Shown here one piece after another: positions 1 through 64,000 of a DNA stretch of 64,000 nt. Where the stretch lies: positions 43,846 through 107,845 of IMG/VR virus record IMGVR_UViG_3300044949_001956; one strand, 5' to 3'. Numbering within the stretch: the first letter of the stretch is position 1; the number at the start of each line of letters is the position of its first letter. The notes under the pieces are model-generated. The model saw nothing but the letters and a program-made list of their open reading frames with translations, did no database searches and was not told the DNA's origin. A program made the translations under genes and the position numbers. The stretch is from a virus.

Positions 1-2476
1 GCCATCCGACAACCTCAAGCAGGGATCGGATGGGCTCCAGAAATGACTTCTGGAACTGAATCTCGTAGTCCACATAGCGATGCAGGTCTAGCTCAGTGGG
101 CAGCTCATCCAGGATGGCGATCACGTGGTCACCGATGGGGTTGGGCGTCTTGAGGTACGCAAACTTCACCTTGTCGCCGTCGCCGATCATCTGGTACTTC
201 TTGTCGAGGTCCCGCTTCCTGAGCAGGTCGTTGTATAGCAGGGCGCCCTTGACGTGGATCGGCGTGCCCTTCATGTACACGGAGTGTCTGTCACGGTACT
301 TATCCATCCCCTTCATGCCTCGGGGGAACGCCACCTCCTCGAAGGGCAGCTTCATGAACTGACCCTTGAACTCGGCGATGAATGCCTGGACCGTGACCTC
401 GTCCTCGTTCATGATGATGCGGAGGGCCTTCTTGATGCTCGCCCGACACGCCTTGGGAGTAGAGGACCGAACCGCCTCGATGCCCATGACCTTGAGCTGA
501 GGCTCCGTGTACCGAACGTCCTCGATGTCGAGGGCATTCAGTATGTACATCTTGCGGGCCTTCCAGATGCCCTTGTTGGCGATGGTCTCCCGCTTCATGA
601 ACATCTTCTGAGAGTAGGCGTGCATGTAGTCTGCCAGACCCTCATACGACTTGTTGATGACCGACTGGATCTTGCTCTTGCAGAACTTGTCCAGAGCCTC
701 GACAATCTTGTCCCGGTCGGTGACCCCAAGCAACTTGACCAGCGGATCCATGTTGACGTAGATCGAGTCGGTGTCAGCCGCGATCACGTAGTCGATGTCA
801 TTGGTCTTGAGCAGACCGTTGAGGTACTCGTTGAAGTCCCGCTCGATCCACCGGATGGACAGCTGACCAGACATGGTGATCGCCTCAGCCAAGTCGAAGT
901 CAAACCACCGGAAGTACTCGTTGGCCAAGGCGCCGTAAGCTGAGTTCAACTGGATCTTCTTGGCGAGCTGCAGGTTGTGGTACCTGGCGATCCTGTTGGT
1001 GACCTCTCGGCGCTTGTCACTGTCAGCGGTCAGAGTCTCGAGTTCTCGCTTGGCCTCGAGCATCTTTTTCTTGTACTCGGTGCGGTCGTTGTACATCTTC
1101 TCCATCAGCGCCGGCAGGAAGCCCTGCTTGTCCTTGGAGAACTTCACGCCGTTGGCAGCATATGCTACCCCCTGCTCCTCGATAACCGCGTGCTTGTCCA
1201 GGATCGAGTCGATCACCGGGAAGTAGGGCTCTCGACTGAGCTTGGTCTCCGGGCTGATGTTGTACTGCATGATCAGGTGCGGATACAGGCTGTTCAAGTC
1301 AAACGACACCACCCAGTCATACATGCCGGGCTTGACTTCCTTCACGTGACCGCCGACTAGCGACTGGCTGAAGTCGCCCTTCTTAAACTGAGGGATGACA
1401 ACGGCACGGTCCATCAGGTAGTTGTGGATGATCACGTCCCAGGGAAGCACGGTGGTCATTACGTCGCTGTAGTTGACCTTGGCGTCGTAGGCAAAGGCGA
1501 TGACCTGGTCGATGAACTTGAGCTTCTCCTCAAGCAAGTCGACTACGGTGGTGTCCTGGATGTTATAGTCGATGAACAGCTCGAAGTTCTTGCGGTAGAG
1601 GTCATCAAGACTGGTGTAGCCCTGAGCCTTGTAGTCGAGCTTCTTGATCTGGAGGTTCTCGACCTCAGCGATGGACTCTAGCTTGTAGCTCTCCTGCTGC
1701 TCGAACTTGAACTTCTTGTAGAGGTTGAGGTAGTCCAGGATGCTGATCCCAGCCGGCGTGAATGCCTGGTTCTCTCGGCCGTGGATCTCTACGGTCCGCT
1801 CCTCGAGGATGCCCCACGGTGAGAGCTTCTTGGCCTCTGCCATGCCCAGGACGTTCTTAATCCTGTTCACGATGTAGGGCAAGTCGAAGAACTCTATGTT
1901 CCAGCCGGTCAAGATGTCGGGCTGATAGCGTCCAGACTGCCAGATCTTCAGGAAGTTGTTGAGGAGGTGCCACTCGTCCTTGCACTTGATGTAGTGCACG
2001 TTGTCGGCCTTGGGCTTGTAGTCAAAGTAGCCCAGCACCACCTTCTCGCCTCGGCGGCTGAGGGTGATGGCGGTGATTTCCTTGTCGGCGGCTGCAATGT
2101 CTGGGAACCCATCAGACGAGTCCGTCTCGATGTCGATGCCGATCACGTTGATCCACGAGGGATCGTAGTCAAGCTCGCCGTGGAACTTGTCGTAGATGTA
2201 GAGGTACTTGAAGTGGTTGAGGCCGTAGATGTCTACGTTCGACACGTCGGAGTAGCGCTTGATGAAGTCCCGAGCGTCCGAGATGGACTCGAAGTCCATC
2301 CGCTCGACTGGTCGGCCGTCTAGGGTCCGGTACTTCGTGTTCCCGTCCCGGCGACTCGACAAGAACATGTAGGGCTTGTAGTCGATGATGTCCTGAACGC
2401 GACGATTGTCACTGGTGTAGCCGCGGAGATAGATTTTGTCTCCGCGGCTGTAAACGTTGGTGTAGAACTTTGCCAT
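1..2476 (-). CDS. 43: DNA polymerase gp43 (family B), 3' end cut by window edge
   Basis: Replicative family B DNA polymerase with 3'-5' proofreading exonuclease. I translated the minus strand from the ATG at 2476: it begins MAKFYTNVYSRG and stays open for 825 codons to the window edge, against about 900 in T4 gp43, so only the extreme C-terminus is missing. Exonuclease motif I (DIETDS) lies near residue 114, polymerase motif A (DLNSLYPH) near 392, motif B (NSAYGALAN) near 525 and the catalytic DTDS of motif C near 567. It acts with the clamp gp45 and loader gp44/62 at 20.7-24 kb. A sigma70-like promoter lies directly upstream at 2507-2534. All catalytic motifs look intact. Confidence 0.97.
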   Translation of the reverse strand, partial: MAKFYTNVYSRGDKIYLRGYTSDNRRVQDIIDYKPYMFLSSRRDGNTKYRTLDGRPVERMDFESISDARDFIKRYSDVSNVDIYGLNHFKYLYIYDKFHGELDYDPSWINVIGIDIETDSSDGFPDIAAADKEITAITLSRRGEKVVLGYFDYKPKADNVHYIKCKDEWHLLNNFLKIWQSGRYQPDILTGWNIEFFDLPYIVNRIKNVLGMAEAKKLSPWGILEERTVEIHGRENQAFTPAGISILDYLNLYKKFKFEQQESYKLESIAEVENLQIKKLDYKAQGYTSLDDLYRKNFELFIDYNIQDTTVVDLLEEKLKFIDQVIAFAYDAKVNYSDVMTTVLPWDVIIHNYLMDRAVVIPQFKKGDFSQSLVGGHVKEVKPGMYDWVVSFDLNSLYPHLIMQYNISPETKLSREPYFPVIDSILDKHAVIEEQGVAYAANGVKFSKDKQGFLPALMEKMYNDRTEYKKKMLEAKRELETLTADSDKRREVTNRIARYHNLQLAKKIQLNSAYGALANEYFRWFDFDLAEAITMSGQLSIRWIERDFNEYLNGLLKTNDIDYVIAADTDSIYVNMDPLVKLLGVTDRDKIVEALDKFCKSKIQSVINKSYEGLADYMHAYSQKMFMKRETIANKGIWKARKMYILNALDIEDVRYTEPQLKVMGIEAVRSSTPKACRASIKKALRIIMNEDEVTVQAFIAEFKGQFMKLPFEEVAFPRGMKGMDKYRDRHSVYMKGTPIHVKGALLYNDLLRKRDLDKKYQMIGDGDKVKFAYLKTPNPIGDHVIAILDELPTELDLHRYVDYEIQFQKSFLEPIRSLLEVVGW

Positions 2477-2506
2477 TACGAATCCTGAGAGTGCGGTGAG
2501 ACCTTC

Positions 2507-2534
2507 AGTATATCACATGTAGAGCAAAGGTCAA
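2507..2534 (-). promoter_or_regulatory. sigma70-like promoter for gp43
   Basis: Minus strand reads TTGACC, 16 bases, TATACT, about 30 bases upstream of the gp43 start. The -35 box overlaps the stop codon of the endolysin gene, so polymerase can be transcribed separately from it. Confidence 0.6.
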
Positions 2535-3166
2535 CGGAAGATTTCAAGCGCTCTCTTGTATGAATCTCTGCGCTTGTCTAGGCCGTGCACAGAGGACATT
2601 GCGCCGGCGGGACCAGCGTTAATGATCCTGCTGACCTCGTCGATGTTGCCCTTGTCGGCAACTGCGTTCAGCTTGTTTGTCTCCCAGAACCAGCCGGCAG
2701 ACATGCAGGCGCCCTCTGGGTTGTTCATGTAGTCCGACGCCTCTTCGGCTGTCATACCCATGGACTTGCCGAACGCCGTGTAGTTGTTCTTGCCGGTCAG
2801 CTGAATGAACCCGCGGCCGCGGTACCTCCAGCCGTCGCCCGAGGCCTCAGAGCCGTTGCCCATCCTGTCCCTGTAGACTCGGTTGGCGATCTTCTCTGGC
2901 GCCCTATCATAGGCATTGGGGTCGACATCCCTGAAATGCCTGGGGAACACCTCAGTCAGTCTCTTGGCGCTGTAGTTCAAGTTCTCTTCACGAGCCCTCA
3001 GACCGCCAGACTCGATGTCGATCTGCGCCATAAACGCGGCAACGCGCTCTGGTGTATTGATGGAGTACTGCTCAAGCGCATGGTTCAGGTCGTCGACCAG
3101 GGGCTCGACCGTCGCGGCAGGCGTCTTGTTAAAAAATGCTGTAAGCTGCTCTCTTGTAACCTTCAT
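2531..3166 (-). CDS. Endolysin, glycoside hydrolase family 19 (chitinase-like)
   Basis: Peptidoglycan-degrading lysozyme of the GH19 fold, released at the end of infection. The 211-residue protein starts MKVTREQLTAFF and contains AQIDIESGG, whose Glu is the expected general acid, and the substrate-cleft segment GDGWRYRGRGFIQLTGK typical of phage GH19 endolysins. I chose the ATG at 3166 because GGAGG sits five bases upstream; an in-frame TTG slightly upstream contains that ribosome site and is unlikely. No signal peptide or anchor is seen, so a holin is needed; none was recognised with confidence. The spanin pair at 4186-4922 is nearby. Confidence 0.9.
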   Translation of the reverse strand: MKVTREQLTAFFNKTPAATVEPLVDDLNHALEQYSINTPERVAAFMAQIDIESGGLRAREENLNYSAKRLTEVFPRHFRDVDPNAYDRAPEKIANRVYRDRMGNGSEASGDGWRYRGRGFIQLTGKNNYTAFGKSMGMTAEEASDYMNNPEGACMSAGWFWETNKLNAVADKGNIDEVSRIINAGPAGAMSSVHGLDKRRDSYKRALEIFR

Positions 3167-3183
3167 GCGATCCTCCAATGAAA

Positions 3184-3206
3184 GAAGGGGGCAAAGCGCC
3201 CCCTTC
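3184..3206 (-). terminator. GC-rich hairpin after DUF1127 gene
   Basis: GAAGGGGGC pairs with GCCCCCTTC around a five-base loop, followed on the minus strand by a short T-rich run. It ends the hsp20-DUF1127 unit just before the endolysin ribosome binding site. The T tract is short, so termination may be partial. Confidence 0.55.
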
Positions 3207-3209
3207 TAC

Positions 3210-3389
3210 TTATACTCCAAACTTGGAGTTTGAAAGCCTCTCGGACAAGGCTTTTATGTCGGACCTCTGGACTCCAATGTCCTGGAGGTCACGATCTGAT
3301 AGTCGGTCCAGGTTGTTGATCTGCCTGTTGAACGCGACCGTGCCGCGAACCCCCTGAATAAAGTGGGACACGAAGTCCTTGAGAGCCAT
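3210..3389 (-). CDS. DUF1127 (YjiS-like) small basic protein
   Basis: A 59-residue protein starting MALKDFVSHF with the DUF1127 signature LDRLSDRDLQDIGVQRSDI. Such short proteins are abundant in Alpha- and Gammaproteobacteria; in Rhodobacter a member binds RNA and affects its turnover, and others influence phosphate or carbon responses. Its ATG overlaps the hsp20 stop by one base (TGATG), so it is translationally coupled to the chaperone. The family is a host-type gene, supporting an alphaproteobacterial host and acquisition by transfer. A role in modulating host RNA metabolism during infection is inference. Confidence 0.85.
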   Translation of the reverse strand: MALKDFVSHFIQGVRGTVAFNRQINNLDRLSDRDLQDIGVQRSDIKALSERLSNSKFGV

Positions 3390-3847
3390 CACTTGCTGCC
3401 CGCCTCCTTGACTTCGATCTTGCGGGGCTTCTTCTCTTCCGGGATCATGTGCTCGAGCCAAACCTTGAGCATGCCGTTGATGAGTTCGGCATTGTGGATC
3501 TCGACGTTGTCGGCCAGCGTGAAGCGGCGAGTAAATGCCCGACTGGCGATACCGTAGTGGAGGTAGTTAGCCTTCTCGTCATCAGTATCGGCGGCAGCGT
3601 TGCCCTTGATGACCAGCTTGCTGTCCTCGAGCGTGAGCTCGATATCCTGCTTGGTAAAGCCGGCAACCGCCATCTCGATCACGTACTTGTTGTCGTCGAC
3701 CTTCTTGAGATTGAACGGAGGGTACGAGGCCGCATTGTTAGCGAGCCACTCGGAGCCTTCCTTGAGTGACTTGGCGAGCTTGTCAGCGCCGATGAAGAAT
3801 CGGTCGAAGTTGCTCGAGTCGAACGTGTAGGTCTTCCAGTGTGTCAT
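3389..3847 (-). CDS. hsp20: Small heat shock protein Hsp20 (alpha-crystallin domain)
   Basis: ATP-independent holdase chaperone, 152 residues. The alpha-crystallin domain covers roughly residues 38-140 with PPFNLKKVDDNKYVIEMAVAGF and the C-terminal GMLKVWLEHMIPEEKKPRKIEV (beta8-9 and IxI-like tail). IbpA/B-type proteins of this length are a hallmark auxiliary gene of T4-like cyanophages, where they are thought to protect proteins or help scaffold virions. Divergent from the 4186 genes, with its own TTGACT-type promoter at 3908-3935. It forms a two-gene unit with the DUF1127 gene. Confidence 0.95.
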   Translation of the reverse strand: MTHWKTYTFDSSNFDRFFIGADKLAKSLKEGSEWLANNAASYPPFNLKKVDDNKYVIEMAVAGFTKQDIELTLEDSKLVIKGNAAADTDDEKANYLHYGIASRAFTRRFTLADNVEIHNAELINGMLKVWLEHMIPEEKKPRKIEVKEAGSK

Positions 3848-3907
3848 GTCTTTCTCCTGTTAAAGCGAGATTGGTGTTGTGGATGCCCATTCGGCGCACC
3901 CAATGCA

Positions 3908-3935
3908 TATATAGGCGCATTCTTGTAGGAGTCAA
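3908..3935 (-). promoter_or_regulatory. sigma70-like promoter for hsp20
   Basis: TTGACT, 16 bases, TATATA on the minus strand, about 60 bases upstream of the hsp20 ATG. Confidence 0.6.
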
Positions 3936-3989
3936 CGGAAATGTGAAAGGATTTTTACACTCCGTAAAGCTTTTAGAGGGTCAGTCAGT

Positions 3990-4187
3990 CTAGTGAAAAG
4001 ATTTTTGTATCCGCTCCGCTGAGGTCACATACACGTCGGCGGTTTTTCGGTCTAAGATATAAATAGGAGTTAGATCGGCTGCCTTGAACTCCTCTCCGTA
4101 CACAAGAAGCTTAGCAAAGCTGTTGTCGGTACCGGACAGGTAATCTGCAGCGATCCTAATCCTCTCCTCGGAGACTATCTCGAACAT
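3990..4187 (-). CDS. Hypothetical protein, 65 aa
   Basis: Starts MFEIVSEERIRIAADYL. No recognised family, no membrane segment. Its ATG overlaps the start of the plus-strand spanin gene by two bases, so the two are exactly divergent. Mixed alpha/beta composition and neighbour-like codon use support it being real; function unknown. Confidence 0.6.
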   Translation of the reverse strand: MFEIVSEERIRIAADYLSGTDNSFAKLLVYGEEFKAADLTPIYILDRKTADVYVTSAERIQKSFH

Positions 4188-4554
4188 GATTCTTTCCCTA
4201 CTCGGCTTAAATCGCCTCTGGCTCTACGCGGCACTTGCAGTGATGGCCATAGGCGCCATCACCACCACGTACTATGTATGGAAGTCGTCCATCGAGCGAG
4301 CAGCTCTCATGGAGTTCAACCGTGCTCAGCTAGAGCAGAACAGGAAGGACCAAGAGGAGTTCCTCCGAAGGCAAGAAGCACTAGAGGAGCAGCAGAGAGA
4401 AGCCACTAGAGCTCTGCTAGAGCAGAACAGAGACGTGCAGAACCGGATTGAAAGCATCCAGGGGAACCTGAACTCTCCCGCGGCCGCGGCCGCGGACAGG
4501 CCCGCCTCTGACATATTGAAGCGCACAGTCGAGCAGTTGAGGGCAATCAGATGA
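4186..4554 (+). CDS. Inner-membrane spanin (i-spanin, Rz-like)
   Basis: A 122-residue protein with one N-terminal transmembrane segment (about residues 10-30, LWLYAALAVMAIGAITTTYY) followed by a long charged coiled coil rich in E, Q and R (residues 40-95). That is the architecture of an Rz-type i-spanin, which spans the periplasm and, with its lipoprotein partner, fuses inner and outer membranes in the last step of lysis of Gram-negative hosts. The next gene overlaps it by four bases and encodes the matching lipoprotein. Recognition rests on architecture and pairing rather than motif identity. Confidence 0.75.
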   Translation: MILSLLGLNRLWLYAALAVMAIGAITTTYYVWKSSIERAALMEFNRAQLEQNRKDQEEFLRRQEALEEQQREATRALLEQNRDVQNRIESIQGNLNSPAAAAADRPASDILKRTVEQLRAIR

Positions 4555-4922
4555 GAACCGTAGTCACCCTAGGAGCAGTACTTCTGCTGACCGCTTGCGC
4601 TTCACCAGAGCCGGTGGTGGTCACCTCGACAAAGTACAGAGTCGTGATGCCAGAGGACAGCATGTTCACTTGTGAGACTGTAAGCAGGTTCCCGGAGCCA
4701 AGAACTCTGACTGACCTGCAAGTCGCTAGGCTGCTCGCCGAACTGCATCAGAACAACGTCAGGTGCAGGAACAGCATGCAGGCCATCCGTCAGTTTCTTG
4801 ACGACGCCAAGATCAGAGTCGAAGAGGGAAGAGAGCCTCCCGCTAGACCGGAGACTCCCGCCCCTGCACCAGCTGCACCGACAAGCGAGCAGCCAAGACA
4901 GAGACGAGTCCCGATCCGGTAA
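4551..4922 (+). CDS. Outer-membrane spanin lipoprotein (o-spanin, Rz1-like)
   Basis: Starts with a lipoprotein signal peptide MRTVVTLGAVLLLTAC in which LTAC is a clear lipobox, so Cys16 would be lipidated. The C-terminal third is proline rich (PARPETPAPAPAAP), as is common in Rz1 proteins. The start overlaps the i-spanin stop (ATGA), indicating coupling. At 123 residues it is longer than lambda Rz1 and contains a middle region with two further Cys residues that may form a disulfide. With the endolysin it completes most of a Gram-negative lysis cassette. Confidence 0.75.
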   Translation: MRTVVTLGAVLLLTACASPEPVVVTSTKYRVVMPEDSMFTCETVSRFPEPRTLTDLQVARLLAELHQNNVRCRNSMQAIRQFLDDAKIRVEEGREPPARPETPAPAPAAPTSEQPRQRRVPIR

Positions 4923-5153
4923 TCACCACCTGCGCCAGTGATGGTGGTGGTGGCGGTAGACGTGGTGCTCTCGGTATACCACCACCGGTGTCCTAGTGCT
5001 GAAGTAGTAGACCTCAGGTCGAATCTCGGTGTGCGAGTAAACAGCGACCGGAGGCGGCGGATGGTAGATGGTCACCACCCTCGCCGGCTGGATGACCGTC
5101 GTGCAGCCCGTGGCGAGTAGGGCAAGCAGGCACACCGAGATTCGTTTGAGCAT
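4923..5153 (-). CDS. Small His-rich lipoprotein
   Basis: A 76-residue protein with signal peptide and lipobox (MLKRISVCLLALLATGC), then a Pro/Tyr/Val-rich segment and a C-terminus ending in a histidine cluster (YRHHHHHWRRW). It converges with the o-spanin gene with no intergenic space. The His run could bind metal or simply be basic; function unknown. It may be a periplasm-facing envelope protein made during infection. Confidence 0.65.
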   Translation of the reverse strand: MLKRISVCLLALLATGCTTVIQPARVVTIYHPPPPVAVYSHTEIRPEVYYFSTRTPVVVYREHHVYRHHHHHWRRW

Positions 5154-5329
5154 CAGTCCTCGTCCTTGATCAGGGGCTTGCCCACCACGTGAGTCGTGTT
5201 GGCGATGTACTTGGAGAACTGCACCGCCTCACCGATGGTGTTGAACGTCTTGGTGCGCTCGACAACAGACGGGCGCGAGTAGGACGGAAAGCCCTTGACC
5301 ACCTCGGAGTAGACTACCTTCAGCATCAT
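5153..5329 (-). CDS. Hypothetical protein, about 58 aa
   Basis: Begins MMLKVVYSEVVKGFPSY. I chose the tandem ATGs at 5329/5326 because GGAGA lies seven bases upstream. The pattern resembles short phage proteins with a beta-strand followed by FNTIGEAVQFSKYI helix, but I do not recognise a named family. It has its own early promoter at 5355-5384. Confidence 0.65.
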   Translation of the reverse strand: MMLKVVYSEVVKGFPSYSRPSVVERTKTFNTIGEAVQFSKYIANTTHVVGKPLIKDED

Positions 5330-5354
5330 CGTGTCTCCATTGCCTGTTGTTGTG

Positions 5355-5384
5355 ACCATACCACATCTATATATCAAAGTCAAC
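5355..5384 (-). promoter_or_regulatory. Early sigma70-like promoter
   Basis: TTGACT, 18 bases, TATGGT on the minus strand, upstream of the 5153-5329 gene. The downstream leader ends GGAGACACG before the ATG pair, a variant of the leader used by other early promoters in this region. Confidence 0.6.
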
Positions 5385-5390
5385 CGATCT

Positions 5391-5774
5391 TTAAAGTCGG
5401 CGACTCCGAGAACCGAGACAGTTGCCGTCAGACGGGACTGCCACGCCGTAGCCGCCCTTGTTGTAGAGCTGAGTCACGCCGGCGACCTTGGCCATGACCT
5501 GTGTCTGCACGTGGGCCGACTCCTTGTAGAGGTTGGCCATGATGCCCTTGGCTCTACCGCCGTCCACGATCGTATTACTGAGTTGAGGCTCTTCGGTCTT
5601 GTAAGACGGAATCTTGTTCTTGTGCAGCTTGGCCTTGGTCAACTGCTCGGGATGGACGCCGTTGCGGCGAAGCCACGCCTCGTGCTCTGCCTTGGCCTGG
5701 ACCTGCTTGGCGGTCGGCTTGGGCTTGCACTTGCCGTTCGAGTTGTACATCGGACCAAGGAGGTGCATCGTCAT
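5391..5774 (-). CDS. Hypothetical protein, 127 aa
   Basis: Starts MTMHLLGPMYNSNGK; Lys-rich first half (KPKPTAKQVQAKAEHEAWLRRNG) and a C-terminal segment ANLYKESAHVQTQVMAKVAGV. I do not recognise the family. It lies downstream of the 26-residue membrane protein gene and probably shares the promoter at 5894-5922. Confidence 0.65.
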   Translation of the reverse strand: MTMHLLGPMYNSNGKCKPKPTAKQVQAKAEHEAWLRRNGVHPEQLTKAKLHKNKIPSYKTEEPQLSNTIVDGGRAKGIMANLYKESAHVQTQVMAKVAGVTQLYNKGGYGVAVPSDGNCLGSRSRRL

Positions 5775-5785
5775 AGGCTGATGCC

Positions 5786-5866
5786 TCAGAATACAAAGAT
5801 GAGGAAGAAGGCAAACACGGCAAAGAGGGTGACGGCGCCGAGAGCCTCGAAGAGGATGTTGGTCAT
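5786..5866 (-). CDS. 26-aa single-helix membrane miniprotein
   Basis: Hand-translated short ORF. From the ATG at 5866 it encodes MTNILFEALGAVTLF followed by more hydrophobic residues, i.e. one transmembrane helix and almost nothing else. GGAGA is positioned ahead of the start, and a strong early promoter with the conserved leader is directly upstream. An in-frame ATG at 5887 would add seven residues (MNNGDMQ). Tiny host-takeover membrane peptides are common in early regions of T4-like phages; target unknown. Confidence 0.6.
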   Translation of the reverse strand: MTNILFEALGAVTLFAVFAFFLIFVF

Positions 5867-5893
5867 CTGCATGTCTCCGTTGTTCATAGTCTC

Positions 5894-5922
5894 TTTATAC
5901 CCTACCTGGCTTTTAAAGTCAA
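5894..5922 (-). promoter_or_regulatory. Early promoter with ATG leader
   Basis: TTGACT, 17 bases, TATAAA followed immediately by GAGACTATGAACAACGGAGA. The predicted transcription start falls at or next to the ATG of the leader, and the GGAGA in it is the ribosome site for the next start. Confidence 0.75.
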
Positions 5923-5952
5923 CCACAGTTTTGTAACCGATTGTAACAGGAC

Positions 5953-6021
5953 TACCAGCGATCTTGGTGGGCTAGGTGGGTTTCCCATCAGTCTGGATGG
6001 TTTAGATCGCTGGTAGCTGAC
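5953..6021 (-). repeat. Structured inverted-repeat element, copy 1
   Basis: On the minus strand CTACCAGCGATCT pairs perfectly over 13 bases with AGATCGCTGGTAG, enclosing a 35-base internal segment that contains AGACTGATGGGAAACCCAC. A second copy lies in opposite orientation at 18425-18493. Both read toward an early promoter. Confidence 0.75.
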
Positions 6022-6055
6022 TTTCTTGGCTAACCCATTGAGATCCTAACAAAAC

Positions 6056-6076
6056 GCCCTATCCCACGGATAGGGC
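6056..6076 (-). terminator. Hairpin terminator
   Basis: GCCCTATCC and GGATAGGGC form a nine-base-pair stem with a three-base loop; on the minus strand it is followed by GTTTTGTT. It would end the unit whose last gene stops at 6199. Confidence 0.65.
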
Positions 6077-6198
6077 TAAGTTATTGAGACCAAATGATTT
6101 ATCCGTATATTGTCAAGACTATAAACAGCAAAACCGAAAAGCAGAGGAGGATCACGTCTGCAGGACCCCATGGTGGGTCTCTCTCTGGGTCCTTCATT

Positions 6199-6408
6199 TC
6201 ATATGATCCCTCTGGTTATGTTTCGGTACTCGTACGGACCGTCGTTTATACCGGGGCGACGAAGATGAGGTAGTACGTACTGCCTCTCCCTGCGCTCTAT
6301 GACTTCGAGCCAGACAGTCTCGACACAGACGTCTTCTTCTCGAACTTCGACTGGATGCCATGCAAACCAGCGGTGCCACCCGTCTGGGTCTCTACGATTC
6401 CAGCGCAC
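6199..6408 (-). CDS. Hypothetical phage protein (WHRWFAWHPV type)
   Basis: 69 residues. The stretch WHRWFAWHPVEVREED followed by VWLEVIERR matches a pattern I know from many small phage proteins of unknown function (FAW.PV then VWLE.VERR). The only usable start is GTG at 6408, because an in-frame TGA lies just upstream. The alternate frame (6194-6379) is a shadow. Confidence 0.7.
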   Translation of the reverse strand: MRWNRRDPDGWHRWFAWHPVEVREEDVCVETVWLEVIERRERQYVLPHLRRPGINDGPYEYRNITRGII

Positions 6409-6416
6409 TGTTCACA

Positions 6417-6572
6417 TCATCGGTCATTGTGCATGTTGTCCTTCACAAAGTTAATAGCAACAGCAAAGTGCAGGATAGAGGCGGCCCACCATTGCATTTC
6501 GCGCTCTGTAATCAGATAGATGAAGCCGAGTACTGTAAAGCTCACGGCCATCACGATGTTAAAGATTTTCAT
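6417..6572 (-). CDS. 51-aa membrane protein
   Basis: Hand-translated. Starts MKIFNIVMAVSFTVLGFIYL and contains two hydrophobic helices separated by ITEREMQWW, ending in a charged tail. Its ATG overlaps the stop of the 6572-6865 gene (TAATG), so it is coupled to it. Probable inner-membrane protein; function unknown. Confidence 0.7.
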   Translation of the reverse strand: MKIFNIVMAVSFTVLGFIYLITEREMQWWAASILHFAVAINFVKDNMHNDR

Positions 6573-6865
6573 TATCGCTTTACCGCCTCAAGATCATTCC
6601 TCAGTCGATCATTCTCTTCCACTTGTAAGACATAAGCATCATGATACTCGTGCCACAACCCATCCAGAAGTGTGATGTTTTCCCTCAGCTGATCACGTTC
6701 AGCTAGCAGCATATAAAGAGTCGAGGCAGTCTCTCCGTGCATCTCAGCCAATCCGTGCGTAGAGGTCATATCAGCGTCAGAATGCTTACGCAGCCTCACA
6801 GCCTCATTTTCGTGCCACTTAGCCAGTCGGATAACGTCACTGGTGAGAATGTCGGTCATGCTCAA
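6572..6865 (-). CDS. Hypothetical coiled-coil protein, 97 aa
   Basis: Starts MSMTDILTSDVIRLAKWH. Residues 55-97 form a heptad-rich region (AERDQLRENITLLDG and EENDRLRNDLEAVKR). Overlaps both neighbours by a few bases in a tight small-gene operon. Family not recognised. Confidence 0.65.
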   Translation of the reverse strand: MSMTDILTSDVIRLAKWHENEAVRLRKHSDADMTSTHGLAEMHGETASTLYMLLAERDQLRENITLLDGLWHEYHDAYVLQVEENDRLRNDLEAVKR

Positions 6866-7068
6866 TCCTCCAGCATCGAGATGGCGACCATCTGGTCGGG
6901 TTCAAAGATGAGAGACGTGCTCGGATATGAGCGCATCTCGTACGCGCACCTGAGGATGACTCGAGTGGCGGTTTGGTTGACCTCGATCACAAACTTGTCC
7001 TCATCCTCGAGGTAGTCGCCGGGGCACACGTCCTCGGCTCGGATTTCCTTGCGGTACCTCATGATCAC
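6862..7068 (-). CDS. Hypothetical protein, 68 aa
   Basis: Starts MIMRYRKEIRAEDVCPGDYL. The layout (extended strand, DVCPGDYLEDEDKFVIEV, then VILRCAYEMRSY) suggests a small beta-barrel similar to other phage small proteins, but I cannot name it. Four-base overlaps link it to both neighbours. Confidence 0.65.
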   Translation of the reverse strand: MIMRYRKEIRAEDVCPGDYLEDEDKFVIEVNQTATRVILRCAYEMRSYPSTSLIFEPDQMVAISMLED

Positions 7069-7274
7069 TCAACCTCCAGTCGTTCACCATCAAGGAGCCG
7101 CTCGCAAGCCGGAGCGTCGACTCCAACTTCGTGAATGAAGTAGTCGTACTGCGTGGTGCGGTTAGCGGCCTCGAAGGTCCGAGCCGCAACCAGAGCGATC
7201 TCGCGAGTCGAATAAACGCCCAGGACGGTACCGGGCTCGTAAGTGATCTCACCCATAAGAACGTAGACGGTCAT
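7065..7274 (-). CDS. Hypothetical protein, 69 aa (GVYSTREIA type)
   Basis: Starts MTVYVLMGEITYEPG. The sequence EPGTVLGVYSTREIALVAA resembles a widespread phage and bacterial small family in which a beta-hairpin precedes a helix; function unknown. First gene of the operon running to 6199, with a promoter at 7301-7328 and ribosome site AGGAGA. Confidence 0.7.
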   Translation of the reverse strand: MTVYVLMGEITYEPGTVLGVYSTREIALVAARTFEAANRTTQYDYFIHEVGVDAPACERLLDGERLEVE

Positions 7275-7300
7275 CTGTCTGTCTCCTGTTTATGGTTTAA

Positions 7301-7328
7301 CTATAACCTAGATGGAAATTAAAGTCAA
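7301..7328 (-). promoter_or_regulatory. Early promoter
   Basis: TTGACT, 16 bases, TTATAG on the minus strand, then a leader ending AGGAGACAGACAG before the ATG at 7274. Confidence 0.65.
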
Positions 7329-7339
7329 CCCCTATTTGA

Positions 7340-7606
7340 TTAACCCTTGGTAATTTCCGCCAGGGCGGCCTTGCCGGTCTTGCCGAGCGCATTGTTTGCC
7401 GTCAGAATCTGCACCCCGAGATCGTAGCTGATATGACCCTCACGGATAGCAGCCACCACCTGGCGCTGGATCGCAAGCTTGCGCTCTGCAGCGTTTATGT
7501 TGGCCCGGTTTCGGGTGCCCGTGGAGTTCGGCCGCGGGCGGAGGGCATGCTGCAGGGAAGTGGGGAGCTTGGCGATGTCGGCCAGGGTTTTAATTTCCGT
7601 GATCAC
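7340..7606 (-). CDS. Hypothetical protein, 88 aa
   Basis: From GTG at 7606 the protein reads VITEIKTLADIAKLPTSLQ and has a helical C-terminal half (AERKLAIQRQVVAAIREGHI, then VQILTANNALGKTGKAAL). GGAGA is seven bases before the GTG; an in-frame ATG at 7627 in the conserved leader would add MDNGDTG. Family not recognised. Confidence 0.6.
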   Translation of the reverse strand: MITEIKTLADIAKLPTSLQHALRPRPNSTGTRNRANINAAERKLAIQRQVVAAIREGHISYDLGVQILTANNALGKTGKAALAEITKG

Positions 7607-7633
7607 ACCCGTGTCTCCGTTGTCCATAGTCTC

Positions 7634-7662
7634 TTTATACCCCATTCCGGGATTAAAGTCAA
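7634..7662 (-). promoter_or_regulatory. Early promoter with ATG leader
   Basis: TTGACT, 17 bases, TATAAA, then GAGACTATGGACAACGGAGA. A CTAACCCATTGAG box (7684-7697 on the opposite strand sense) lies about 25 bases upstream and overlaps the stop of the upstream gene. Confidence 0.75.
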
Positions 7663-7692
7663 CCCCTATTTTTGTTATTAAAACTCAATGGG

Positions 7693-7932
7693 TTAGTCCA
7701 GCTCGACTTCCTCGACCTGGGACTGGGACTCTGTCAGTTCCTGGTGCTGCTCCAGGAGCTCCATCATGGCCCGGCACATCTCGTACATGTTGTTGAACGG
7801 GCGCTGCTCGTACTGGTTCAGCTGCAGCGGCTCTCCGTTCTCAAGCGCCTCTTCGATACCCGCGGCACACTGCTTCATGGCAGCCATGGTGTTCTCGAAC
7901 ATGCAGTAGGACATGTTGGGGTAGTCGCGCAT
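7693..7932 (-). CDS. Hypothetical phage protein, 79 aa
   Basis: From the ATG at 7932 (preceded by AAGGAGAGATAGA) it reads MRDYPNMSYCMFENTMAAMK. The MSYC.FENT pattern followed by a helical region with conserved Cys (MYEMCRAMMELLEQ) recurs in small proteins of many phages; no function is known. The longer upstream ORF start is not supported by a ribosome site. Confidence 0.65.
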   Translation of the reverse strand: MRDYPNMSYCMFENTMAAMKQCAAGIEEALENGEPLQLNQYEQRPFNNMYEMCRAMMELLEQHQELTESQSQVEEVELD

Positions 7933-7963
7933 TCTATCTCTCCTTCTGATGACGATTTGTGGA

Positions 7964-8206
7964 TTAACCGACGACCTTGAAGCCGTCGAGTGCATTGTAT
8001 GTCACGTAGCCGTCATTCTGCAGGATCGTGAGAGGAGGATTGGACTTCAGCTTCTCCACCCAATCCTCGAGCGTGTAGTGCTTGCAGAGGATCTTGATGT
8101 ACTCGCCTTTCTTGACGGCACCGCGATACTTAAAGCGGGCGATGAAGTTACCCTGATAGGTCAGGTAGCCACCGTGATATTCAAAGCCGGAACGTTCAAA
8201 TTTCAT
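7964..8206 (-). CDS. Hypothetical protein, 80 aa
   Basis: Starts MKFERSGFEYHGGYLTYQG and is mostly beta: GNFIARFKYRGAVKKGEYI, then a helix EDWVEKLKSN. GGAGA lies seven bases before the ATG. The leader ATG at 8227 is in frame and would add MNNGDRQ. Family not recognised. Confidence 0.65.
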   Translation of the reverse strand: MKFERSGFEYHGGYLTYQGNFIARFKYRGAVKKGEYIKILCKHYTLEDWVEKLKSNPPLTILQNDGYVTYNALDGFKVVG

Positions 8207-8233
8207 CTGTCTGTCTCCGTTGTTCATAGTCTC

Positions 8234-8262
8234 TTTATACCACCACCCGCTATAAAAGTCAA
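8234..8262 (-). promoter_or_regulatory. Early promoter with ATG leader
   Basis: TTGACT, 17 bases, TATAAA, then GAGACTATGAACAACGGAGA. Immediately upstream is the long hairpin at 8263-8310. Confidence 0.75.
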
Positions 8263-8310
8263 CCCCATACAAATCAATGGGTTACGGCTAACCTATTGAT
8301 CTATATGGGG
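8263..8310. terminator. Long hairpin abutting the early promoter
   Basis: CCCCATA and ATCAATGGGTTA pair with TAACCTATTGAT and TATGGGG around CGGC, a nearly continuous stem of about 19 pairs. On the plus strand it is followed by CTGTTTTTTT. On the minus strand it separates speD from the promoter at 8234-8262. Both arms contain the CAATGGGTTA box, so it may be a terminator, an operator or both. Confidence 0.55.
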
Positions 8311-8338
8311 CTGTTTTTTTATAAAAAAGTAGGGTGTT

Positions 8339-8710
8339 TTAGATCAAGGGTTTAGCCTGACCCCTCTCCATGTAGTGGACCACGCACCTCTGAGCCCTGT
8401 AGAACTGCTTGATGGTGTCCAGACAGTCCATGGGGTCGCAGTCGCCGCACATGAAGGCATCTATGAGAGCAGACCCATGCTCTGGCCAGGTGTGGACCGA
8501 GATGTGAGACTCGGCAAGCACGATGACGCCGGTGTATCCGTGACCGTCTCCGAAGTGGTGCCAGCGCTCGGTGATGACGGTGGCGCCCGCCTCGTTTGCG
8601 GCTCTCTTCAGAGCCTCGGCGGCGCCGTCCATGTCCCAGAAGGGCATGGAACCGACCTCACCCCACACGTCTACTACAAGGTGCCTTCCCAGAGGCCTAG
8701 TCTGATCCAT
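8339..8710 (-). CDS. speD: S-adenosylmethionine decarboxylase proenzyme SpeD
   Basis: Polyamine biosynthesis enzyme: decarboxylates SAM to supply aminopropyl groups for spermidine. The 123-residue protein matches the short prokaryotic class; the motif LAESHISVHTWPE carries the Glu-Ser autocleavage site that makes the pyruvoyl cofactor, and DAFMCGDCDP carries the catalytic Cys. Length is standard. SpeD is a recurrent auxiliary gene in T4-like cyanophages, where polyamines may help DNA packaging or host metabolism. All catalytic residues are present. Confidence 0.95.
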   Translation of the reverse strand: MDQTRPLGRHLVVDVWGEVGSMPFWDMDGAAEALKRAANEAGATVITERWHHFGDGHGYTGVIVLAESHISVHTWPEHGSALIDAFMCGDCDPMDCLDTIKQFYRAQRCVVHYMERGQAKPLI

Positions 8711-8744
8711 CGCATGTGACCCTCAGCGTTGTTGCGGGTGGTAT

Positions 8745-9341
8745 TTAGACCTGCCAGTTGAGGTTCGAGTTAAAGAAGACCATGCCGCTGAATCGAATGT
8801 AGCGCTGGGTCATGGTAGACGCCCTGCGGACCTCATCAGTAGTCACCATGTCAAGCAAGAAGCCGCGCTTACCGAACTGCTGGAACCAGTAGTTGGGATC
8901 CTGCTCGTTGACGTGGTGGTGTCCGCCCTGGCCGGGGAAAGCGTGGGTGACCACGATGCGCTTGCACTTGCCGAACGTGTCCATGTAGTTGTCCATGTAC
9001 TGCTCGGACACGTGCTCAAGAAACTCACAGGACCAGCCTAGGTCCCAGTAATCCCCAAATGGAGATCCAACTGGGGCGGGACCCTTGGTGTAGTCGTGGA
9101 GGACGTAGCGGTCTGGGTCCGGTCGCTCTAGGGTAAAGTCGCCGTCCACACCCAGTGACACAAGTCCCTTGCTGTGGGCAAGCTCTACCATCCCCCCGGG
9201 CCCGCACCCGACGTCGAGGTATGACTTCACGCCGAACTTGTTGATGAAGTGATCTAGAGCGCCCTCGTCGATGTGAGTCTCGTTCTGGTGCCCGCCAAGG
9301 TGAGAGGGAAGTCCATTGGCGTCGGTGATGACTAGCTTCAT
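8745..9341 (-). CDS. SAM-dependent methyltransferase (class I)
   Basis: From MKLVITDANGLPSH the protein is about 198 residues, with motif I SYLDVGCGPGGM near residue 45, an acidic loop (GVDGDF), and WSCEFLEHVSEQYM before the later strands (IVVTHAFPGQGGHHHVNE). This is the layout of the Methyltransf_11/23 type used on small molecules or glycans. The open frame extends upstream into the tRNA-Tyr gene, so a start at 9341 or 9356 is most sensible. Substrate not predictable. Confidence 0.8.
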   Translation of the reverse strand: MKLVITDANGLPSHLGGHQNETHIDEGALDHFINKFGVKSYLDVGCGPGGMVELAHSKGLVSLGVDGDFTLERPDPDRYVLHDYTKGPAPVGSPFGDYWDLGWSCEFLEHVSEQYMDNYMDTFGKCKRIVVTHAFPGQGGHHHVNEQDPNYWFQQFGKRGFLLDMVTTDEVRRASTMTQRYIRFSGMVFFNSNLNWQV

Positions 9342-9367
9342 TCTGTATCCATCCATGAGATCAAAAA

Positions 9368-9452
9368 TGGTGGGAGGTGCTGGGTTCGAACCAGCCGTGA
9401 CCGAAGTCGCCGGATTTACAGTCCGGTGCCCGTCCACTCGAGCATACCTCCC
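9368..9452 (-). tRNA. tRNA-Tyr (GTA)
   Basis: Acceptor GGGAGGT/ACCTCCC, anticodon loop CTGTAAA giving GTA, T-arm with GGTTCGAACC, long variable arm as expected for bacterial tRNA-Tyr, and an encoded CCA end. Confidence 0.92.
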
Positions 9453-9456
9453 AAAG

Positions 9457-9530
9457 TACCCGCTGTCGGATTCGAACCGACGCTGAAAGGCTTTTAAGGC
9501 CCATACCTCTGCCTGTTGGGTTAAGCGGGC
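9457..9530 (-). tRNA. tRNA, probable Leu (TAA)
   Basis: Acceptor GCCCGCT/AGCGGGT, T-arm GTCGGTTCGAATCCGAC. The best anticodon loop is CTTAAAA (anticodon TAA), but the variable region is short and the anticodon stem has one mismatch, both odd for tRNA-Leu. CCA is not encoded. Isotype is uncertain. Confidence 0.65.
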
Positions 9531-9544
9531 AGACACACTATATA

Positions 9545-9619
9545 TGGTAGTTCCTGTCAGATTCGAACTGACGACCTACTGATTAAGAGTCAGCTGCTCT
9601 ACCGCTGAGCTAAGGAACT
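9545..9619 (-). tRNA. tRNA-Lys (CTT)
   Basis: Acceptor AGTTCCT/AGGAACT, D-arm TAGCTCAGCGGTAGAGC, anticodon loop CTCTTAA, T-arm GTCAGTTCGAATCTGAC, encoded CCA. Confidence 0.92.
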
Positions 9620-9625
9620 GTAGGG

Positions 9626-9702
9626 TGGTGTTCCCGGCGAGACTCGAACTCACGACCCCCAGATTAGGAATCTGGTGCTCTATCCAGCTGAGCTACGGGA
9701 AC
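9626..9702 (-). tRNA. tRNA-Arg (CCT)
   Basis: Acceptor GTTCCCG/CGGGAAC, D-arm TAGCTCAGCTGGATAGAGC, anticodon loop TTCCTAA, T-arm GTGAGTTCGAGTCTCGC, encoded CCA. Confidence 0.92.
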
Positions 9703-9705
9703 AAG

Positions 9706-9999
9706 TCACTTGAAGAACTCATCTGCATTGAAGGCCTTGTCGTCGATCCACACGTCGTACGAGGGCTTACCCAACTTCAGGCTCGTGTACTTGCAACCCC
9801 AGTCGGCAAGCTGATTGTGAGTCAACTCAGTCCAGTCCTTGCCAGATCCAGAGCCGCGGGCCGTCCAGTAGTGGATCTCATGGCCTTGGTCATAGAGTCG
9901 ATTGAACAAGTAGATCCGATCCATCAAGGGTTGTGCGTGGGGATAGTCGCCCTCGGTGTTGGTGCAGATCGTGCCGTCAATGTCAACCAGATACTTCAT
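9706..9999 (-). CDS. HAD-superfamily small phosphatase
   Basis: 97 residues from MKYLVDIDGTICTNT. The nucleophile motif DIDGTIC (DxDxT/V) is at residues 5-11, motif II-like YWTARGSGSGKDW follows, and YDVWIDDKAFNADE supplies the acidic motif IV. It matches short phage and bacterial HAD-like hydrolases that lack a cap and often annotate as nucleotidase or kinase-phosphatase. Substrate unknown; a role in nucleotide or sugar-phosphate trimming is inference. It lies inside the tRNA cluster. Confidence 0.8.
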   Translation of the reverse strand: MKYLVDIDGTICTNTEGDYPHAQPLMDRIYLFNRLYDQGHEIHYWTARGSGSGKDWTELTHNQLADWGCKYTSLKLGKPSYDVWIDDKAFNADEFFK

Positions 10000-10180
10000 C
10001 TGTAAACTTCTCGTAAGTGATTGTTGTCTTCTTGACCATGCGACCAGATCCACCGCAGGGCTTGCAAGGGATCTTGAACGTGTCGTACTCTCGCTTGTGG
10101 TAGTCGGTCATCTCACTGCCCCAGATGTAGCCCTTGCCCTCACAAGAGGCGCAGAGGATGACTTCAACGGTGGTCTTCAT
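9983..10180 (-). CDS. DnaJ-type zinc-finger small protein
   Basis: 65 residues starting MKTTVEVILCASCEGKGY. Two CxxCxGxG motifs (CASCEGKG near residue 10 and CKPCGGSG near 40) form one zinc site as in the central domain of DnaJ, without J domain or substrate domain. Stop overlaps the HAD gene start region. Such free-standing zinc ribbons are frequent in phages; function unknown. Confidence 0.8.
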   Translation of the reverse strand: MKTTVEVILCASCEGKGYIWGSEMTDYHKREYDTFKIPCKPCGGSGRMVKKTTITYEKFTDEVSG

Positions 10181-10199
10181 AGCGATTATCCTCTGGAGT

Positions 10200-10274
10200 T
10201 GGTCTGAGAGACAGGATTTGAACCTACAACCCCTGCGTCCCAAACGCAGTGCTCTACCGTTGAGCTACTCTCAG
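10200..10274 (-). tRNA. tRNA-Pro (TGG)
   Basis: Acceptor CTGAGAG/CTCTCAG, anticodon loop TTTGGGA, T-arm GTAGGTTCAAATCCTGT, encoded CCA. Confidence 0.92.
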
Positions 10275-10436
10275 TTAGATCTTAGTCTTTGCATCTAGCT
10301 CTTTGATTCGACGCTTGAAGTACTCTATCACACTTACCGTATCTTCGTCAACACTTTCCACAGGGATGAGGTTTAAGGTGTTGATCAGTTCATCTTCAAA
10401 GACAGACTTCTTGAGAACGTCGATGGAATAGCTCAA
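10275..10436 (-). CDS. Hypothetical protein, 53 aa, TTG start
   Basis: Hand-translated between tRNA-Pro and tRNA-Ser. From TTG at 10436 it reads MSYSIDVLKKSVFEDELINT and ends RIKELDAKTKI. GGAGAG is positioned ahead of the start. Acidic-then-basic helical protein with codon use like its neighbours; no family recognised. The stop codon directly abuts the tRNA-Pro 5' end. Confidence 0.55.
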   Translation of the reverse strand: MSYSIDVLKKSVFEDELINTLNLIPVESVDEDTVSVIEYFKRRIKELDAKTKI

Positions 10437-10454
10437 TGCAATCTCTCCAAAAGG

Positions 10455-10545
10455 TGGCGGAAGGGGTGAGATTCGAACTCACGGTAGGGTATCAGCCTAC
10501 GTCGGTTTTCAAGACCGGTGCCTTAAACCACTCGGCCACCCTTCC
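10455..10545 (-). tRNA. tRNA-Ser (TGA)
   Basis: Type II tRNA: acceptor GGAAGGG/CCCTTCC with discriminator G, anticodon TGA in CTTGAAAA, long variable arm, T-arm GTGAGTTCGAATCTCAC, encoded CCA. Confidence 0.92.
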
Positions 10546-10556
10546 GCAAGCCCTAC

Positions 10557-11045
10557 TTAGAAGCGATAGTTCAGACCGAGGGTTACACGGTCCGCAGTCA
10601 CGTCTCCACTAAAAGCCTCTACACGACGATAGCGAGCGTCGACCTGCCAGTTGGCGCTCAGGTTGTAAGCCACGCCTACGCCGGCATTCCACAGCGCCTG
10701 AGGATCATTGGCAGCATCGGCAAGTGCATTGAAGCCGTAGCCAGCGCCCACCAGGACATACGGAACCACGGGACCCAGAGGATACCCAGCAGTCACGTTT
10801 GCAAAGACCGCCTGACCGCCACGCTGAGTCTCCGTCTGAGCGGTGAAGTCACCGAGTGCCTCTACAGCAAGGAAGCGGTTGACGCGATACCCTACGGTTG
10901 CAGTTCCGCCCCACTGGGCATCTTCAACCGAGCGGCCCTGAGTCGCTGCGGCGGCGCCGACATAGACGCCAGACTGAGCCGCGGCTTCAGTAGCAAAGGC
11001 GCCGACGGCAAGAGCAGCGACGAGAGCAATACCAGTCTTGTTCAT
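10557..11045 (-). CDS. Outer-membrane beta-barrel protein (Omp/porin-like)
   Basis: 162 residues with a cleavable signal peptide (MNKTGIALVAALAVGAFATE, cleavage after AAAQ), then alternating amphipathic strands (GVYVGAAAATQG, VGYRVNRFLAVEAL, VPYVLVGAGYGFNA, NWQVDARYRRVEAF) and the terminal VTLGLNYRF ending in Phe, the signal for BAM insertion. This fits an eight-stranded OmpA/OmpW-like barrel. A virus-encoded outer-membrane protein could change the surface of the infected cell, for example to exclude other phages; that role is inference. It has no terminator before tRNA-Ser. Confidence 0.85.
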   Translation of the reverse strand: MNKTGIALVAALAVGAFATEAAAQSGVYVGAAAATQGRSVEDAQWGGTATVGYRVNRFLAVEALGDFTAQTETQRGGQAVFANVTAGYPLGPVVPYVLVGAGYGFNALADAANDPQALWNAGVGVAYNLSANWQVDARYRRVEAFSGDVTADRVTLGLNYRF

Positions 11046-11364
11046 GTAGTTTCTCCATATCGAGTTGTGAGGTCGGTTGATTCTGTTTCTAGGCTCAACC
11101 GTAAGCCCAAGAGATTACGCCGCTAAGCGAGTCTCAACAAAGCCGTTATCGTTGGCGTTTGTGTTGGTTTGTTGCGTTGGGTAGCTTCCGCACCATTGCC
11201 TACTTCGACCCTTACTGTCATCAGTCGATCCTGTTTCCGCCCCAAAGGAAAACTGTGACGTATCATCACTGACAGAGGTCACAGCCGTGTTATTGGTGGA
11301 GCGGCGGAGTGCTGCCCTCCGGTCCTGTCTGACCTATTTGGTCGCTATCATCAGCAACAAGGTA
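11046..11364. other. 319-base leader/intergenic region upstream of the outer-membrane protein
   Basis: No ORF or tRNA found on either strand. The only promoter seen is at 11365-11392, so the region would be a long transcribed 5' leader of the barrel gene. Several short self-complementary stretches occur but none is clearly a known riboswitch. Confidence 0.5.
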
Positions 11365-11392
11365 TTTATACACCAGTCCTAGTCGAAGTCAA
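11365..11392 (-). promoter_or_regulatory. Hybrid early/late-like promoter
   Basis: TTGACT, 16 bases, TATAAA, and the -10 is part of TATAAATA, the T4 late promoter core. It may be read by host sigma70 and by gp55. Confidence 0.55.
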
Positions 11393-11690
11393 CCTTTTCC
11401 GACACAAGAGTTCGAGTCTCAGTGACCTTAGTGACTTGAATCGTCTCGAGCTTTGGAGAGTAATAGCTGGGCCCGACCTTTGATCTTGCTACGCTTATAG
11501 CCTTCTCTTTGGTGTCGAACTTGTATGCCAGCGTCTCGTTGGTGATCCACTGAAAGATGTTGTACTGGTAGTCGATGGAGACCCAAGCTGGTACATTCTC
11601 CTCCATCATCACGTACCCGGCTGAGTTCTCAGACTGATTCATCCGGACCGATACCGTGTAGTACTCTGTCTTGATCTCGTTAACTGTCAT
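11379..11690 (-). CDS. Hypothetical protein, 103 aa
   Basis: Starts MTVNEIKTEYYTVSVRMNQS; mainly beta. Last gene of a three-gene set with four- to eight-base overlaps. Not recognised. Confidence 0.65.
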   Translation of the reverse strand: MTVNEIKTEYYTVSVRMNQSENSAGYVMMEENVPAWVSIDYQYNIFQWITNETLAYKFDTKEKAISVARSKVGPSYYSPKLETIQVTKVTETRTLVSEKVDFD

Positions 11691-11872
11691 CGGTTCTTGA
11701 TGAGCTTGTAGAGTTCTGGGGCTACAACAAAGGCTCCGAACACGAGGAAGGGCGCTGCAAGCATGAACAGTGACAGAGCAGCGCCGAAGATGAATCCTAG
11801 ACCGATACCGAGTAAGATGTAGCCAAACGCTAGTATCAAAAGTCCGATGATGAGTCTTTCCTGATCAGGCAT
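11687..11872 (-). CDS. 61-aa membrane protein, two helices
   Basis: MPDQERLIIGLLILAFGYIL begins a nearly continuous hydrophobic run (two helices, residues 7-30 and 32-54) followed by a short basic tail YKLIKNR. The glycine pattern GYILLGIGLGFIFGAA suggests helix packing. It overlaps both neighbours. A holin-like role is possible from the topology but is not supported by context. Confidence 0.65.
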   Translation of the reverse strand: MPDQERLIIGLLILAFGYILLGIGLGFIFGAALSLFMLAAPFLVFGAFVVAPELYKLIKNR

Positions 11873-12185
11873 CTAACTCTCCCAGGGGATCAAAAATGTT
11901 GACTGTCTCTTCCTTTCTGGGTTCCATGATGACTCTACTGGGGTCATATCCAGTGTAGTACCAGAAGGCTATTCTAAGTGCGGACAGAGTCTTGAACTGT
12001 ATGGAGGCGCCCTTGGCGATCATGATTGCCGCCGGCTCTCCGGAGCTCTTTCGTACGTAGTCAATGAACTCCTCGTCGAAGAGGCACTGAGTTTCCAGTC
12101 GATTGATGTCACGAAGCAATGCCTCGCAAGTCTCTTTGTGCTTCTTGTTGAGGAACGGAACGTCAGAGAACCTTATGTAAGCCAT
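11865..12185 (-). CDS. Hypothetical protein, 106 aa
   Basis: Starts MAYIRFSDVPFLNKKHKE; helical in the middle (CEALLRDINRLETQCLF). Conserved-looking aromatic cluster AFWYYTGYDP. Not recognised. Confidence 0.65.
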   Translation of the reverse strand: MAYIRFSDVPFLNKKHKETCEALLRDINRLETQCLFDEEFIDYVRKSSGEPAAIMIAKGASIQFKTLSALRIAFWYYTGYDPSRVIMEPRKEETVNIFDPLGELDA

Positions 12186-12250
12186 CAGTCTCTCCCGTCA
12201 GTGTGTGTGCCTATTTAATGAGACGGGAGAGACGCGGTTCAGTGCACCGC

Positions 12251-13294
12251 CTACGTCCAGATTGATTGACCGTTCGGACTACGAATACGATCTCTCCAAG
12301 CAGCTCGGATCAGCTCATGAGTCGCAGCAGGGAGCGGAATGTACTCTAGACGAGAGGCAATGTCACTGCCCTGACGGTATGCCCAATCAAAGAAGCGCAT
12401 CGTATTCAAGCTGCCCGCCACCTTGTCCGCCGTCGGGTTGGTCGGCAACAGGATGTAGGTGGGCGAGGTGATCGGCCACACCGTCGCACCGTTCAGGTCG
12501 ATGGTGTCGGCGGCGAAGTTCGGCACATTCCAATCGGCCGCCGCGGCGGTCGCCAGGAAGGCAGGCGGCTCCGGGCGCACGAAGTTGCCGGACTTGTTCC
12601 GGATCTGCGTGGTCGGCATCCGGTTCACCACGGCATAGGCGTTCTCGATGTAGCCGATCGTGCCCGGGGTGTTGCGGATGATGTTCGACACGCCTTCATT
12701 GCCGCGCGCGCCATTGCCCACCGGCCAGCGCACGGAGGTCCCGGCACCCGGACCATTGCGCCACTCTTGGGAGATGCGCGAGAGATAGGTCGTCCACACC
12801 CAGGTCGTGCCCGAGCCATCGGCACGGTAGGCGACCGAAAGCGGCAGGTTCGGGATACGGATGTCGCGGTTCAGCTCGGCGATCCGCGGATCGTTCCAGC
12901 GGGTGATCCGGCCGAAGAAGATGTCGGTGATGATTTCCGGCGTCAGGCGCAGCGCATTGTCCGCCACACCCGGCAGGTTCGCGCTCAGCACGACCGAGCC
13001 CATGACGGTCGGGAACTGCAGAAGGTTGCGCTCGGCGAGCTGCGCCGTGGTCAGCGGCGCGTCAGAGGCGCCGAAATCGACCGTACGCGCGGTGATCTGG
13101 TTGATGCCGCCGCCGGAGCCGATTGACTGGTAGTTCAGCTGCACGCTGATGGCTTCTCGTGCGGCCTGCGCCCAGCGCTCATAGAGCGGACGGGGGAAGG
13201 TGGCGCCGGCGCCGGTGATCGTAAGTGTTTGTGCTGATAGACTGGGGGATGCTAGTAGAGCGGCACCAGTCAGCATTAATGTTCGTCGGTCCAT
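12251..13294 (-). CDS. pstS: Phosphate ABC transporter substrate-binding protein PstS
   Basis: Periplasmic phosphate receptor, 347 residues. The N-terminus MDRRTLMLTGAALLASPSLS is a signal peptide with a twin-arginine-like start. Phosphate-binding segments are visible: TGAGATFPRPLYERW, YQSIGSGGGINQI with DFGASDAPL, and GSGTTWVWTTYLS, plus the late GTIGYIENAYA. Length is normal for the family. PstS is a known phage auxiliary gene that raises phosphate uptake in starved hosts. This gene is clearly richer in G and C and in host-like codons than its neighbours, so it looks like a fairly recent capture from an alphaproteobacterium. Confidence 0.96.
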   Translation of the reverse strand: MDRRTLMLTGAALLASPSLSAQTLTITGAGATFPRPLYERWAQAAREAISVQLNYQSIGSGGGINQITARTVDFGASDAPLTTAQLAERNLLQFPTVMGSVVLSANLPGVADNALRLTPEIITDIFFGRITRWNDPRIAELNRDIRIPNLPLSVAYRADGSGTTWVWTTYLSRISQEWRNGPGAGTSVRWPVGNGARGNEGVSNIIRNTPGTIGYIENAYAVVNRMPTTQIRNKSGNFVRPEPPAFLATAAAADWNVPNFAADTIDLNGATVWPITSPTYILLPTNPTADKVAGSLNTMRFFDWAYRQGSDIASRLEYIPLPAATHELIRAAWRDRIRSPNGQSIWT

Positions 13295-13312
13295 AATATC
13301 TCCTTTTCATGA

Positions 13313-13332
13313 TGTACAAATCACATTTACAG
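13313..13332 (-). promoter_or_regulatory. Possible Pho-box-like direct repeat upstream of pstS
   Basis: Minus strand CTGTAAATGTGATTTGTACA has two CTGTAAA/TTTGTAC-like heptamers about 11 bases apart, the spacing of PhoB sites. Similarity to the consensus is only partial. Confidence 0.25.
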
Positions 13333-13334
13333 AA

Positions 13335-13406
13335 AGCGGATGGCCAGACTCGAACTGGTCTTCTACGGCTTGGAAGGCCGGGGCACAACCCTTATACCAC
13401 ACCCGC
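13335..13406 (-). tRNA. tRNA-Gly (TCC)
   Basis: Acceptor GCGGGTG/CATCCGC, anticodon loop CTTCCAA, T-arm CCAGTTCGAGTCTGG, discriminator T, CCA not encoded. Confidence 0.9.
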
Positions 13407-13654
13407 AAAACTAGCTGAGCCTCACGCCCTTGGCTCGAATGTTGTCTGGCATTACCAATGAGCGACGTCCGCTATGCGGTCCGTATCCAGATCAAACATA
13501 CTAGATGACGTTCTACTTTATCAGGTATGTCGCTCCCCCGTAGGCGAACTTACCACGCCCATTATTCAGCACCACTGAGCCTGGACCCTTACGAACGCCT
13601 GACCACGATTGTAGAACTACGTCTCCTGTCACCTAGTATACCACTACTTAGTGT
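13407..13654. other. 248-base gap, nothing recognised
   Basis: Between tRNA-Gly and the phosphatase-like gene. ACATAC/GTATGT arms around 13495-13530 form a weak hairpin and a TATACT box lies near 13635, but no coding frame or known RNA is seen. Confidence 0.4.
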
Positions 13655-14017
13655 TCACCACTTATAGGCCCGCCGGATAATTTCGACAAGCTCCGGGTCC
13701 CGGTACTCATAGTTATCCGGGATCATGAGATTGAACACCGGCGTATTGAGACCGCAATCAGCCAGCAGCTTATTAACCACCATCTCATGGTCAAGCTGGA
13801 CGCACACAATCTCATCCGCCCAAGTCAGCAGCACCCGATCCAGAGGGACCAGTGCATAGTCGTGGATACCACAAGCCCGGGTGTTGTAGTTATACGGGTC
13901 CTGTGAAAGCACCCACGCGATGGTAGGAGACCGCAGAAGGCCCGCCGAACAAACCGTCAGAACCTTCTTGTATGAACCCTGGTGCGGGTTCTTGCAGTTG
14001 TGCAGCCGGTTCATCAT
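13655..14017 (-). CDS. Protein tyrosine phosphatase-like protein (CX5R)
   Basis: 120 residues. VLTVCSAGLLRSPTIAWVL near residues 20-38 contains the phosphatase P-loop C-X5-R followed by S/T, as in low-molecular-weight and dual-specificity enzymes; a possible late acid is D in PDNYEYRDPELVEII. Similar small proteins occur in T4-like phages and are annotated as tyrosine phosphatases. Substrate unknown. Start is the tandem ATG at 14017/14014, preceded by AGAAGAAAGG. Confidence 0.75.
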   Translation of the reverse strand: MMNRLHNCKNPHQGSYKKVLTVCSAGLLRSPTIAWVLSQDPYNYNTRACGIHDYALVPLDRVLLTWADEIVCVQLDHEMVVNKLLADCGLNTPVFNLMIPDNYEYRDPELVEIIRRAYKW

Positions 14018-14149
14018 GTATGCATGCCTTTCTTCTGGAATACTTGTCGAAGACCAGGGCCCTGGAACCCATGGGTGGTTTTATCGGTTCTACCACCAGT
14101 CACCTTGAAGCCGTGTTCCCCATTAGCAACGGCTAGTCTTCGAACTTGG

Positions 14150-14222
14150 TGAGAGTGTGGTGGAGTCGAACCACCTCCGGCGTAGGCCACGTCTCCGCTC
14201 AGCTCCCAGCTCTTACACTCTC
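14150..14222 (-). tRNA. tRNA-like gene, isotype unclear, atypical anticodon arm
   Basis: Eight-base acceptor pairing GAGAGTGT/ACACTCTC and a perfect T-arm GGTGGTTCGACTCCACC, but no anticodon stem-loop with a seven-base loop and U33 can be drawn; the centre reads GACGTGGCCTACGCC. The extra acceptor pair resembles tRNA-His (G-1:C73) and GTG is present. Could be a decayed or unusual tRNA-His. Confidence 0.45.
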
Positions 14223-14228
14223 AAACTT

Positions 14229-14323
14229 TGGTAGTCGTGACAGGACTCGAACCTGCAACCGCGCACCAATCTAGTGCATACGAGAGGTATAAGCTCTCCG
14301 CTCTGCCATTGAGCTACACGACC
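14229..14323 (-). tRNA. tRNA with anticodon TAT (Ile) and a long variable arm
   Basis: Acceptor GGTCGTG/CACGACT, D-arm TAGCTCAATGGCAGAGC, anticodon stem GAGAG/CTCTC with loop CTTATAC, T-arm GCAGGTTCGAGTCCTGT, encoded CCA. The variable region is about 25 bases and includes the GCAC/GTGC hairpin, which is not expected of tRNA-Ile. Confidence 0.75.
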
Positions 14324-14328
14324 AAAAA

Positions 14329-14405
14329 TGGTGCCCGCAGAGAGATTTGAACTCCCGACCTACTGATTACAAATCAGTTGCTGCTACCAGCTGAGCTATA
14401 CGGGC
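14329..14405 (-). tRNA. tRNA-Thr (TGT)
   Basis: Acceptor GCCCGTA/TGCGGGC, D-arm TAGCTCAGCTGGTAGC, anticodon loop TTTGTAA, T-arm GGGAGTTCAAATCTCTC, encoded CCA. Confidence 0.92.
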
Positions 14406-14566
14406 TAGTTGGCTCGGGCTAACACCACCACGTTCGCAGTAGCGCTTGATCTCTTATCGCACCCCCGAGCAGCACGATCGTATCCTACTACTAACCCGAA
14501 CCGCTATCTCTGCTGTTACACTAACGATCCGGGATCTCAGCCCAAATAGGCGTAAGCTGAAGATTT

Positions 14567-14642
14567 TGGCTGGCCTGGCAGGGCTCGAACCTGCGACCCG
14601 GTGATTAACAGTCACCTGCTCTACCAGCTGAGCTACAGACCA
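14567..14642 (-). tRNA. tRNA-Asn (GTT)
   Basis: Acceptor TGGTCTG/CAGGCCA, anticodon loop CTGTTAA, T-arm GCAGGTTCGAGCCCTGC, discriminator G, encoded CCA. The 160 bases between this and tRNA-Thr hold nothing I recognise. Confidence 0.92.
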
Positions 14643-14656
14643 CAACCCATTATATA

Positions 14657-14887
14657 TCAGGCAGCCTTGGTGCGGCGCTTGGCCTTCTCGACCAGTCGGT
14701 AGAAGTTCTTGGACTGACCCTTGGAGTTGGTGCGCTCGACAAGCTCGACCTGGAAGCCGTTCTCGCGGAGACGGTAAATCAGATGGTACGGCTGGCTGAT
14801 GCGGAAGCGTGCAGCAATCTGCTTTGCGGTCAGTTCAGTGCCCGAGCGCATCGTGGTCAGAAGACGGTTATAAGCGGTAGTTTCCAT
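14657..14887 (-). CDS. Winged-helix DNA-binding protein
   Basis: 76 residues: METTAYNRLLTTMRSGTELT, then a helix-turn-helix AKQIAARFRISQPYHLIYRL and a wing (FQVELVERTNSKGQSKNFY), ending in a very basic tail. The layout is that of small winged-helix regulators. Located next to the tRNA cluster; may regulate phage or host transcription. Target unknown. Confidence 0.65.
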   Translation of the reverse strand: METTAYNRLLTTMRSGTELTAKQIAARFRISQPYHLIYRLRENGFQVELVERTNSKGQSKNFYRLVEKAKRRTKAA

Positions 14888-14898
14888 GTTATATCTCC

Positions 14899-15087
14899 TT
14901 AGAGGATGTCAATGAGTCGGCCGTTCTCATCAACGGCACGAACTCGGTGGTCCGGCAGCATTCGAGCCGCCGCTTCCATGTAAGACTGAACCAGTTGAGC
15001 CGAGGAGCCAGCGCCGTTACCGACTCGGTTGATAGTCGACCAGTCGGAGTACTTGTTGGCAACTTGGATCAGTAGATCGCCGTTCAT
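14899..15087 (-). CDS. Hypothetical protein, 62 aa
   Basis: Starts MNGDLLIQVANKYSDWSTIN; not recognised. Transcribed with the winged-helix gene from the promoter at 15120-15148. Confidence 0.6.
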   Translation of the reverse strand: MNGDLLIQVANKYSDWSTINRVGNGAGSSAQLVQSYMEAAARMLPDHRVRAVDENGRLIDIL

Positions 15088-15119
15088 GTGGAAGTTGGTT
15101 CCTTTTGGTTAACTCTTAT

Positions 15120-15148
15120 GTTATACCATGGGTGGGGTATAAAGTCAA
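15120..15148 (-). promoter_or_regulatory. Early promoter
   Basis: TTGACT, 17 bases, TATAAC on the minus strand, about 35 bases upstream of the ATG at 15087. Confidence 0.7.
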
Positions 15149-15191
15149 CCATAGTTTTGTAACAGAGTGCTACAGCAGGTTTGTATACAAA

Positions 15192-15632
15192 CTAGATTGT
15201 ATACTCGAAGTTCACGGTGAACTCATTCTCCTGCAGTAGCTTGGCACCGTTTGAGAGGTGAAAGTCTCTAGCCATGTCCGTCTTGGGACTCAGAGTGACT
15301 GCTCGAGTCACACGAGGCTTGTTCCAGCGGATATGGGTGAGCGCTTGGGTGATGATCTTTCGCCCAGAGCCCTTCTGGAAGGACCAGACCGAGTAGAAGC
15401 AAGCCACGTTGAAGCTCGACCACTCAGACAGAACGTCGGCTTCGGTCTTGGGTACCGCACCGAGATAGGCGCCGCACAGCACCGCCTTCACGCTTATCTC
15501 CTCATGGAGCACAAAGCACTCTCGGTTTGCCGCTATTCGCTGCCAATGAGTTATGTTAGGCCTGACTGGATCGGTCTGAAGTACCTGCGACCAGTGCTCA
15601 CTGTGTGTCCTGACTGCGGTCAATTGCTCCAT
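15192..15632 (-). CDS. GNAT-like acetyltransferase (tentative)
   Basis: 146 residues. The central segment FYSVWSFQKGSGRKIITQAL resembles the strand-loop-helix that binds acetyl-CoA in GNAT proteins (here KGSGRK for Q/RxxGxG/A), followed by a strand, LSPKTDMARDFHLSNGAKLL, and a terminal strand ENEFTVNFEY. Similar proteins occur in marine T4-like phages. Substrate unknown; the assignment is by fold pattern only. Confidence 0.6.
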   Translation of the reverse strand: MEQLTAVRTHSEHWSQVLQTDPVRPNITHWQRIAANRECFVLHEEISVKAVLCGAYLGAVPKTEADVLSEWSSFNVACFYSVWSFQKGSGRKIITQALTHIRWNKPRVTRAVTLSPKTDMARDFHLSNGAKLLQENEFTVNFEYTI

Positions 15633-15674
15633 GATGTCACCCCAAGTTTGACTTGCAGTACTATATAACCTACC

Positions 15675-15872
15675 TCAGTAGGCGGGGGTAAAGTACTCTA
15701 GGGTCTTCTTGATGGCCCTGTAGTGCTCGTCGATCTCCTTGATATTCTCGAGTCGATTGCCGAGTCCATACTTGAGCACCATGTCGAGCTCGGAGTGCAT
15801 TGCGCGCTCGAGGATCTCGAGGTGGTACTTTAGAAAGTCGATCGTAACTGCTTCGTCGTGGATCTTGCTCAT
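15675..15872 (-). CDS. Hypothetical helical protein, 65 aa
   Basis: Starts MSKIHDEAVTIDFLKYHLEI; two or three amphipathic helices. Not recognised. Followed in the operon order by the GNAT-like gene. Confidence 0.65.
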   Translation of the reverse strand: MSKIHDEAVTIDFLKYHLEILERAMHSELDMVLKYGLGNRLENIKEIDEHYRAIKKTLEYFTPAY

Positions 15873-15873
15873 G

Positions 15874-16176
15874 TCAGAGTGTTCTCACAATGGTGTGTCT
15901 AAAGCGAGTGGTAGAGCCATAGGCTTCCCAGGATGGCTGTCTAAGCTCTCGAAGAAGACCTAGCTTTGCATTCTCTAGGTCCGCGGACCTCAAGGCATCA
16001 TCTTGGGCCTTTGCAAAGATTATAGTTTCCTTCTCGCCCAGCACCTCTTCCTTGATCTTGTATGCGGTGGTCCTGACTACGTACCGCTTCTTGCCCTTGG
16101 TATCCTTCACGTACTTGGTGAAGTACCCGTAGGGCTTGCTGTCCCAGATGTCATCTAGCTCTTCTTTGCTGAGCAT
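15874..16176 (-). CDS. Hypothetical protein, 100 aa
   Basis: Starts MLSKEELDDIWDSKPYGYFT; Lys-rich beta segment KYVKDTKGKKRYVVRTTAYK then helix. Not recognised. Confidence 0.65.
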   Translation of the reverse strand: MLSKEELDDIWDSKPYGYFTKYVKDTKGKKRYVVRTTAYKIKEEVLGEKETIIFAKAQDDALRSADLENAKLGLLRELRQPSWEAYGSTTRFRHTIVRTL

Positions 16177-16177
16177 G

Positions 16178-16372
16178 TCAGACCTTCATGATCGCACGGA
16201 GCATCTTCTCTTCAACGCCAGCTGCAAGAGCGACGTTGTAGAGCGTCCGGAGCTTTCGAATGGTCAAGTCGATGGCTTCCTGGTTGGAGATGCCCTCCAG
16301 GTCCTCGACTCCCATATAGGACAGGGAGTCGCAGAGGTGGTCGATCAATTCAGTCACTTCGGACTCACTCAT
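16178..16372 (-). CDS. Hypothetical helical protein, 64 aa
   Basis: Starts MSESEVTELIDHLCDSLSYM. The ATG at 16372 has GGAGAC at the right distance; a longer frame upstream overlaps the next gene and lacks a ribosome site. Not recognised. Confidence 0.65.
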   Translation of the reverse strand: MSESEVTELIDHLCDSLSYMGVEDLEGISNQEAIDLTIRKLRTLYNVALAAGVEEKMLRAIMKV

Positions 16373-16406
16373 GGTCTTGTCTCCGTATGTTTGGATGTAC
16401 ACAGTG

Positions 16407-16733
16407 TTACGCGACATACCAGGTCTCGATCTCGTCTTCTACCTGGATGGACTCAGAGCCGTCGTACTCGGTGATCTTGAACCGAGTGCCCTGGGGAATC
16501 CACTCGATCTCCAGGTCATAAAAACCACTCCCGAGGTAGATGCCTGGGTACGTATCTTCCAGATACTTGATCATGTCGTCCCTGCTCATGGACTTGCCGT
16601 CGGTCCGGACGTACTCGACGACAGTCGGATCAAACAAGATCGCTGGATGATCCTCATTCCAAGTCGACCAGCCAGAGCCGAAGCTCGGGCTAAACAGTAC
16701 GGCAACGTTGCCGCCTTCAATCACCTTGTGCAT
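16407..16733 (-). CDS. Hypothetical protein, conserved FSPSFGSGWSTWN type
   Basis: 108 residues from MHKVIEGGNVAVLFSPSFGS. The pattern FSPSFGSGWSTWN, FDPTVVEYV and LEIEWIPQGTRFKITEYDG is shared with a common uncharacterised phage and bacterial family. GAGGAGTG precedes the ATG at 16733. Function unknown. Confidence 0.75.
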   Translation of the reverse strand: MHKVIEGGNVAVLFSPSFGSGWSTWNEDHPAILFDPTVVEYVRTDGKSMSRDDMIKYLEDTYPGIYLGSGFYDLEIEWIPQGTRFKITEYDGSESIQVEDEIETWYVA

Positions 16734-16740
16734 ATATCTA

Positions 16741-17181
16741 TCACTCCTCTGTTTGGCTGTCACTAACTATCACGAGTTCAGCTTGAAGCTCGCATCGAAC
16801 CGTGTGTCGGCACTTCTTGTGGAACTGCCAGCCGGTGCACGTGCAGGACCAGAGTCGTGTGTGGCTATTCAGCTGCACGATATATACTTCACCGGTCTTG
16901 GACGAGGTCACGTTGTAGACCCGGTCCTTGATGGGCGCCTTCGGCTTTACCGGCTTGTCGTTGACAGCAACGATCCGATGCTCGGGCACCATGTTGAGGG
17001 CCCTGGTCTCCGAGTTGAGGAGACACACGTGAGGGCCCTTGAGCCAAGACGGTGCACCGACCACGGTGCCACGAAGAGTGTCGGTCTTCCGTGCACGGTG
17101 CTTGCTGTCGTGAGCAAAGTACTGCAGAGTGTGAGCCATGTCGATGGTCACCTCGACCTCAGAACCGATAGGCAATTCCAT
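16741..17181 (-). CDS. SWIM zinc-finger protein
   Basis: 146 residues. The C-terminal part contains YIVQLNSHTRLWSCTCTGWQ followed by FHKKCRHT, i.e. CxCx(n)CxH, the SWIM zinc finger found in DNA- or protein-binding contexts. The N-terminal half is a beta-rich domain with repeated basic segments (DSKHRARKTDTLRGTVVG). Likely a DNA-binding accessory protein; function unknown. Own promoter at 17207-17234. Confidence 0.8.
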   Translation of the reverse strand: MELPIGSEVEVTIDMAHTLQYFAHDSKHRARKTDTLRGTVVGAPSWLKGPHVCLLNSETRALNMVPEHRIVAVNDKPVKPKAPIKDRVYNVTSSKTGEVYIVQLNSHTRLWSCTCTGWQFHKKCRHTVRCELQAELVIVSDSQTEE

Positions 17182-17206
17182 ATTGGTTTCCTTTATGTCA
17201 CTACCG

Positions 17207-17234
17207 ATTATACCGAGGCCAAGGCAAAAGTCAA
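17207..17234 (-). promoter_or_regulatory. Early promoter
   Basis: TTGACT, 16 bases, TATAAT on the minus strand, a near-consensus sigma70 promoter upstream of the SWIM gene. Confidence 0.75.
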
Positions 17235-17237
17235 CGA

Positions 17238-17663
17238 CTATGCTATCTTCTCCATCTTGGACCGCACCTCGCGCTCGAGTCGATCCCAGCGACTGATCTT
17301 GCCGTTGCTGTAGGCAAAGTCGTCGCTCATCTCGTCCTGGTAGCGCCAGTTCTTAATGTTGTCGAGGGTCTGCTGCAGCACCTCTCGAGTTATCTCAGGG
17401 AGATCCTCGATCTGTTCTCGGGCCCAGGTCAGCGCCTGTGAGCGGGTGGCAAAGGTACCCAGACGGGTATCGGTGCCGAGCTCTTCGCTGATGGGGTTGT
17501 AGACGGTGACGCCGAACTGCTCGCCGACCTTGTGGTGAGAGTTGTACACGAGCGTGCCGTAGACCTTCTGGGTGTCGTCGTCAATCAGGCGCCAGCCCTT
17601 GTACCAGACCTCACCCTGCTTGTTCTTGTAGTCGATGATCTTCTTGGCGACCAGGTTCATCAC
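17238..17663 (-). CDS. Hypothetical protein, 141 aa
   Basis: Starts MMNLVAKKIIDYKNKQGEVW. First half beta (WYKGWRLIDDDTQKVYGTLV, then FGVTVYNP), then TFATRSQALTWAREQIEDLP helix. Overlaps the 17660-17926 gene stop by four bases. Not recognised. Confidence 0.65.
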   Translation of the reverse strand: MMNLVAKKIIDYKNKQGEVWYKGWRLIDDDTQKVYGTLVYNSHHKVGEQFGVTVYNPISEELGTDTRLGTFATRSQALTWAREQIEDLPEITREVLQQTLDNIKNWRYQDEMSDDFAYSNGKISRWDRLEREVRSKMEKIA

Positions 17664-17926
17664 TTCTCTCCGTACTTGGCCTTGTCAAGGCTGCGGCGAA
17701 TGCTGCTGACCAAGATCTCAGCGGAGTTGATCGCGGCCTCTGGGTTCATGCGGCCCGCACTGAAGAAGGCCGACTCGAGGCGACCGATGTGGGAGGAGTA
17801 GGCCGTCCGCCAGGCATCGGACTCCTTGGCGCCGTTCTTGACCAGAGTCTCGGCATACTCCATGGTCAGCTTGAACGCGGTGTCCAGGAGCTGATTGATC
17901 CGAACGGAATCGGTGTTGTCGCTCAT
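17660..17926 (-). CDS. Hypothetical helical protein, 88 aa
   Basis: From MSDNTDSVRINQLLDTAFKL; helical throughout. GGAGA is seven bases before the ATG at 17926; the leader ATG at 17947 is in frame and would add MDNGDRQ. Not recognised. Confidence 0.65.
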   Translation of the reverse strand: MSDNTDSVRINQLLDTAFKLTMEYAETLVKNGAKESDAWRTAYSSHIGRLESAFFSAGRMNPEAAINSAEILVSSIRRSLDKAKYGEK

Positions 17927-17953
17927 CTGTCTGTCTCCGTTGTCCATAGTCTC

Positions 17954-17982
17954 TTTATAACCCAGGTCGCTTTTAAAGTCAA
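17954..17982 (-). promoter_or_regulatory. Early promoter with ATG leader
   Basis: TTGACT, 17 bases, TATAAA, then GAGACTATGGACAACGGAGA. Confidence 0.75.
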
Positions 17983-17990
17983 CCCCTATC

Positions 17991-18233
17991 TCAGTTATAA
18001 TTCCAGGCTTCCATCGAGACCTGGTGACCCGCCGAAGCCCATTCGGCCCGAAAGCCGTTGAACAGGGAAATGGCGAGCTTGGAGCCCGACGTCTCGAAGA
18101 TATCGTATACAGAGCGATCGCCGCTCTCGGCGTCAACTTCCCAGATGATCACCCGATACGTGTCGAACCCCTGCAGCTCGGCGGGGAGCCGCTTTTGGGT
18201 GAGGTTCCGGGAGAGATCGATGTTGATGGCCAT
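17991..18233 (-). CDS. Hypothetical protein, 80 aa
   Basis: From MAINIDLSRNLTQKRLPAEL; beta-rich (YRVIIWEVDAESGDRSVYD). GGAGA is well placed. Here the leader has lost its ATG (ATCAACACGGAGA), unlike sister promoters. Not recognised. Confidence 0.65.
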   Translation of the reverse strand: MAINIDLSRNLTQKRLPAELQGFDTYRVIIWEVDAESGDRSVYDIFETSGSKLAISLFNGFRAEWASAGHQVSMEAWNYN

Positions 18234-18260
18234 TGTGTCTGTCTCCGTGTTGATAGTCCC

Positions 18261-18289
18261 TTTATACCACCACCCGCTTTTAAAGTCAA
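18261..18289 (-). promoter_or_regulatory. Early promoter
   Basis: TTGACT, 17 bases, TATAAA upstream of the 17991-18233 gene. Confidence 0.72.
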
Positions 18290-18424
18290 CCCCTATCTTG
18301 CGGCACCCACCGGCAGACCCCCACAAAGGTACCCGCTAGGCAAAAAGTCAATAAAATCAATAACTTAGCCGATCTAGGGGTTCTATACAAAATGTATAAG
18401 AATCAATGGTTTAGCCGATTCCAT

Positions 18425-18493
18425 ACAGCTACCAGCGATCTAAGTCAGCTAGACTGATGGGAAACCCACTAGAGCGGCTTAGTACGATAGTAG
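18425..18493 (+). repeat. Structured inverted-repeat element, copy 2
   Basis: Shares CAGCTACCAGCGATCTAA and AGACTGATGGGAAACCCAC with copy 1 (5953-6021, opposite strand). The outer stem here is less perfect (TTAGTACGATAGTAG as partner, 11 of 15 pairs) and is followed by GTTTTTAGG, so it can also act as a terminator on the plus strand. Confidence 0.75.
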
Positions 18494-18569
18494 CTGTTTT
18501 TAGGTGACCCGCAAAAATTATTTCCGAATCTTCTCAATGCGTTGAAGCTAACCCATTGAGATGGCGTGG

Positions 18570-18598
18570 TTGACTTTTATAGCGGCTAGGGGTATAAA
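18570..18598 (+). promoter_or_regulatory. Early promoter with ATG leader (plus strand)
   Basis: TTGACT, 17 bases, TATAAA, then GAGACTATGAACAACGGAGA. A CTAACCCATTGAG box lies ten bases upstream of the -35. Confidence 0.78.
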
Positions 18599-18625
18599 GA
18601 GACTATGAACAACGGAGACACACAA

Positions 18626-18826
18626 GTGGATCGGATTGATCGGAACAAGGTTCGCGAACTGACCCGTGCGCTGGAAGCCCGGGTGAACTCTCCCCACTAC
18701 GTCATCGGCTGGCTGGAGTCCATGATCGCCTCGGTCGACTCGCCGGTCCGCCTGACCAAGAAGCAGGTCAAGGCCTTCAACGAGATGCTCGACGACAACA
18801 TCCGCTGGGCATCGGAGACGAAGTGA
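18626..18826 (+). CDS. Hypothetical protein, 66 aa
   Basis: From GTG at 18626 (VDRIDRNKVRELTRALEARV) with GGAGA seven bases upstream; the leader ATG at 18605 in the same frame gives MNNGDTQ plus the same protein. Helical, basic. Not recognised. First gene of a plus-strand early group. Confidence 0.65.
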   Translation: MDRIDRNKVRELTRALEARVNSPHYVIGWLESMIASVDSPVRLTKKQVKAFNEMLDDNIRWASETK

Positions 18827-18830
18827 CCTA

Positions 18831-18858
18831 TTGACTTTATTCTCAGATCGGATATAAT
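18831..18858 (+). promoter_or_regulatory. Early promoter
   Basis: TTGACT, 16 bases, TATAAT, with the leader CAACGGAGACAGAC before the ATG at 18884. Confidence 0.75.
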
Positions 18859-18883
18859 CCACAAGCAATCAACGGAGACAGAC

Positions 18884-19366
18884 ATGACCAAGCTCATCAA
18901 GCAGGCTAACCGCCCCGGGCTCTACGTCTCGGACATCATCAACGAGCGCTACCAGATCCTCGAGTCCGAGGTGTTCAAGTCCTCGTACTTCGTGTACGAC
19001 CTGGTCAAGGACGACATGATCCGCTCCAACGACGGCAGCTGCAAGTACTTCGACTCGCTCGACTCGGCAATGGCAGTCGCTACCGGTCTGGGCATGGTCG
19101 CTAAGGCCGTCAAGGTCAAGCAGCCCAAGCCCGAGAAGATCAAGGAGCCCAAGGCGGCTGGCAAGCGCGACGAACTTCAGGCAGCCGGCCGGCCGAAGCC
19201 CAAGAAGGGCTCCGCCAACGGCACGATCATCGAGCTCATCAAGACGACTCAGATGACTGACGCCGAGATCTCTGCCGAGGTCATGCGGCTCTTCCCCGAC
19301 TGCAAGACCTGCAAGCCCTACGACGTCAAGTACCGCCGTCGCAAGGTCGAGGCGGGCGCCCTTTGA
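18884..19366 (+). CDS. Hypothetical protein, 160 aa, Lys/Pro-rich linker
   Basis: N-terminal beta domain (MTKLIKQANRPGLYVSDIIN, YFVYDLVKDDMIRSNDGSCK), a basic linker (KVKQPKPEKIKEPKAAGKRD) and a C-terminal helical domain with IIELIKTTQMTDAEISAEVM and KYRRRKVEAGAL that resembles a small helix-turn-helix. Could bind nucleic acid; not recognised as a named family. Confidence 0.65.
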   Translation: MTKLIKQANRPGLYVSDIINERYQILESEVFKSSYFVYDLVKDDMIRSNDGSCKYFDSLDSAMAVATGLGMVAKAVKVKQPKPEKIKEPKAAGKRDELQAAGRPKPKKGSANGTIIELIKTTQMTDAEISAEVMRLFPDCKTCKPYDVKYRRRKVEAGAL

Positions 19367-19821
19367 TCACTCGCTACGGCGCCCCTAATAGGGCCAGTCC
19401 GGAACTGGCAGTCGAGGCTCTCGGGTTCTTTACCGAGAGCCTCATGAGCAAGCGTCTGTGCGCCAACCTCAAGATCAGGCTGTTCTTCAAGGACGACCTG
19501 CTCAAGAAGCACAGGCTTGAAGCTCAGTGCGCCTGGGAGGATGACAACCTCCGGCCCCGCGAGTTTGCCGTCACGGTCGACAGCGGGCTCACCAGGCATC
19601 GCATGCTGCTTTCACTGGCTCACGAGGCGGTGCACATCAAGCAGTACGCGACTGGCGAGCTGAGGTACTTCATCCGCGGGTGCGCCTGCAGGTGGCGGGG
19701 CAAGCCCATCAACGAGGATCGTATCCCCTACACCGAGCTCCCGTGGGAGATTGAGGCCTGGGGCCGCGAGCGTGAACTGTTGGAGTCATTCTTAGAGACA
19801 AGGAAGAGAGGCCGTGCCTAA
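19363..19821 (+). CDS. Zincin metallopeptidase-like protein (HExxH)
   Basis: 152 residues from a TTG overlapping the previous stop. LLSLAHEAVHIKQYATGELR carries HEAVH (residues near 88), the zinc and catalytic motif, and LPWEIEAWGRERELLE supplies the downstream Glu ligand as in SprT/WSS1-like and ImmA-type zincins. Conserved in marine T4-like phages. Possible roles are protease or peptidase action on host proteins; not shown. Confidence 0.75.
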   Translation: MITRYGAPNRASPELAVEALGFFTESLMSKRLCANLKIRLFFKDDLLKKHRLEAQCAWEDDNLRPREFAVTVDSGLTRHRMLLSLAHEAVHIKQYATGELRYFIRGCACRWRGKPINEDRIPYTELPWEIEAWGRERELLESFLETRKRGRA

Positions 19822-19945
19822 AAGGAATCCTGTGGCCAGAGCTCTGGCCTCGCGACTCTTCGCCAAGAGAGTCGTGAAATCCAAAAAGATCTATAGCCGC
19901 AAGGCAAAAAGAAAGGGCGCCGATTTGGCGCCCTTTTCGCATTAG
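19814..19945 (+). CDS. Small very basic protein, 43 aa
   Basis: Hand-translated from GTG at 19814, overlapping the zincin stop. It reads MPKRNPVARALASRLFAKRV and continues VKSKKIYSRKAKRK. I recall near-identical short proteins (KRNPVAK.L....F..RVVKSKK.Y.RK) in many T4-like cyanophages; function unknown, probably nucleic acid binding. Its last codons form part of the terminator. Confidence 0.7.
   Translation: MPKRNPVARALASRLFAKRVVKSKKIYSRKAKRKGADLAPFSH
19909..19938 (+). terminator. Rho-independent terminator of the plus-strand group
   Basis: GGGCGCC GATTT GGCGCCC followed by TTTTCG on the plus strand; preceded by AAAAAGAAA, so it could stop transcripts from both sides of this convergent junction. 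Confidence 0.8.
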
Positions 19946-20280
19946 TCGAGGTCCTTGTTTCGTGACCCTGGTGTGTCTACCATCAGGTAGCGAGCCTTTT
20001 CGTTGACTCGATGTCGAGCCTCCAGGATTTCACGGACCTCGAAGAGTCTCTGGACACAGGCCCTGATGGTCCGCCTGGTGACCTCGTCGTTGGTTCCGTC
20101 CTCTAGATCTATGAGAGCGGCATGGAGGTTGTTGTCCACCGACCGGTCGACCAAAATTACCATGCCGTCGTTGTCTTTTTCCTCAGGCTCTGGGTAAAGC
20201 AGATTTGCTATCCGATCGAGCTCAGCCTCTCGGATCACCTTGGGCTCCGGCTGGAACCACTTCATGAACAATTCAATCAC
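19942..20280 (-). CDS. Hypothetical protein, 112 aa
   Basis: Starts MIELFMKWFQPEPKVIREAE; helical second half (TIRACVQRLFEVREILEARH). Overlaps the regA stop by a few bases, hence co-expressed with the clamp operon. Not recognised. Confidence 0.7.
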   Translation of the reverse strand: MIELFMKWFQPEPKVIREAELDRIANLLYPEPEEKDNDGMVILVDRSVDNNLHAALIDLEDGTNDEVTRRTIRACVQRLFEVREILEARHRVNEKARYLMVDTPGSRNKDLD

Positions 20281-20680
20281 GCGTCGCTTTCTTCTTTCCT
20301 ATCGTGTACTTTGATTCCAAAGTCCAGTCAGACTTCTCCTTGTAGGCAATGATCTTGACGCTGGACAGCTTTGCCACCGAGTCGGAGAATGCCGACTTGT
20401 TGACAATCTCAAGCAGTCCCCACTCCTCAAGCAGGAAAGCGATAGCGTTGCGCCTGGATCTGTCCTCGTCGGTGAAGTCAGATGGCTTACCGTCGAGCTG
20501 AAACAGCTCCTTGAAGTGCACGATGTAGTACTTTCCGCGCTTGTGAAGGATGTGACAGGACTGAAAGAGCTTCTTTTCCTTCTTTGAGGCAATCCCGATG
20601 CGGGTTAGGGTCTCTTTTATCTTGAGGAAGTCTTCTTCTTTCTTAAGCGAGACCTCTAGAAAGGTGTCTGTGATGGTCAT
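20273..20680 (-). CDS. regA: RegA translational repressor
   Basis: RNA-binding protein that represses translation of early phage mRNAs, including its own and those of the clamp genes. The 135-residue sequence tracks T4 RegA closely: VSLKKEEDFLKIKETLTRIG, FQSCHILHKRGKYYIVHFKE, RNAIAFLLEEWGLLEIV and a final KYTIGK. Gene order regA-62-44-45 is that of T4. Target sites would be AU-rich starts of early genes. Confidence 0.95.
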   Translation of the reverse strand: MTITDTFLEVSLKKEEDFLKIKETLTRIGIASKKEKKLFQSCHILHKRGKYYIVHFKELFQLDGKPSDFTDEDRSRRNAIAFLLEEWGLLEIVNKSAFSDSVAKLSSVKIIAYKEKSDWTLESKYTIGKKKATRD

Positions 20681-20706
20681 AGGAATGCCTCATTCTGTTT
20701 TGTTCC

Positions 20707-20714
20707 TATTTATT
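20707..20714 (-). promoter_or_regulatory. Late-promoter-like AATAAATA before regA
   Basis: AATAAATA on the minus strand about 30 bases upstream of the regA ATG, overlapping the gp62 stop. May give late expression of regA; weak evidence. Confidence 0.4.
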
Positions 20715-21228
20715 TTTTGGCATTCCTTGAGTCTGGATAGACGTAGGTCTCCAGGAACTGCTTCCTCTCGGACTCTGAGAGCACGGACCAGAACTGTCGG
20801 GTGCGCTTCAGGTTGAACTGCACCACTCGGGCCACGTCCTTGAGGACCTTCAGCTCCTTCTTCTCGGCATCGGACCGCTTGAGCCACCCACCCTCCTTCC
20901 AGCGCTTGCGCTTCTGCACAGAGTAGAACAGGTAGTCGTGCTGCATCTTCTTGTCGAGGTGGTAGTTCAGGTTCAGGAACTCACCCGACGCAAACGTGTC
21001 CGGGAAGATGGTCATGGCTCGGTTGACCGTGTACGGGTCAAACTCGGATTGGGTGTCCTCAGCCAGTAGGTACTGCTTGCCGAAGTTGATGTCGTTGATG
21101 AAGTTGAATACGTTGAACTTCTTCTCGACTTCAACTTCGACTGGGGCTGCCTTGACCCTGCCGAAGAGAGTCGAATGAACCTCGACCTCTTCCTTCGGTA
21201 CTGCCTTCTTGGTCTTGATCATGCCCAC
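20710..21228 (-). CDS. 62: Clamp loader small subunit gp62
   Basis: 172 residues. With four gp44 subunits forms the ATPase that loads the gp45 ring. Family marks are NVFNFINDINFGKQYLL, FDPYTVNRAMTIFPDT and LNYHLDKKMQHDYLFYSV. Overlaps the gp44 stop. The N-terminal 30 residues (KAVPKEEVEVHSTLFGRV) are an extension rich in charged residues. Confidence 0.92.
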   Translation of the reverse strand: MGMIKTKKAVPKEEVEVHSTLFGRVKAAPVEVEVEKKFNVFNFINDINFGKQYLLAEDTQSEFDPYTVNRAMTIFPDTFASGEFLNLNYHLDKKMQHDYLFYSVQKRKRWKEGGWLKRSDAEKKELKVLKDVARVVQFNLKRTRQFWSVLSESERKQFLETYVYPDSRNAKK

Positions 21229-22157
21229 TCGCAGCGCATCATCACCTCTACAAAGAAGGCGATGAGGTTGATCTCGTGGTCAGCCACGAATGCCGCCTTG
21301 TACTGGTAGTCTGCAATGATCACGATGAGCTCGGGGATGGACTTCTTACTGACCAGCTCAGACGCGTTCTCGTAGACCGAGCGGAACACGTTGACCTGCT
21401 CTTGGTCAGAGTTGTCGTGGACCCACTTGCGGATGGCGTCGAAGTCCTTCCGCTTGCACGCCTCGAGCACCTGCTTTACCGTGAGGTCCTCGAACCGAGT
21501 CAGGATGCCAGAGTCGATAGAGCCCGTGGCGCTGTAGCGCTGCAGCTCGTTGAGGACTCGGCGCCAGTCTGGGAAGTGCTTCTGGATGACAGCAACGACC
21601 ACAGAGCGCTCGTACTTGATGCCCTCCTTGTCCAGGATTGCCTCGGTGCGCTTCATGAACTGCGCCGCCAGCTTGGGCTTGCAGTCCTTGGGAACCACGA
21701 AGTCGATGACCGAGCACCGCGAGTGGAGCGGCTTGATGATCCTGTTCTTGTAGTTGCAGGTCAGGATGAAGCCGCAGTTCTTGGAGAACTCCTCCATGAA
21801 GTTGCGGAGCGCCGGCTGAGTGGAGTTCTGGTTGAGGTAGTCTGCCTCATCCAGGATCACGTACTTGCGGCCGCCCTGTAGAGAGACCGACGAAGCAAAG
21901 TTGAGGATCTCATTCCGGAGGGTGTCGATGTTGCCGTTCATCGAGCCGTTGATGATGATGTAGTCGCACCCGAGCTCCTCGAGCATGGCTCGGGCGACTG
22001 TAGTCTTGCCGACGCCTGCCGAACCAGCCAGGATCAGGTTCGGCACGTTCTTCTGGTCAACGAATGTCTGGAAAGTCTTCTTGAGGTCGGCGGGCAGGAT
22101 GGTGTCTGCGATGGCCTTTGGGCGATAGCGCTCGCACCACAAAAACTGTTCAAGCAT
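21219..22157 (-). CDS. 44: Clamp loader ATPase gp44
   Basis: AAA+ ATPase, 312 residues. WCERYRPKAI at the N-terminus, Walker A GSAGVGKTT (residues 45-53), Walker B VILDEAD (about 100-106) and sensor region FILTCNYKNRI followed by PLHSRCSVIDF carrying the arginine finger (SRC motif). Works with gp62 to load gp45 for gp43 and for late transcription with gp55. All motifs intact. Confidence 0.97.
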   Translation of the reverse strand: MLEQFLWCERYRPKAIADTILPADLKKTFQTFVDQKNVPNLILAGSAGVGKTTVARAMLEELGCDYIIINGSMNGNIDTLRNEILNFASSVSLQGGRKYVILDEADYLNQNSTQPALRNFMEEFSKNCGFILTCNYKNRIIKPLHSRCSVIDFVVPKDCKPKLAAQFMKRTEAILDKEGIKYERSVVVAVIQKHFPDWRRVLNELQRYSATGSIDSGILTRFEDLTVKQVLEACKRKDFDAIRKWVHDNSDQEQVNVFRSVYENASELVSKKSIPELIVIIADYQYKAAFVADHEINLIAFFVEVMMRCEWA

Positions 22158-22176
22158 AAGTCACGGGTCCTTTCAT

Positions 22177-22219
22177 GATAAATAGCGGGAAGGTGGATGC
22201 TTGCAACAACCACCCTCCC
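22177..22219 (+). promoter_or_regulatory. Late-like promoter and stem-loop before homing endonuclease 1
   Basis: GATAAATA (22177-22184) followed by GGGAAGGTGG paired with CCACCCTCCC (9 of 10 pairs), upstream of the plus-strand GIY-YIG gene. Mirrors the arrangement at 31266-31305. Confidence 0.55.
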
Positions 22220-22249
22220 TAAGCACAATAACCTTTGGAGGAGGTTACC

Positions 22250-22807
22250 ATGCCATACATTATATATCGGATTACCAACAAGGTCAACAGTAAGTCTTAC
22301 GTAGGTAAGACCACCAAAAGCTTACAAGAGCGCTTCCAAAAACACGTATATAACTGTAAAGCTGGAAGCAACACATATCTCTACAAAGCCATGAGAAGGT
22401 ACGGTATAGAAACCTTCACTGCAGAAGTTCTTGAAGAAACAACATACGATCAGCTTAATGATCAAGAGAGCTTTTGGATCTTGAAGTTATCACCTGAATA
22501 CAACATGACTTCAGGTGGAGATGGCGGCGATACGTCGACTTCACCGAACTTCAAGAAAAGCATGGAACTTTATCATAAAAACAAGCCCAGAGAAGAGTAT
22601 GCCACATATGGTATGCTAGGAAAGCCCTGCAAAACAAAAGGGCAACCAAACAGAAAACTGCATTGCCCAGTAATTTGTGAGGGCAAGATGTATGAATCAG
22701 TGGGCTCAGCCCAGAATGCTTACCCGGGCATTAATGTCAGAAAACGTCTAGACAATCCAAAATACCCAGAGTTTTACAGACTACGAGAAAAAACTTGTAG
22801 AAAGTAG
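22250..22807 (+). CDS. GIY-YIG homing endonuclease 1
   Basis: 185 residues from the ATG at 22250 (GGAGGAGG upstream). YIIYRITNKVNSKSYVGKTT is the GIY-YIG core with catalytic Arg in SLQERFQKH and Glu in the DQESFWI segment; the C-terminal half carries DNA-binding repeats (YESVGSAQNAYPGINVRKRL is NUMOD-like). It is free-standing on the opposite strand between gp44 and the 22832 gene, is more A+T rich than its surroundings and is therefore a mobile invader. Likely target: the gp44-gp45 region of related phages. Confidence 0.93.
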   Translation: MPYIIYRITNKVNSKSYVGKTTKSLQERFQKHVYNCKAGSNTYLYKAMRRYGIETFTAEVLEETTYDQLNDQESFWILKLSPEYNMTSGGDGGDTSTSPNFKKSMELYHKNKPREEYATYGMLGKPCKTKGQPNRKLHCPVICEGKMYESVGSAQNAYPGINVRKRLDNPKYPEFYRLREKTCRK

Positions 22808-22831
22808 GAATTGCTCTAGCATTTCTTGTCC

Positions 22832-23206
22832 TCAGATCTTGAAGAGGCGATGGCGCTGAAGATTGGTCAGACCGTAGGGTTCACAATCTACCACGACCGT
22901 CTCGTTATAGGTATACTCAGCGTCAACCAGCTTGGCTGGAATGGTGGTGTAATCCCAGTCCTTATAGCGCTCGGTGATAACCTTACCGGTGGCCATAGTC
23001 TTTCTGGTGTTGATACCGCGAACACGCGTGAAAACAACCTTGCCGTTATCGGGGTCCTTGAGGACGCCATCAAACCAGCCCGTGTTCTGATTGACACGCT
23101 TGTTGTACCCCATGGTCACATAAGCGACACGATCACCTGGATTGATCGTCTGTCCGACTGCATTTACAAAGGGCTCTGCGGAAAATTGGTTGTAGGGCTT
23201 ACCCAT
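22832..23206 (-). CDS. Hypothetical protein, 124 aa
   Basis: Starts MGKPYNQFSAEPFVNAVGQT; beta-rich with NPGDRVAYVTMGYN and GWFDGVLKDPDNGKVVFTRV, which resembles a small SH3-like barrel. Lies between gp45 and gp44 with its own promoter inside the inverted repeat at 23233-23298. Not recognised. Confidence 0.65.
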   Translation of the reverse strand: MGKPYNQFSAEPFVNAVGQTINPGDRVAYVTMGYNKRVNQNTGWFDGVLKDPDNGKVVFTRVRGINTRKTMATGKVITERYKDWDYTTIPAKLVDAEYTYNETVVVDCEPYGLTNLQRHRLFKI

Positions 23207-23232
23207 CTCACATCTCCATCATATAGGGTTGT

Positions 23233-23298
23233 GACCCGGATTTGGTACACAATGCCATTATAACACACGTGTCGGTGGTTTTGCACCAAATCCGGGTC
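23233..23298 (-). promoter_or_regulatory. Extended -10 promoter framed by a 14-bp inverted repeat
   Basis: GACCCGGATTTGGT (23233-23246) and ACCAAATCCGGGTC (23285-23298) are perfect inverted repeats. Between them the minus strand carries TGTTATAAT, an extended -10. Could be an operator, or a gp45 terminator stem overlapping a promoter. Confidence 0.55.
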
Positions 23299-23304
23299 AT
23301 AAGA

Positions 23305-23958
23305 TCAGAAGGTGCTGGACTGCTCGATAGCGATCCAGTAGGTAGCCTCCACACCGGTAAACTGCGAGATGCCCTTCGACGAGATCTGCACCTGGTAGTC
23401 GCCGTCGATGATCTTGATGTTCTCTGCACGGAAGACCGCACGGAAAGCAAGATCGGTGTCGCCGATGGCCACGCTGAAGGTGTCCGCAGAGGGATTCTTC
23501 ACGTCGATGGCCTGCAGAGTCAGACTCGAGCCGTCACCGACAATGGCGAGCTCAGGAAGACCAAGGACACTCATGGCCTTGAGCACGTCCTGCATCGCCT
23601 TGTTGGTCAGGGAGCAGGTCACGTCGACCGAGGGGAGCTTGATGTCCTTCTCGGGCGGTGCCAGGATAACGGTCGGATCGCTGTAGTGGTACGTGATCGA
23701 ACCGCGAGCGCCGCTGATGACGGCAGAGTTGTCACCGAACTGAACGTCTGGATCATCGAACAGCGACAGAGCACTCAGAAAGCGACTGAGAGCATAGATC
23801 GGCACTTGGCGCTCGAACGTGTCAGGCACCGTGGCCTTAGCGAGGACCGTCTTGTTCGAGGCGATCGAAGCCAGGGTGTTACCTGGCTTGATCACGATGG
23901 ACGGGTTGATAGTCGAGAAGTTCTTAAGAATGTGTAGTGTCTTGGCGGAAAGCTTCAC
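23305..23958 (-). CDS. 45: Sliding clamp gp45
   Basis: Trimeric processivity ring, 217 residues, T4 length about 228. MKLSAKTLHILKNFSTINPS and the repeated strand patterns (SVTCSLTNKAMQDVLKAMSV, YWIAIEQSSTF at the C-terminus) match T4-like clamps. Tethers gp43 to DNA and activates late promoters with gp55. The promoter TTTACA-N16-TATATT at 23995-24022 drives it. Confidence 0.95.
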   Translation of the reverse strand: MKLSAKTLHILKNFSTINPSIVIKPGNTLASIASNKTVLAKATVPDTFERQVPIYALSRFLSALSLFDDPDVQFGDNSAVISGARGSITYHYSDPTVILAPPEKDIKLPSVDVTCSLTNKAMQDVLKAMSVLGLPELAIVGDGSSLTLQAIDVKNPSADTFSVAIGDTDLAFRAVFRAENIKIIDGDYQVQISSKGISQFTGVEATYWIAIEQSSTF

Positions 23959-23994
23959 TGCATTGTCTCCATCACGAATGTTGTCAGTAGGGTC

Positions 23995-24022
23995 AATATA
24001 TCACATGCACTTATGTTGTAAA
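23995..24022 (-). promoter_or_regulatory. Promoter for gp45
   Basis: TTTACA, 16 bases, TATATT on the minus strand, about 40 bases before the gp45 ATG. Confidence 0.55.
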
Positions 24023-24029
24023 CCAAAGA

Positions 24030-24875
24030 TCACTTCTTCTTCTTGAGCATTCCAGTGTCGGCAGTAGCGGGGGCGCCGATCTGAGCCAAGTCAATCAGTG
24101 ACCCGCCGAAGATGTAAGAGCCGACATGCTGCAGCTTCATCCATGGGCAGTACCAGATCTTGCCCTCGATCTCGATAAGCTTCTGGCAGAACCAGTAGTC
24201 CTCAGACAGGTAGCGCTTCGACTTGGGATCAATTTCAGCCTGGAAGAACTGCATGATCTCACGGGTACCGTCGAAGTGCTCGGTGCGGACGTGGTCAGGC
24301 TTGTAGCTGTACTGGGGATAGGCTTGCTGGAACTTCTCGAAAGCGCTGCGGCGAGTCATCATGAAGCCCGTGCCGACCTCGGACACCTCGACTGGCTGGT
24401 CCACTCGGATAGAGCCAGAGCCCGACTTGGGGTTGAACACGAAGTCACCGACGTAGCGCTCGAGGACGTTGGGATCCTCATCTGCCATGCCCTTGTCGAC
24501 TGCCAGCTTGATCTTCTCCCACGAGATGCACTTCTTGGGGTAGGGACCTGCGAGCACGTCGTACTCGGTGTCGTCGCCCTGTAGAGCAAGCATCGCCAGA
24601 ACGTCACGGGGATCGAAGCCGATGTCAGAGTCGATGAACATGAGGTGGGTGCAGTTCGAGCGCATGAACTCGTCGACGATGTAGTTGCGTGCACGAGTGA
24701 TGAGCGACTCGTTGAACAGGAAGTAAGAGCGGAGCTCGACGCCGTGGTTGGTGCACATGGCGGTAAGGTCAGCGACTGACTTCGTGAACATGCCGGCGCA
24801 CTGACCGCCATACATCGGAACGCCTAGAAAGAGCTTGCGCTTGCGAAGTTCGTCGATGGAGATGGAGATTTCCAT
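24030..24875 (-). CDS. GT-A fold glycosyltransferase-like protein
   Basis: 281 residues. SLITRARNYIVDEFMRSNC followed by HLMFIDSDIGFDP gives the nucleotide-sugar binding fold with a DxD motif (DSD), and EDYWFCQKLIEIEGKIWYCP is the usual late acceptor-site segment. Family common in T4-like cyanophages, substrate unknown. It precedes sugar-nucleotide genes, so it may use UDP-glucuronate or galacturonate; inference. Confidence 0.85.
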   Translation of the reverse strand: MEISISIDELRKRKLFLGVPMYGGQCAGMFTKSVADLTAMCTNHGVELRSYFLFNESLITRARNYIVDEFMRSNCTHLMFIDSDIGFDPRDVLAMLALQGDDTEYDVLAGPYPKKCISWEKIKLAVDKGMADEDPNVLERYVGDFVFNPKSGSGSIRVDQPVEVSEVGTGFMMTRRSAFEKFQQAYPQYSYKPDHVRTEHFDGTREIMQFFQAEIDPKSKRYLSEDYWFCQKLIEIEGKIWYCPWMKLQHVGSYIFGGSLIDLAQIGAPATADTGMLKKKK

Positions 24876-25184
24876 TCACTTGTCCTTTTCATGGTGTGTC
24901 ATGTGGTGGTTCATGGCAAGCACGGTGTAGTGGAGGACCTTCATCAGATCGTCCTTGTTGTGTCCGTTCTTCTTGCCGTATCGGGATGCGTACTTGATGA
25001 TGTTTCCGATGTAGAAGCCCTCGGAGTGCCCGGCTGAAATGATCAAGTCTTGAGCTTGAACCTTGTCGCCGTAGTGCGAGCCGTATGTCTTTCTGATGTA
25101 CTGGTGCAGCTCGTCTAGGATGTGACCTTCGTTGTACTTGAACTTGATCACGTCCTCCTTGGGGTATTTATTCACGTCATTCAT
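24876..25184 (-). CDS. DUF3310-like protein
   Basis: 102 residues. HSEGFYIGNIIKYASRYGKK followed by DDLMKVLHYTVLAM matches the pattern of DUF3310 (nucleotide kinase-like phage proteins): GN.IKY..R.G.K then DL.K..HY. Function unproven. Ends just before the glycosyltransferase ATG. Confidence 0.75.
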   Translation of the reverse strand: MNDVNKYPKEDVIKFKYNEGHILDELHQYIRKTYGSHYGDKVQAQDLIISAGHSEGFYIGNIIKYASRYGKKNGHNKDDLMKVLHYTVLAMNHHMTHHEKDK

Positions 25185-25191
25185 GGGGTCC

Positions 25192-26031
25192 TCACGTATT
25201 GCTGAACTTGATGTTCTGCTCTATCTCGCGCTTGTCCTTCTCGTAGGGTGCACGGTAGTTGTTGTTGGCTCGAATGGCTTCCTTGAGGACAGACATCTCA
25301 GAGCCAAGAGAGTTGGCAAATGCAACCAGGGCAGCCGTGTCCTTAGGGAAGCAAGCGCCGCCGAAGCCTCGCTTGCCGTCAAAGCCGGGGACGGTGGTGT
25401 GTGACCTGCCGACTCTATCATCAGCAGTGATGGCGCCGACCACCTTGCCGAAGTTACCGCCGTACGCGTTGACGGTATCATAGAACTGGTTGAACCACAG
25501 AACCTTGGTGGCAAGGAAGCTGTTGATCCCGTACTTTACAAAGCTGGCGTCCACCGGAGTCATGTGATATGTAGGGCACGGCTTGCACAGGCTGTAGTAC
25601 TTGTAGAGGTACTCCAGGGCGGCGGTTGCCGATGGCTCGCCGCCGAACACGTGCATGAACGGGTTCACGAAGTCCTCGTTGGCGCTCTTCTCGGTGAGGA
25701 ACTCCGGGTTGTAGACCATGCGATTGATCTTGTCGCCGCGGAAGAGCCTGTGGATGATGTTCGGCGTTACAGTCGACTTGATGATGATGTACCCGCTGAC
25801 CTTCTCGAGCAGGTGCTTGACAACCGACTCGATGATGGATGAGTCGATCGACCCGTCCTCACCCATGGGCGTGGGCACGCACACGAAGGTGAAGTCGATA
25901 GGCTTGTCCTCGAGATCCTTTACGGTCGTTCCCTGCTTGGGGTCAATGATGTGCTTGTTGCACATGATGTCAGGGAATCCATAGTCAACAGCCTTGCCGA
26001 CAAAGCCGTGACCTACAATTGCAATGTCCAT
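25192..26031 (-). CDS. UDP-glucose/GDP-mannose dehydrogenase family protein, short form
   Basis: Oxidises a UDP-sugar to the uronate with NAD. 279 residues against about 390-450 in cellular enzymes. NAD site MDIAIVGHGFVGKAVDYGF, VCVPTPMGEDGSID, KSTVTPN and the catalytic GFGGACFPKDTAAL (thiohemiacetal Cys) are present. The C-terminal UDP-binding domain is almost absent, which is typical of phage versions. Sits directly behind an epimerase gene that would use its product. Confidence 0.9.
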   Translation of the reverse strand: MDIAIVGHGFVGKAVDYGFPDIMCNKHIIDPKQGTTVKDLEDKPIDFTFVCVPTPMGEDGSIDSSIIESVVKHLLEKVSGYIIIKSTVTPNIIHRLFRGDKINRMVYNPEFLTEKSANEDFVNPFMHVFGGEPSATAALEYLYKYYSLCKPCPTYHMTPVDASFVKYGINSFLATKVLWFNQFYDTVNAYGGNFGKVVGAITADDRVGRSHTTVPGFDGKRGFGGACFPKDTAALVAFANSLGSEMSVLKEAIRANNNYRAPYEKDKREIEQNIKFSNT

Positions 26032-26985
26032 TCAGTTCACTCCATAATATGACTTGTACCACTCTGCAAATTTAGCCACGCCCTCGGGGATGGATACGGA
26101 CGGCTTCCAGCCGAGAGCCTGAAGCTTTGTGGTGTCCGACCAGGTCTCCAGGGTGTCCGCAGGGTGACGAGGTAGCATGTTCTTCTTGAGCTCTCGACCG
26201 AAGTTTTTCTCGATCTCTGCAATGAAGTCCATGAGGTTGACCTGCTGACCACGACCGATGTTGAAGATCTCGTGCTTCGGGTTGTCGGTGATCATGGCAC
26301 GGTCAATGATGATCTTGATGCCGGCGACGATGTCGTCCACGTACGTGAAGTCACGCTTCATGTCACCGTAGTTGAACACGTCGACTGGTCGATCTTGAAT
26401 TGCTGCCTCTGCAAACTGGAACAGAGCCATGTCAGGTCGACCGTATGGACCATAGACGGTGAAGAAGCGGAGACCGATGGTCCGATCCAACTTTGAGGTC
26501 ATGAACTGACACTCGTTGGACCGCTTGGTGTAGCCGTATGCATTCAGTTGGTGACCGGTGGGCTCGTCTTCCTTCCAAGGAAGCGGATTGCCCGCCATCA
26601 CGCACGACGTAGAGGCATACACGACTGTATTTACACCGAGCGACTCACAGACCTCGATCAGGTTCTGAGTGCCGACAATGTTGTTCTCGATGTACTCTAG
26701 CGTGTTGTTGTACGAGTGGCGGACACCGACCGACGCAGCAAGGTGCACGACTGCATCTGGCTTGTGAGCCTCGATGAACCAGTTGAACGAGTCCTTCTTG
26801 CGGAGATCGGCTGTGACCACCGGCGCACCGAGTTGGTCCAGAATATGCGCTCGGTGCTTCTTGAGCCTCACGTCGTAGTAGGAACTGAAGTTGTCAAGTC
26901 CGACAACCTCGTGTCCAGCATCTACCAGAGCTCGTGTGAGGTGGAAGCCGATGAAGCCAGCGGCGCCGGTGATCAGGATCTTCAT
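26032..26985 (-). CDS. NAD-dependent sugar epimerase (UDP-glucuronate 4-epimerase-like)
   Basis: 317 residues, extended SDR. MKILITGAAGFIGFHLTRAL is the Rossmann motif, SSYYDVRLKKHRAHIL is typical of UDP-glucuronate 4-epimerases, ASTSCVMAG supplies the catalytic Ser/Thr and NAYGYTKRSNE the YxxxK pair. With the neighbouring dehydrogenase it could convert UDP-glucose to UDP-galacturonate. The cell surface, virion or DNA could be the final acceptor; not decidable here. Confidence 0.9.
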   Translation of the reverse strand: MKILITGAAGFIGFHLTRALVDAGHEVVGLDNFSSYYDVRLKKHRAHILDQLGAPVVTADLRKKDSFNWFIEAHKPDAVVHLAASVGVRHSYNNTLEYIENNIVGTQNLIEVCESLGVNTVVYASTSCVMAGNPLPWKEDEPTGHQLNAYGYTKRSNECQFMTSKLDRTIGLRFFTVYGPYGRPDMALFQFAEAAIQDRPVDVFNYGDMKRDFTYVDDIVAGIKIIIDRAMITDNPKHEIFNIGRGQQVNLMDFIAEIEKNFGRELKKNMLPRHPADTLETWSDTTKLQALGWKPSVSIPEGVAKFAEWYKSYYGVN

Positions 26986-27929
26986 CAGTAGTTCTTCCGA
27001 CCGCTGGGGTAGCGATCCGCAGAGTACTCCATGTCCTCATAGGCTTCAGGAGTGTCCCACTGACGGATGAGCTTCATGCCGTAGTTGTCAGTCTTGTTCA
27101 AGATCGTCACGTCCTTCTTGAGGATCAGTGGATTCAGTCGAGCCTGCTGACCGTGCTTGTTGACGATCGCCTCTAGATCCACATGATGATGCACTCTACC
27201 ATACCTTTCCTGTAAAGTCACCACATCTGGATGCATCTCGACAAGCATCTGAGACTTCTTGAGTGAGGCGTCCTCTGCGTAGTTATTGTAGATCTCAGAG
27301 GTGTTGCCGCCCTTGACCGTGCCAGTTCTTGCCTTGCCACACAAGAAGGAGTAGATCAGCATGGTGCAGAGACCCTCCTTGAGCACTCGGATGGACAGGT
27401 CGACGTCCTCGTTGTACCGACCACGCCACTTGTGAGGGCAGTCGTTGTCGATCAGGAAGCAAGACATGATCCGCGTGTTCAGGATGTATGGCGGATATGG
27501 GTAGTCGTCAACACAGAAGAACTTGTACTGGAGACCGGCGAGGGCTACATTCTCGAAGCGATCCACAAAGTCTTCTGTGGCACGGAAGCAGGCAGAGCCA
27601 CGCTCGATCCGATAGCGCTTGTTCTGGTGAAAGCGCCAGAACTCGAAGATGTTGTCGTCCATGAGCCAGTGGCGCTTGAAGCCGTTAGCCTGCGAGTGTT
27701 CCCAGCACCAGTTGCGGGCGGGACCAGAGCCCTTGCCGTGGTTGCTGAACGGTAGAGTCAGCACCTTCTTGGGGTCAATGACCGCAGCATAGTTTTCGTA
27801 CTCCTGCGGCTCGACCGCAATGTAGTACGGGACGCCCATCCGCTCTAGAGCTCGAGAAGTGTGACGAGTCTCCCACCGACCCTTGCTGATGATGTAGATG
27901 GGGTAGCGAGTGGTGAAGGCATCACTCAT
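26985..27929 (-). CDS. TET-associated/GREB1-like glycosyltransferase (TAGT)
   Basis: About 314 residues. The sequence RYPIYIISKGRWETRHTSRA, VEPQEYENY, GPARNWCWEHSQANGFKRHW and LMDDNIFEFW matches the TAGT family, defined from phage gene neighbourhoods with TET/JBP oxygenases and from the eukaryotic GREB1 protein. In those contexts it is proposed to glycosylate hydroxylated pyrimidines in DNA. No TET/JBP gene is visible in this window, so the substrate is open. MDDN is the metal-binding site. Confidence 0.8.
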   Translation of the reverse strand: MSDAFTTRYPIYIISKGRWETRHTSRALERMGVPYYIAVEPQEYENYAAVIDPKKVLTLPFSNHGKGSGPARNWCWEHSQANGFKRHWLMDDNIFEFWRFHQNKRYRIERGSACFRATEDFVDRFENVALAGLQYKFFCVDDYPYPPYILNTRIMSCFLIDNDCPHKWRGRYNEDVDLSIRVLKEGLCTMLIYSFLCGKARTGTVKGGNTSEIYNNYAEDASLKKSQMLVEMHPDVVTLQERYGRVHHHVDLEAIVNKHGQQARLNPLILKKDVTILNKTDNYGMKLIRQWDTPEAYEDMEYSADRYPSGRKNY

Positions 27930-28191
27930 CTTCAACGATCCTGTTCATGTTGTTCTTCTCACGACCCTTGTCTGGGTACCAGACCACGGCAGTCTTCTCG
28001 GTCAGGCTGTATCCAAGTAGTTCGGCAAACGCCTGACGGTCTTCCATGGTCTTGAACTTCACCTTGATCTGCTTGTATGGAGACAGGTCACCGGTGTTGA
28101 ACGCCGGCATGCCCGCCGCATACCACTGTAGGTATGGGTTGCGCCACTCGTTCTGTAGGTCTTCTACTGTAGATGTATTTCCAAATAGCAT
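27922..28191 (-). CDS. Small phage protein, paralogue of the 28193 gene
   Basis: 89 residues. The core YKQIKVKFKTMEDRQAFAEL followed by LLGYSLTEKTAVVWYP aligns by eye with the C-terminal half of the next upstream gene (YVNFTCQGELNEFMKAIGQ, then KTSVLVFS). The family is frequent in phages (Y..F....D..AFA...G....KT..IW.P). Function unknown; tandem duplication likely. Confidence 0.7.
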   Translation of the reverse strand: MLFGNTSTVEDLQNEWRNPYLQWYAAGMPAFNTGDLSPYKQIKVKFKTMEDRQAFAELLGYSLTEKTAVVWYPDKGREKNNMNRIVEDE

Positions 28192-28192
28192 G

Positions 28193-28546
28193 TCAGTCTC
28201 CCATGAATCCTAGGATGCCGTCATCGGTTTCCTTGGAGAACACAAGCACCGAGGTCTTGGGTCCGATGGGCTGTCCGATGGCTTTCATGAACTCGTTGAG
28301 TTCACCCTGACACGTGAAGTTCACGTACAGGTTCTGCCAGTCTTCCGGAAACTCTGGGTCAATTGGCTTCGGCTTGATGTAGGGCTTGTGCTCTTCTTGC
28401 TCGCCAAGAAACGAAGACAGACCCGTTGGGGTTGTCTCCTTGGCTTTATAACCCACTAGGTCTTCATAGTCAACTGAAGTATCGCGGACGTTTGTCACAA
28501 GTTCATCTCCAAGTAGATAGGGTATACCTGTTGAATTGGTCAACAA
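28193..28546 (-). CDS. Small phage protein, paralogue of the 27922 gene; start uncertain
   Basis: Open frame of 117 codons; core NLYVNFTCQGELNEFMKAIG and TSVLVFSKETDDG. A sigma70-like promoter (28445-28473) lies inside the frame, and GGAGA follows it, so part of the product may start internally at a non-ATG codon; the first 30 codons overlap the neighbouring nuclease gene. Function unknown. Confidence 0.6.
   Translation of the reverse strand: MLTNSTGIPYLLGDELVTNVRDTSVDYEDLVGYKAKETTPTGLSSFLGEQEEHKPYIKPKPIDPEFPEDWQNLYVNFTCQGELNEFMKAIGQPIGPKTSVLVFSKETDDGILGFMGD
28445..28473 (-). promoter_or_regulatory. sigma70-like promoter within the 28193 frame
   Basis: TTGACT, 17 bases, TATAAA on the minus strand, followed by CCAAGGAGA. 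Confidence 0.6.
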
Positions 28547-28964
28547 TCAATGAATCCGAGATCGTGTCAAGCAGTCGAGCATTCTCTTTCTTAAAGAGGT
28601 GCATCGTTCGGCCGTCTCGAGTGCGAAGTGATCGTGTCTCCCGCTTGTCCTTGGGAAAATCGTACAGGTTGACCACGTTCCCGTTGTATTTAGACGGCGT
28701 CTCGACGAAGATCAAGATGTCGACGTCACGGCACTTGGCGATCTGTCCTGGTTTGACGGTGAACGCGTTTTCCTTGTGCCACAGCTGTTGAGTCTTTACC
28801 TCACACGTGTGCTTTCCTAGGCCTATGACCATGTCCTTCTTCTGGTCAAATAGGTCAATGGACTCCTCCACATGGAGGCCTAGGTTACGAAAGTAGCGAG
28901 CTACCAGTCTCTCACCAAGGTCGCCTGTCTTGACCTTCATCTGATCTGCGTCTAGCACCGTCAT
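28503..28964 (-). CDS. PD-(D/E)XK nuclease-like protein
   Basis: 153 residues. GDLGERLVARYFRNLGLHVE, then IDLFDQKKDMVIGLGKHTCEVKTQ give the helix-E, D, E-x-K arrangement of restriction-endonuclease-like folds. The later part (DVDILIFVETPSKYNG) fits the core sheet. Probably a DNA repair or recombination nuclease; no specific activity can be named. Overlaps the UDG-like gene stop by four bases. Confidence 0.65.
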   Translation of the reverse strand: MTVLDADQMKVKTGDLGERLVARYFRNLGLHVEESIDLFDQKKDMVIGLGKHTCEVKTQQLWHKENAFTVKPGQIAKCRDVDILIFVETPSKYNGNVVNLYDFPKDKRETRSLRTRDGRTMHLFKKENARLLDTISDSLIVDQFNRYTLSTWR

Positions 28965-29425
28965 GTCCTCAGATAGGTGTGGATCTTTCTGATCTGATCA
29001 AGACGAACCTCAAAGTCGTTGAGCTGTCTTGTCTTACCAGATGGATGGTACAACTTTAGATGGGGAAAGTCAACCACTTGTAAAGCTTTGCTCACAAAGC
29101 CGCCAAGTGCAATCACCTTCTTCTTGTAGAAGGGAAGAAGTCTCTTCCTGAGAGAGGTGAGATCCACCAGCTTCAAGTCTGGCGGTGCATTGACCTCGTG
29201 GGGTATGACGTTCTGGAAGTCGAACTCATAGCACCGTGCCGCATGCATCCAGTCGATGACTGTCTGGACGGTGTCCTGCTTGTTGTACTTGCTGCTTCGC
29301 TCCTCCACCGTCTTAGTGGAGGGACAGAAGCCGACCACGATCACGCCGTCACTGAAAGCGTGTCGTGGGTCGATCATCTTCATGTACGCTACAGAAGCCT
29401 CTCGAGTATAAAGAGACTCGTGCAC
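28961..29425 (-). CDS. Uracil-DNA glycosylase-like fold protein (tentative)
   Basis: 154 residues. VIVVGFCPSTKTVEERSS, NVIPHEVNAPPDLK, VIALGGFVSKALQVV and LYHPSGKTRQLND follow the order of UDG-superfamily motifs (GxxP, N-P region, ALG-strand, HPS loop). Residue identities differ from classical UDG, so substrate may differ. In a phage it could remove damaged or host-type bases. By-eye assignment only. Confidence 0.5.
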   Translation of the reverse strand: MHESLYTREASVAYMKMIDPRHAFSDGVIVVGFCPSTKTVEERSSKYNKQDTVQTVIDWMHAARCYEFDFQNVIPHEVNAPPDLKLVDLTSLRKRLLPFYKKKVIALGGFVSKALQVVDFPHLKLYHPSGKTRQLNDFEVRLDQIRKIHTYLRT

Positions 29426-29436
29426 GGTAGTTCTCC

Positions 29437-29811
29437 TTAGCTGAAAACGGCGCCCTTGGTATCGGGAGGCGTCCAGCCCTCGGGTTTCAGGATCTTTCCG
29501 TCCTCACGGCTGATCGGCTTACCGTCAACTAGCTTTGCCATGTTGGACCGGTGGACCTCAGCAAACACTCGATCAAGTGGAATGCCGTAGGAGACCGCCG
29601 TGCCGCACGCAATGTAGATGATGTCGGCAAGTGCATCAGCAATCTCTACGATGTCGTTCTCCCACTCCGCGTCGAGGTACTCATTAACCTCTTCACGCAG
29701 CAGATTTACCCTGAGAGTACGTTCCTCAATGGGAGGCAACTCAGGCTTTGTGCCCACGTTGAGACCGAAGGCGACCTGGAAGTCCTTGACGTCGTTGTAC
29801 ATATCAGTCAT
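29437..29811 (-). CDS. MazG-like/PRA-PH family pyrophosphohydrolase
   Basis: 124 residues from MTDMYNDVKDFQVAFGLNVG. The all-alpha NTP-PPase motif is LREEVNEYLDAEWENDIVEI then ADALADIIYIACGTA (EExxE...ExxD), and the tail HRSNMAKLVDGKPISREDGK with KPEGWTPPD is standard for phage members. Such enzymes hydrolyse NTPs or dNTPs and, as MazG, are proposed to alter (p)ppGpp in cyanophage-infected cells. Start chosen inside the upstream gene end because MTDMY is the family N-terminus. Confidence 0.88.
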   Translation of the reverse strand: MTDMYNDVKDFQVAFGLNVGTKPELPPIEERTLRVNLLREEVNEYLDAEWENDIVEIADALADIIYIACGTAVSYGIPLDRVFAEVHRSNMAKLVDGKPISREDGKILKPEGWTPPDTKGAVFS

Positions 29812-30022
29812 TGAGAATGTTCCCACGCACCAGGCAGATTCCCGAGTTGTTGTTTGGGATCCAAGTGCCACCTGCATCGATACACTTATTCATCGAAGCA
29901 TAGTAATGTCGGTTGCCATTCATGGTGCCGATCGTAACGCCGATAATCAGAATCGACATAATGATTGTACCGCAGATAAAGAACAGGACTTCTGTCCCGT
30001 GTTCCCGTAAAAGTTCCTTCAT
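29804..30022 (-). CDS. Single-helix membrane protein, 72 aa
   Basis: MKELLREHGTEVLFFICGTI leads into one transmembrane helix (residues 12-34), then a soluble tail with two Cys (CIDAGGTWIPNNNSGICL) that may form a disulfide outside the cytoplasm. Overlaps the MazG-like gene. Not recognised. Confidence 0.65.
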   Translation of the reverse strand: MKELLREHGTEVLFFICGTIIMSILIIGVTIGTMNGNRHYYASMNKCIDAGGTWIPNNNSGICLVRGNILND

Positions 30023-30023
30023 A

Positions 30024-30560
30024 TCACATGATCCATTCAGGGGGTTGACGATTGGTCCAACTGTGCATCCGAGCCTTGCCTACCTTGTAGTAGTTTCGGT
30101 AGTTGGTCACCGGATCCTCACTGATGATGTACTGCTTGTCCATAGCGCAGGGCATCTCAGTCATGTCGTAGTCCCTCAGATTCTGGGGAGGGGACTGTAG
30201 GCAATAAGCAAGGTCAAAGCACTTATGTACCTTGCCGCCGTAGCGGTGAGAGTACTCGTCGTTGAGTGCATAGAAGTGCTCCACTAGCCAGAGGTAGTTC
30301 TCTACAGAAGTTCGGGTCCAGACCGCGGACGGATGGTTCATGTGCGTCGCTTGATACACGATGCTGTCACGGCCGTCGTCGAGAATGAACCGCTTGGCAT
30401 TCCGTCCAGTCTTGGTCTTACCGAGAGTCATGCGGCCGTCAAGCATCCGATGGGCGGTCGACAAGAGCTGTGCAGTTTCCAAAATCATTTTTACTACATG
30501 ACGGTCGACCATCCACTGTGCAGCTTGGCGAGGACAGCGGTCAATATAGAAAATGTTAAT
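30024..30560 (-). CDS. Conserved T4-like marine phage protein; probable ATT start
   Basis: Core sequence NIFYIDRCPRQAAQWMVDRH, VVKMILETAQLLSTAHRM and NHPSAVWTRTSVENYLWLVE is shared with an uncharacterised protein that I recall from T4-like cyanophages, where it begins M-NIF. Here the matching codon is ATT (30558-30560) with AAGGAGA six bases upstream; the next in-frame alternative is TTG at 30590 inside the homing endonuclease gene. About 178 residues. Histidine-rich; function unknown. Confidence 0.75.
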   Translation of the reverse strand: MNIFYIDRCPRQAAQWMVDRHVVKMILETAQLLSTAHRMLDGRMTLGKTKTGRNAKRFILDDGRDSIVYQATHMNHPSAVWTRTSVENYLWLVEHFYALNDEYSHRYGGKVHKCFDLAYCLQSPPQNLRDYDMTEMPCAMDKQYIISEDPVTNYRNYYKVGKARMHSWTNRQPPEWIM

Positions 30561-31269
30561 TTTTTGTCTCCTTTGAGCGACAATTGTCAAAGTGATAGCG
30601 TTTCATCGCAAACGCACCCCCACTTTTACCACAATGTGGACAACTTGTCAACTCTTGTTTGAAGCCTTTCTCTCTTACAGGAGAGTAGGCCTCATTCCAA
30701 CCTTTTGCTTGTCTAAGAAGGCCTTCAGGTGATATTGACTCTCTTGATCTTTTACCATGTTCTTTAAGCTCTTCGGCTGTCATACTAGAAAATCTTTTGG
30801 CTTGAGCTTCACTTTTTAACCTTCTGGAATGCTCACTTTCCTTCATACCTCTTTTGCTTTTGTTTGCAGATTCGGTCAACATCCGTTTTTGTTCCATGGT
30901 CATCCTTGATCTTTGCTCCTTAAGACTATTAGACAGCTTAAGAAGTGTTTCAGGTGAACATTCACGATCCACACAACCTTCTCCACCAGCCGTCATGTTA
31001 TAGCCGAACTCGTACGAGTTTGAATTGTAGTGCCTTATCCACTTTTGCTCTAACTCATAGACATGTTCTGGCGCACATGTTTCCAATAGACTGACATCAA
31101 AGTTTTCCACACCGTGCTTTTTCATTGATTGATACAGACGACGACCTTCAAGATTGGGCCCTCTGCTATTGCGAATGTGTTCCTTAAATCTGGATTCTAT
31201 TGAGTGTTTTGTTATGCCGACATACTTTTTGCTGTTCAGTCGATTTTCTATCAGATAAACAAACGGCAT
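30556..31269 (-). CDS. GIY-YIG homing endonuclease 2
   Basis: 237 residues. VYLIENRLNSKKYVGITKHS is the GIY-YIG core, Arg in SIESRFKEH and Glu in YELEQKWIRHYN; the middle carries NUMOD-type helices (SEAQAKRFSSMTAEELKEHG) and the end a zinc finger (SCPHCGKSGGAFAMKRYHFD then NC). A+T rich relative to flanks. Its TAA stop overlaps the start region of the next gene. Transcription and translation seem controlled by the element at 31266-31305. Confidence 0.93.
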   Translation of the reverse strand: MPFVYLIENRLNSKKYVGITKHSIESRFKEHIRNSRGPNLEGRRLYQSMKKHGVENFDVSLLETCAPEHVYELEQKWIRHYNSNSYEFGYNMTAGGEGCVDRECSPETLLKLSNSLKEQRSRMTMEQKRMLTESANKSKRGMKESEHSRRLKSEAQAKRFSSMTAEELKEHGKRSRESISPEGLLRQAKGWNEAYSPVREKGFKQELTSCPHCGKSGGAFAMKRYHFDNCRSKETKN

Positions 31270-31305
31270 GTGAATCTCCCATACTTGACCACATGCTTAT
31301 TTATC
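31266..31305 (-). promoter_or_regulatory. Late-like promoter and start-codon hairpin before homing endonuclease 2
   Basis: Minus strand GATAAATA (31298-31305), then GCATGTG (31290-31296) paired with CACATGC (31266-31272), which contains the ATG of the endonuclease. Read-through early mRNA would hide the start; a late transcript starting inside would not. Confidence 0.55.
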
Positions 31306-31329
31306 TTTACGACATGCTTGACGGCGTTA

Positions 31330-31443
31330 TTACTTGTCCGCGTGATAGCCGAGATGGAGCAGCCAGACAAGGATGACTCCTATGTGAGCCCAAAAGCCGG
31401 CTTCCAAGATGCTGAGTAAGAGAAATGCAATTAAGAGGGTCAT
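31330..31443 (-). CDS. 37-aa membrane miniprotein
   Basis: Hand-translated: starts MTLLIAFLLLSILEAGFWAH and ends LLHLGYHADK, hydrophobic almost throughout. Its ATG overlaps the deformylase-like stop (TGATG-type), so it is coupled to it. Function unknown. Confidence 0.55.
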   Translation of the reverse strand: MTLLIAFLLLSILEAGFWAHIGVILVWLLHLGYHADK

Positions 31444-31916
31444 CGCTTCCACTTCCTGAATGCTTGAGCTCGATGGATCGGGTTGGCCTTCGAGTAGAAG
31501 TGCTCGCCGTTTAGGAAGTCCATGCAGTGCTGGAAAGTCCTAGCGGTTAGACCCGTGAAGGTCTCCGTCCTGGTCTGCCCGTTCGGCGTAGAGAAGCGGA
31601 CCTTGACGTGCTGAGGGCGCTTGATCTTTACAAGCAGACCTGGATACGACATGGAGGTTTCCTCCAGCCTTATCTGCTCCTCGCTGGGCATCACGATCCT
31701 AGGATTGAAGCAGACAAAGTTCTCGGGTGCTCCACGCATTGCAAACACGCGAAGATTGATCCCAACCTGAGGTGCAGCAAGGCATACGCCGTTGTAGTCG
31801 TACATCGTCTTGACCAGTCTCTGAGCTAGATCAAGTGGGTCAAGCGGAGAGGATTGAAAGTTGAACTGTTCACAGATTGCCAGCTTCGCTAATTGACCTG
31901 GCCCTAGTATCGGCAT
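31440..31916 (-). CDS. Degenerate peptide deformylase-like protein
   Basis: 158 residues from MPILGPGQLAK, with GGAG six bases upstream. Motif I is preserved (GVCLAAPQVGIN), but motif II, normally EGCLS, reads ETSMS, and motif III, normally HExDH, reads HCMDF in TFQHCMDFLNGEHFY. The Cys ligand, the catalytic Glu and the second His are thus missing, so it is unlikely to bind iron or deformylate. Deformylases are auxiliary genes in cyanophages; this one may be inactive or repurposed, for instance for ribosome or peptide binding. Confidence 0.85.
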   Translation of the reverse strand: MPILGPGQLAKLAICEQFNFQSSPLDPLDLAQRLVKTMYDYNGVCLAAPQVGINLRVFAMRGAPENFVCFNPRIVMPSEEQIRLEETSMSYPGLLVKIKRPQHVKVRFSTPNGQTRTETFTGLTARTFQHCMDFLNGEHFYSKANPIHRAQAFRKWKR

Positions 31917-31929
31917 GTTGTTCTCCATT

Positions 31930-33645
31930 CTATTGAACCTCTTCAAGTCTGCTGAAGTTCTTGTGCTTCACGAACCGGATGGTGTTGGTGAACTTGTCGT
32001 GTAGATTATCCCTGTGAGAGATGATGAACACGTTGGACTCCCTGCTGAGTGCTTGCAGGATCTTCAGTAGATCATCTGCGGCATTACCGTCAAGGCTCGA
32101 GTCGAACACCTCGTCGAGGATGAGCAGGTTGGTGTTCAACGAGTTCCTGAGCTTGGCGACTGCCCTCCACGTGAACAGGATCGCCAGGTCGATCTTCTGC
32201 TTCTCGCCCTCGCTGAAGGACGCGTAGGAGAACTCGTCACGGTGCCTGGACTTGATGGTCTCGTTGAACTGCTCGTCCAGGTGGAACTCCACGAACAGGT
32301 CAAACTCGCTCAAGTACTTATTGATGAGCTTGTTGATGATCGGCACGTACTGGTTGACGATCTTGGTCTTGATGCCGCCGTCCTTGAGCATTGCTGCAGC
32401 CGCGGCAAGCACCTGACGGTCATCCTGGAGCTCATTGTAGAGGCTGGTCAATCCATTGAGTTGAGTCTCCAGGTCTGCAACCTTGACGTCGCTAGTCTCA
32501 TCCTTGTCACGCTGGGCATCCTCGATCTCTTTCTGGATGGACTTGATCTGGTCCTCGTACATCCGTGCACGTAGAGTCTCGTGTGATATCTGAGTGATGA
32601 TCTCGTCGTACTTCTTGTCTAGAGCCAGGAGCTCGTTGAGTTCGGCGTGCAGTTGCTCGTGTTTCTCCGCCAGCTTCTGCAGACCGGCTTCAATCTCCTT
32701 GGTCTCCGTCTCCCGCTGAGAGACTATCTGACAGCTGAATTCTCGGTCGATGTTCTGTCGGCAAGTCGGACAGCTGTCGTGGTCAGTGAAGAACTTGATG
32801 TCCTTGACGAGCATGGAGGTCTTTGCCTCCATCTGTGCCCGGAGGGCTCGCATCTTCTCAAGCTTTAATTTCAGAGCAGTCGACTGCCCTGCATCGGTGT
32901 TCAGGTCATCCGCTTGCTTCCTGAGAGTCTGCTTTGCGTTCAGGATCTCAGCGACCTTGGACTCTAGACTCTCCAGGGTCACCGTCTTTTCCCTGATGAA
33001 CTGCTCGCTCTTGGACCGAACCTCGTTGAGGTGAGCCTTGAGCATCTTGATCTTTTCAGACACCAGCTTCTGGTCAGTCGAGTTCTGGAAGATCTGGTCC
33101 TGGTTCTCCTGCACACGGGACTTCAGCAGCGTGTTCATGACCGTAAAGACCTGCAGGTCTAGCAGGTCCTCGATGATCGAGCGCCTCTGTCCCGCCGGCA
33201 ACTGCATGAACGGAACAAAGGATGCGGACCCAAGCACCACTACCTGACAGAAGGACTTGTAGTTAGTCTTTAGGATCTTTCGCTCCAGGAGCTCCTGGTA
33301 GTCCCTCATCTCTGCTTCTTGGTTAAGCAGTACGTCGTTGCAGAAGACCTCAAACACGTTCGGCTTGAGGCCTCGGCGGATCATGTAGTGGTTCCTGCCG
33401 ATCATGAACTCCAGCTCGACCAGTGCGTCACGGTTGGTGATGCTGTTGATTAGCTGGGGCTTGTTGATGTTACGGAAGGGCTTGCCGAAGAGGGCAAACG
33501 TCAGGGCGTCAAGGATCGTTGACTTGCCGGCGCCGTTCTCGCCCACGATCAGGGTCGTGCCCTGAGTCGACAAGTCTAGCTCAGTGAACGCGTTTCCGGT
33601 GGAGAGTAGGTTCTTCCACCTGATCTTGCCAAATGCAATTCCCAT
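31930..33645 (-). CDS. 46: Recombination nuclease subunit gp46 (Rad50/SbcC-like)
   Basis: 571 residues, T4 length 560. Walker A GENGAGKST (35-43), long coiled coil with zinc hook CPTC near 293-296, ABC signature FSEGEKQKIDLA near 480 and Walker B NLLILDEVFDSS near 510. With gp47 it resects DNA ends for recombination-dependent replication and degrades host DNA. Start overlaps the gp47 stop by one base. Complete. Confidence 0.97.
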   Translation of the reverse strand: MGIAFGKIRWKNLLSTGNAFTELDLSTQGTTLIVGENGAGKSTILDALTFALFGKPFRNINKPQLINSITNRDALVELEFMIGRNHYMIRRGLKPNVFEVFCNDVLLNQEAEMRDYQELLERKILKTNYKSFCQVVVLGSASFVPFMQLPAGQRRSIIEDLLDLQVFTVMNTLLKSRVQENQDQIFQNSTDQKLVSEKIKMLKAHLNEVRSKSEQFIREKTVTLESLESKVAEILNAKQTLRKQADDLNTDAGQSTALKLKLEKMRALRAQMEAKTSMLVKDIKFFTDHDSCPTCRQNIDREFSCQIVSQRETETKEIEAGLQKLAEKHEQLHAELNELLALDKKYDEIITQISHETLRARMYEDQIKSIQKEIEDAQRDKDETSDVKVADLETQLNGLTSLYNELQDDRQVLAAAAAMLKDGGIKTKIVNQYVPIINKLINKYLSEFDLFVEFHLDEQFNETIKSRHRDEFSYASFSEGEKQKIDLAILFTWRAVAKLRNSLNTNLLILDEVFDSSLDGNAADDLLKILQALSRESNVFIISHRDNLHDKFTNTIRFVKHKNFSRLEEVQ

Positions 33646-34718
33646 TATGTCTCTACCGTGATTGCCTGACCGTATAGGTCCACAATCAGTCTTTCAAGTT
33701 TAGCGTGGTTCAGGTTCGGTGCCTGTATTTGATTTAGGTGCTTCTTGAACACGTCGAGCGTGGACTCCGCCTCGTTGACGATGTCCTCGTCGTTCTCTAG
33801 ATTCAAGTTCAGGTGATCCTCTACGATCTGCATGCCCAGAGGACCCGCCTTGTCGAGTCGCTCACACACCATGTCAAACCAGTAGGGATTGGTCTTTTCC
33901 TGCACGATGAGCTTGATGTACTTGCCCGAGCACTCACCGAAGTTCATGCCGAGTACTTCCTCCAGAGTCTTGCCCTTGTCGCTGTACCACACCTTCTTGA
34001 ACATGGTATGCGGGTTGGGGATGAACTCTAGTTCTTGCGTCTTGAGATCAAAGATATGAAAGCCACGGGGATCGCCATGATCAGACCAAGTAAACTCGCC
34101 ATGAGAACCAACGTAAGTGATGCTGCCATCACTAGACTTATGATGAAAATGGCCAGAGAAAGTAGCAGCAAACCTATCAAACAGGCTGCGGCTCTCTCCA
34201 TGAGTTGACACACTGCCCCTGTACATCTCGAAGCCGCTGATTTCAAGGTGTCCCATGCAGACATTGGCTTTGCTCTCCTTCAGTAGAGTCAGACTCTTGG
34301 CTCGATTGTCGTCACAGATCCACGGGATGAACAGGACCTGGTACCCACAGAGATCGACCTCTTCAGGTCCGATGTAGCACTCGATGTTGGGATAGTTGAC
34401 GCCCAAGAGCTCAGTCAGGGCGTTGACCTGGTTCGTGTTCTTGTAATAGCAGTCGTGGTTGCCAGCAATGACGTGCATCTGATAGTTCTTGCGCCGCAGG
34501 ACGTTTAGAAAGTCCTTGCGTAGTCGACCTGCAGTCAGATAGCTGATATGTTTTCGGCGGTCGACAAGGTCTCCTAGGTGCACGATGTCACTGATTCCTC
34601 GGTCATGCAGAGTCGGGAAGAACACGTCATCAAGGAACCGCTTGGTCATGTCCATGAAGGGAACGCTGTCGCCGCGGACACCCCAGTGGGTGTCGGCTAT
34701 AATAGCTACTTTAGTCAA
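33645..34718 (-). CDS. 47: Recombination nuclease gp47 (Mre11/SbcD-like)
   Basis: 357 residues. Metallophosphoesterase motifs ADTHWG (8-13), HLGDLVDRR (47-55), GNHDC (86-90) and FSGHFHHK (about 173-180). Forms the MR-type complex with gp46. The stretch covering the last motif (nucleotides 34030-34225) uses T-ending codons strikingly more than the rest of the gene and coincides with an open overlapping frame (34028-34264). Confidence 0.97.
   Translation of the reverse strand: MTKVAIIADTHWGVRGDSVPFMDMTKRFLDDVFFPTLHDRGISDIVHLGDLVDRRKHISYLTAGRLRKDFLNVLRRKNYQMHVIAGNHDCYYKNTNQVNALTELLGVNYPNIECYIGPEEVDLCGYQVLFIPWICDDNRAKSLTLLKESKANVCMGHLEISGFEMYRGSVSTHGESRSLFDRFAATFSGHFHHKSSDGSITYVGSHGEFTWSDHGDPRGFHIFDLKTQELEFIPNPHTMFKKVWYSDKGKTLEEVLGMNFGECSGKYIKLIVQEKTNPYWFDMVCERLDKAGPLGMQIVEDHLNLNLENDEDIVNEAESTLDVFKKHLNQIQAPNLNHAKLERLIVDLYGQAITVET
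34028..34264 (-). CDS. Candidate overprinted membrane protein inside gp47
   Basis: Alternative frame within gp47, 78 residues, starting MSAWDTLKSAASRCTG with GGAGAG eight bases before the ATG. Residues 28-72 form two hydrophobic helices (ACLIGLLLLSLAIFIISLVM and LVLMASLLGLIMAIPVAF) and the end is basic (SRRKN). The same-strand overlap falls exactly on the block of gp47 with unusual codons. Could still be chance, since T in gp47 third positions automatically gives hydrophobic residues in this frame. Confidence 0.4.
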   Translation of the reverse strand: MSAWDTLKSAASRCTGAVCQLMERAAACLIGLLLLSLAIFIISLVMAASLTLVLMASLLGLIMAIPVAFISLISRRKN

Positions 34719-34722
34719 TGCT

Positions 34723-35241
34723 CTACTCCAGAAACTTCTCTACTCCGGAGACTTTATCCTGCTTTTTGTTCTTTGTCAACTTACTTTCGAAGCTATGGAT
34801 GATCTCGTTGGACAGGTCGTTGTTCTTGATCTGAAATGATGCGCCCGTGTCACCGTACTGCATGTCGTCCATCTCACCTGACAGGTAGGTGTGCTGGATG
34901 TTCTTGTGCTTCACGTACTGTTCTCGCTTTTCACTGCTGATTCGGCGAATGAAGGCGTTCCATGCAATCTGGGTGAAGTAGGCAAACGGGTTGTTGGTCC
35001 TGGCGGGATCAAACAGGTGCACAGCCTTGATGCAGTTTTCGATGCCGTCGGACACCATCTCATCCCGGAATGAATAGCCGACAAAGTTGGGCTTGGTCGA
35101 GAGTCGCTCACAGATCTTGAAGATGCACACGCCTAGGTACTCTGGGATCCTGGCGTTGGGGTCCTCCTTGAGCTTCTCCCTGTAAGCAACAATGGCTTCA
35201 TAGAAATCTCGGTTGTTGACATAGTGTCGCTTTGCTGCCAT
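34723..35241 (-). CDS. 55: Late transcription sigma factor gp55
   Basis: 172 residues. Minimal sigma70-family protein; the region-2-like segment FRDEMVSDGIENCIKAVHLF with NNPFAYFTQIAWNAFIRRI is diagnostic. Directs host RNA polymerase to TATAAATA late promoters with the gp45 clamp as activator. Several such promoters are visible before the head and tail genes of this window. Confidence 0.95.
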   Translation of the reverse strand: MAAKRHYVNNRDFYEAIVAYREKLKEDPNARIPEYLGVCIFKICERLSTKPNFVGYSFRDEMVSDGIENCIKAVHLFDPARTNNPFAYFTQIAWNAFIRRISSEKREQYVKHKNIQHTYLSGEMDDMQYGDTGASFQIKNNDLSNEIIHSFESKLTKNKKQDKVSGVEKFLE

Positions 35242-35247
35242 TTTCAG

Positions 35248-35275
35248 TTGACCCGTCCGTGTTGTGTGGTATAAT
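35248..35275 (+). promoter_or_regulatory. Plus-strand consensus-like promoter in the gp55-uvsW gap
   Basis: TTGACC, 16 bases, TATAAT on the plus strand although all neighbouring genes are on the minus strand. Downstream, ACACCAAAACTGATTTGGTGT (35321-35342) forms a hairpin; the transcript would be a short RNA or antisense to uvsW. Confidence 0.5.
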
Positions 35276-35349
35276 AGAGCTGTGGTGATGAGGAAATATC
35301 AACACCTTACTTAAGTAATATACACCAAAACTGATTTGGTGTAAAACTA

Positions 35350-36792
35350 TTAAGTTAGGTCTATGTTGTAGAGCTTGTACTTGAACTTCTCACTGCTGTA
35401 GATCTTGATGCGCTCGATGAAGTGCAGCAGGGTGTAGTTCTTCTTGGTCTTCCATGAGAGGTTGTCCGCTATGTCATACAGCGTGGCGCTAGTCTTTTGC
35501 TCCGTGGTGCGGAGACCTCGACCGATGGACTGCAGGTTCCGCACCCGGGACTTTGATGGACTGGCGAACACGACGTTGGAGAGGCTCTTGATGTTGATGC
35601 CAGTCGACGAGGTGCCGTAGCTGGCGACTATGATGGCGTTCTGTTCAGTCTCGATGATCTGCCGGATCTCTTCTCGTCTCTCACCGTCGACCGCACCAGA
35701 GATGAAGAACACCTTGCGGTCAACCGCATCCTTGGATATCATGTCGAACAGCACCTTGCCGTGCTTCTCCACGTACTGAAAGAGCAGCAGGGTATTGCCC
35801 TCGAGCGACAGAACCAGGTTCTTGATGAACTTGTTCCTCTGCTCACTTCGGGCAAGGAAGTCCATCTCGTCTTGGTACTCGGCCTTGCACATGACCTTTC
35901 TGACTTCATCTGGGTGCTTGAGTACCAGAGCCTTGATCATGAGCTCCGCTAGGTGCTTTTGATCCATGAGCTCTGCGGTGCTGGTCACCTTGCGGACGGG
36001 ACCGAACAGTCCCTCCAGCACCAACTTGTTGGTCTGCATTCCGTCCAGGGTGCCAGTGAACCCAAACTTGTACTTGCAGCCATCAGTTGCAGCCATGATA
36101 GAGGTGAGGGACTTTGCCTTGAACAGGTGAGCCTCGTCGCCTATCACCATACCGAACTGCTGGAACCACTTCTTGGGGAGCTTGTAGATGGACTGCCAGG
36201 TAGAGATGACGAACGGCTTGTCTGAGTCCTTCTCCTCACCAGACATGATCTTGTGGATCAGTCCCTTCGGCATGCCGTAGTCCTCGAAGTCAGATGCCAT
36301 CTGGTGCACGAGAGACGTGGTGGGTACGATGATCAGAGTCTTCTGTCTGTAGTAGCATGACAGCAGGTAGATGATGAGTGACTTGCCGGAGCCAGTCGGG
36401 GAGAGCAGTAGAGCTCTTCTCTTTCTGACGCCATGGACAAAGGCGTCTAGCTGGTAGTCCCTGGGTGCATGCTTTGGAGCAAGCTTCTGCACAAACTCGT
36501 TGGCCTCCTTGAGGGAGAACTCCTCGTCGCCCGGAAGGTCATCAACATCGAGCTCGTACTCCCTGCTCTTGCAGAAGCTGCCTAGCTGTTCAGTCAGTCC
36601 GCAGTACAGGAGTCGAGTGAGGGGATTGAACAGCCTTATCTTGCCGTCCCAGACTCTATTCCTGTACTGCGGTGAGAACTTGGCGCCCGGCACGTCAAAC
36701 GTAAAGTGCTCTGCTATCTCCATAGCCGTACTGGGGTCACACTCTATTCGGTTGTGTACCTCGTTGTACTTCCTTACCGTAACTGTTTCCAT
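35350..36792 (-). CDS. uvsW: UvsW helicase
   Basis: 480 residues, superfamily 2 helicase. Walker A SPTGSGKSL (about 131-139), DEAH box GDEAHLF near 217, motif VI SIGRGLRTTEQKTS. Unwinds R-loops and branched DNA and switches origin replication to recombination mode in T4. Normal length. Confidence 0.95.
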   Translation of the reverse strand: METVTVRKYNEVHNRIECDPSTAMEIAEHFTFDVPGAKFSPQYRNRVWDGKIRLFNPLTRLLYCGLTEQLGSFCKSREYELDVDDLPGDEEFSLKEANEFVQKLAPKHAPRDYQLDAFVHGVRKRRALLLSPTGSGKSLIIYLLSCYYRQKTLIIVPTTSLVHQMASDFEDYGMPKGLIHKIMSGEEKDSDKPFVISTWQSIYKLPKKWFQQFGMVIGDEAHLFKAKSLTSIMAATDGCKYKFGFTGTLDGMQTNKLVLEGLFGPVRKVTSTAELMDQKHLAELMIKALVLKHPDEVRKVMCKAEYQDEMDFLARSEQRNKFIKNLVLSLEGNTLLLFQYVEKHGKVLFDMISKDAVDRKVFFISGAVDGERREEIRQIIETEQNAIIVASYGTSSTGINIKSLSNVVFASPSKSRVRNLQSIGRGLRTTEQKTSATLYDIADNLSWKTKKNYTLLHFIERIKIYSSEKFKYKLYNIDLT

Positions 36793-36807
36793 CTAGCTGC
36801 CTTCTTA

Positions 36808-37254
36808 TCACGCACCCATTGTGAACTTCATGAAGTCTATGGCGTTCTTGATCAGGAAGTTTCGAGTCTGGAGACTCTTGATGATCGACTCGAGGAACTC
36901 TACCTTCTCTCCCTGCATCCCGATCTTCAGGGAGAGCTCGATGGTATCCCTGTCTGCTTCCATGTACATCGGAATGTCAGCCTTGAGGATCAAACCTCTG
37001 GCTGGCAGTTCCCATCCGAGCTTCTTGGTCTCCTCGGTGTGACCCTGACTGTAGAACTCATACTTGGATAGCTTGAGCTGCTTGAGCTCTGCCTCTAGCT
37101 TGCGAAGGGATGCCTTCTCAGCCACAAGGATCATGTGGTACTTATGGTGCAGCTTAGGGATCTTTAGACTCTCGTTGCCGAGATCGGTGTTGTCGATCTC
37201 GCTGTCCTTCTTCCACTCTTCAAAGATTTGCTCGAACTTCACCTGGTGCTCCAT
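36808..37254 (-). CDS. uvsY: Recombination mediator UvsY
   Basis: About 148 residues. IDNTDLGNESLKIPKLHHKY and ILVAEKASLRKLEAELKQLK are the UvsY family signature; the central KKLGWELPARG and the C-terminal FLIKNAIDFMKFTMGA fit too. Loads UvsX recombinase on gp32-coated DNA. Start at the ATG at 37254 is preferred; an upstream ATG adds six residues. Confidence 0.92.
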   Translation of the reverse strand: MEHQVKFEQIFEEWKKDSEIDNTDLGNESLKIPKLHHKYHMILVAEKASLRKLEAELKQLKLSKYEFYSQGHTEETKKLGWELPARGLILKADIPMYMEADRDTIELSLKIGMQGEKVEFLESIIKSLQTRNFLIKNAIDFMKFTMGA

Positions 37255-37295
37255 CTCAACAAATAAGTTCAATGTAACACATCAGAGCTTACTTG

Positions 37296-37616
37296 TCAAC
37301 CACCGACAAAGACCGTAGAGAATCCTGAAGTTATGATGTTGTCAGACGTGTACCTGTCTCCGATCCTACCTATACCCTTTCCACCTACAAGAACAGTAGA
37401 TGAAAATGCTGTAAGCGGAGATATATCGGGCCCACATCCTGAAAATGGGTGTAGTCCCACAAGATCTCCCTGCAACACTATTTGTGAACCGCCAACAAAT
37501 ACAGTTGAAGTGCCAGGCCCCGTGGATGTCGTCATAGGTGCTCTACACCCTTTGCCAAGTCCTGTACGAGAAAGAACCCTATCGACACCATTTGCTCTAG
37601 CTATAGCTGGCATCAT
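37296..37616 (-). CDS. PAAR-domain spike tip protein
   Basis: 106 residues. MPAIARANGVDRVLSRTGLG opens a PAAR repeat fold with conserved PGTSTVFVGG and FSSTVLVGGKGIGRIGDRYT. PAAR proteins cap the baseplate spike (T4 gp5.4) and pierce the outer membrane. Several His/Cys (HPFSGCGPD) can bind the zinc. Its stop is close to uvsY; its start overlaps the next virion gene. Confidence 0.88.
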   Translation of the reverse strand: MMPAIARANGVDRVLSRTGLGKGCRAPMTTSTGPGTSTVFVGGSQIVLQGDLVGLHPFSGCGPDISPLTAFSSTVLVGGKGIGRIGDRYTSDNIITSGFSTVFVGG

Positions 37617-38209
37617 GCATCTCCTGAATTGACTAGATTCTGAAAAGCGGCTTGTGCAGAGGTTTGATCCCAGTACACATATTGATCCAATGTGACCGAA
37701 GCTTCGGTTGCAGTACCGAAATCGACCGTAAAATTATACACGTTCTCTAATAGTTCCCAAGAGGGATTCGGCGGCGGTACCCAGTTATAAACTGCAAAGA
37801 AGTTATCAGGAATTGTTCCAGACACGCTTACGTTGTCTAGAGTCGGAAACGGTAGCGTGGGGTCTGGCTGATCCAGGACGAATGAATACGTTGCCGGAAA
37901 GTCGACTGACGGCACGCCTGTTAGTCTGATGACGTATGCATACGGATCTGTATCGGTCACCTGAAACGTAACACCGGTATAGCCTATAAGTGTAGAGCTA
38001 GCGGTCGATATCGGATACGGTGTGAGCACGTCCCCTTCGGGACCAGGAATGGACTCATACAGTCTTAGTGTCACATCCACCACAAATGATGCGCCAAGAG
38101 TAGCTGAAAACATGTATGTACTAGCAGTTGAATCTTCTGGGTAGAGGTCTCCGCCGATGGTAGGGACATTAACGGCGGTCTTGGTTAGGACCAACACATA
38201 TGTTGTCAT
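37613..38209 (-). CDS. Probable virion structural protein, 198 aa
   Basis: Starts MTTYVLVLTKTAVNVPTIGG; beta-rich, Pro/Thr/Ser-rich, no membrane segment, looks like immunoglobulin-like strands (YSFVLDQPDPTLPFPTLDNV). Overlaps both the PAAR gene and the 38206 structural gene by four bases, which argues for a baseplate-associated role. Family not recognised. Confidence 0.6.
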   Translation of the reverse strand: MTTYVLVLTKTAVNVPTIGGDLYPEDSTASTYMFSATLGASFVVDVTLRLYESIPGPEGDVLTPYPISTASSTLIGYTGVTFQVTDTDPYAYVIRLTGVPSVDFPATYSFVLDQPDPTLPFPTLDNVSVSGTIPDNFFAVYNWVPPPNPSWELLENVYNFTVDFGTATEASVTLDQYVYWDQTSAQAAFQNLVNSGDA

Positions 38210-38721
38210 GCTAGAACTTTAGTGATGTCGTATGTCGTGTACCGGAACGTGGCAGTCGCCTGTATGTAGTCGATGTCCTCATCCGTGGTTGCAAAGTCCA
38301 CCCCAGACACGTTTGTCGGAAACGCGTCCTTGAACACCACCTCGTAGTTGGCGTTCCTGTTGCTGGTGAGGACCGTAAGGGAGATATCAGACTTCAGTGA
38401 CTCGCCCGTGGTCTTGGGTCTGTTGGCTATAGTCCTGTACTCTTCAAATGACCTCTTGCCGAGAGCTCTGATCCATTCGTGCAGCTCCATGTAGTTTCTG
38501 AGGTTCTCGTCTACCTTGTAGGTGATCTGGAGCTCGTCGTAGAGAAGGTGGTCACCTGCATACGGCACGCGGATAAGCGGATTGCTCACGTCGATCTCTG
38601 GCAGTGACAGACCAGGTAGGTTTACAGCCTGGATGAAGAAGTTGACGTGAGGGGCTCGCTTGAGGCTGAACTTAAAGTTGAGCGGTGACAGGAAGTTTTT
38701 GTTTGTAACTTGATCCGACAT
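38206..38721 (-). CDS. Tail tube/baseplate-type structural protein
   Basis: 171 residues. LSPLNFKFSLKRAPHVNFFI, AVNLPGLSLPEIDVSNPLIR and YAGDHLLYDELQITYKVDEN match a family widespread in T4-like marine phages that sits in the baseplate region and has a tail-tube-like fold. Distinct from gp19 (44979-45593). Exact T4 counterpart uncertain. Confidence 0.8.
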   Translation of the reverse strand: MSDQVTNKNFLSPLNFKFSLKRAPHVNFFIQAVNLPGLSLPEIDVSNPLIRVPYAGDHLLYDELQITYKVDENLRNYMELHEWIRALGKRSFEEYRTIANRPKTTGESLKSDISLTVLTSNRNANYEVVFKDAFPTNVSGVDFATTDEDIDYIQATATFRYTTYDITKVLA

Positions 38722-38751
38722 GACAAGGTCCTCCTCTAGTATTTAGGCAAA

Positions 38752-38775
38752 AAGAAAGGGAGCCGAAGCTCCCTC
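38752..38775 (-). terminator. Terminator 2 in the gp23 downstream gap
   Basis: GGGAGCTTCGGCTCCC followed by TTTCTTTTTGCC on the minus strand. Same loop as the terminator just upstream (38857-38881); the two copies flank a roughly 80-base spacer. Confidence 0.8.
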
Positions 38776-38856
38776 AGGTTGCGTTGTGGCTTGCGAGCCA
38801 CTTTATAGGTTCTCAAATTGTGCTGTCTGAGATTCAATATTATTTATGTGCAATAA

Positions 38857-38881
38857 AAAAGGGGAGCCGAAGCTCCCCTTT
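38857..38881 (-). terminator. Strong terminator after gp23
   Basis: AAAGGGGAGCTTCGGCTCCCCTTT followed by TTTATTG on the minus strand, about 28 bases after the gp23 stop. Confidence 0.88.
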
Positions 38882-38908
38882 CTAGTCGGCCGGTTAACCC
38901 GGCTCTGA

Positions 38909-40288
38909 TTACATGAGGTTATTAACGATAACCCTGCGGTAGTACACGTTGGTGTTGATGGCAAGAGCGCCGTCACCCTTTGTGATGCCCTGGGCGAATG
39001 GGTTGGCGACCATGCCGTACCTGGTCTTGAAGCCGATCTTGGGCTGGAATGTGCCCTGGTCGACCGCACGGACCATCTGCAGAGGCACGTATGGGCAGTA
39101 GAAGAGGCCGGCATCGAAGGCCGAAGAGCCCTTGTAGCCAACGGTGAGGTAGTTACCACCGATCGCGTATGGATCGATGTAGACCTTCAGGCGGCCGTTC
39201 AGAACACCGGCAAAGGTGTTGCCTGTGTCGTCAACCTGGAGGTTGTTGGAGTTGAGGGCAGGAGCGTAGTCAAGGACACCGGCCATCTGCAGAGCCGAAG
39301 CAACGTCGGACGAGCAGATAACGATGTTACCCTTACCACGGCGGGTCTGCTTGGCGATCTGGTTGGCTTCACGCTCTAGCTGGAACATCAGACCCTTGAA
39401 CTTCTCAACCGACCAACGGCCGTTTGAGTCTGTGTCGAGGTCGAACACGCCGGCAGTTGTGACGTTGTCCTGGGCGCCTGGAACGGCTGTGATGTTGATC
39501 GTACGAACAACTTCACGGTTGATTTCGGCAAGGATTTCAGCAGACAGGATGTTGGCGAGCTCTGTCTCGGCGTCGAGGCCGTGAATCGCCTTCAGGTCCT
39601 GAGCCAGTTCCATGGTGTACTCGGCCTTCAGGGCACGTGACTTAGCTGTCACTGTAACCTTTTCGATCGAGAACGCCATCGAGGCAAACATCGTGTTGCT
39701 GTCAGCGCCGAGGGCTTCAGCCTGGGCTGTTGACATGCCTGTACCGGTGTTGTAGGTGTTAACGGCAGACAGACCAGATGTGTTGGAGTCGCCGGGGATT
39801 GAGCCGACAAACTTCTGACCGAATGAGTTGGCGCCAGATACAACGGTCGAGAAGGAGGTGTTGACTTCGTTGTAGAATGTCTCACCACCGGCAAGGGCGT
39901 TGGCTGTCGTGGCGTTGGCAGCGTAGCGTGAGCGCATGGCAAAGATCAGGCCTGTTGGGCCAGTCATTGGCTGCGTGCCGCAGATGTCATAGGCAATCAG
40001 GTTCGGCATTGCACGGCGAACCAGGCTGATCAGCACTGGGTCAAACGTGTCGATGGCGCCTGTACCAGCTGTTGAGCTAGAACCGCCCATGTTGTTCAGG
40101 GGGAGAGCAGAAGTCGTCTCCATGAGTGTCTGGAACTGACCATGGGCAGAGGCCTCACGGAGAGCTCTTTCGGTGTTCTCAAGAACTACCGCTGTAACTG
40201 AACGGCGGTGAGCGTCCTTAATTGTGGGCAGGTCCTCGTGCTCGAGGATAGGCGCCCACTTCTTCTGTACTTCTTCTTGTAGAAACAT
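38909..40288 (-). CDS. 23: Major capsid protein gp23
   Basis: 459 residues (HK97 fold). N-terminal scaffold-like peptide (MFLQEEVQKKWAPILEHEDL) would be cleaved by gp21, and ALPLNNMGGSSSTAGTGAID, RRAMPNLIAYDICGTQPMTG, VTAKSRALKAEYTMELAQDL and KTRYGMVANPFAQG are gp23 landmarks. Preceded by the late promoter at 40317-40324 and followed by two terminators. Confidence 0.98.
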   Translation of the reverse strand: MFLQEEVQKKWAPILEHEDLPTIKDAHRRSVTAVVLENTERALREASAHGQFQTLMETTSALPLNNMGGSSSTAGTGAIDTFDPVLISLVRRAMPNLIAYDICGTQPMTGPTGLIFAMRSRYAANATTANALAGGETFYNEVNTSFSTVVSGANSFGQKFVGSIPGDSNTSGLSAVNTYNTGTGMSTAQAEALGADSNTMFASMAFSIEKVTVTAKSRALKAEYTMELAQDLKAIHGLDAETELANILSAEILAEINREVVRTINITAVPGAQDNVTTAGVFDLDTDSNGRWSVEKFKGLMFQLEREANQIAKQTRRGKGNIVICSSDVASALQMAGVLDYAPALNSNNLQVDDTGNTFAGVLNGRLKVYIDPYAIGGNYLTVGYKGSSAFDAGLFYCPYVPLQMVRAVDQGTFQPKIGFKTRYGMVANPFAQGITKGDGALAINTNVYYRRVIVNNLM

Positions 40289-40316
40289 TAGTTAATCCCT
40301 TTCCTAAGGTTTTTTC

Positions 40317-40324
40317 TATTTATA
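40317..40324 (-). promoter_or_regulatory. Late promoter TATAAATA for gp23
   Basis: Exact T4 late promoter core on the minus strand, about 30 bases upstream of the gp23 ATG. Confidence 0.85.
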
Positions 40325-40329
40325 CTAGA

Positions 40330-41370
40330 TTACTTCTTGATGGTTCTCGAGATGGCCTGGACGTACTTGCCGACCGATGGGTCAACAGACACAGTCGCCT
40401 GCTGAGTTCCGACGTCGCCTTCAAATGTCTCCTCCTCGATGTTCACCGCTGTGGTCGGTGACTTCTTGGAGAAGTACTGTTCCTTAACGACGGAAAGCTT
40501 CTTCGCGTAGACATCGAGGTCGCCGTCAAAGTCGATCCCTTCAGCCAGTGCAAAGAACTTTTCAGCCTGAGTCATCGTCAGGCCCTCTGCAAGATCATTA
40601 AGCACATCGTGCCTGACAGACTCGGCGACGATGTCCTTAAGCTCTGCATTCTCGTTGATGGATTCGGCAAGCGCCTCTTCCAGTTCCTCAACCTTGTTAG
40701 CGAGGGACTCGACCACGTCGATCTTCTCCTCGGGCATCTCGATGTAGTTTTCAGCGAACAGGTTCTTCAGTCCGCCGATGAACTCTTCCATGATCTCATT
40801 GCGCAGTGCAGACTCGATGGCGACCTTGTTGTCCTCCATCCACTTCTCCACGACGTAGTCTAGATATGTGTCGAGGCCCTTCTCGAGAGACTCTGTGATC
40901 TCTGTCTTGGCTTCCTCGAGCTTCTCTTCGTACTGCTCTTCAAGCTTAGCGACCTCAAGTGAGATGCGGGCTGTAACAGCGGCTTCAAACAGAGTTGAGG
41001 CCTTGTCCTTGAACTCCTCTGAGAGCTCCTGACCGTCAAACATCTCCTCGACGTCTTCCTTGACGCTAAGCTTTGGCATCGGATCCTTAGTCTTGGGACC
41101 CTTGCCCGTCTTCATGTCGATCGAGCCCTGATTGGCGTCGGCTGTGGCGCCGCCTGGCAGAGAATCGGCTTCCTTGCCGATCAGAGCCATGGCTTGATTA
41201 AACCACTTGGTCAAGTCTTCCTTCTTCATGCCGTTCATTGCACCCAGTGTGCGCTGCATGAACTCAATCTTTGACTTGGGGTTATCGTCTGGACGAGAAC
41301 CAGCCTTAAGAGTTTCGGAGGCGATAGATTCGTCGATCTTCTCGACTTCGTTAGTTTCATCTGACATCAA
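40330..41370 (-). CDS. 22: Prohead scaffolding protein gp22
   Basis: 346 residues, acidic, helical (EEQYEEKLEEAKTEITESLE). The C-terminal region NDLAEGLTMTQAEKFFALAE is the conserved gp22 block. Forms the core of the prohead and is degraded by gp21. The N-terminus has an additional helical region (SKIEFMQRTLGAMNGMKKED). Confidence 0.93.
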   Translation of the reverse strand: MMSDETNEVEKIDESIASETLKAGSRPDDNPKSKIEFMQRTLGAMNGMKKEDLTKWFNQAMALIGKEADSLPGGATADANQGSIDMKTGKGPKTKDPMPKLSVKEDVEEMFDGQELSEEFKDKASTLFEAAVTARISLEVAKLEEQYEEKLEEAKTEITESLEKGLDTYLDYVVEKWMEDNKVAIESALRNEIMEEFIGGLKNLFAENYIEMPEEKIDVVESLANKVEELEEALAESINENAELKDIVAESVRHDVLNDLAEGLTMTQAEKFFALAEGIDFDGDLDVYAKKLSVVKEQYFSKKSPTTAVNIEEETFEGDVGTQQATVSVDPSVGKYVQAISRTIKK

Positions 41371-41396
41371 AGGTGTCTCCCTTTACTAGTTTTGTA

Positions 41397-41404
41397 TATT
41401 TATA
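41397..41404 (-). promoter_or_regulatory. Late promoter TATAAATA for gp22
   Basis: TATAAATA on the minus strand about 27 bases before the gp22 ATG. Confidence 0.85.
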
Positions 41405-42074
41405 AAGAATTCTTCTTTGAAAGGCTTACAATAAAGCCCTCAAAAATACCTAGCTTTGAACGCTCGATGTCGTCCATTCCCATCTTTCTTAGAGTCGCCT
41501 TTGTCTCGTGCAGCCTCTCCTGGTACCAAGAGTCGGTCGAGGCATCATAGACCCAGTCAACATTCTCCATCACACCCTTGACGAACGCGTCTGGAGCAGA
41601 GGGATCCGCAACGATATCAGCCGCTGTAGCCAGCTTGAAGTCAGTGCCGACTTCCATGATGCCCTGCTTGTTGGGCTTAAGTGAACCGAGGCCTCTTGAT
41701 GACACACCGAGATTAGCGCCAGACTTCAGTAGACCCTTGGCGATGTTGCCCATGGGCGTCTCTGCTAGCTTTGCCTTACCGATGTAATTATCACCCTCTT
41801 TCTTGAGGCTCGTGATCAGGTGTGAAACTCTGTCGAGGTTGATCTGTGGGCCGTCGGGGTGACCGAGCTCGCCGTATGCACGGTTATTGGTGACGTGACT
41901 GTCTGTGTATCTCTGGACAGCGGCATCCATCACGTGGGTTGGGTAGATTCTTCCGTTACGATTAGGCTTGTTTGCCTGCAGGAAGATGCCCTCAATGTAG
42001 TGGTCCTTAGAGCCGTCTTCCTTGGCTTCCGTGAGGTAGCTTACCTCTTCGGTGAGTTCTGTGATGAGCTTCAT
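41400..42074 (-). CDS. 21: Prohead maturation protease gp21
   Basis: 224 residues. YIEGIFLQANKPNRNGRIYP, GELGHPDGPQINL (His72) and GVSSRGLGSL (Ser125 or 126) give the catalytic residues of this serine protease family. Processes gp23 and gp22. Complete. Confidence 0.95.
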   Translation of the reverse strand: MKLITELTEEVSYLTEAKEDGSKDHYIEGIFLQANKPNRNGRIYPTHVMDAAVQRYTDSHVTNNRAYGELGHPDGPQINLDRVSHLITSLKKEGDNYIGKAKLAETPMGNIAKGLLKSGANLGVSSRGLGSLKPNKQGIMEVGTDFKLATAADIVADPSAPDAFVKGVMENVDWVYDASTDSWYQERLHETKATLRKMGMDDIERSKLGIFEGFIVSLSKKNSL

Positions 42075-42075
42075 C

Positions 42076-42321
42076 TTAGCCTCTATATGCGGCGACTGTA
42101 GCTTGAACTGCTACATTAGCGGAGATCAAGTCTGTCGGTGCCTTCTGTACAAAGATGTACTGATTGGCAGGGATCACAAACGATGCATACTGTGTTGTTG
42201 AATTGGAAAAGAGATTAACCTGTGCAGCAGCGGTAGCTGCAATGTAGACCACAACGCAGTTAGCGACAGTGTTCTGGGTTGTCAACGCTATGGCATTAGC
42301 GGATGGCTTGATGATATTCAT
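42076..42321 (-). CDS. Probable head-associated structural protein, 81 aa
   Basis: MNIIKPSANAIALTTQNTVA, then beta-rich segment QYASFVIPANQYIFVQKAPT. Resembles a small beta-sandwich seen in virion proteins of marine myoviruses; position between gp21 and the next head gene supports a virion role. Function unknown. Confidence 0.65.
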   Translation of the reverse strand: MNIIKPSANAIALTTQNTVANCVVVYIAATAAAQVNLFSNSTTQYASFVIPANQYIFVQKAPTDLISANVAVQATVAAYRG

Positions 42322-43016
42322 ACGTTTCGTCCCGTATTGACATCAGCGGAGAAGTTCGGCAGGGTATTCCTGACGGTGCCGCTTGACATGTCGATTCCGC
42401 CGACATAAGGCGCTGTCTGCTCTTCGTGATCACCGTAGACCATGTAGTCATGGACAGATGAGACGTAGTCCTTTGCCTTCGTGATCTTTGACTGCACCCA
42501 CGGCTCCAGAGTCATAGAGTCTGGGATGTTGGCAACTAGTGCCAAAGCCTTGGCAGACAGAGCACGAAGCTCAGACTTTGCCATCTCGGCGGATTCGTCA
42601 TCCGCCGATCCGACTAAAGGGACAGCGAGGGACTCCTTGAGCTTGCCTCTGATCTCGCGAAGGCTCTTAGTGCCAGATGGGCAAGCGGCTTCTGCATGTA
42701 CGGGGCATGCGGTGCCCTCTTCTGTCATGTTGCACTTGGAGCCTTCGGTGATGCCCTTGTCGTATACCTTCTTGTCCTTGGGCGTCTTGTGGCCGTGCTT
42801 GGTTTCCTTGTCAAGGACATACTTTGTGGTGCCCTTGTACACGTCGTCACCGTTGCCTACTCTGTCGGCATGCTTCTCGGTCTTGTGTAGGGCGACAAAG
42901 TCCTGCTCACCCTTGGCCTTCGGCATGTAGTCCACGCCAGGCTCGTCGCCGGTTGAACCGGGAACTACCGTTGACTTCTTTACGCCAGCTAAAATGTCCT
43001 TAAGCGACTTCGGCAT
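42318..43016 (-). CDS. Conserved T4-like phage protein, probable head/core component
   Basis: 232 residues from MPKSLKDILAGVKKSTVVPG. Contains a Lys/Asp-rich middle (KETKHGHKTPKDKKVYDKGI), CPVHAEAACPSG, and MTLEPWVQSKITKAKDYVSS which recurs in T4-like cyanophages. Overlaps the gp67-like gene at its start. Role unproven. Confidence 0.7.
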   Translation of the reverse strand: MPKSLKDILAGVKKSTVVPGSTGDEPGVDYMPKAKGEQDFVALHKTEKHADRVGNGDDVYKGTTKYVLDKETKHGHKTPKDKKVYDKGITEGSKCNMTEEGTACPVHAEAACPSGTKSLREIRGKLKESLAVPLVGSADDESAEMAKSELRALSAKALALVANIPDSMTLEPWVQSKITKAKDYVSSVHDYMVYGDHEEQTAPYVGGIDMSSGTVRNTLPNFSADVNTGRNV

Positions 43017-43233
43017 CTTCGTCTCCTGCTTCTGAGTCGTCTGATTCATCGCTCTCGGAATCATCGTTGTTGAACATGCTGTGGGCAACTTCAATCTTCT
43101 TCGTGTTGATGGCTGCGTCGATCTTGGGAGCAATCAGTGAGCTAAATGCGCTTCCAAACTCCAGAGGCTTTTGCTCAGAGCTAAACTTGACCAGATCGGC
43201 CAGTGTGTGTTGGATCTCTGCCATCGTCATCAT
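43000..43233 (-). CDS. Acidic prohead core-like protein (gp67-like)
   Basis: 77 residues; IAPKIDAAINTKKIEVAHSM is the recognisable segment and the tail is almost only Asp, Glu and Ser. Position between gp20 and the core region matches T4 gene 67/68. Probably part of the prohead core and cleaved by gp21. Confidence 0.7.
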   Translation of the reverse strand: MMTMAEIQHTLADLVKFSSEQKPLEFGSAFSSLIAPKIDAAINTKKIEVAHSMFNNDDSESDESDDSEAGDEDAEVA

Positions 43234-44954
43234 TCTGCCTTATTCTTTGCTAGTGTCATGAGAGCTGATCTATATTTAGACTCATCCTGAAGTGAACGGT
43301 TCTTAGGGCCCTTCTCTTCCATCTGCTTCTTAATCAGCGTGGCCTGTCTGATCTTTTCATCGGGGTTATCATCAGCCGAGGGCTGACCGCCACCGCTATT
43401 TACACCGGCTAGATTTTCAGGTCCTTGCTGATCATCACCTATCTCAGGCATAGGTGGATTCCACCTTGGGTCCGCCTGCTCCTCGTTGATCTTCTCGTCC
43501 TGCTCTTCAATGTCATCATCGGACTGGCGGAGGATCTGTCTCCGAGCCCAGTCGTGTGAGTAGTACTTGCCGAGGAGTCCGCCCTGCTCGAACGTCATCA
43601 TCAGGTTGGCTCTGTTCTGCATGATCTCTGCATCTTTGAGCTCGGTGAAGTAGTTGTCTCTGGAGAAGTCGTACTTGACTTCATTAGAGATCTGCTGCCA
43701 CTCCTCGATCGACATGATGCCCTTGAGGACCAACTGCTTCTCGAGGATCTGGTTAAACAGTGATGAGAACTTGCCGCGAAGTCTGACAATGAACTTGTAG
43801 AACTTTAGTTCGTCTCTCGTGACCTCTGTCGCCCTACCGATGGAGAACAGGGCGTCTGAGTTGAGCCTGTTCACGGGGACGTTGAGGGTCTGATATAGCT
43901 TCTTCTGGAAGTACAGGACGTCGTCCATCTCGCCGAGGGTCTGACCGCCCGGGAGTGTGGTGACCTCTGTTCCGCGGCCGCCCTCGCGGCGGGGCAGCCA
44001 GTAGTCCTCAAGCATGGTCATGAACTTCCTGTCGTCCCTGACCTCGCCAGTTGAGGCGTCGTAGATCAGCCTGTTCTTGTGCTTGATCATGATGTCGCGG
44101 ACGTACTGCTCAGCCTTCATCTTGGGCAGGTTGCCTACGTCGATGTACCAGATTCTTCTCTCTGGCGCACGGGCAAGCCTGTAGATGATTAGCGAGTCTT
44201 CTAGTGTCCTGAGCTGATTGAGCGGCTTGATAGCCTTGTGCATGTAAGACAAGACCATGGTGCCCTGCGTGTCGGTCAAGCCTGATGTCACGTGGACAAT
44301 GGAGTCCTTGGCGATCTTCATGCCGGTCGTGGACGGACCGACTACCTTGTTGCCGTAGTTAAAGCCCTTGTCGTTGTAGATGTAGTACTCGTTCTGAATC
44401 TTGGGAATCAGCGCCTGCGAGCCGTCCTGTGAACCAGGGGCTCTCTTCTTTCCTACTTCCCTTACCTTGCGGATCTTTCTGGGATCCACGTAGCGCAGTT
44501 CCCTGACACCCTCGGATGGGTTGTCCTTGTCGATGATGGCGTGGTAGTAAAGTCGACCGTCGATGTACCAGCGCCTGTAGATCTCATAGCCCTGGTTATT
44601 GAAGTTGAGTAGCTTCAGAACAGTGACGAACTCGTCTCTGATAGCCTTCTTGACTCTCTCGGGTAGATCCTCGAGGTCGTCAAGGTTGATGGAGACCATG
44701 GTTTCTTCGTCGACTGAAATGGACTCGTTGACAATCTCATCTACAGCAGTGTCAATCTCTGGCTGCAGGGACATCTCTCTGTACTTGGTGACTAGCTCTG
44801 CTTCGGTCCTTACGGTACCGTCCAAGTCGATGTAGGTACCGTAAGCGCCGCCTGCAGCAACGATGACTGCACCGTCATCGGCCTCTTTCGGGGCAAATGA
44901 CGGTGCGGCCTCTACAGGCTCATTTCGCTTAAACTCAAATCCAAAAAGTTTCAT
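43230..44954 (-). CDS. 20: Portal vertex protein gp20
   Basis: 574 residues. GGAYGTYIDLDGTVRTEAEL, RREGGRGTEVTTLPGGQTLG and LNVPVNRLNSDALFSIGRAT are gp20 hallmarks used for T4-like phylogeny. Dodecameric connector through which gp17 packages DNA. Confidence 0.98.
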   Translation of the reverse strand: MKLFGFEFKRNEPVEAAPSFAPKEADDGAVIVAAGGAYGTYIDLDGTVRTEAELVTKYREMSLQPEIDTAVDEIVNESISVDEETMVSINLDDLEDLPERVKKAIRDEFVTVLKLLNFNNQGYEIYRRWYIDGRLYYHAIIDKDNPSEGVRELRYVDPRKIRKVREVGKKRAPGSQDGSQALIPKIQNEYYIYNDKGFNYGNKVVGPSTTGMKIAKDSIVHVTSGLTDTQGTMVLSYMHKAIKPLNQLRTLEDSLIIYRLARAPERRIWYIDVGNLPKMKAEQYVRDIMIKHKNRLIYDASTGEVRDDRKFMTMLEDYWLPRREGGRGTEVTTLPGGQTLGEMDDVLYFQKKLYQTLNVPVNRLNSDALFSIGRATEVTRDELKFYKFIVRLRGKFSSLFNQILEKQLVLKGIMSIEEWQQISNEVKYDFSRDNYFTELKDAEIMQNRANLMMTFEQGGLLGKYYSHDWARRQILRQSDDDIEEQDEKINEEQADPRWNPPMPEIGDDQQGPENLAGVNSGGGQPSADDNPDEKIRQATLIKKQMEEKGPKNRSLQDESKYRSALMTLAKNKAE

Positions 44955-44978
44955 GATATGTATGTTCTGACTTAGTTA

Positions 44979-45593
44979 TTAGGCGTTAACGTCGATCTGC
45001 GGGGAGGTCGGGCCGCCCTCTAGATCGACGTTATTCATCAGAGGCACCCAGTAGTCGTAGGCAAACGTAACGCCGAATGTCTGAATGGTATTCTGGGCTT
45101 CCCAGTCAAGAGCCATCTCATCGACAGCAACTGGGAACAGGTTTACAAACGTGTAAGCCTTAATGAAGTCATTATCACCACCTTGAGTTCCTCTCTTCGA
45201 GTACTGTCTTACAGTAGCGGTGCCCTTATATCCACCACGGGGATTGTCAGAAACAACCCTTCTGTTGGAGACGATCGTGTTGACGTTGTTATGCCAAGCT
45301 TCCATGGCATTTCTGACCGAGTAGTCTTCGTCGTTCATGATCGTGACAGACCAATCGGCAAATGTTCTGTCGCCTGCAACCTTTATGTTTCTACCGAAGT
45401 AGGGAACGTCGACTGAACCTACAGTTGAAGCAGGGATTGAGGTGGCCCTAGCTGTAAACCTTAGCTTCTCTGCCGCACCCGAGGGAACGCCCACCAGAGC
45501 GGTCGGGAAGGTTACGACCACATCGAAGAGGGTGGGCCTAGCACCGCCGTGTCTAAGCCCGTTGTTGACAAAGTTGTTAATGTTAAAAGCCAT
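44979..45593 (-). CDS. 19: Tail tube protein gp19
   Basis: 204 residues. INVAGDRTFADWSVTIMNDE-type segment, IVRQYSK-like ATVRQYSKRGTQGG and MALDWEAQNTIQTFGVTFAY match T4 gp19 (NVAGDRTFDDW.V, LDWDSNNEIQTFEVTL). Longer than T4 (163) through loop insertions. Confidence 0.96.
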   Translation of the reverse strand: MAFNINNFVNNGLRHGGARPTLFDVVVTFPTALVGVPSGAAEKLRFTARATSIPASTVGSVDVPYFGRNIKVAGDRTFADWSVTIMNDEDYSVRNAMEAWHNNVNTIVSNRRVVSDNPRGGYKGTATVRQYSKRGTQGGDNDFIKAYTFVNLFPVAVDEMALDWEAQNTIQTFGVTFAYDYWVPLMNNVDLEGGPTSPQIDVNA

Positions 45594-45615
45594 CAGAGTA
45601 ACTCCTTGTTTCCTC

Positions 45616-45623
45616 TATTTATT
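45616..45623 (-). promoter_or_regulatory. Late promoter AATAAATA for gp19
   Basis: Minus strand AATAAATA about 23 bases before the gp19 ATG, overlapping the gp18 stop. Confidence 0.7.
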
Positions 45624-47703
45624 AGAATCGACCGACGACTGTAGAGAACTCTACACCCGTTCTGACGGCGACAAAGTTCAGCTGGATGAAATTGATCGAG
45701 CGATTTGGCTTGATGTAGATGTCACCCCAGAACTCGTTACGATCAATTCTCTCAGGCGTATTGTTTGTGTTGTCGCACACAACGAGGAAGTCGGTGACAC
45801 CGCGACGTGACTGAACATCTCTGAGGAAAGGCGTGATCAGGTTTCTAAACTGAGCCCTTGTAAACTCGTCATTGAACTCAAATAGCGAGAATCTTGCGGA
45901 CTGAGAGATAGCCTTCTCAAGTGTAATGAAGAGTCTGCGAACGTTAAGTCTATCAAATGCCGAAGACTTTACAGTGGCCGTCTTGTCACCATAGAGAACA
46001 GTTCCCTGACCTGGGAATGAAACAACCGGGTTGATCGCACTCTTGTAAAGAACGTCACGGTCAGCCTGTGTTGGATTGAAGCGAAGCTTCACGATGTTCC
46101 TGATCTGACCGCGGTTGAAACCAGCGGGCGAGTACCAGGGATCCGTCGATGCATCAGACCTTGCGGTCAGACCGGCGATGTCACCGTTTAGCGGAACATA
46201 GCGGTACACGTCGTTGTAACGGTCGTACATGTACTTGTAGCCAGAGTCAAGGAAGGCATAGGTTGAGTCGCGAACGCTTGTCTTCCATGTAGCAAGTGCT
46301 ATGGCTTCGTTTCCAACATTTGTTCTTGTAATGGAATCATCAGGTGTGATGAAGACCACGCAGTCCTTGCGAAGTTCAGCAATGTTGTCGATCAGGTAGT
46401 TACCGACCTGCGTGTTTGAAACACCGCCGCGTGGCTTGCCTGCCATGACTAGCGATATGTCAGCTGTTTCCTTTAGCTTGAACAGGTCATATGCAGTTGT
46501 CAGTGTGGTGATGGGGACATTGCCCTCGTCAGCACCGTCCTGACCGGCAGTAAAGTCAAGTGTAAGAGGCTTCACATTTGTGGAGCTAACAATGTTTGCC
46601 GCTGTGTTTGAGAGAGCATTCGAGCGGTCGTTTGCCCACCACACGTACCTTGAGCCATCATTGATTACGGTCTTGTAGTAGATGGAAGCGCCGTCAGAGC
46701 TCTTGGCATCGGTTGCACGAGACATTGCCGGGAAGACCTCAAGGATCCCGCCAGCCACGCCGTTGAACTTGCCGTCCTGGTCAATAATAACTGCATGAAC
46801 CTGGTCGATTGCGGCTGTATTGCCACCGTATGTTGCCACCCACTCAGAGGTACCTGGGGCTCCATCAACTACGTTGAAGTATTCCCAATTTCTGGTGAGA
46901 TTTGCAACAGTCGTGTTTCCGTTGACCGTATTGCTGATCACGAAGTTGGCTGCAAGCTTGTTATAGTCAGAGAATGACACGTCAACAATTGCGTGTGTCG
47001 TATTTGTTGTCAGAGCGCCGATTGCACTGATCTTTAGGTACTGAGTGCCGAGTGTTGTGTTGCCGATCTTGATCAGGTCGCCGATTGAAAGCTGTCCGAT
47101 GACCGTATTTGCATAGGTGTTGGCAGCGGCCGCGGTACCGGAAGTCTCAAACAGCATTGAGGCTGTATTTGAGCCCACGTTGACCGTGAAGGATCCCGTG
47201 ATGGTGTTTCCGGTCTCAGTGCCGATCAGGTCGATTGTTGAACCGAACGCAGTCGTGCTGTCGCAAACGCTGATGCGAAGTGAGTTGCCGAGGTCGCCGG
47301 GATACTTGGCGATATAAGCGGCATTCGCATTGAACGATGAATATGAGTCGTAGTTGTCTCTGTTGGTTACAGCGACGGTGGCTACGTTGATTGCGCCTGT
47401 GTTGGCAACAGCATTGAGAGCCGCATTTGCGCCCGAATCTGCTGTGTTGGCTGCACGTGCAAGAAGAAGCACGTTGCCATAGCCAAGAAAGTTGGCTGCT
47501 GTGAAGAATGTTTCTGGGTTGAACGATGTAGGTCTGCCGAATGTGTCAACGAGCTTGTTCTCTGAGTCGATTAGGACTCTCTCGCCGACTGGACCCCAAC
47601 GGAATACGCCGGCAAATGCGCCGACAGTAGACGATACGCCTGGTACCGACGTTGTTAGATCAATCTCGGAAACGTTTACGCCTGGGCTTACTTGAAACGC
47701 CAT
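45622..47703 (-). CDS. 18: Tail sheath protein gp18
   Basis: 693 residues. MAFQVSPGVNVSEIDLTTSV, VGAFAGVFRWGPVGERVLID and the C-terminal FRNLITPFLRDVQSRRGVTD and LNFVAVRTGVEFSTVV match T4 sheath proteins. Contractile sheath polymer around gp19. Central surface-exposed domain is long and Thr/Asn-rich. Confidence 0.98.
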   Translation of the reverse strand: MAFQVSPGVNVSEIDLTTSVPGVSSTVGAFAGVFRWGPVGERVLIDSENKLVDTFGRPTSFNPETFFTAANFLGYGNVLLLARAANTADSGANAALNAVANTGAINVATVAVTNRDNYDSYSSFNANAAYIAKYPGDLGNSLRISVCDSTTAFGSTIDLIGTETGNTITGSFTVNVGSNTASMLFETSGTAAAANTYANTVIGQLSIGDLIKIGNTTLGTQYLKISAIGALTTNTTHAIVDVSFSDYNKLAANFVISNTVNGNTTVANLTRNWEYFNVVDGAPGTSEWVATYGGNTAAIDQVHAVIIDQDGKFNGVAGGILEVFPAMSRATDAKSSDGASIYYKTVINDGSRYVWWANDRSNALSNTAANIVSSTNVKPLTLDFTAGQDGADEGNVPITTLTTAYDLFKLKETADISLVMAGKPRGGVSNTQVGNYLIDNIAELRKDCVVFITPDDSITRTNVGNEAIALATWKTSVRDSTYAFLDSGYKYMYDRYNDVYRYVPLNGDIAGLTARSDASTDPWYSPAGFNRGQIRNIVKLRFNPTQADRDVLYKSAINPVVSFPGQGTVLYGDKTATVKSSAFDRLNVRRLFITLEKAISQSARFSLFEFNDEFTRAQFRNLITPFLRDVQSRRGVTDFLVVCDNTNNTPERIDRNEFWGDIYIKPNRSINFIQLNFVAVRTGVEFSTVVGRF

Positions 47704-47738
47704 CTTTATCTCCTTTCAAAGGGACTCTGAGTTTTTCT

Positions 47739-47746
47739 TATTTATT
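47739..47746 (-). promoter_or_regulatory. Late promoter AATAAATA for gp18
   Basis: Minus strand AATAAATA about 36 bases before the gp18 ATG, touching the gp17 stop. Confidence 0.7.
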
Positions 47747-49389
47747 CAGAATCGGTCTTCAACCTCCGAGAACCAATTGCCCTGTCTTGGCGTGTCAATT
47801 ATCTCATCCGCGTGCATTCCATTGTCTACAAATCCAAACGGCACCAAATCTTGAGCAATCTCTTCGTCAGTTTTTTCCCGTAACTTTGCCAGTGTATTTA
47901 TCGAGGTGAGCTCTTTGAAGTACATCTGGTCGGACAGCCAGGCGAACAGGACCAGACCCATGACAAGGTCGTCATGCTTTCCGGACTCCGCCTCGTACGA
48001 CACTCCCTTTCTAGAGAACGTGGACAGCTCACTGATGGTGTCAAAGTCGTTGACTATGAGCTGATTCTGCTCTACAAGAAGCTTGAGGATCGAGCAGCCG
48101 ACTGACTTGACGGACTTGGTGGTCCTGATGCCCTGGTCGATGTTGGCGCCGAAGCCTGACGTGATCCTCTTTCCAGATCTACCTGCGGACTCCGTGAAGA
48201 GGACGTTCTCGTACTCGAAGTCAAAGTGCAGAGACGTGGCGACTTGCTCACCTATGTCGTTGATCTCTACGAGCGTGGCAGCAGAGTTGTATGACTTACA
48301 GACTCTGTGTATGATGTCGGCATAGTCGATGGGCGTGATTAGATTGTTCTTGTACGTGCAGGCCTGACTGTAGGGCATCTCTGTCACATCGACTATACTG
48401 AATGCAGAGTAGTCCAGTCCCTTGCCCCTGGACACGTCTGCTATGCATACGTACGACCTGCCAGGTTTTGGAGTCTCGTACTGCCTCAAGCCTTCCTTCT
48501 CGTACAGAGGAGTCTTGTGCACGAGCTCCTTGAGCTTCCAGCCAGCGATCAGAGTGCCAGACGAGCCAAGGAACTCGACCTCATACTCCTGAGCAAACTT
48601 CTCGGTGTCGAAGTTCATTGCCGCAAGGGTATCACGGCGCCAGTTGTCGTCTCGACCCGGCACTTCCTTCCATACGACCTTGATGGCTCTGTACCCGTTT
48701 CTGCCCTCCTGGGCATTCTGCCAGGTCTTGTAGAAGTGGTTGAGCCCGTTCGGCGTGGACACCAGGATGATCTGAGTCGACTTACCGGATGAGATCGTAG
48801 GATACACTGAGGTAAAGAATGTGTCCCAGTTCTCGATGAACGCAGCCTCGTCAATGAACAGCAGGTTGATCGAGAAGCCGCGAATGTTATTGGATGACGT
48901 AGCGGTGGCGAGCACGCGGCTGTTGTTCTCTAGTACAAACGAGCCCTTGTTCCACTCGACCACGCCCTGCTGCAGCCACTTCGGCAGGTGCTCGTACGCG
49001 AGCTGGATCCTGCTGAGAATCTCTCGGGCAGTCTCAGCCTTGTTTGCCAGCAGAGCAACGGTCTTGTCCGGCTGGAACAGGATGTACCAGAGGATGTACG
49101 CGCAGGTGGTGGTCGACTTGCCCGACTGACGAGACGTGGCGATGATGGTGTAGCGCTCTTCGGACATCGCCTTGAGCATCTCGATCTGGTAGTCATACGG
49201 CTCGAAGTTGATCAAGCCGCGGTCGACGTTCACGATCTTCATGTAGGTCTTCACGAAGTACACGATGTCTGTAGAGCACTTCATGTACTCCTGGACCATC
49301 TCTGGGGTCCAGTTTACTCCAACGCCCGAGCGCTTTAGGTTCGGGTTGCCGAGGTAGCTTTTAAAGTTCGGAATATCCGCAGCTGACAT
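47746..49389 (-). CDS. 17: Terminase large subunit gp17
   Basis: 547 residues. ATPase: Walker A SRQSGKST (86-93), Walker B LLFIDEAAF near 176, coupling motif ILVSTPNG. Nuclease domain Asp in YVCIADVSRGKGLDYSAF and later VEINDIGEQ. Packages DNA into the head through gp20. Confidence 0.98.
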   Translation of the reverse strand: MSAADIPNFKSYLGNPNLKRSGVGVNWTPEMVQEYMKCSTDIVYFVKTYMKIVNVDRGLINFEPYDYQIEMLKAMSEERYTIIATSRQSGKSTTTCAYILWYILFQPDKTVALLANKAETAREILSRIQLAYEHLPKWLQQGVVEWNKGSFVLENNSRVLATATSSNNIRGFSINLLFIDEAAFIENWDTFFTSVYPTISSGKSTQIILVSTPNGLNHFYKTWQNAQEGRNGYRAIKVVWKEVPGRDDNWRRDTLAAMNFDTEKFAQEYEVEFLGSSGTLIAGWKLKELVHKTPLYEKEGLRQYETPKPGRSYVCIADVSRGKGLDYSAFSIVDVTEMPYSQACTYKNNLITPIDYADIIHRVCKSYNSAATLVEINDIGEQVATSLHFDFEYENVLFTESAGRSGKRITSGFGANIDQGIRTTKSVKSVGCSILKLLVEQNQLIVNDFDTISELSTFSRKGVSYEAESGKHDDLVMGLVLFAWLSDQMYFKELTSINTLAKLREKTDEEIAQDLVPFGFVDNGMHADEIIDTPRQGNWFSEVEDRF

Positions 49390-49395
49390 AGTTAG

Positions 49396-49423
49396 TTGAC
49401 TTTCGTCCGGATCACGGTATAAT
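49396..49423 (+). promoter_or_regulatory. Plus-strand consensus-like promoter in the gp17-gp16 gap
   Basis: TTGACT, 16 bases, TATAAT on the plus strand, pointing into gp16 in antisense. The gap is only 58 bases and no plus-strand gene follows. Confidence 0.5.
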
Positions 49424-49447
49424 GTCTAGTGACAGAGTGATAAAGCT

Positions 49448-49867
49448 CTATTGTCCCTTGTCCTTCATTGACTGAAGCATCTTGCTCAACTCTGCGGTGC
49501 TTCCGACAAACAGGTTGTTGGTGACGGACTTTGCCGCCTCATCGTGGGGTACATCGGCCTTGTCGATGGTCCTGATCTCCTTTTGGAGCTCAAGGAGGTG
49601 CTTGCTGGCGACCACGGCCGTGTCCATGAGCTTGGCAAGCACTTCGAACGCCCTGGGGTTCTGTGATTGGTCCGCTATGATTGCCAGCTTTGCTATGGCG
49701 TCGTTGGCGTTCTCCACAACATCTCTGACGTTGGCCCGAGCAAAGGTGAAGTCCTCTCGGGCAGAGTCGTCGTGCGCTTTGGCTATGATTGTCGATAGAG
49801 CGGTCGACTGGTTGCCCATGGGCGCCAGGTCAAAAGCCTTGTCAATGGGTGATTCATCGTCTGTCAT
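49448..49867 (-). CDS. 16: Terminase small subunit gp16
   Basis: 139 residues, helical: FTFARANVRDVVENANDAIA, LAIIADQSQNPRAFEVLAKL and KHLLELQKEI match T4 gp16. Regulates packaging by gp17. Overlaps gp15 by four bases. Confidence 0.92.
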   Translation of the reverse strand: MTDDESPIDKAFDLAPMGNQSTALSTIIAKAHDDSAREDFTFARANVRDVVENANDAIAKLAIIADQSQNPRAFEVLAKLMDTAVVASKHLLELQKEIRTIDKADVPHDEAAKSVTNNLFVGSTAELSKMLQSMKDKGQ

Positions 49868-50685
49868 TGCTGTGGGCCTAGAGGATCATCTATATCTATC
49901 ACGAAGCCGAAGTCGTCCGTCGCTACGATCTCATCCACCGGAATCGAGAGAGACGAGTTCGACGTGGGCGAGCCGTTGGCAAGTAGTCCCGGTTGGATAT
50001 CTATCTTGGCTACCGGGTCAGCGGTCCTGTCGATCTCGTCGTACAGGTTGGTGATGGAGTACTTGATGACCTTCGTAGACTTGACTGGTCCGTATAGGTA
50101 TCCCTTCAGAGTGAAGTCGAGTGTCCAGATCATGGACCGCCTCTCAGTAAACTCACCCTCATACACGTCGTCGAGGTTGACTCGGTTCAGCACCACTGGT
50201 ATGTCGTGCTTGATGTCCATCTCTGGAATCAGGAGAGCAGTCACCGTCCAGTCTGGCGTGAAGTAGGGCAGGATCTGCTCCACGATCTTTGTACCGTCCT
50301 CGGCATTCTTGACTAGGATGCTTAGTTGGAACCCGATGTTGTATGGCACCGGGTTGTACTGGTACTTTCTCTTGGCCTTGTCTGAGCTGTTGTACGCATT
50401 TCTATTGATTGTCTGCAATTTTCTGGTGCCGTCGTAGTCGAATCCAGTCATTTCAAACGTCATCATCGGCAGCGGATAGGTAGCTGTCGGTCTGTCGATG
50501 TTGGGATCCTGGAAGACACGAGTCAGCGCCTTGTCCTTGGGACCATACGTGATCGGCACCCTGATTGTAGAGACCTTGTTTCCGTTCTTGTCAGTTCGGT
50601 CTATGTAGATGTTGTTGAACAGAGTACCGAACGTGATGATGTACTTGCGGATCAGGTTGTGGTAGAAGGGCGTGGTGGAGAACAT
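49864..50685 (-). CDS. 15: Tail completion protein gp15
   Basis: 273 residues. MFSTTPFYHNLIRKYIITFG and IRVPITYGPKDKALTRVFQD match T4 gp15. Forms the hexamer that ends the tail and joins it to the neck. Confidence 0.95.
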   Translation of the reverse strand: MFSTTPFYHNLIRKYIITFGTLFNNIYIDRTDKNGNKVSTIRVPITYGPKDKALTRVFQDPNIDRPTATYPLPMMTFEMTGFDYDGTRKLQTINRNAYNSSDKAKRKYQYNPVPYNIGFQLSILVKNAEDGTKIVEQILPYFTPDWTVTALLIPEMDIKHDIPVVLNRVNLDDVYEGEFTERRSMIWTLDFTLKGYLYGPVKSTKVIKYSITNLYDEIDRTADPVAKIDIQPGLLANGSPTSNSSLSIPVDEIVATDDFGFVIDIDDPLGPQQ

Positions 50686-51428
50686 CAGTAGTTATTCTCC
50701 GCAAAGGGATTGCGCTCTGTGAAGTCCACAAAGTCGTTGGATCCAAGCGGGAAGTTATCGGTGCCTTCCTGGATGGCGTCATTGTCAGAAGCGGGATTGA
50801 GTGTCGCCAGGTTGTACTTCTCGTCTACGATGACGTTCTCGGACTCATCTAGTAGGATGTTTCCGCTCTCGTCCCTCAGGGCGTAGTCTAGGATGTTCAT
50901 GGAGAACTCAGACTGCAGCCTGTCGATCTCTGGAATGCCCGTGTTCATCCTCTCACTGCCGTACTCGAACAGCTCGACTGTAATCTCCCACGTGGGCAGG
51001 GTGCCCATTGGGTAGAAGAACTCCTGCTTCTTCACGTACATGATCTTGAAGCACTTCTGGTTCAGCGGGAAGTAGATCAAGTCGCCTTCGTTGGGCCTTG
51101 TCTGTCCAGTCAGAGCGGCGACTTCAGCTGAGAACACCCTCTGCGCTATGGAGAACACCGCCTGGTCCCTGATCTGCAGGCCGAACTTTGACATGAAGTT
51201 GCCGTCGCCGGTGAAGCCGTCCACCGACTTGATGTAGAACTCGACAAAGATAGCTCTGTTGTACTCAGAGATGTCGTCCTCGCCGAACAGCCTGTCATAG
51301 CGCTTCAGCTCACGAGGCACGTAGTACATGTCCTCGCCGTAGATCTTGATCGACTCGATGATCAGGTCGTGGAGGAGGTCTTGCTCGTTGGATGCATCGT
51401 AGTTGCGGAAATAGAAGTTGGTTGCCAC
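50685..51428 (-). CDS. 14: Neck protein gp14
   Basis: 247 residues. MATNFYFRNYDASNEQDLLH, DMYYVPRELKRYDRLFGED and FYPMGTLPTWEITVELFEYG are gp14 marks. Contains the repeat NILLDESENVIVDE near the C-terminus. Overlaps gp15 start by one base. Confidence 0.95.
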   Translation of the reverse strand: MATNFYFRNYDASNEQDLLHDLIIESIKIYGEDMYYVPRELKRYDRLFGEDDISEYNRAIFVEFYIKSVDGFTGDGNFMSKFGLQIRDQAVFSIAQRVFSAEVAALTGQTRPNEGDLIYFPLNQKCFKIMYVKKQEFFYPMGTLPTWEITVELFEYGSERMNTGIPEIDRLQSEFSMNILDYALRDESGNILLDESENVIVDEKYNLATLNPASDNDAIQEGTDNFPLGSNDFVDFTERNPFAENNY

Positions 51429-51432
51429 CGCA

Positions 51433-52173
51433 CTATCCGATCATGTCGGTTGCAGGCAAGCTGTAGGAGAAGATCATCTCGGACTCTAGCTGCTGTCTCT
51501 CCTGAGTCGCCTCGTCGTATATCTGCTGACCGTTGAACGTCAAGCCGCCTGGCATCTGCATACCCTGGAACTTCTTCAGGTTGGTACCCCACTGCTGCTT
51601 GATCAGGCACGACGCATACCTTAGGAGCCAACGGTCCTTCCACACATCTGAATACACGGTGGGATCCACAATCTGGTAAGCCTCAGCGATGATGTAGTCG
51701 CCCTCGTTGATGATGCTCCAGTCCATGTCGATGTACAGGCGGTTCACGTGCCTGTTGTAGCGCAGGGGCTGCTGACCGACTAGCATCTGCTCGAGGAACT
51801 GAACGTGAGTCAGCGCCATGTAGTAGGGCACCATCGACACCGACGTGAGCGTGTACAGGTCATTCAGCGCAATCTGGTACCTGATGTTGAACAGGTTGTT
51901 CGTATTGAGTCCCTGACCGATGGGAAACAGGTTGATCACGCCGATTACGTTCTCTGGGACTGGCACATACCTGTCGATCTTCGTCTGGGCGGTCACCTGA
52001 TAGCGATAGAAGATCTTCTCCGAGCCGTCAAAGTGATAGTCCCAGTAGTAGCTCAGAGCCTCGTCGATCCTGTCATCGACCTGGTCGTCGTCGACGTTGA
52101 TCTCAATAACGGGCTTGCCGAGGTTCCTCAGGCAATACTCCTTGAATGTCGCTCTTGTTGTAGGAAGTGCCAT
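51433..52173 (-). CDS. 13: Neck protein gp13
   Basis: 246 residues. RATFKEYCLRNLGKPVIEIN, VDDDQVDDRIDEALSYYWDY and DMDWSIINEGDYIIAEAYQI match T4-like gp13. Dodecameric neck ring beneath the portal. Confidence 0.95.
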   Translation of the reverse strand: MALPTTRATFKEYCLRNLGKPVIEINVDDDQVDDRIDEALSYYWDYHFDGSEKIFYRYQVTAQTKIDRYVPVPENVIGVINLFPIGQGLNTNNLFNIRYQIALNDLYTLTSVSMVPYYMALTHVQFLEQMLVGQQPLRYNRHVNRLYIDMDWSIINEGDYIIAEAYQIVDPTVYSDVWKDRWLLRYASCLIKQQWGTNLKKFQGMQMPGGLTFNGQQIYDEATQERQQLESEMIFSYSLPATDMIG

Positions 52174-52198
52174 CAGATACTATTCCTGCATTTTTGAC

Positions 52199-52206
52199 TA
52201 TTTATT
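52199..52206 (-). promoter_or_regulatory. Late promoter AATAAATA for gp13
   Basis: Minus strand AATAAATA about 26 bases before the gp13 ATG. Confidence 0.7.
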
Positions 52207-52420
52207 CTGACTGATCCGTGCTCTCGCTGAGCTCATATGGAATGCCAAAGTAAGCCTTAGCTTCTTGCTCTGAGTCGAACCAGAACCATCCGTCGATGGG
52301 ATACTCGTTCTCAGAGTGTGTTTGCTTGTGGAGAGAGTACGCCTGATATGGACCCAAAACAAAGTTGGGTGCATACAGCAGCTCTCCGTCCAACTTGTAG
52401 AACCCTGATGTGTCTTGCAT
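52202..52420 (-). CDS. Conserved small marine myovirus protein, 72 aa
   Basis: DTSGFYKLDGELLYAPNFVL and IDGWFWFDSEQEAKAYFGI are a pattern I recall from T4-like cyanophages next to tail genes; function unknown. Confidence 0.7.
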   Translation of the reverse strand: MQDTSGFYKLDGELLYAPNFVLGPYQAYSLHKQTHSENEYPIDGWFWFDSEQEAKAYFGIPYELSESTDQSE

Positions 52421-52424
52421 GATG

Positions 52425-54674
52425 TTATCCCGTTACCGTCCAGCCCTTGGCTTGTGCAATTGCCGGATTGTCTGTCACTGTTCCCCAGTTGCCAGTAACT
52501 GTAATGGTCTGCCCCGTAACTGAGGGCAGATTTGTGTAGATTTCATCTAGTGCAGCCGCAGACAACTTACAGCTAACTAATGAGAAGGTAAATCTGAAGT
52601 TTCTAGCCTCTACCCTTGATAGGGAAGAACATGAGTTAAACATAATGGAAAAACCAGCACTAGATGTCACCGCTGTCGTTACAAGTGCAGGCACAGATTG
52701 AAGACTGGTGCAATTGTTGAACATTGCGTTCATTGAGGTAACAGCCGCGGTGTTGAATAGCGGTACTGTAGTGAGTGCGGCGCAACCGCTAAACATGCTG
52801 TTCATATTAATAACAGCACCGGTGTTAAACAGAGGCACTGTAGTGAGCGCAAAGCAATTGTTGAACATTGCGTTCATGGCAGTAACTGATGCTGTATTGA
52901 ATAGCGGTACTGTAGTGAGTGCGGCGCAACCGCTAAACATGGCGGACATGTCAAGAACTGATGCTGTGTTAAACAAAGGCACTGTAGTGAGTGATGAGCA
53001 ACCGCTGAACATGCTGGACATATTAGTAACAGCCGCGGTGTTAAACAGAGGTACCGACTTGAGTGATATGCAACCGTTGAACATATTGGACATATCGTTA
53101 ACGACTACCGTATTGAATAGCGGCACTGTGGTGAGAGCACGGCAACCGTTAAACATGGTGGCCATGCTTACACTAGCGCCGGTTGTTCTAATGTTAAACA
53201 ATGGCACTGTGGTGAGTGATGAGCAACCGCTGAACATGCTGTTCATATTAGTAACAGCAGCAACGTTGAACTGCGGCACTGTGGTGAGTGCACCGCAATT
53301 TATAAACATACTGGACATATTAGTAACTGATGCTGTATTGAATAGCGGCACTGTGGTGAGTGATGAGCAACCGCTGAACATGCTGTTCATATTAGTAACT
53401 GATGCTGTGTTGAATAGAGGTACCGACGTGAGTGCACCGCAATTTATAAACATACTGGACACATTAGTAACTGATGCTGTATTGAATAGCGGCACCGTAG
53501 TGAGAGCACGGCAACTGTTGAACATGGTGGACATATCACTGACTGCTACTGTATTGAACTGCGGTACTGTGGTGAGTGCGGAACAACCGGTGAACATACT
53601 GGACACATTAGTAACTGATGCTGTATTGAATAGCGGCACCGTAGTGAGAGCACTGCAAGCAGAAAACATGGTGTTCATGGTAGTAACAGCAGATGTGTTG
53701 AATAGAGGCACCGACGTGAGTAAAAAGCAATTGCTGAACATACCGAGCATGGTGGTAACTGATGCAGTGTTGAATAGAGATACCGAGGTGAGCCCAAAGC
53801 AACTGTTGAACATGGATTCAGTACTGGTAACAGAAGCAGTACTGGCAAACACCAATTCACGCAACCTTCTCATATTCCTAAAACGATGCGCCAAGGTAGT
53901 CGTGCCGCCGAAGTTTCTAACCGCCACCCTCTCACACATGTTTTTATTGACGTTTATGGTAGTAGAGTCCGATGAAATGATCAGCCCGGTTGTCGAAAAG
54001 TTTGGGCTTCCCACTTCGATGTCCAACCACCCGGCTTCATATGCTGATAAACCGCTCTGCGTGTGCCTGACATTTAAGTTCATGGCGGTGAGATTCTGAC
54101 CCGCCTGCGGAGTCACTGTGATGATGGCTTGCTTGTAGGGCAGCAGTGTGGCAGAGCCGTTGTTGGTGAGCGCAACCGCAGATCCACCGACAGTAGTGGA
54201 CACTTGAAATGTATCAGCGGTTGCATTGATCACGTAGTAAACTTGCCCTCGACTCAAGCCCGTCGTGGTGACTATGTTGTAGAATTGAACAGTCATGTTG
54301 TTGCTGTAGCCGTGAGCAGTCCGACCCACTAGGTCACCTGTATCAGTCAGTGTGACTGGAGCATCTGTACCGTTTAGATCCGCATCATTGAAGTCGTAGA
54401 GCTTCAGTGCAGTAGCGCCGGAGGTGTAGTTTTCTGTGGTGCCGTCGCCCCAGTCGACTGTATAAGCGCCTGCTGCACTAAATGCTACGAACGAACTGTT
54501 GGTGTGAACCGCCATCAGTCCGCGGAATGCCTGTTCAGAATCGCCCACTGCTGTAAGGGCTCGCCAGGAAGGATTTCGCACCCATGGAGTATTGACGGGC
54601 GTGGCTTCAGGTAGTCTGTAGGTGTTTACCCGCTTCGCTTGTGCTCCAGATCCCAAAATGTTACGGGTGGACAT
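52425..54674 (-). CDS. BspA/DUF285-type leucine-rich-repeat tail adhesin
   Basis: 749 residues. After an N-terminal domain with a Tyr-rich beta region, 17 tandem 24-residue repeats of the type MFSGCSSLTTVPLFNTASVT (about residues 270-670) form the DUF285/BspA leucine-rich repeat, then a capping region MFNSCSSLSRVEARNFRF. DUF285 repeats are mostly found on surface adhesins of bacteria and protists and in large-virus proteins. Position before other fibre genes suggests a host-recognition protein. No signal peptide. Confidence 0.85.
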   Translation of the reverse strand: MSTRNILGSGAQAKRVNTYRLPEATPVNTPWVRNPSWRALTAVGDSEQAFRGLMAVHTNSSFVAFSAAGAYTVDWGDGTTENYTSGATALKLYDFNDADLNGTDAPVTLTDTGDLVGRTAHGYSNNMTVQFYNIVTTTGLSRGQVYYVINATADTFQVSTTVGGSAVALTNNGSATLLPYKQAIITVTPQAGQNLTAMNLNVRHTQSGLSAYEAGWLDIEVGSPNFSTTGLIISSDSTTINVNKNMCERVAVRNFGGTTTLAHRFRNMRRLRELVFASTASVTSTESMFNSCFGLTSVSLFNTASVTTMLGMFSNCFLLTSVPLFNTSAVTTMNTMFSACSALTTVPLFNTASVTNVSSMFTGCSALTTVPQFNTVAVSDMSTMFNSCRALTTVPLFNTASVTNVSSMFINCGALTSVPLFNTASVTNMNSMFSGCSSLTTVPLFNTASVTNMSSMFINCGALTTVPQFNVAAVTNMNSMFSGCSSLTTVPLFNIRTTGASVSMATMFNGCRALTTVPLFNTVVVNDMSNMFNGCISLKSVPLFNTAAVTNMSSMFSGCSSLTTVPLFNTASVLDMSAMFSGCAALTTVPLFNTASVTAMNAMFNNCFALTTVPLFNTGAVINMNSMFSGCAALTTVPLFNTAAVTSMNAMFNNCTSLQSVPALVTTAVTSSAGFSIMFNSCSSLSRVEARNFRFTFSLVSCKLSAAALDEIYTNLPSVTGQTITVTGNWGTVTDNPAIAQAKGWTVTG
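52690..53860 (-). repeat. 72-bp coding repeat array in the adhesin gene
   Basis: About 17 units of 72 bases; neighbouring units differ at scattered positions but two units (for example at 53323 and 53395) are almost identical. Recombination between units could vary repeat number. Confidence 0.85.
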
Positions 54675-55000
54675 CAGGTAACCTCAGCACCAAACAAAGA
54701 AAACGATACGTCGGCTGTTGCGGCTTGCACAGAAACCACATCGGTGGTCGCCAAGGAGATGCCTAGAGTCAAAAAGATGCTGTCGTACTGGCTTATCACT
54801 GTATCAAACGCGATGTAATGCGAGTTTGCAATAGACGCTCCTGCAGGCCTGATGGCTATTCTGAAGAAGGTAGACGTGCCTCGATTGGCGATTGCAAGCG
54901 TCGAGCAGACAGTGGTTGTGCTGGAAGGCACGGTGTATAGCGTAGTGAGGGTGTTGGCAGCGGGCGCAGATTGACCCAATACCTTATAGGCTGTAGGCAT
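54674..55000 (-). CDS. Probable virion structural protein, 108 aa
   Basis: MPTAYKVLGQSAPAANTLTT followed by LYTVPSSTTTVCSTLAIANR; all-beta, Thr/Ser/Ala-rich, a pattern shared with cyanophage fibre-associated proteins. ATG overlaps the adhesin gene end-to-end (TGATG type). Confidence 0.75.
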   Translation of the reverse strand: MPTAYKVLGQSAPAANTLTTLYTVPSSTTTVCSTLAIANRGTSTFFRIAIRPAGASIANSHYIAFDTVISQYDSIFLTLGISLATTDVVSVQAATADVSFSLFGAEVT

Positions 55001-55001
55001 T

Positions 55002-55331
55002 CTATGCTCCCATTAAAAGAAATGCATCTAGCGTTTGCGTAGACCCGCCCCCACCAGACACGGTAGACCAGTACACACCGGCTCCATTGGAGGTCAAGAC
55101 TTGACCGCTTGTACCCAAGCCGCCGTTGGCCACCACCGCGTTTATAGTTAGATTTCCAGTAACTGATAGGTTGACCAGATTTGATCCAAGTTCAAACACT
55201 GCAGTAGCATTAGCAGTAAAGAGTTTTCTGTCGGATAGGTTGATGCCCAACTCACCTGGAGACAGGTCACCAGTAGTGGGGACTACACCCGATACCGTGC
55301 TTCTCTTGTGCTGAAACCTGTTATTCGCCAT
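55002..55331 (-). CDS. Tail fibre-like protein, short, 109 aa
   Basis: MANNRFQHKRSTVSGVVPTT, GELGINLSDRKLFTAN and VANGGLGTSGQVLTSNGAGV are the repeat types of phage fibre shafts. The VANGGLGTSGQVLTSNGxGVYW segment is shared with the 435-residue fibre at 55802, suggesting domain exchange. Confidence 0.75.
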   Translation of the reverse strand: MANNRFQHKRSTVSGVVPTTGDLSPGELGINLSDRKLFTANATAVFELGSNLVNLSVTGNLTINAVVANGGLGTSGQVLTSNGAGVYWSTVSGGGGSTQTLDAFLLMGA

Positions 55332-55782
55332 CCGACCACTCTAACTTTGCTGCTTTCTTATGAGCTTTCTTCTCCGGATACTTGGGGGAAGGGCTATTGT
55401 TGCTCTGTAGCTTGGTCAACTCGGCGCACACCAACTCGTAGTTTGACTTGATCGTTTCATTTTCAGCCTTGAGTGCTGTGAGCTCTGACAGTTTTGACTT
55501 CTCTACCAAGCAGTCGTTTAGATTCAGCATCAAGCTCTTGACCTTGGTTGACAGTTCGTCTCGCTCGACAGTTAAGGCCTTAAGTCCCACTAGACTTTGG
55601 TTCAAGGTCTCCTCTGCTCTTTCGAGCTGTTCTTTAAGGACTTCTGCTTTCTTGCCTGACTCCAGCAGCGCCGATTCCAGCACTGCAATCTTAGTTTCAG
55701 CTTGAAGAGTTCTTCTGATGAACTCTACTACTAGTCCCTCTTGCTTGGAGAGATACGTATCAACGACGTGCTTTTCGGTCAT
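55321..55782 (-). CDS. Coiled-coil protein in the fibre operon
   Basis: 153 residues from MTEKHVVDTYLSKQEGLVVE. Residues 25-120 are a continuous heptad pattern (ALLESGKKAEVLKEQLERAE, ERDELSTKVKSLMLNLNDCL), then a Lys-rich tail. Could be a fibre chaperone or trimerisation rod. Confidence 0.7.
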   Translation of the reverse strand: MTEKHVVDTYLSKQEGLVVEFIRRTLQAETKIAVLESALLESGKKAEVLKEQLERAEETLNQSLVGLKALTVERDELSTKVKSLMLNLNDCLVEKSKLSELTALKAENETIKSNYELVCAELTKLQSNNSPSPKYPEKKAHKKAAKLEWSDGE

Positions 55783-55801
55783 ATTAAAACACCAATCAGG
55801 T

Positions 55802-57088
55802 TCAGAAAGAGCCACCATCCAGCGTATCATAGACCAAGGCAGTTCCGTTTGACTGGAGTACTAGTCCGTCGGCTCCTAGAGTCAGCTGGTTGTAGCCGTT
55901 GGTGGTGTTACCCACCAGCAGTGCATTGTTGGTGGATGTAGTCCTCCCCGTGCCGCCGCTGTTGCCCGCTAGAGCTGTAGTGAGGGTGAGGGTATTGGCT
56001 ACTATGGCTACGTTAACACTCGCGTTCGCGGTGATGGCTATGGTCGTTGCATTTGTAGTCAGGGCTCCAGATGCAAGGTATGCCTGCAGGGTGGCTATGG
56101 TAAAGCCCGCCGCAGCTGTATTGACGGTGAACCCTGGCTCCTGGCTGAGTCCGGTGTATAGCTTGTACACGTCATCAGTCTGATCTCTGAATAGACCGGT
56201 GTAGATCTCACCGGATCCCGCGTTGTATGAGCCAAAGAAGCCTATGTCTAGAAGGTCGGCCGAGGTGTTGTTTGCAGCTAGGTGCAGAAGCGGGTCGTCG
56301 ACAATCAGGGTGTTGGCGCTCACGGTAAACGTGGTGCCAAGTACAGTTAGGTTGCCGCTGATCTGCACGCTGCCGTCAAAGTTACCGGTCACACCGTGTA
56401 CGTTAGCGACGTGCACCTGCGACCAGCGAACAGTGTTGTTGCCTAGGCCATAGGTGACGTTGGCGGATGGCATGATGTCTGTGTTGACGGATCCGCGGAT
56501 GGACACGATATCAGCAATCGCGTCACCGAGGGCAGCATTACCTGTAACGGACAGAGTGCCAAACGTCACAGAATCTGTAGTACTTACAGCCTGTCCGATG
56601 TGTACACCGGAGGAGTTGACTGTGACTCCAGTGCCCGGATTGACGAATAGACCCGTAGAGTTAGCCACTATGCCGTTATTAGCCAGAACCGAAATGGTAC
56701 CCGATGAAGTTATTGCCCCACCGGTCAGGCCGCTACCAGTAGCAACAGACGTGACTGTACCGGTGCCACCCGAGGGTGCCCAGTATACTCCAGAGCCGTT
56801 TGAGGTGAGTACTTGACCACTAGTACCTAGACCGCCGTTGGCAAAAACGGCTCCCACATTTGCCGTGCCGACTCGGATCTCGTTGATGCCGCTGGTCGAG
56901 TTAGCCACAAGTGCTTGGTTGGCAGTAAGTGTACCAGGGAATCTAGCGCCGCCGATTCCTACCACCGATCCGTTAGGACTGCCGATGTACAGGACATTGC
57001 CGTTTGATGTAAAGGCAAGCTCGCCGTTTGCGAGCGATTCCGGGACTGCTGCGGTAGCGCTTCTCTTGATCTGAATCCGATTGGACAT
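55802..57088 (-). CDS. Tail fibre-like structural protein, 428 aa
   Basis: From MSNRIQIKRSATAAVPESLA. Contains GELAFTSNGNVLYIGSPNGS, repeats of GLGTSGQVLTSNGSGVYW type, and beta-helical Gly/Thr/Asn-rich shaft (VTSVATGSGLTGGAITSSGT). C-terminus ends LVYDTLDGGSF, matching the tail of the 57090 protein. Likely fibre or whisker-like. Confidence 0.8.
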   Translation of the reverse strand: MSNRIQIKRSATAAVPESLANGELAFTSNGNVLYIGSPNGSVVGIGGARFPGTLTANQALVANSTSGINEIRVGTANVGAVFANGGLGTSGQVLTSNGSGVYWAPSGGTGTVTSVATGSGLTGGAITSSGTISVLANNGIVANSTGLFVNPGTGVTVNSSGVHIGQAVSTTDSVTFGTLSVTGNAALGDAIADIVSIRGSVNTDIMPSANVTYGLGNNTVRWSQVHVANVHGVTGNFDGSVQISGNLTVLGTTFTVSANTLIVDDPLLHLAANNTSADLLDIGFFGSYNAGSGEIYTGLFRDQTDDVYKLYTGLSQEPGFTVNTAAAGFTIATLQAYLASGALTTNATTIAITANASVNVAIVANTLTLTTALAGNSGGTGRTTSTNNALLVGNTTNGYNQLTLGADGLVLQSNGTALVYDTLDGGSF

Positions 57089-57089
57089 A

Positions 57090-57542
57090 CTAGAAGTTAC
57101 CCCCGTCAATATCTATTGCTTTTGATATGTATTTATTCTGCGCCGTATCAAACACAAGGGTGTCGTTGTTAGCCCTTGTATTAGCGCTGACGTCATTGAG
57201 AGAAGACAACTGCAGAGAAGAGCTGTTGGTGTAGTTGGTCTCTACAAACGCGATCGAATTTGAATATGCTGTATTGACAAACCCGAGGACAACTTCCGTG
57301 TTAGAGTAGTTTGAGAGATCGCTGATAGCTTGGTTTGTGAGTGTCGGAGTTGTAGACTGTCCAGGGATGATTATTTGCTGGTAACTTTGAACCACGCTTG
57401 ATATGCTTGGACCTTCAGTAGCTTGAGACTGTACCACTGTAAAGGTCGGTGACGGCACAACCTTAATTATAGGCTGACCTGCATAAGCCGATACGATTAC
57501 GCCATTAGATTGCTTTACTCGGATTACAGCAGTGAGTGACAC
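57090..57542 (-). CDS. Structural protein, 150 aa
   Basis: MSLTAVIRVKQSNGVIVSAY; Gln/Ser/Thr-rich, final LVFDTAQNKYISKAIDIDGG resembles ends of fibre proteins in the same operon. Not a recognised family beyond that. Confidence 0.7.
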   Translation of the reverse strand: MSLTAVIRVKQSNGVIVSAYAGQPIIKVVPSPTFTVVQSQATEGPSISSVVQSYQQIIIPGQSTTPTLTNQAISDLSNYSNTEVVLGFVNTAYSNSIAFVETNYTNSSSLQLSSLNDVSANTRANNDTLVFDTAQNKYISKAIDIDGGNF

Positions 57543-57548
57543 CGAATC

Positions 57549-57875
57549 CTACCTTGTGACTTGTGGAGTTACAGTCACTATTCCTTCAACCAACCTGATC
57601 ACCGTGCCTGACTGATCCACCGACTCGACGTCGTACACGTATCTTCCGGCGGTGATGGATCCAGTGGTGGCAGCATTCATGGACAGCGCTACCACACCCA
57701 GCGACGTAAGGGTAACACCGAACGCAAACGACGTCGACGACGAGTACGACTTCCTCAACTGGGATTGAGCCGTATAGTTGGTAAAGTCTATGGGATCGCC
57801 GTTGTCAGTCAGGATCGTAAAGGACGTATTAAAGGTAGTTCCCTGGTCGATGACTATGTTTACTTTCTGCGCCAT
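57549..57875 (-). CDS. Structural protein with BppU-like beta domain, 108 aa
   Basis: VNIVIDQGTTFNTSFTILTD and GDPIDFTNYTAQSQLRKSYS are typical of a small beta-sandwich domain at the start of baseplate/fibre proteins. First gene of the fibre operon after the late promoter at 57900-57907. Confidence 0.75.
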   Translation of the reverse strand: MAQKVNIVIDQGTTFNTSFTILTDNGDPIDFTNYTAQSQLRKSYSSSTSFAFGVTLTSLGVVALSMNAATTGSITAGRYVYDVESVDQSGTVIRLVEGIVTVTPQVTR

Positions 57876-57899
57876 CTACACTCACTCCGAGTTTTGCAC

Positions 57900-57907
57900 T
57901 ATTTATA
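57900..57907 (-). promoter_or_regulatory. Late promoter TATAAATA for the fibre operon
   Basis: Exact TATAAATA on the minus strand about 25 bases before the 57875 ATG, between the kinase gene and the fibre genes. Confidence 0.82.
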
Positions 57908-57910
57908 AAA

Positions 57911-58714
57911 CTAGGAGAGTCCCATCTCCTGTCTGATCTTTGTGGCGGAGATGGAGTGGATGGCCTCGTCGAACACCTCCTGCTCGATCTTGTATCCAAC
58001 ATCACGGCCGTAGGTGATGTTCACGATGTTGGGAACTACCATCACGGTATACTTGCCGAAGTACTTAAGTCCGAGTGCGGCATGGATCCTTTGCTCAACG
58101 TTGACCGGGTCAAACGGGTTGGAGTCGTTCCATCCCTGGCAGTCACGAATCATGATGCAGACCTGCCCAGTCTTTGCAAGAGCTCTCTCGAAGAGCGCCT
58201 GGTGGCCCGGGTGCCATGGCTGCCACCTTCCTAACATCTGGACTGTAGGCTTCCTAGGATCAAAGCGCTCTGGCTTTCTGCCAGCTGCAATGTCGGCTGC
58301 AATGAGCTTTGCCCAGCCATCAGCGTCGACGCTTCGGATCCTGTAGTCGCACTGCGTGGGTGCCTCAAAGATCTTGTTGGTGTCCTCAAAGCGACCAGCA
58401 GTGATGGTGTCCAGCCAGATCACGTAGTCGGGCTCACCTCTCTCCGCAAACACGTCCCTGAGCTTCCTTGTCGGGCACACGAACTCACAGATGGAGACGT
58501 ATCCCTCGCTCTTGTCCTTGGTGCCGTAGTCACCCATGCGGATGGCCTGGCGAGTCCTGCCCTCGTCCGAGAAGTCCCAGTCGTCGAACATGCTGCGGAC
58601 CGAATCCGCGTTGTGCCACCGAACCTTGGATCCCAGGAGCTCTAGCTCTTCCACAAGCTTTCCAGCCAGAGTCGTCTTGCCCGACCCCGGTAGACCCATA
58701 ATCAAAACCTTCAT
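57911..58714 (-). CDS. Fused APS-kinase-like and nucleotidylyltransferase protein
   Basis: 267 residues. N-terminal half: MKVLIMGLPGSGKTTLAGKL with Walker A, then VRWHNADSVRSMFDDWDFS and RGEPDYVIWLDTI as in CysC/adenylylsulfate kinase-like P-loop kinases. C-terminal half: GRWQPWHPGHQALFERALA is the (H/T)xGH nucleotidylyltransferase site and SISATKIRQEMG the matching ISxTxxR motif. Fusion of a kinase with a NMNAT/cytidylyltransferase-like domain suggests a small-molecule phosphorylation then activation; substrate unknown. Confidence 0.85.
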   Translation of the reverse strand: MKVLIMGLPGSGKTTLAGKLVEELELLGSKVRWHNADSVRSMFDDWDFSDEGRTRQAIRMGDYGTKDKSEGYVSICEFVCPTRKLRDVFAERGEPDYVIWLDTITAGRFEDTNKIFEAPTQCDYRIRSVDADGWAKLIAADIAAGRKPERFDPRKPTVQMLGRWQPWHPGHQALFERALAKTGQVCIMIRDCQGWNDSNPFDPVNVEQRIHAALGLKYFGKYTVMVVPNIVNITYGRDVGYKIEQEVFDEAIHSISATKIRQEMGLS

Positions 58715-59427
58715 CACCAATCTCCTGTCCAATGCTTTAACTTAAACTCTCTGTAGAACTGTCTCTTCTCGAACTCGTGGTCTATCTGATCCAGCTCGGG
58801 GCGATACAGTATAGTGTCATAGGGCGGCACCTCATCATAAGTCTGGATGAAGCCGCACTCGCTTATCCGCTTTCGAATCAACCCAAACGCTTGCTCGCCC
58901 GGATTTATGTCGACCATCTCACCGAGCAGGTTGATAGTCACCGCATGGAAGTATGTCTGCGGTCCCAGGAAATACGTGTTGTTGGATCCTTCAGCTCTCC
59001 TCTTTAGGTTGAGCCCCAGCGCTGTAGTGAAGATGGGATTGCCCGGTGCGCTGCACATGAAGTCGTGAGAGAAATCACGCCCTGCGCAGATGGGAAGAAC
59101 CATCATTGCTTTGTGATCAATCACGCTATCGAGCGAGACATTGCACAGTCTATCTATGTCGACGTATAGACCGCCCTCCTCATACAGCTTAATCAGCCTC
59201 CACACGTCTGACTTTACAACTGGATGGCAGTGCTTCAATCTAGAGTAGTCACTCGCGTCGAGCTTAACCCTGAGGTAGTCATCAAGGTCGCCATCGTCGC
59301 TTATCTCTACAGTCCAGTTGGGCGACAGCTGCACCAGTCTGCCTATGCAGTTCCTGACAAACCTCGACTCAGACTGCAGTAGGTCCTTCGTCTTCCATGA
59401 TATATGTATCTTGCGAGGTATGATCAC
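58714..59427 (-). CDS. OCH1-like (DXD) glycosyltransferase
   Basis: 237 residues. IPRKIHISWKTKDLL and KSDVWRLIKLYEEGGLYVDI match the Gly_transf_sug family, with the DxD in YVDIDRL. Transfers hexose to a glycan or protein acceptor. Overlaps its neighbours by one and four bases. Confidence 0.88.
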   Translation of the reverse strand: MIIPRKIHISWKTKDLLQSESRFVRNCIGRLVQLSPNWTVEISDDGDLDDYLRVKLDASDYSRLKHCHPVVKSDVWRLIKLYEEGGLYVDIDRLCNVSLDSVIDHKAMMVLPICAGRDFSHDFMCSAPGNPIFTTALGLNLKRRAEGSNNTYFLGPQTYFHAVTINLLGEMVDINPGEQAFGLIRKRISECGFIQTYDEVPPYDTILYRPELDQIDHEFEKRQFYREFKLKHWTGDW

Positions 59428-60140
59428 GGGAACACCAGCTTGAACTCTAACCTCGACTTCTCGTTAGGCATGTCGAGTGGGTGTGGCATCTCTACATCTC
59501 TATAGAACACGTTCTGTGCGGACGAGAACGTAAGCTCCAGACAGCTCGGTATGAACTGCTCTGGCGTCTCGATGTACGAGTTGTTGTTTGCGTGCACGTG
59601 AACTAGCTTCTGGTCGACCTTGCCGATGAAGTTTGCTATCTGGTCAAACTTGTCGGGCTGATTTACGTCGTGGAACTCTATGACCATGCCAGTAAATCTT
59701 CGCGTGTTCGCTATAAGCGAGTCTAGCAGACCGTATTCGTCTCCCTCTATGTCGCACTTCAAGAACACGTTGCTGCCATGCAAGATGTCATCTATAGATC
59801 CTTTGACGTTCTGCTTGTGTAGGCGCTTGCCGTCTATGAAGAAGGATTCGTCGACCTTTGCTTGCTCGTCGTAGGCATCCATCTGGCACGGGTTCAACCG
59901 AAAGAAGTCTACCTCGTACGAGTTGTCGGGCCCGATGCCCAAGCTCAGCAGTCTGGTGGTTGCAATCACGTCGCTGTAGTTGACCAGATACCCGCCGTCG
60001 TAGTCCTTGCCCAGACGAACAAGCTCCCTGCAGTAGAAGGGCTTCAGGATCCTGGGTAGCTTCATGGTGTTCATGTCAATGCGCTCTCTTGATAAACGCA
60101 GATTGGTAGCCGTTGAGCTGGTGAAACTCGTATAGGTCAT
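59424..60140 (-). CDS. FkbM-family methyltransferase
   Basis: 238-residue frame, start possibly at MNTMKLPRILK (internal ATG). LSLGIGPDNSYEVDFF and VFLKCDIEGDEYGLLDSLI, plus VHVHANNN, are FkbM landmarks; family O-methylates sugars and related groups. Fits a glycan-decorating island. Confidence 0.8.
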   Translation of the reverse strand: MTYTSFTSSTATNLRLSRERIDMNTMKLPRILKPFYCRELVRLGKDYDGGYLVNYSDVIATTRLLSLGIGPDNSYEVDFFRLNPCQMDAYDEQAKVDESFFIDGKRLHKQNVKGSIDDILHGSNVFLKCDIEGDEYGLLDSLIANTRRFTGMVIEFHDVNQPDKFDQIANFIGKVDQKLVHVHANNNSYIETPEQFIPSCLELTFSSAQNVFYRDVEMPHPLDMPNEKSRLEFKLVFP

Positions 60141-61051
60141 ACGGCACTTGCAATTTCTTTCAGTTGTTCCCTCGTGAACTTCATGGCGCCGTCGTTGAGC
60201 CTGTCGGCAAACTCACAGTCGGGCCCGCCTATGCGGATGGGGTTGTAAGCTACCTGAACGGACTTATTCCTGTAGAACTTGAAGTGCTTGGGATAACTTA
60301 CGTTGACTTCGAACGTGGACCCCATTATAATGGTTCCTGACCGATTAAACGATCTAGCCATGTGTTGACCAACTGAGTCGACACCGACAAAGTAGTCACA
60401 CTGAGATATCATAGCCATGTAGAACCTGAGGTCTGCATTCATGCCCTTACCATTGAGCATGAAGTTGTCCTTGGGGTGAATGTAGTCGTTGGGTCCGAAG
60501 TACAGGACTGCAGCCTTCTCCGATAGCATCCTGCCCAATTCAAGTGCATCGTCGACGTCGAGGCTCCTGCTTGTGGTGTCCGTAGGTCTGCCGTTGACTA
60601 CTTGAATGCCGGACCCATAGGGCTGAAACACAACGAACTTGCTCTTGCCCTTGGCTCGCCTGGCTTCCTCGATGAGCTTTTGTGCGGTCGCGACCTCGTT
60701 CGAGTGTAGGTATAGTTTAGGCTGAGCTAGATCCGAGTGGTCATCGGTCTGGTTGATCTCTTCGTCGAACGCCTCCACCAGGGACTTCCTCTGGTTGTAG
60801 TAGCTCCACCGGTGGTAGGGCTCTGGGGCTTTGAGCTCCCTGTCCTTGATCACCAGGTCAAAGATGCCCTTCTGACCTATGCCGTATGTTCTGGGCTGCA
60901 GGAGCGGGTGGTTCCAGTACAGGTTCTCCCACCCATGCACGATGACCTTGAAGTCATCATTGGGATTGAGTCTTGCATACTTCTCTAGAGCGGGAATAGC
61001 CGTTATGACTCTCCCCGCCCCACCACTGATCATGAACGCGGTGCTTCTCAT
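60137..61051 (-). CDS. GT9-like (heptosyltransferase fold) glycosyltransferase
   Basis: 304 residues from MRSTAFMISGGAGRVITAIP. GGAGRVITAIPALEKYARL is the GT-B N-terminal motif, FVVFQPYGSGI and DYFVGVDSVGQHMARSFN the donor-binding C-terminal motifs, as in ADP-heptose transferases. Suggests LPS-type chemistry. Start codon ATG at 61051 overlaps the YkgJ gene. Confidence 0.82.
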   Translation of the reverse strand: MRSTAFMISGGAGRVITAIPALEKYARLNPNDDFKVIVHGWENLYWNHPLLQPRTYGIGQKGIFDLVIKDRELKAPEPYHRWSYYNQRKSLVEAFDEEINQTDDHSDLAQPKLYLHSNEVATAQKLIEEARRAKGKSKFVVFQPYGSGIQVVNGRPTDTTSRSLDVDDALELGRMLSEKAAVLYFGPNDYIHPKDNFMLNGKGMNADLRFYMAMISQCDYFVGVDSVGQHMARSFNRSGTIIMGSTFEVNVSYPKHFKFYRNKSVQVAYNPIRIGGPDCEFADRLNDGAMKFTREQLKEIASAV

Positions 61052-61506
61052 CCCCGCTTGAGGTCCTGCGTCATGGGGTTGTACTCCTTGAACCACTCCA
61101 TGAACTCCTTGTCACCGAGATAGTTCCACACGCCGTCAAGCTGGTAGATGACTGGCATGCCGGTCTCAAGCCAGTTCTGCACGAGCCAGGACAGGTACTT
61201 GGACTCCATCTTCTGACCGCACTCGACGACTCGCAGCATGGGCTTGCTCTTGTTGGGACCCCAGCCCTCTATGTTGACAAGCACCTTGGACTCTGATGGC
61301 TTCATCCACTCGGGCACTATGTTTTGGATATATCCACACCAGTAGTCCCTGCACGACTGAGGTCTGTGCTCGTGAATGGTGCAGTTCTTTCCTAGGTAGT
61401 GACAGGGTCTCCCGGGGAACTTGCGGCGACCGAACACCTCGTACTGAAGCCACTTGCAGCACTCGTTGCAGTCGCCGCAAGACCTCTCAACTTTCGGTTC
61501 CATCAC
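61048..61506 (-). CDS. YkgJ-family Cys-cluster protein
   Basis: 152 residues. CGDCNECCKWL, GRPCHYLGKNCTIHEHRPQSC and YWCGYI give the CxxCxxCC...C...C.HxxRPxxC...C pattern of YkgJ/UPF0153, thought to bind zinc or an Fe-S cluster. Found beside glycan and methyltransferase genes in bacteria and phages. Function unknown. Confidence 0.88.
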   Translation of the reverse strand: MMEPKVERSCGDCNECCKWLQYEVFGRRKFPGRPCHYLGKNCTIHEHRPQSCRDYWCGYIQNIVPEWMKPSESKVLVNIEGWGPNKSKPMLRVVECGQKMESKYLSWLVQNWLETGMPVIYQLDGVWNYLGDKEFMEWFKEYNPMTQDLKRG

Positions 61507-62134
61507 TTCTCCATCTATTCAATACCGAATCCATCTGGTCCATGGTCGCCTGCAGGCTCACCCCCGTGCCCAGGTGCACGAAGTAGTATCTCTGCCAGTC
61601 TTCCCACGTGATGCCGTTGTACTTGAGTCCGAACCTGGCTAGGTTCTCTGAGAAGGCAAACTCGTCGACGTGACTCTTCTTGTGGAGCAGGAACGACTTT
61701 GCCTCTGTGGCGGTGTAGTCAAGCGGTCGGAACAGGTCGTGGGTGTGGCGACAAGCGATGACTGCATTGGTGGCGATGCCTACGTTCCTGCCGTCCCTCT
61801 TGAAGTATATATTGCGCTCTGTGTCGAAGAACTCACTGGCGTGGAAGTTGTCGTTGAACCCCACGTGGTATGGATGACAGAGAGTAGTGAAGTCGGGAAA
61901 CTTGGCGTGGATCAAGATGTCGACGTCGAGCAGTAGGTTCCAGTCATAGCCAGCGCCGTCCCTGTAGACCTGGAGCTTCTCATACAGGATGTTCCAGTCG
62001 GGATACTTCCTCTGCGTGATCAAGTTCAGGTCGGCGCCTATTCGATCTGCATAGCGCTTGATCCGAGGATAGGTCACCGACCAGACTTCTGGCAGGTAGT
62101 TACCGATGTTGACTACGTGGATGCACTTGCTCAT
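61487..62134 (-). CDS. Glycosyltransferase-like protein, 215 aa
   Basis: YDWNLLLDVDILIHAKFPDF has the DxD motif in a nucleotide-diphospho-sugar fold; KCIHVVNIGNYLPEVWSVTY opens the Rossmann-like N-terminus and HVDEFAFSENLARFGLKYNG is the acceptor-region segment. Substrate unknown. Confidence 0.8.
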   Translation of the reverse strand: MSKCIHVVNIGNYLPEVWSVTYPRIKRYADRIGADLNLITQRKYPDWNILYEKLQVYRDGAGYDWNLLLDVDILIHAKFPDFTTLCHPYHVGFNDNFHASEFFDTERNIYFKRDGRNVGIATNAVIACRHTHDLFRPLDYTATEAKSFLLHKKSHVDEFAFSENLARFGLKYNGITWEDWQRYYFVHLGTGVSLQATMDQMDSVLNRWRSDGTES

Positions 62135-62586
62135 AGATAGAGCGCCGAGAAGTCCTTGCCTGATGGATCCTTGGGTAGGTTGGTGCTCATGCCGTCGTCG
62201 AGCAGGGCTTGCAGAACTTGCTCTCTGGTGACATCACCCTTCCTTGCCATCTCGACCATCACGGCGACTGGCATGTGGTATATGTACGCGATGGCAAGTA
62301 CTGTGGCGTGCAGGTTGTGCACTAGGAGACCCTTGTCCTCTTCCTTGCATACTCCGGCAAGCACCTGTCGAGCAGTCTTCCTGTACTTCATGGCTGGAAA
62401 GTGCGGCTGCATCTTGTGGAACCTATCTGGATCCTTGGGATCCTCCAGAACAAGAAGTGGCTCTGCCGCTTCCTCTTCCTGGCACCACTTCTCCAGATTG
62501 ATAAGAGCTAGCATGATGCCCACGATATCGTCATCGTAGTCTGCATCTTGGAACCTGCAGTGGAGGTCCCTCAGTCTGTTACTCAT
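62131..62586 (-). CDS. Hypothetical helical protein, 151 aa
   Basis: MSNRLRDLHCRFQDADYDDD; helical with an acidic N-terminal half. ATG and stop overlap both neighbours by four bases, which places it in the glycan operon. Not recognised. Confidence 0.65.
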   Translation of the reverse strand: MSNRLRDLHCRFQDADYDDDIVGIMLALINLEKWCQEEEAAEPLLVLEDPKDPDRFHKMQPHFPAMKYRKTARQVLAGVCKEEDKGLLVHNLHATVLAIAYIYHMPVAVMVEMARKGDVTREQVLQALLDDGMSTNLPKDPSGKDFSALYL

Positions 62587-63119
62587 CTTTCCTCCTTTCT
62601 GTCAATGTTCATAGCGACCACTAGCCTCTCAGCGATGGTCTTCGGCACCTCGTGGTAGAGGATGCCAGGGAACACCAGCAGTGTGCCGGTCTTTGGCGTC
62701 ACCGTCAGTGTGTCCTCGAATATGATCGGCGCAGCGCCCTCTGCTATCTCCAGATAAGCGACTGCAGCAAAGTCGCTGGGGTAGTGATAGTGTCGGTCGG
62801 TGTGGTCGCCAGGTCCGTAGTGAGCGCCCCAGCAGTTGTAGCACATGAAGTCCAAGTCGACCTTGAAGTAGTCTCTGGATATGAACTTCACACAGGATAG
62901 AGTCAAGTCGACCAGCGGCATGAAGTTCTGATTGAATATGTGGCTTGACCAACCGCTCACATATTTAGCCTTCACGTTGCTCTCCATGGAGATCGGGTAC
63001 CGCTCTTGCTCCTGCTGTATGGCTAGCTTTGCGGCCTCTATGGCGTCCAAGTGAGAGCTTATATCTACCGTGAAGACCGGGAGGCGCTTCTCTACGGTAA
63101 GTACTTCGACTGTTGACAA
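62583..63119 (-). CDS. 2-oxoglutarate/Fe(II) oxygenase-like protein
   Basis: 178 residues. GDHTDRHYHYPSDFAAVAYL contains HTD and a further His as iron ligands, PIIFEDTLTVTPKTGTLLVF leads to FPGILYHEVPKTIAERLVVA with the distal His and 2OG-binding Arg. Matches the TIGR02466-type phage oxygenases. Substrate (protein, glycan or small molecule) unknown. Confidence 0.85.
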   Translation of the reverse strand: MSTVEVLTVEKRLPVFTVDISSHLDAIEAAKLAIQQEQERYPISMESNVKAKYVSGWSSHIFNQNFMPLVDLTLSCVKFISRDYFKVDLDFMCYNCWGAHYGPGDHTDRHYHYPSDFAAVAYLEIAEGAAPIIFEDTLTVTPKTGTLLVFPGILYHEVPKTIAERLVVAMNIDRKEER

Positions 63120-63775
63120 TTGTCCAATCCTCTGACTGTGGTTTCACCCCTGAGGTCGTACGCGTACACGTCGAACTGACTCATGGGAAACAGCTCGGCT
63201 CTCACATACATGTCCAGGCTCTCGTAGATCCCATGCTTTATTGTGTACGAGACTAGAGACCTGGCGACCGCTGGATCTATGGCGTATGCATGGGCTCTGC
63301 ACAAGCTCCTGAGCCTGCCTCTCTGGTCACTGGCGTGCGGCGGAGTCGCGTAGACCGGCTGACCGCGAGTCTGCTCTATAGAGCCGAGATATACTATGGA
63401 GTTGAACAGTCTGTGCATCAGATACGGCTTGACCATGATGGCGTCGTGTTCGAGGATGACTATCGGCTTATCGACCGTGAGGCACCGGCACCACAAGCTG
63501 TAGTGACTCATGAAGCATGCCACCTGCGCCCACGAGAGCTTCTCAGTGATCAGCTTTGGCCAAAGCAGGTGTGGAATTCCCTTTAGGTGCTCTGGAATCT
63601 CTGGTCTGCCGTTAACGCCGTCAAAGCCCTGCCATAGAGTGAACTTTTGGCCGACTGACTGAAGTGACTCGACACACCGAGCGGTGAGCTCTTCTGAAGT
63701 CTTGTTGCCCTTCAGGGTGATGACGTATGCCGAGTCGACGTCGTTGTCGTGGAAGTTGGCGTCAAGGCTCTTCAT
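63092..63775 (-). CDS. GT25-like (LPS/LOS) glycosyltransferase
   Basis: 227 residues. YVITLKGNKTSEELTARCVE, WQGFDGVNGR and ACFMSHYSLWCRCLTVDKP followed by PIVILEHDAIMV are typical of glycosyltransferase family 25 (LOS galactosyltransferase-like), with the EHDA acidic motif. Overlaps the oxygenase gene by about 28 bases. Confidence 0.82.
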   Translation of the reverse strand: MKSLDANFHDNDVDSAYVITLKGNKTSEELTARCVESLQSVGQKFTLWQGFDGVNGRPEIPEHLKGIPHLLWPKLITEKLSWAQVACFMSHYSLWCRCLTVDKPIVILEHDAIMVKPYLMHRLFNSIVYLGSIEQTRGQPVYATPPHASDQRGRLRSLCRAHAYAIDPAVARSLVSYTIKHGIYESLDMYVRAELFPMSQFDVYAYDLRGETTVRGLDNCQQSKYLP

Positions 63776-63781
63776 GGCGAG

Positions 63782-64000
63782 TTACCTGCTGGTCAATAGC
63801 TCCGGATAGAAGGTCTCATAGAACCACCTGCAGTTGTGCAGGACCGAAGCGGAATCCTGTTCCGACATGTACTTAGGCCATGACGGACCGTGAGACTCGA
63901 GCCGCGGCTTGGTAACGTGACTGACAAGCGCCCTATAGACCGTGTCGTGCTCGTAGTACTCAGACTGCTTGATGTTGTTCATGTCGTGCTCATAGTTGTC
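63782..64000 (-). CDS. Hypothetical protein, 5' end outside window
   Basis: Frame open to the window edge: preceding codons read DNYEHD before the internal MNNIKQSEYYEHDTVYRALV. SYEHD-like doublets suggest either a repeat or that the internal ATG at 63982 is the true start. Ends WFYETFYPELLTSR. Not recognised. Confidence 0.5.
   Translation of the reverse strand, partial: DNYEHDMNNIKQSEYYEHDTVYRALVSHVTKPRLESHGPSWPKYMSEQDSASVLHNCRWFYETFYPELLTSR

Follow-up and report, generated by a model that had tools for sequence, protein, structure and literature searches.

A 78-codon reading frame contained within gp47, on the same strand as its host gene, is very likely a functional overprinted protein gene kept by selection; we put the probability of this reading at about 0.87, and no expression data are available. 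Comparison of relatives shows selection on the frame, on both of its ends, on its hydrophobicity and on the region of its start. The DNA analysed (hereafter the window) forms the final 64 kb of an uncultured virus record of 107,845 bp, and the coordinates of the relevant features are collected in Table 1.

The frame and its setting

The ORF occupies the +1 frame of gp47 codons 152-230, in an operon-like minus-strand run of gp55, gp47 and gp46. A sigma70-like match (34779-34751, minus strand), which ends 33 nt before gp47, could possibly drive transcription; this is a consensus match only. What the first-pass annotation had claimed about the frame itself held: the same-strand 78-codon frame with its ATG is present, and the ribosome site it had called GGAGAG is the same site as the AAGGAG of Table 1. 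It had also described two transmembrane helices and a basic tail, of which the two hydrophobic stretches and the tail were confirmed, the membrane helices being predicted.

Table 1. Features of the overprinted ORF and its neighbourhood (window positions)
Feature	Positions	Strand	Basis or remark
Overprinted ORF, 78 aa	34028-34264	-	ATG at 34264-34262, TAG stop at 34030-34028
Shine-Dalgarno-like AAGGAG	34275-34280	-	10 nt before the ATG of the ORF
Predicted hydrophobic helix 1, alt residues 25-43	34136-34192	-	Column hydropathy over 50 lineages; AlphaFold2 helix, pLDDT 93-97
Predicted hydrophobic helix 2, alt residues 48-66	34067-34123	-	Column hydropathy over 50 lineages; AlphaFold2 helix
Basic C-terminal tail SRRKN, alt residues 74-78	34031-34045	-	Sequence; charge in 50 lineages
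gp47 codons 176-226, T-ending codon excess and A-ending deficit	34041-34193	-	Codon-usage tests
gp47, SbcD-like nuclease subunit, TTG start, hosts the ORF	33645-34718	-	PHROG 100, E 4e-97; Pfam Metallophos
gp46, SbcC-like subunit, next gene in the run	31930-33645	-	PHROG 77, E 2e-168
gp55-like late sigma factor, directly upstream of gp47	34723-35241	-	PHROG 234, E 8e-52

Some other features of the window are recorded here as side observations. Near the gp46/gp47 operon, an ORF at 30556-31269 (minus strand) begins MPFVYLIENRLNSKKYVGITKHS, and by its appearance we take it to be a GIY-YIG homing endonuclease. Another, at 37296-37616 (minus strand), carries repeated TVFVGG motifs and by appearance is taken to be a PAAR-type spike tip protein. 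A 61-aa ORF at 11687-11872 (minus strand) has two strong hydrophobic segments (MPDQERLIIGLLILAFGYILLGIGLGFIFGAALSLFMLAAPFLVFGAFVVAPELYKLIKNR) and may possibly be a stand-alone holin-like or membrane protein. The octamer TATAAATA, which is the T4 late promoter consensus, occurs five times, at 4058 on the plus strand and at 11363, 40317, 41397 and 57900 on the minus strand, where 0.23 occurrences are expected by chance.

Within the window, the +1 frame of gp47 stays open in 11.6% of shuffles of the gp47 codons, and therefore the bare open frame is unremarkable. Its hydrophobicity is remarkable: the two-segment hydropathy score of the 78-aa product (2.57) is the highest among ORFs of 50-150 aa on both strands of the window, and none of 20,000 codon shuffles matched it. 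A switch of gp47 to T-ending codons in this block had likewise been claimed, and this was borne out. The 50 codons from gp47 codon 180 contain 29 T-ending codons where 11.0 are expected (z 6.3), the most extreme excess among 2,458 codon windows taken from 55 genes; the six highest-ranking windows are all shifts of the same block. Third-position T is raised and third-position C lowered (z +7.1 and -4.1), so that T replaces C.

Conservation of the frame, its ends and its start

Scanning viral contigs three times with gp47 proteins yielded 196 distinct gp47 sequences, which were codon-aligned. From these we took 66 representatives that are at least 48% identical to the window (48-100%) and less than 85% identical to one another; openness of the frame was not a selection criterion. 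Stop counts were compared with those obtained by synonymous codon shuffling inside each gene. The +1 frame is open in 50 of the 66 representatives, where 10.3 are expected, and they carry 26 stops in it against an expectation of 106. The nearest relative, L002 (gp47 76% identical), shares with the window ORF its ATG, its stop codon and both hydrophobic stretches. In a more distant clade, of which 40 sequences were analysed, the counts are close to chance, with 92 stops against 98.7 expected and 3 open frames against 2.3.

The position of the depletion along the gene was determined in 59 sequences that are either open or at least 51% identical to the window. Stops in the +1 frame are depleted only in codons 151-225 (10 vs 109 expected), while the flanks have normal or higher counts (105 vs 77 and 65 vs 39 expected), and codon 230 carries the terminal stop more often than by chance (50 of 59 vs 28 expected). 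When codons are shuffled only within the block, +1 stops are still depleted (11 vs 37 expected). Antisense stops are also somewhat depleted, but they lie at expectation under the same within-block shuffling (52 vs 52), and therefore the selected frame is the sense +1 frame. An antisense ORF at 34035-34208 (plus strand) was rejected as a gene for the same reason, since its openness follows from the depletion of A at third positions.

A tree of gp47 calculated without the block columns places 52 of 53 open sequences in one 67-member group with 95% support, and the open or closed state changes 15 times on the tree, compared to about 39 times in shuffles. The best fit is likely a single origin of the ORF followed by losses and C-terminal truncations; the gene would thus have been born once in a T4-like phage clade and been lost or shortened in some of its lineages. 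About a dozen clade members have stops in the +1 frame, and therefore the ORF is dispensable in some phages. One refuting outcome named beforehand was stops in close relatives; none is found in L002, L083, L003 or L085, although one of the nearer lineages, L084 (56%), has lost the frame. The outgroup stop arises where gp47 EFTW becomes EMTW, so that ATG-A reads as TGA in the +1 register.

No isolate belongs to the open clade. The isolates near it (DLP6, Melnitz, Mosig, phiM19, S-CREM1 and P-RSM6) were rejected as carriers because they have stops or lack the hydrophobic pattern. In phage records, tblastn matched the gp47 genes of S-RIM4 and Cr30, whose alternative frames are not intact two-segment ORFs, and otherwise one weak unrelated record. 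A scan of genome contigs found just three distant gp47 loci, and tblastn with the ORF over viral contigs gave no homologues elsewhere.

The start region points to selection as well. Within alt positions -8 to +1, half of the 50 open lineages (25; 6.4 expected) have an ATG preceded by a Shine-Dalgarno (SD) match, compared to 5 of 54 sequences outside the clade (2.1 expected). These sites are non-homologous: they lie at +1, -1, -4 or -7 and arise from different gp47 codons. In 47 of the 50 open lineages an in-frame ATG reaches the ORF, where 24.9 are expected. The other half of the open lineages (25 of 50) have no SD-ATG near the start; 18 of these 25 have, as the obvious candidate start, an ATG at about -15 without recognisable SD, and therefore the start is uncertain in those 18. 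A later start at M22 was rejected: this methionine is common (35 of 50), but in the window it lacks an SD, and an excess was not shown. We propose internal initiation on the gp47 mRNA, in which ribosomes would start at the ATG that follows AAGGAG and translate the +1 frame; translation is inferred.

Third-position composition and rival explanations

In this overlap a third-position T of gp47 becomes a second-position T of the overlapping frame and thus encodes hydrophobic residues, and a third-position A becomes a second-position A, which gives polar residues or stops. Over gp47 codons 169-224 the 50 open lineages show the peak of the T excess (mean z +2.0, 94% positive at the 177 start) and a depletion of A (mean z -2.3, 98% negative), whereas in the more distant clade the values are only about +0.3 and -0.4. 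Among members of the open clade the T excess rises with the third-position GC content (GC3) of the gene (slope p = 1.5e-6), a trend that is absent from the other sequences. It is weak in AT-rich clade members and clearest in the window, because the GC3 of the window (0.66) is the highest of the clade. Selection for hydrophobic residues in the +1 frame would hold T and exclude A at the third positions of gp47 codons 176-226, and since the GC-rich lineage of the window otherwise uses C, the retained T would appear as an island of unusual codon usage.

The first-pass annotation had left two causes of this island standing, selection for the hidden protein and a recombination tract. The former is supported, in that L002 keeps the ORF, 50 of 66 frames are open and the T shift recurs in the clade and not outside it; the latter is not. 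According to the recombination explanation, a tract from an AT-rich relative made the island and the hydrophobic frame is a by-product. In its favour, relatives in the clade are AT-richer and use T-ending codons, and similarity to relatives is higher in the block than over the remainder of gp47. However, the window is closest to L002 both in the block (0.78 nucleotide identity) and elsewhere in gp47 (0.67), and therefore no foreign donor, and no closer one, is visible. Moreover, AT-rich clade members themselves show the T excess and A deficit of the block relative to their own genes, and an import would leave unexplained the clade-wide stop depletion, the conserved ends and the shifting SD-ATG sites. 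We consider this explanation very unlikely.

Normal synonymous diversity across the block, which would also have counted against the gene, is not observed. Synonymous identity is raised in the block between the window and L002 (25/40 vs 76/192, p = 0.007) and between the window and L083 (25/35 vs 35/139, p = 6e-7). As a separate observation, synonymous conservation in the open clade is also raised at gp47 codons 33-65, where no ORF overlaps. Synonymous conservation was therefore rejected as stand-alone proof and is given little weight; it is not unique to the overlap, whereas the shift of third-position T and A and the stop depletion are confined to it.

Could a codon preference at conserved motifs deplete stops without a second protein? 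In this explanation, codons chosen for accuracy at the phosphoesterase motif GHFHH, with few A or G endings, would deplete +1 stops. We compared the block with gp46, gp55 and uvsW from the same contigs, whose lowest stop ratios per 75-codon window are 0.51-0.54 of expectation, compared to 0.21 in the gp47 block. The lowest control windows sit at conserved motifs of gp46 and uvsW, and mild effects at gp47 codons 33-65 point the same way. Because control windows reach half of the expected stops, codon shuffling overstates significance at conserved motifs. The best 75-codon window of the gp47 block is open in 55 of 66 sequences vs 9.3 expected; the best control window, gp46 from codon 433, is open in 18 of 51 vs 1.1 expected. 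The gp47 block nevertheless lies well apart from the controls, and it alone shows a T excess and a hydrophobic +1 frame. Against the motif explanation, the GC-rich window prefers C and G endings, yet the block takes T and avoids C; other motifs in the window have no T excess; and the distant clade has the same motif without the signal (z for T -0.01). In addition, the depletion begins and finishes at the ends of the ORF, and the SD-ATG enrichment is not predicted. For these reasons we hold motif codon preference to be very unlikely as the cause.

The open region of gp46 (codons about 433-508, in the same clade) is a matter of its own. Its +1 frame is not hydrophobic and the copy in the window has a stop; its openness may reflect motif codon preference or possibly another overlap.

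An RNA- or DNA-level element in place of a protein, such as a U-rich and A-poor stretch or a regulatory site, is also very unlikely. Higher T and lower A at third positions could reflect such a signal. However, folding at the start site, the only place where it was calculated, is ordinary (z +1.2 to -0.2 over five stretches of 40-80 nt), and the depletion persists in the within-block shuffles, which keep the third-base composition of the block; therefore composition alone cannot produce it.

The predicted protein and its possible role

Across the 50 open lineages the N-terminal part of the predicted protein is basic, with Lys or Arg at positions 1, 8, 10 and 13, and hydrophobic columns extend from about residue 25 to 66. 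Pro-44, present in 31 of 50 lineages, marks a break between the two hydrophobic segments. Cys-14 and Gly-60 are invariant, and both follow from gp47 residues. The mean net charge of residues 70-78 is +1.4. AlphaFold2 predicts a confident helix throughout (pLDDT 85.5, pTM 0.48), as one continuous rod without a hairpin. Because a single crossing would not take up about 40 hydrophobic residues, we infer a two-helix hairpin. The product, with a basic amphipathic N-terminus, these hydrophobic residues and a basic C-terminus, would be able to form such a hairpin, and an inner-membrane helical hairpin is likely, although membrane insertion is inferred and the AlphaFold2 model shows a single rod. By the positive-inside rule the topology is inferred to be N-in/C-in.

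No family was matched in a Pfam search with the window ORF, no PHROG matched it better than E 0.05, and a structure search in a viral library found no match for the product. Our literature searches brought up no description of an ORF within gp47.

The function is inferred, and it is the most speculative part of our interpretation. In T4 the expression of genes 46 and 47 is early, and membrane effectors are frequent among overprinted phage proteins (PMC8227390; PMC9936078; PMC7693330). We favour an early membrane effector that would act in superinfection exclusion or takeover of the inner membrane, and give this role an even chance at best, above the timing of lysis, for example as a holin or antiholin, which is our second choice and remains possible. 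The case for a lysis regulator is that two hydrophobic segments with charged ends, as in the hydropathy of the 50 lineages, match the known anatomy of class II holins; that in small phages overprinting gives rise to embedded single-gene lysis genes (PMC8227390; PMC7693330); and that the T4 t-type holin (PF11031), the only holin family searched for, was not found in seven clade records, which may be incomplete. On the other hand, the ORF sits in a replication and recombination gene, which is early in T4, and the window contains another small two-segment ORF (11687-11872).

A bolder version of the early-effector reading, which we would bet slightly against, is that the ORF represents an undescribed overprinted inner-membrane family with one birth in gp47 of T4-like phages, spread through a deep uncultured clade, in which the initiation site moved repeatedly (+1, -1, -4, -7 and perhaps -15) as the hairpin was kept for exclusion or takeover. 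Should the protein prove to block superinfection or to time lysis, it would be a new membrane effector of an abundant uncultured phage group. In a phage with a large genome, space saving is an unlikely reason for overprinting a core replication gene. Embedded same-strand ORFs are discarded by gene callers, so that large phages probably have more coding capacity than is recognised. The combination of stop depletion, third-position T and A shift and moving start sites is a comparative test that can be used on other phage genes.

Precedent for this genetic device exists in phiX174 D/E; new, as far as we searched, are the gene family, the host gene and the phage group. In phiX174 the overlap is also of the +1 type, so that a third-position T of the older gene is a second-position T of the younger gene and Leu-rich membrane segments result (PMC8227390), the same effect as in the gp47 ORF. 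However, phiX174 is a tiny phage with ssDNA, and its E protein is an inhibitor of cell-wall synthesis, whereas our ORF lies in gp47 of a large dsDNA phage and has two segments. The sgl lysis genes of Levivirus are short, unrelated-looking membrane-type ORFs embedded in rep (PMC7693330), and thus share with the gp47 ORF the location in a replication gene. They arise repeatedly and differ between relatives, while the gp47 ORF has one likely origin and is kept across a broad DNA-phage clade. For olg1/olg2 of Pseudomonas phage Fc02, small overlapping genes in alternate frames, superinfection-exclusion activity is reported (PMC9936078); these are different genes in a regulatory region of a temperate phage, and for the gp47 ORF there is no evidence of exclusion.

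T4 Imm resembles the predicted product in size and in its two hydrophobic segments. The Imm family (PF14373) was not matched by the window ORF in Pfam, and nothing exceeded the cut-off in the genome of the window or in the seven possibly incomplete clade records; Imm is not an embedded gene, unlike the gp47 ORF. As to the surroundings of gp47, it overlaps gp46 by 4 nt in most clade members, and cultured T4-like phages (L224-L226; e.g. S-CREM1, P-RSM6 and phiM19) have an unrelated soluble small gene between the two. The cyanophage gene of this type (S-CREM1 UYA57652) is comparable as a small extra protein in the 47-46 operon, but it is soluble-looking, 83-87 aa long and located between the genes, not inside gp47. 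Class II holins, of about 65-95 aa with two segments and charged ends, lack a family match to the ORF in PHROG and Pfam. In length and hydropathy the ORF fits them, with an inferred N-in/C-in topology and an AlphaFold2 model of one continuous helix.
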